Part shown: positions 1-7,987 of the stretch, piece by piece
Layout: each line of letters begins with the position of its first letter
Numbering within the stretch: position 1 is the stretch's first letter
NCBI GenBank assembly: GCA_017553665.1
Contig: JAFZKM010000323.1
Coordinates: 1 to 7,987, forward strand
Length of the DNA stretch: 7,987 nt
DNA from: Lachnospiraceae bacterium
Lineage (GTDB): Bacteria; Bacillota_A; Clostridia; Lachnospirales; Lachnospiraceae
Reading direction: 5' to 3'
Notes under the pieces: generated by a model
The model's database searches: none
What the model was told of the DNA's origin: nothing
What the model saw: only the letters and a program-made list of their open reading frames with translations
Position numbers and translations under genes: made by a program

Positions 1-20
1 GATGCAAGGGGAGGAATTTT

Positions 21-725
21 ATGAATGTTACTTTTATTGTAGCTTTAGTTGTCATAATTGGTCTCACTGTTCTGGGATATGTGCGCGGCCTCATCAAGTC
101 CGTGTGGCATCTGGCGGGGGCGATCATTATCATTGCGCTGACATTGATGCTTGCGCCTACGACCGCGAAGATACTGAATAATAACGAGAAGATCAGATCG
201 AAGGTCTATGAGAAGGTTAAAGAGACGATAAAGCTGCCTGAGGACGGTTTTGTGAGTCAGGACAAGATCGACGATAAGATCGAGGATATGAACCTTCCCG
301 CGGCGATCGAGGAGATGTTCAAGAAATATGTCAATGAAAAGGGTGACAGCGTAGAGAAGGCGCAGAAGGATATGGTCGAGACCTTTTACGATAAGGCTGC
401 GACCACAGTTATCACGGGATGTGCTTATGTTATCACGCTGATACTCGTGATCATCCTTTCGGCGATCGCGGTATGGCTGCTTGACAAGTTCTTTCAGCTT
501 CCGGGCCTCAACGCTGTCAACAAGATCGGCGGCCTGATCATCGGACTGGTTGAAGGCGTGATCATTGTTTGGGCTTTCTGCGGCCTTATATCCGTATTCG
601 CGGCGACTGAGACCGGCGCGACGATCATCGGACAGATACAGGAGAACCCGCTGCTCAACTATTTCTATGAGCACAATCTTATTTCAACCGTAATCTCGGC
701 TAAGCTTATGCTTTCCGCAAAATAA
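21..725 (+). CDS. CvpA-family integral membrane protein
   Basis: This 234-residue protein has the layout of the CvpA family (colicin V production protein type), whose biochemical role is poorly defined. Four membrane segments are visible at about residues 2-20, 29-46, 131-156 and 168-193. Segments 2 and 3 are separated by a charged, probably helical loop (about 50-128) that is longer than in the minimal family members. Family-like features are YVRGLIKS at 20-27 after the first segment, LNAVNKIGGLIIG at 163-175 entering the last one, and a C-terminal stretch ending near YFYEHNLI (214-221). The ATG is set by a strong Shine-Dalgarno site, GGGGAGGA at 8-15. The next gene starts 12 bases downstream, with its ribosome binding site touching this stop codon, so the two are probably co-transcribed. 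The family call is fairly sure; the function is unknown. CvpA proteins often sit beside envelope genes, which fits the downstream ExbB/ExbD-like genes. Confidence 0.82.
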   Translation: MNVTFIVALVVIIGLTVLGYVRGLIKSVWHLAGAIIIIALTLMLAPTTAKILNNNEKIRSKVYEKVKETIKLPEDGFVSQDKIDDKIEDMNLPAAIEEMFKKYVNEKGDSVEKAQKDMVETFYDKAATTVITGCAYVITLILVIILSAIAVWLLDKFFQLPGLNAVNKIGGLIIGLVEGVIIVWAFCGLISVFAATETGATIIGQIQENPLLNYFYEHNLISTVISAKLMLSAK

Positions 726-731
726 AGGAGG
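724..731 (+). promoter_or_regulatory. Strong ribosome binding site that fixes a TTG start
   Basis: AAAGGAGG at 724-731 overlaps the TAA of the CvpA-family gene and lies six bases before TTG at 738. The near-perfect match to the anti-Shine-Dalgarno sequence and the ideal spacing make TTG the start of the AIM24-family gene, and suggest its translation is coupled to that of the gene before. Confidence 0.8.
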
Positions 732-737
732 CATTCC

Positions 738-1556
738 TTGATCAGATCGGATCTGCTTAACGATACGCCGCTGCGCCGGAAGACCGAAACGCGCGGATGC
801 TTTTCAGTATACGAATACGAGCATGATGTCTCGGTAAATGAGTACAGCGCGATGATGGCTTATTTCGCGTCACAGATGAACGTGAGAAAGCGTCAGGTCA
901 TTGCGAAGCTTGAGAATTCAGCCGTTATCCTGCAGGCAGGCGCCATGCAGATGATGATGGGCGCGGTAGAGTCCACCACGGATCTAAAGGGCGCGGGAGA
1001 CTTCTTCAAGAAAGTCGTCGGAAGCACCGTGACCGGTGAGACAGCGATAAAGCCGCGATTCTCCGGCAACGGGGCAGTGGTCCTCGAACCGACCTACAAA
1101 TATGTGATCCTTGAGGATCTCTCTGAGTGGGACGGCAAGCTGGTAATTGAGGACGGCATGTTCCTGGCATGCGAAGATGGCATAGAGCTGTCCGTAGCGG
1201 CCAGAAATACCGTTTCCTCGGCTCTGCTCGGAGGAGAAGGTCTGTTCAATACCAGACTCTCCGGAAAGGGCATTGTGGCCCTTGAGAGCCGCGTGCCGCG
1301 TGAGGAACTGATAACGGTCGAACTGAAGGACGATGTGCTGAAGATCGACGGAAGCATGGCCGTGGCATGGTCCGACGGGCTGAGATTCACCGTAGAGCGT
1401 ACCACAAAGACGCTGATCGGTTCCGCCGTATCGAAGGAAGGTCTGGTCAATGTATACAGAGGCACCGGAAGAGTTCTGGTTGCGCCGGTAGATACCATGA
1501 TGTGGGATCCTTCGGTGCTGCTGCCCACAAAGGCGCCGACCAAAGGCAAAGGATAA
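738..1556 (+). CDS. AIM24-family protein (TTG start)
   Basis: This 272-residue protein matches the AIM24 / TIGR00266 pattern. It has no signal peptide or membrane helix, and it contains a beta-rich core with glycines at regular turns. Recognisable pieces are ILQAGAMQMMMG (64-75), the repeated turn segments beginning ETAIKPRFSGNG (101-112), EGLFNTRLSGKG (167-178) and EGLVNVYRGTG (234-244), and LKIDGSMAVAWSDGL (201-215). The three similar segments suggest an internally repeated beta fold. A lysine-rich tail (PTKAPTKGKG) ends the protein. Bacterial AIM24 proteins have no settled molecular function; the yeast namesake is a mitochondrial inner-membrane-associated protein. TTG is chosen because of the ideal Shine-Dalgarno site at 724-731. 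The gene sits 12 bases after the CvpA-family gene and 56 bases before the ExbB-like gene, so a role at the membrane with these neighbours is plausible but only inferred. The family call is strong. Confidence 0.85.
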   Translation: MIRSDLLNDTPLRRKTETRGCFSVYEYEHDVSVNEYSAMMAYFASQMNVRKRQVIAKLENSAVILQAGAMQMMMGAVESTTDLKGAGDFFKKVVGSTVTGETAIKPRFSGNGAVVLEPTYKYVILEDLSEWDGKLVIEDGMFLACEDGIELSVAARNTVSSALLGGEGLFNTRLSGKGIVALESRVPREELITVELKDDVLKIDGSMAVAWSDGLRFTVERTTKTLIGSAVSKEGLVNVYRGTGRVLVAPVDTMMWDPSVLLPTKAPTKGKG

Positions 1557-1612
1557 GCTTTTGATAAAGATTTTGTCGTTCGCTTGAACGGAACGGCAGG
1601 AATGGAGATATT

Positions 1613-2176
1613 ATGAAGGCAATCTGGGAACTGTGTTTCGGAGATGTTTCGAGCATCATATTCAATGTGATCATCATTGCGGCCGGCGTGATCATAATCC
1701 TGCAGCTGGCAGCGAGAAAAAAGGAGCTTGAGGCTGGACTTACCCAGCTGAGAAAGACTTTTCAGATCAAGCACAAGAAGTATACGACCGATGCGGAAGG
1801 TCTGCCTACGATCTCATCCGATTCGGGATATATCGATGAGGAAGACGTGCTGGCCATGAAGCGCCGCTTTGAAGAACAGTGCGCGGGAGTCGACACTCTG
1901 GTACAGCTGATACCCGTATTCCCTTCATTGGGAATTCTGGGAACCGTCGTGGGTCTGATGATGCAGATCAGCGCGGAGGGCATTGAGGGCATGACCGGAG
2001 CGATCGCTACGGCGCTCTCTTCAACGCTTTTCGCTCTTATCATGACCATCATTCTTAAGGCGTACACCGCGCTCAGGGTTTCGAGAACGATCAACGAGAC
2101 CGAGATCGAGTTCGCGGACAATGACAGATATCACCAGGAGTTTATTGAACTCAGAAAGCAGCATACAAAGGCGTGA
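1613..2176 (+). CDS. MotA/TolQ/ExbB-type proton channel protein
   Basis: This 187-residue protein is a small member of the MotA/TolQ/ExbB proton-channel family. These form the channel subunit of ion-driven motors that pair with an ExbD/TolR/MotB partner. Membrane segments lie at about 13-33, 97-119 and 130-152, giving the three-helix ExbB topology, with a charged cytoplasmic loop (34-95) between the first two. The hallmark is PVFPSLGILGTVVGLM at 101-116, followed by AIATALSSTLFALI at 130-143. Thr111 and Thr138 fall where ExbB and TolQ carry polar residues facing the proton path. It lacks the long cytoplasmic domain of flagellar MotA and the long tail of ZorA. The ATG has a GGAG at 1604-1607, five bases upstream. 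The partner gene starts four bases after the stop, typical of co-translated ExbB/ExbD pairs. The family is confident; what the channel powers is unknown, since no TonB or Tol gene is nearby. Confidence 0.88.
   Translation: MKAIWELCFGDVSSIIFNVIIIAAGVIIILQLAARKKELEAGLTQLRKTFQIKHKKYTTDAEGLPTISSDSGYIDEEDVLAMKRRFEEQCAGVDTLVQLIPVFPSLGILGTVVGLMMQISAEGIEGMTGAIATALSSTLFALIMTIILKAYTALRVSRTINETEIEFADNDRYHQEFIELRKQHTKA
2167..2176 (+). promoter_or_regulatory. Ribosome binding site deciding the ExbD-like start
   Basis: AAAGGCGTGA overlaps the stop codon of the ExbB-like gene and ends four bases before ATG at 2181. It differs from the ideal AAAGGAGGTGA by a lost base and supports starting the ExbD-like gene here, with translation coupled to its channel partner. 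Confidence 0.55.
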
Positions 2177-2180
2177 ACAT

Positions 2181-2741
2181 ATGAGAAACAGACATTCCAA
2201 AACAGATTTTGTCATAGACCTGACGTCACTGCTCGATGTTATCTTCATCGTGCTGCTCATCGTTATGTGCGGACAGAAGCTTCTTTCCGACGATACGAAA
2301 GAAGCGGCGGCAAAGGCTGAAGAGATGATCGAAGCGGCCGACGCGAGCATGAGAGAGTCAGACGCGCTGCAGGAGTATTACAGGCAGCACACCGAGGCCT
2401 TCGAGAATACCGAGCAGTACGTGAGATTCGTGGACGTTGTGGCATATTTTGATTCATCGACGAGGATCTCGGACAGGACCGTGATAGTAACGGCGGGAAT
2501 GGATGAAGGCACCGAGCTGGTAAAGATCCCCGTGACGGCGGCCAATGAGAAAGAGGGCTACGAGGCGCTCCAGAAGTATCTGACCGGCATCATAAACGAG
2601 GTCAATAACGGCGGCGCGCCCGTTCCGGTAATCCTTTCGCTGAACCGCGGAGACGACAGCATCCTTTACAGAGATGAGACAGCCATTTCAAATATATTTG
2701 AGTATCTCGCGTCTCAGTATGACAACGTATTTACAAGGTAA
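2181..2741 (+). CDS. ExbD/TolR-like partner of the proton channel
   Basis: This 186-residue protein has the layout of ExbD/TolR: a short basic cytoplasmic tail (MRNRHSK), one membrane helix (about 11-31), and an outer domain. The segment VIDLTSLLDVIFIVLL (11-26) carries Asp19 in the position of the proton-carrying aspartate of ExbD and TolR. Residues 36-75 are alanine- and glutamate-rich and probably form a coiled coil. The region 97-183 alternates strands and helices like the ExbD periplasmic domain, with VPVILSLNRGDDS (148-160) and YRDETAISNIFEYL (163-176) near the expected third strand and last helix. The start at 2181 is preferred over an in-frame ATG at 2121. It follows AAAGGCGTGA (2167-2176), it comes just after the previous stop, and the 20 extra residues from 2121 are hydrophilic, overlap the ExbB-like gene and have no ribosome binding site. 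It would work as a 5:2-type complex with the preceding product, by analogy to ExbB/ExbD. Confidence 0.8.
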   Translation: MRNRHSKTDFVIDLTSLLDVIFIVLLIVMCGQKLLSDDTKEAAAKAEEMIEAADASMRESDALQEYYRQHTEAFENTEQYVRFVDVVAYFDSSTRISDRTVIVTAGMDEGTELVKIPVTAANEKEGYEALQKYLTGIINEVNNGGAPVPVILSLNRGDDSILYRDETAISNIFEYLASQYDNVFTR

Positions 2742-2749
2742 GATCATTT

Positions 2750-3256
2750 ATGGATAAACCTCTTATTACACTTATCATCCTGATCGTTATGCTCACACTG
2801 CTGATATATGTGAGCGTCAGGAATCCCGCTAAGAATCCGCTGACGAGGCTGATCAGGATCATTTTGTTCCTCGGGCTCGTCATTGCGATAGTGATCATAG
2901 CCGTGAAGGAATACGGACCGAACGGAAAGAATCCCATCTTCTCGGAGGCCGGAAGGGGCGAGCACGAAGGGCAGGACGACAAACAGTCATCGCCGGGTGC
3001 CAGCGCCGAACAGGGCGGCGTGGTCTATGTCGAGGTGACCGTAAAGAGCTTTGAAGTAAGCTTTAACGGCGCTTCGTACGACTGCAGCGACGGCAGCTTC
3101 GAGAAGGCCGACGCGGCGCTTAAGGAAATGACGGAAGGCGGCAGAGCGTTCAGGCTTATTGACGATTACGCAGTTTCGTCGGTTTACCATCATGTAAAAG
3201 ACTTGCTGGCCGGAGAAGGCGCTTCGGTCGAGGAAATAAAGTTCGGACAGGAATGA
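2750..3256 (+). CDS. Membrane protein with diverged ExbD-like outer domain
   Basis: I do not recognise this 168-residue protein as a named family. Two hydrophobic helices (about 4-23 and 33-53) are joined by a short basic loop (SVRNPAKNPLTRL). A low-complexity charged linker (about 57-90, rich in Gly, Glu, Ser, Gln) follows, then a compact domain (93-166). That domain runs strand, strand, helix, strand, helix, strand: VEVTVKSFEVSFNG (94-107), a helix around 117-128, AFRLIDDYAVSSVYHHV (133-149), and a last strand VEEIKF (160-165). This order, and the DDYA...V segment entering the second helix, resemble the ExbD/TolR periplasmic domain (compare its usual ADKDVPY...V stretch). The two-helix anchor is unlike classic ExbD, and neither helix carries an obvious central Asp. 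The gene starts eight bases after the ExbD-like gene, with AAGGTAAG at 2735-2742 overlapping that stop. The gene call is good; the ExbD relationship is inferred from pattern only. Confidence 0.72.
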   Translation: MDKPLITLIILIVMLTLLIYVSVRNPAKNPLTRLIRIILFLGLVIAIVIIAVKEYGPNGKNPIFSEAGRGEHEGQDDKQSSPGASAEQGGVVYVEVTVKSFEVSFNGASYDCSDGSFEKADAALKEMTEGGRAFRLIDDYAVSSVYHHVKDLLAGEGASVEEIKFGQE

Positions 3257-3291
3257 GCCTGTAAAATACAACAGAAAGGCAGGGGATACGC

Positions 3292-3828
3292 GTGAAAAGA
3301 AAATACTGTATATTATTGGCGTGTGTTCTCTGCGCGATGCTGCTCACGGGCTCGATCTTCAGGGAAGCTAAGATCATTACTTACAACGGAGAGCCGCTGA
3401 TCGATCTTGATGAGCTGATCCACAGCAACGAGACCGGCCAGGAGGGAAGCGACGACGCAGGTGCTTATGTTACGCCTGTTCCCAAACCCGGAACCGGCGA
3501 AGAAGATCCGAATAAGCCTGACCCGCAGAAGACCGATATCGTTGAAACCGACGGCAGATTTGTGATCGAGATCTATAATAACGAGATCAGGGCGGGAGGC
3601 AAATCCTTTGCTTACGACAAGGCAACGAACTCGCTTAAGGAGAGGTCGATACAGGTACTTGACGAGGTGTTTAAGGATATCGCGGATAAGGAGATAGTGA
3701 TCGTCGGTGATTACGCCGAAGCCCACACGCTGCGCTTTACGGTTTCTTATATCCTTGAGAGATTTTCGGATTCGGCAGTGATAAAATATGAGCCTGAATT
3801 CGACAAGAACTGGGGGGTGAGCAGATGA
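3292..3828 (+). CDS. Membrane-anchored protein with ExbD-like outer domain (GTG start)
   Basis: This 178-residue protein begins with a basic tip and a hydrophobic stretch (about 5-23) that is either a signal peptide or an uncleaved anchor. A spacer follows, with a Pro- and Thr-rich part (60-82, including TPVPKPGTGEEDPNKP), and then a folded region (89-168). That region contains FVIEIYNNEIRAGGKSF (90-106), a helix near 114-130, KEIVIVGDYAEAHTLRFTV (133-151) and a final strand AVIKYEP (162-168). The order matches the outer domain of the preceding gene and of ExbD; both share a D-Y-A segment followed by an amphipathic helix. It therefore looks like a third ExbD-type module in the run. GTG at 3292 is chosen because AGGGGA (3281-3286) lies five bases upstream. 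The stop overlaps the next start by four bases (ATGA at 3825-3828), so the two are translationally coupled. No confident lipobox is present. The function is unknown. Confidence 0.7.
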   Translation: MKRKYCILLACVLCAMLLTGSIFREAKIITYNGEPLIDLDELIHSNETGQEGSDDAGAYVTPVPKPGTGEEDPNKPDPQKTDIVETDGRFVIEIYNNEIRAGGKSFAYDKATNSLKERSIQVLDEVFKDIADKEIVIVGDYAEAHTLRFTVSYILERFSDSAVIKYEPEFDKNWGVSR

Positions 3829-4829
3829 CACGGTTTGTTAAAAAGTCCGCGGCATTCATGCTGGTCTTTGTCATGCTGCTAGGCCTTATGACGACGAACG
3901 CCTCCGGATACAGCGGTATCGCGCTGGATGTTGAGGATACAAGGGTGTACCAGAGTACAACCGCCAATAAGCTCCTGGAGGCCTTTCTTTCGAATGCTTC
4001 CCGCGCGCAGAATACCTATGACGGTCATTATATGGTAGTCTACGCGAAGCTGACCGGAAAAGAAGGCAGCAATAAAGTGTTTTATATACGTGACAATGAC
4101 AATGACTACAGCAGGCACATCAAATGCACTTCCTCAAATGCTCTTTATCAGCTTTCGGGCATTGCGATAGGAGATACGGTAAGAGTTTTCGGAAAGATCG
4201 ATATCACGGACAATTTCTTTTCGACAGATATAACGATAAAAGCGGATAAGATCGAGACCACCGGCATGACGACGGCATCGGAAAGATCTTACATGACGGC
4301 TAACGGAGTCTGGATCGATAAGATATCGATGCTCAGCAGGAACATAGAGGGGAAGTTTTCGTACAAAATACCTTCGGGATGGTCGACGGTAGAGCATGAG
4401 CTTCCGAACGTTCCCGGATACCAGTATAAACTGAACGATCTGACGGGAGACGGGATAGCGGAGAGCCTGTTCGTTTTCTATGTGGATGAGAGCTATCTGG
4501 AGAAGCCGACCGATATATCGAGCATCAGTAAGGTAAGAAAAGCAATTGTCGAGAATATACTCTGCAACAAAAACCTGACGATGTACAGTTCGTATATCCC
4601 TCTTTTTGACAGGGATATAGAGATCACGAAGAAATCGACCGATTACGCGTCGTTCACCTATTACACGGGCAGTTATACGGAGCGAAACATCAACAGATAT
4701 AACCACAGAGTTGAGTTCGCGTTCATTGAAAATGACAGAAAAGACGGCGTCTGCGCGATCCTTTATGTCTACAACAACGCTGTCCACAAGGATGAGATAC
4801 ATCTTATGATGAGGATGCTCGCAGATTGA
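3825..4829 (+). CDS. Secreted protein with OB-fold-like domain
   Basis: This 334-residue protein has a clear signal peptide: a basic start (TRFVKKS), a hydrophobic core at 9-22, and a likely cleavage site near NASG (25-28). The mature part begins with a helix (43-62). An approximately 80-residue beta-rich segment (64-146) follows the pattern of OB-fold, tRNA_anti-like exported domains: HYMVVYAKLTG (68-78), VFYIRDND (85-92), a cysteine-containing strand (HIKCTSS, 98-104), and IAIGDTVRVFGKID (113-126). The second half (150-334) is an unrecognised alpha/beta domain with FSYKIPSGWSTVEHEL (178-193) and IAESLFVFYVDES (211-223), a pattern seen in exported domains that start with an amphipathic strand. 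The start overlaps the previous gene, with GGGGGGTGA at 3812-3820 as ribosome binding site. It acts outside the membrane and may be the load or ligand-binding partner of the ExbB/ExbD-like complex, but this is inference. Confidence 0.72.
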   Translation: MTRFVKKSAAFMLVFVMLLGLMTTNASGYSGIALDVEDTRVYQSTTANKLLEAFLSNASRAQNTYDGHYMVVYAKLTGKEGSNKVFYIRDNDNDYSRHIKCTSSNALYQLSGIAIGDTVRVFGKIDITDNFFSTDITIKADKIETTGMTTASERSYMTANGVWIDKISMLSRNIEGKFSYKIPSGWSTVEHELPNVPGYQYKLNDLTGDGIAESLFVFYVDESYLEKPTDISSISKVRKAIVENILCNKNLTMYSSYIPLFDRDIEITKKSTDYASFTYYTGSYTERNINRYNHRVEFAFIENDRKDGVCAILYVYNNAVHKDEIHLMMRMLAD

Positions 4830-4837
4830 AAAACCGC

Positions 4838-4866
4838 TTGACATCAATATTCATATTTTATAAAAT
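4838..4866 (+). promoter_or_regulatory. Sigma-70-type promoter of rny
   Basis: TTGACA at 4838-4843 and TAAAAT at 4861-4866 are separated by exactly 17 bases. The -35 box is a full consensus match and the -10 box matches five of six. The region around and after it is AT-rich. Transcription would start near 4872-4874, leaving a leader of about 55 bases. The -35 box begins eight bases after the stop codon of the secreted-protein gene. Confidence 0.82.
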
Positions 4867-4872
4867 TATACT

Positions 4873-4892
4873 GTTGTAGTGTGAACTGCAAC
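4873..4892 (+). promoter_or_regulatory. Predicted 5'-end hairpin in rny leader, GNRA loop
   Basis: GTTGTAGT (4873-4880) can pair with ACTGCAAC (4885-4892) as eight pairs including one G-U, closing a GTGA loop that fits the stable GNRA class. The predicted transcript start falls at or next to the first base of this stem, so the RNA would begin with a hairpin. Such 5' structures can protect mRNAs from decay. A T-run (4905-4911) follows 12 bases later, which is too far for a standard terminator. Confidence 0.45.
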
Positions 4893-4912
4893 CACAATTT
4901 AATATTTTTTTC

Positions 4913-4925
4913 AGGAGGTGCTCCT
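4913..4925 (+). promoter_or_regulatory. rny ribosome binding site within an inverted repeat
   Basis: AGGAGGTG at 4913-4920 is a near-perfect Shine-Dalgarno site, seven bases before the ATG at 4928. AGGAG (4913-4917) is complementary to CTCCT (4921-4925) across a three-base GTG spacer, so the site could fold on itself. Five pairs with a tight loop is marginal stability; an effect on translation is possible but unproven. Confidence 0.5.
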
Positions 4926-4927
4926 AA

Positions 4928-6490
4928 ATGGCAGCTTATATTGCAATAGGCGCACTTATTGGACTTCTTGTGGGCGGAGTTATCGCCTGGATCATTTCCG
5001 CGAAGAACGCGGTTAAGAAAAAGATTCAGGCTGATGAGGCTACCATCGGTTCTGCGGAGAGCAGGGCGAAGGAGATCATCGACGAAGCCAACAAGGCAGC
5101 TGAAGCCAGTAAGCGTGAAGCTCTGGTTGAGGTTAAGGAAGAGTCGATCCGTGCCAAAAAGGAACTTGATCGCGAGACCAAGGAACGCAAGGCAGAGGTT
5201 CAGCATTACGAACAGCGTGTGCTGAAGAAGGAAGAGACACTTGACCGCAAGATAGAGCAGAATGAAAAGAAAGAAGCCAGGATCGCAGCCAAGGAGCTTG
5301 AACTTGATCGCATCAGAGAGGAAATTGAAGCCACTCACGAGAAGCAGGTTCAGGAACTTGAGAAGATCTCGGGACTGACCTCCGAACAAGCTAAGGAATA
5401 TCTTATTAAAACTGTTGAAGATGACGTAAAGCATGAAACAGCCGTATTGATCAAGGATCTGGAGCAGAAAGCGAAGGAAGAGGCCGATAAAAAGGCCAGG
5501 GAGCTTATCATTAATGCCATCCAGAAGACGGCAGCCGATCATGTGGCAGAAGCTACTATCACTGTAGTACAGCTGCCCAGCGATGAGATGAAGGGACGCA
5601 TCATCGGTCGTGAGGGACGCAATATCCGTACACTCGAGACCATGACGGGCGTTGACCTGATCATCGATGATACACCTGAGGCTGTTGTTCTTTCGGCATT
5701 TGATCCCGTCCGTCGTGAGATTGCCAGGATCGCGCTCGAGAGACTTATCGTCGATGGCCGTATTCATCCGGCCAGGATCGAGGAAATGGTCGAGAAGGCA
5801 CAGAAGGAAGTTGAACAGACCATCCGTGAGGCCGGTGAATCCGCTCTCATCGAGACAGGCGTTCACAATCTCCATCCTGAGCTCGTAAGGCTTCTCGGTA
5901 AGATGAAGTTCAGAACCAGCTACGGTCAGAACGCGTTAAAGCATTCGATCGAGGTTGCGCTTCTTGCGGGACACCTTGCAGGCGAACTCGGACTCGATGT
6001 AAGACTTGCGAAGCGTGCGGGACTCCTGCATGATATCGGTAAGTCGATCGACCAGGAGATGGAAGGCACGCATGTACAGATCGGTGTTGATCTCTGCCGT
6101 AAGTATAAGGAGTCGAATATCGTCATTAACGCTGTTGAGGCGCATCACGGCGATGTCGAGTTCCAGTCGCTTATCGCATGCGTTGTCCAGGCCGCAGATA
6201 CTATCTCGGCAGCACGTCCCGGCGCACGCCGCGAGACGCTTGAGACTTATACCAGCAGATTAAAGCAGTTAGAAGATATTACAAATGGCTTCAAAGGGGT
6301 CGAAAAGGCCTACGCTATCCAGGCGGGTAGAGAGGTACGCGTTATGGTCGTTCCCGAGCAGGTTAACGATGACGAGATGGTACTTATGGCTCGCGATATC
6401 TCGAAGAAGATCGAGGAAGAGCTTGAGTATCCCGGCCAGATCAAGGTTAATGTCATCCGTGAGAGCAGGGTAACGGATTACGCAAAATAA
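4928..6490 (+). CDS. rny: Ribonuclease Y
   Basis: RNase Y is a membrane-anchored endoribonuclease that starts mRNA decay and processing in many Firmicutes, where it serves as the scaffold of the RNA degradosome-like network. This 520-residue protein has the standard length and order. An N-terminal membrane helix (about 5-24) is followed by a long charged coiled coil (about 28-200), a KH RNA-binding domain with [12 protein letters not shown] at 223-234, and an HD hydrolase domain. Metal-binding HD residues are visible: His339 (ALKHSIEVA), His368-Asp369 (LLHDIGKS) and Asp424 (AADTIS), with His406-His407 between them. No key motif is missing. The start is fixed by the strong ribosome binding site at 4913-4920. 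The gene has its own promoter at 4838-4866 and uses CGT and CGC arginine codons more than the operon before it, consistent with higher expression. It is followed by a perfect inverted repeat at 6507-6541. Identification is very secure. Confidence 0.97.
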
Positions 6491-6506
6491 TTAAATTGAA
6501 AACAGA

Positions 6507-6541
6507 TTAAGCTTCGAATTGCAACGCAATTCGAAGCTTAA
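6507..6541 (+). terminator. Perfect 16-bp inverted repeat after rny, possible terminator
   Basis: The arm at 6507-6522 (TTAAGCTTCGAATTGC) is a perfect reverse complement of 6526-6541, with a three-base AAC loop. It begins 16 bases after the rny stop. It would form a strong RNA hairpin at the 3' end of the message. No T-run follows on either strand, so it is not a textbook intrinsic terminator. It may be an RNA 3'-end stabiliser, a processing site or a factor-dependent terminator. Confidence 0.5.
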
Positions 6542-6542
6542 A

Positions 6543-6571
6543 TTGTATGTGGAAGGTTTTACCACATACAA
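6543..6571. repeat. 10-bp inverted repeat between rny and the aminotransferase
   Basis: TTGTATGTGG (6543-6552) and CCACATACAA (6562-6571) are perfect reverse complements around a nine-base spacer. It lies one base after the first inverted repeat and about 30 bases before the -35 box of the next promoter. It could be a second transcript-end hairpin or a two-fold protein-binding site. Confidence 0.55.
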
Positions 6572-6573
6572 CA

Positions 6574-6586
6574 GGCACGTAGTGCC
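6574..6586. repeat. Short palindrome upstream of the aminotransferase promoter
   Basis: GGCAC (6574-6578) and GTGCC (6582-6586) flank a GTA spacer, giving a 13-base two-fold element centred 21 bases before the -35 box. Its position suits a regulator site, but at five bases per arm chance cannot be excluded. Confidence 0.35.
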
Positions 6587-6600
6587 CTTGAAAAAAACTG

Positions 6601-6629
6601 TTGACATGGCAGAAGCGTTTCATTATAAT
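6601..6629 (+). promoter_or_regulatory. Perfect-consensus sigma-70 promoter of the aminotransferase
   Basis: TTGACA at 6601-6606 and TATAAT at 6624-6629 are both full consensus boxes with the ideal 17-base spacer. An A-run (6591-6597) lies just before the -35 box and may act as an UP-like element. Transcription would start near 6635-6637, giving a leader of about 62 bases before the ATG at 6698. Confidence 0.9.
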
Positions 6630-6638
6630 TCACCTTAT

Positions 6639-6667
6639 GTGGACGCGCGTGGCGCGCATATGTCCGC
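6639..6667 (+). promoter_or_regulatory. GC-rich leader hairpin of the aminotransferase mRNA
   Basis: The inner stem GCGCG (6645-6649) with CGCGC (6653-6657) closes a TGG loop. An outer stem GTGGAC (6639-6644) with GTCCGC (6662-6667) includes one G-U pair, and the two stems are separated by an ATAT bulge at 6658-6661. It sits at the predicted 5' end of the transcript and leaves the ribosome binding site (GAGGAA, 6685-6690) free. No riboswitch class is recognised. Confidence 0.4.
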
Positions 6668-6697
6668 CGCAGAAAAACAGAAACGAGGAAGTTCATT

Positions 6698-7894
6698 ATG
6701 CTGGGATTATCTGAAAGAGCTAAAGGGGTTAAGCCCTCATCCACGCTTGCCATCTCCGATAAGGCAAAGCAGATGAAGGCAAAGGGGATCGATGTAGTCA
6801 GCTTCGGAGCGGGCGAGCCCGATTTCGTCACGCCCAAGAACATATGTGAGGCAGCTAAGAAGGCCATTGACGAAGGCTTCACCAAGTATACCGCGGCCAG
6901 CGGTATCATGGAGCTCAAACAGGCTGTTTGCAGGAAGTTTGAGAGTTTCAATCATCTGCATTACGAGCCGAATCAGATCGTTATCAGCAACGGAGGAAAG
7001 CATTCGCTTTCGAATATATTTACGGCACTCATCAACCCCGGCGATGAAGTGATAATTCCCGCGCCTTACTGGCTCAGCTACCCCGAGATGGTAAAGCTCG
7101 TGGGCGGCGTACCCGTATTTGTGCGCTGCGAGGCGGATACCGGATACAAGATCACGGCAGAGAAGCTTGCTGCTGCGATCACTCCCAAGACAAAGGCATT
7201 CGTGCTCAATACGCCGAACAATCCCACAGGAATGATCTACGGACGTGAAGAGCTTGAGGCGCTCGCGAAGGTCATTGTTGAGAAGGACATTTACTGCATT
7301 TCCGATGAAATGTACGAGAATCTGATCTATACGGGCGAGGAGCCTGTGAGCATCGCGTCGCTCAATGATGAGATCTATAAGCGCACGATCACCTGCTCGG
7401 GTATGGCAAAGTCATACGCGATGACAGGCTGGAGAATAGGTTATATCGGTGCGGCACCCGAGATCGCGAAGGCTATCGGAAGCATTCAGTCGCATCAGAC
7501 CTCGAATCCGAACTCGATCGCTCAGAAGGCCGCGCTTGAGGCTCTCGACGGACCTCAGGACAGGGTAGCTTTCATGAAGGCCGAATTCATGAAGCGCAAC
7601 GAGCGCATGTACGAGCTTGTGAGCGCGCTGCCCTACATTAAGATGATCAAGCCCGACGGCGCTTTCTATGCTTTCGTGGATGTGAGCGAAACATTTGAAA
7701 AAAGCTGCAGGGGCAAGAAAGTCGGAGATGCGTTCGGTCTCGCTGACATTCTGTTAAACGATTACAATGTTGCTGTCGTACCCTGCTCGGATTTCGGTTT
7801 CCCTACGCATATCCGTCTGAGCTACGCGACCAGCATGGAGAACATAGAGAAGGGACTCGAAAGGATCGGAGAGTTCCTGAAGGCACTAGAATAA
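6698..7894 (+). CDS. aspB: Class I aminotransferase, probably aspartate aminotransferase
   Basis: This is a complete 398-residue pyridoxal-phosphate enzyme of aminotransferase class I/II, in the normal size range. It most likely transfers the amino group between aspartate and 2-oxoglutarate, giving oxaloacetate and glutamate in the cytoplasm. Visible hallmarks are SFGAGEPDF (35-43), KYTAASGIMELK (63-74), the cofactor contact NTPNNPTG (171-178), Asp203 and Tyr206 (SDEMYEN), the Schiff-base lysine Lys238 within SGMAKSYAMTGWRIGY (234-249), and the substrate-carboxylate Arg373 (HIRLSYA). QSHQTSNPNSIAQ (264-276) and the GGK at 99-101 are typical of the I-beta subgroup; in the Thermus enzyme of that group a lysine in this region is known to bind the aspartate side chain. 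Subgroup members also include prephenate or aromatic aminotransferases, so substrate is less certain than family. The ATG follows GAGGAA (6685-6690). It is a single-gene unit with its own promoter and terminator. Confidence 0.9.
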   Translation: MLGLSERAKGVKPSSTLAISDKAKQMKAKGIDVVSFGAGEPDFVTPKNICEAAKKAIDEGFTKYTAASGIMELKQAVCRKFESFNHLHYEPNQIVISNGGKHSLSNIFTALINPGDEVIIPAPYWLSYPEMVKLVGGVPVFVRCEADTGYKITAEKLAAAITPKTKAFVLNTPNNPTGMIYGREELEALAKVIVEKDIYCISDEMYENLIYTGEEPVSIASLNDEIYKRTITCSGMAKSYAMTGWRIGYIGAAPEIAKAIGSIQSHQTSNPNSIAQKAALEALDGPQDRVAFMKAEFMKRNERMYELVSALPYIKMIKPDGAFYAFVDVSETFEKSCRGKKVGDAFGLADILLNDYNVAVVPCSDFGFPTHIRLSYATSMENIEKGLERIGEFLKALE

Positions 7895-7900
7895 AACCCG

Positions 7901-7929
7901 CGGCGCAGCCTTTGGCTGCGTCGTTTTTT
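7901..7929 (+). terminator. Intrinsic terminator after the aminotransferase
   Basis: CGGCGCAGCC (7901-7910) pairs with GGCTGCGTCG (7914-7923) as ten pairs including one G-U, closing a TTT loop, and is followed at once by six Ts (7924-7929). It begins six bases after the stop codon. The A-rich stretch on its left (7894-7897) gives only a weak T-run for the other strand, so it mainly serves the + strand. Confidence 0.93.
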
Positions 7930-7930
7930 C

Positions 7931-7959
7931 TTGCGGCCCAAAACCGAAAATGCTATCAT
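7931..7959 (+). promoter_or_regulatory. Possible extended -10 promoter for the next gene
   Basis: TGCTATCAT at 7951-7959 is an extended -10 motif with TATCAT as the -10 box. A weak -35 candidate, TTGCGG (7931-7936), lies 17 bases upstream. A purine-rich GGAGAGGGGA at 7978-7987 ends the window and could be the ribosome binding site of a gene starting just beyond. Placement directly after a terminator supports the idea. Confidence 0.45.
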
Positions 7960-7987
7960 GAAGATATGTATAAAACCGGAGAGGGGA

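Follow-up and report, generated by a model that had tools for sequence, protein, structure and literature searches.

A conserved ExbB/ExbD-type operon with its own extra subunit in Lachnospiraceae and relatives in which Omp85 and TonB were not detected

The window, a stretch of DNA of 7,987 nucleotides from a Lachnospiraceae bacterium, carries a conserved and constrained ExbB/ExbD-type operon with an extra subunit of its own (X), which occurs in bacteria in which neither Omp85 nor TonB was detected. Judged by its gene content, the window is an elaborated form of a B-D-X core, with a second X and an additional protein, S. On balance, B and D probably constitute an ion-driven motor of the B5D2 type that acts on the wall side of the membrane, with X as its transducer or partner. 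The features of the window are as follows:

21-725, + strand: CvpA-like protein (PF02674, E 4.2e-18), outside the unit
738-1556, + strand: AIM24-family protein (PF01987, E 7.7e-41), optional neighbour
1613-2176, + strand: B, 187 aa, ExbB/TolQ/MotA-like channel subunit (open frame and PF01618)
2181-2741, + strand: D, 186 aa, ExbD/TolR-like pore subunit, outer domain with an ILYRDE motif
2750-3256, + strand: x3, 168 aa, first X protein, homologous to x4
3292-3828, + strand: x4, 178 aa, second X protein
3825-4829, + strand: S, 334 aa, exported or anchored, OB-fold and PsbP/MOG1-like domains
4838-4866, + strand: promoter-like site, TTGACA-17-TAAAAT, 11/12 (consensus match only)
4928-6490: RNase Y-like gene (named from reading the sequence alone)
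6698-7894: aminotransferase-like gene (named from reading the sequence alone)

From B to S, all on the + strand, the genes are separated by gaps of 4, 8, and 35 bases and then by an overlap of 4 bases. The first-pass annotation had described an ExbB-type gene followed by an ExbD-like gene with a membrane Asp19, in tight linkage, and the open frames were found in the places it gave, with gaps of at most 35 bases. The mechanical open frame of D starts at 2121; most A1 homologues start where 2181 is, and with that start the membrane aspartate is residue 19. The promoter-like site lies directly 3′ of S and ahead of the RNase Y-like gene, with which a new transcription unit likely begins. Among the loci found with the D alignment, the nearest relatives of the window are a Clostridia MAG (L001, D 91% identical) and two Lachnospiraceae MAGs (L003, 89%; L002, 88%). 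An Rfam search returned no match, nor did a tblastn search of plasmids with D.

B passes the Pfam MotA_ExbB family (PF01618) with 31.4 bits against a cut-off of 22.9 (E 1.8e-7), and its profile matches solved structures of MotA, ExbB, and TolQ, the best being a MotA (E 3.6e-7). The ion path of TolQR is described as lined by TolR Asp23 together with TolQ Thr145 and Thr178 (PMC12583513). The columns of B Thr111 (TM2) and Thr138 (TM3) align with the GTV of ExbB (TM2) and its TM3 threonine, and both residues are invariant, in 28/28 members of one set and 110/110 of a larger locus set (strict patterns recovered the first threonine in 108/110 and the second in 102/110, the remainder being read by eye from the sequences). 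Thr111 and Thr138 belong to the presumed ion path of B.

The membrane aspartate of D, Asp19, lies within the motif LTSLLDVIF, and its column aligns with TolR Asp23 in a match that is short and has an E-value of 0.9 as a whole. It is present in all 112 D proteins that include the helix (a strict pattern found it in 106/113, the remainder being read by eye; L006, in which D is cut before the helix, was left out of the count). The earlier claim of a stator-like system is supported. D has 433 homologues at E<=0.001. Against Pfam ExbD (PF02472), the window D scores 14.4 bits (E 0.041), below the cut-off of 25.4 and through its membrane helix only, and at E<=0.1 this family matches 39 of 40 A1 members, the window D included (best E 1.7e-6). 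Compared at whole length with a canonical ExbD profile, D reaches 88.7% over 125 columns, where the best four of 23 decoys stay at or below 1%; much of this match stems from the membrane helix, because the outer part alone reaches 33%. In four carrier genomes, D escapes PF02472 at E<=0.001, a possible reason for the lack of annotation of the system. The window D has no match to PF00691, the OmpA-type wall-binding domain found in MotB.

The two X proteins of the window are homologs by profile comparison (probability 99.3%), and a Pfam scan placed neither over the cut-off of any family. Thus, in the comparison with the MotA_ExbB and ExbD families that had been proposed at first pass, B lies above the cut-off but D, x3, and x4 lie below it. 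x3 has two hydrophobic segments followed by an ExbD-head-like outer domain, and x4 has one N-terminal hydrophobic anchor or signal, a linker, and an ExbD-head-like outer domain at about residues 86-170. In profile comparison with canonical ExbD heads, the outer domain of x3 reached 31% (best decoy 1.9%) and that of x4 82% (best decoy 8%); for X heads against canonical ExbD/TolR heads, the values by subset were 31-88%, with best decoys of at most 10% (four best-scoring of 23 decoy families considered per query). PF02472 is the commonest, if weak, Pfam match of x4 (4/34, best E 0.022). The predicted model of the x4 outer domain has the strand (b) and helix (a) order b-b-b-a-b-a-b and is nearest to TolR/ExbD, but tied with unrelated folds. 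These data suggest that x3 and x4 probably have an ExbD/TolR-like outer domain, as had been claimed; the further claim of a shared strand-helix order is plausible for x4. PDB sequence searches with the x3, x4, and S profiles gave nothing convincing. S has an OB-fold (about residues 36-147) and a PsbP/MOG1-like domain (about 165-334).

The first-pass view of three ExbD-like proteins, taken as one pore set, was not supported. Only D has the LTSLLD helix, and the anchors of x3 and x4 are plain: a helix of this type was absent from the 18 rows of the X alignment (A8) in which it was looked for, and an acidic residue inside the predicted membrane segment occurs in 4/172 X proteins (by hydropathy only). 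Without a pore helix, X is not a third pore subunit. Furthermore, the minimal unit has one X and no S, and the profile comparison of X with D heads gave 1-10%, at which a relation is not detectable. In its core form, X consists of a basic cytoplasmic tail, one membrane helix, an acidic low-complexity linker, and the head, and the charge pattern is N-in/C-out in 38/38 X proteins examined from 42 BDX loci (a rough measure). An alternative role for X is that of a hetero-partner of D, in which the outer domains of the two would pair above the ring as an asymmetric axle and X would only tether or regulate D. X is encoded beside D in nearly all loci, and its heads resemble those of ExbD/TolR, which are described as dimerizing (PMC12905483), but the lack of detectable similarity between X and D heads and of the pore motif in the X anchor make this role unlikely. 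X, probably an ExbD-type head on a plain anchor of its own, would instead most likely dock at the motor and carry or receive its movement.

When genome contigs were scanned with the D alignment, 71 loci were recovered. Most are titled Lachnospiraceae, some Oscillospiraceae, Ruminococcus, and others; all are from MAGs or uncultured organisms except L038, L044, and L059. Two cultured carriers, Lachnospiraceae bacterium A4 (L044) and Butyrivibrio sp. INlla16 (L059), have the BDXXS form. In these loci and the window (72 sequences; clustering on a simple ORF choice), the gene clusters count 63 for B, 60 for D, 60 for x3 and x4 together, and 53 for S. With loci from profile searches and whole genomes added, and the window included, the set comprised 113 loci, all found through D; copies of other loci (L123, L088, L090, L013, and L138) and weak hits lacking B (L124, L155, L156, and L157) had been dropped before counting. 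The order B-D-X(-X-S) has zero exceptions among the 113, a regularity far beyond chance and in line with the expectation that the genes are kept together in relatives. The BDXXS form accounts for 59 loci and the BDX form for 42, of which 13 have at least 1.1 kb downstream and 29 have less, being near a contig or flank end; L011, L018, and L029 among them may be cut five-gene loci. The rarer forms are DXXS (2, cut at the contig start), BDXX (4), BD (5, four of them near an end), and D alone (1, L066, near a contig start). The genes flanking the cassette differ between loci, and this variation, the constant order, and the BDX loci point to B-D-X as the core.

With regard to the flanks, neither CvpA nor AIM24 is required: the CvpA cluster is found in 3/72 sequences (the window, L001, and L002) and AIM24 in 16/72, in 15 cases immediately upstream of B. 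On the B tree, AIM24 needs 7 changes (counted over the 65 rows placed in the five-gene group, which include cut loci). Both were rejected as obligatory parts, contrary to the suggestion that they may belong to the system; as far as gene neighbourhoods tell, AIM24 is optional to the unit and CvpA is no part of it. The RNase Y cluster occurs in 4/72 sequences. A MoxR-DUF58-transglutaminase group lies upstream in 8 loci, and in 8 loci a DUF3298 protein is encoded downstream; both recur, yet within one locus set (the names rest on the L010 members alone, and DUF58 is slightly below its cut-off). In five BDX loci, X is followed by a gene for a WG-repeat protein, GH28, CobW, MatE, or an FGGY kinase, with no common theme.

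A neighbour of another kind bears on whether the cassette could be an anti-phage motor like Zorya. In L012 and its copy L013, the gene directly 3′ of S encodes a protein that combines AAA-ATPase and PD-(D/E)XK nuclease parts; such a protein is also encoded near the cassette in L044. B, for its part, matches ZorA weakly (E 0.002). The nuclease cluster is present in 3/72 sequences (some neighbours scanned), B, at 187 aa, has no long cytoplasmic tail, and the other four proteins have no ZorB hit, x4 matching only PD-Lambda-5_A (E 0.04), all of which makes a defence role very improbable.

The host genomes seem to be those of bacteria with a single membrane. At E<=0.001, Omp85 (PF01103) was found in 0/16 carrier genomes against 7/14 control genomes, and the TonB C-terminal domain (PF03544) in 0/16 against 3/14, which agrees with the earlier statement that the organism is probably single-membraned and the system without a TonB gene. 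None of the window's genes is TolA, TolB, or Pal. An OmpA/MotB-type match is present in 11/16 carriers and absent from 5/16 (genomes of unstated completeness), so the unit seems independent of the flagellar stator. Ton systems in monoderms have been judged likely non-functional (PMC12204202), and the cassette might accordingly be viewed as a vestigial or decaying Ton/Tol system from a diderm ancestor. Such an origin is scarcely credible, given that dN/dS is low, the ion-path residues are invariant, the extra genes are conserved, and B stands apart from 15 canonical ExbB proteins with a support of 100 (in a quick tree with long branches, using 15 of 31 canonical rows). Pairwise against L001, dN/dS is 0.035-0.128 for B, D, x3, and x4 (dS 0.7-1.6) and 0.036 for S, but there dS is saturated at 2.5; in the comparison with L002, no value was obtained for x4 or S. 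By these ratios, B, D, x3, and x4 look to be under constraint between close relatives.

The spread of the unit was followed in 246 genomes of the order containing the genome of L002, of which 36 are positive with D profile A7 (in many genomes, scoring covered a subset of the first-look candidates). In the 29 loci fetched from this order besides L002's own, B precedes D in 29/29 and X follows D in 27/29 (one B sequence occurs in two of them). X was searched separately from D with profile A8. Matches that extend over the head (to model position 146 or further, at E<=1e-6) occur in 33/246 genomes, all 33 of them D-positive, and X adjoins D on the same contig in 31; G728 has an apparent contig break, and in G748 X is on a different contig. 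Among the three D-positive genomes outside the 33, X lies beside D in G701 and G721, and G157 is not among the fetched loci. At E<=0.001, X matches rise to 61/246 genomes, and the 28 additional ones are weaker, nearly all covering anchor and linker only; in G840, the match reaches the head (model 14-147, E 3.6e-4), yet the genome is not D-positive. The family sample has 18/299 positive genomes with profile A1, and with A7 the class sample has 6/245 (B beside D in G001 and G974, the latter L154) and the phylum sample 2/398, of which only G001 is real; the class and phylum hits without B are the four weak hits named above. Canonical ExbD occurs in 101/398 genomes of the phylum sample.

The spread within the order (36/246) is patchy, like that of an accessory, and it would also suit a gated channel for ions or a sensor of the envelope, in which B-D would conduct only when the X head senses stress at the wall or surface, with no mechanical output. 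Such a channel would have the same parts and conserved ion-path residues, and the X heads and S lie outside. Characterized 5:2 relatives are described as performing mechanical work (PMC9389320 and PMC12905483), and a purely conductive function thus appears improbable next to that of a motor. Together with the hetero-partner role of X, it is the foremost competing account.

For the motor, we infer a mechanism, from 5:2 stoichiometry and ion type through movement to X as transducer, S as client, and the wall or surface as target, that is consistent with the homology, gene order, conserved residues, and domain make-up observed and with TonB and Omp85 being undetected in the carriers. B would form a ring around two D helices in the cytoplasmic membrane, as in the 5:2 family, and ion entry by way of B Thr111/Thr138 and D Asp19 would move the outer part of D. 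X, with its plain anchor and probable ExbD-type head, would dock at the motor and carry or receive this movement on the wall side, a role analogous to those of TonB and TolA in diderms. Where five genes are present, as in the window, there are two X proteins, and S could be an outer client or adaptor. More tentatively, the cassette may represent a motor class of single-membrane Lachnospiraceae and relatives, whose transducer is an anchored ExbD head and no descendant of TonB or TolA, whose target is the wall or surface, and whose five-gene form would have, in addition, another transducer and an OB-PsbP/MOG1 client.

Ion-driven membrane motors of this kind are best known from two-membrane bacteria, and the carriers here are gut bacteria. 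ExbBD has been treated as a Gram-negative property, with Gram-positive relatives described as untested (PMC9389320), and in the open-licence PMC literature no paper was recognized as describing a B-D-X(-X-S) operon. If the proposed mechanism is true, outward ion-driven force transmission needs no outer membrane, and the three-gene core is small enough for a direct test of this.

Several known systems invite comparison. Like Ton (ExbB-ExbD-TonB), the cassette has an ExbB-type channel, an ExbD-type pore protein with a membrane aspartate, and a third single-pass protein with a linker and a small outer head, the layout of X being similar to that of TonB and TolA; it differs in that its carriers have no TonB_C or Omp85 match (0/16) and the head of the third protein is probably ExbD-like. 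In diderms, for instance Xanthomonas, some Ton loci are known to have both exbD1 and exbD2 beside one ExbB; here, by description only, the extra proteins lack a pore helix. With TolQ-TolR-TolA-Pal, it shares the ion-path residues, and the x4 head ranked first with TolR in a tie with unrelated folds, whereas the unit has no TolA, TolB, or Pal gene and its hosts no detected Omp85. The MotAB/PomAB stators provide the best solved match of the B profile, a MotA, but the window D has no OmpA-type wall-binding match and 5/16 carriers have no OmpA/MotB-type match. Finally, ZorAB of Zorya has the same MotA/ExbB-type core, from which the cassette differs by a B without a long tail and a D without a ZorB-like hit.

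The neighborhood of the cassette was compared among 72 sequences (71 related loci and the window) with clustered genes. An AIM24-family gene is present in 16 of these, and in 15 it lies immediately 5' of the ExbB-like channel gene (B), the exception being L025, where it is one gene farther away. The holders are the window, its near relatives L001 and L002, and L005, L021, L025, L029, L034, L038, L045-L047, L051, L052, L056 and L064. Mapped on a quick tree of B, this distribution amounts to 7 changes, counted over the 65 rows assigned to the five-gene group, some of which are cut loci. Flanking features in the window include:

738-1556, AIM24-family gene, immediately 5' of B
4928-6490, RNase Y-like gene, 3' of S, the last cassette gene
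6507-6541, perfect inverted repeat with 16-base arms and a 3-base loop, 3' of the RNase Y-like gene

The pairwise synonymous divergence (dS) of the RNase Y-like gene is 0.12 against L001 and 0.27 against L002, while its neighbors reach about 0.7 to 2.5, far above these values; strong codon bias or recombination could account for the low dS. The inverted repeat was recognized by eye and has no T-run after it.

Other flanking genes recur among the related loci. A MoxR, DUF58 and transglutaminase run (names taken from the L010 members, as for DUF3298) lies 5' of the cassette in 8 loci, and a DUF3298 protein lies 3' of it in 8, with 7 common to both; the loci given for these flanks are L010, L016, L017, L022, L026, L032, L039 and L042. 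Three loci encode a protein that combines an AAA-ATPase domain with a PD-(D/E)XK nuclease domain, as assigned on the L012 member: in L012 and in L013, a copy of that locus, its gene is immediately 3' of S, and in L044 it is 5' of B. L012 and L013 are two contigs of one MAG, each with a cassette, identical in B sequence and with the same genes just 3' of the cassette; the pair may be either a real duplication or an assembly artefact.

Of the 398 phylum-sample genomes, 101 encode canonical ExbD (PF02472; e.g., loci L091-L120), and some of these carry 2 or 3 copies.
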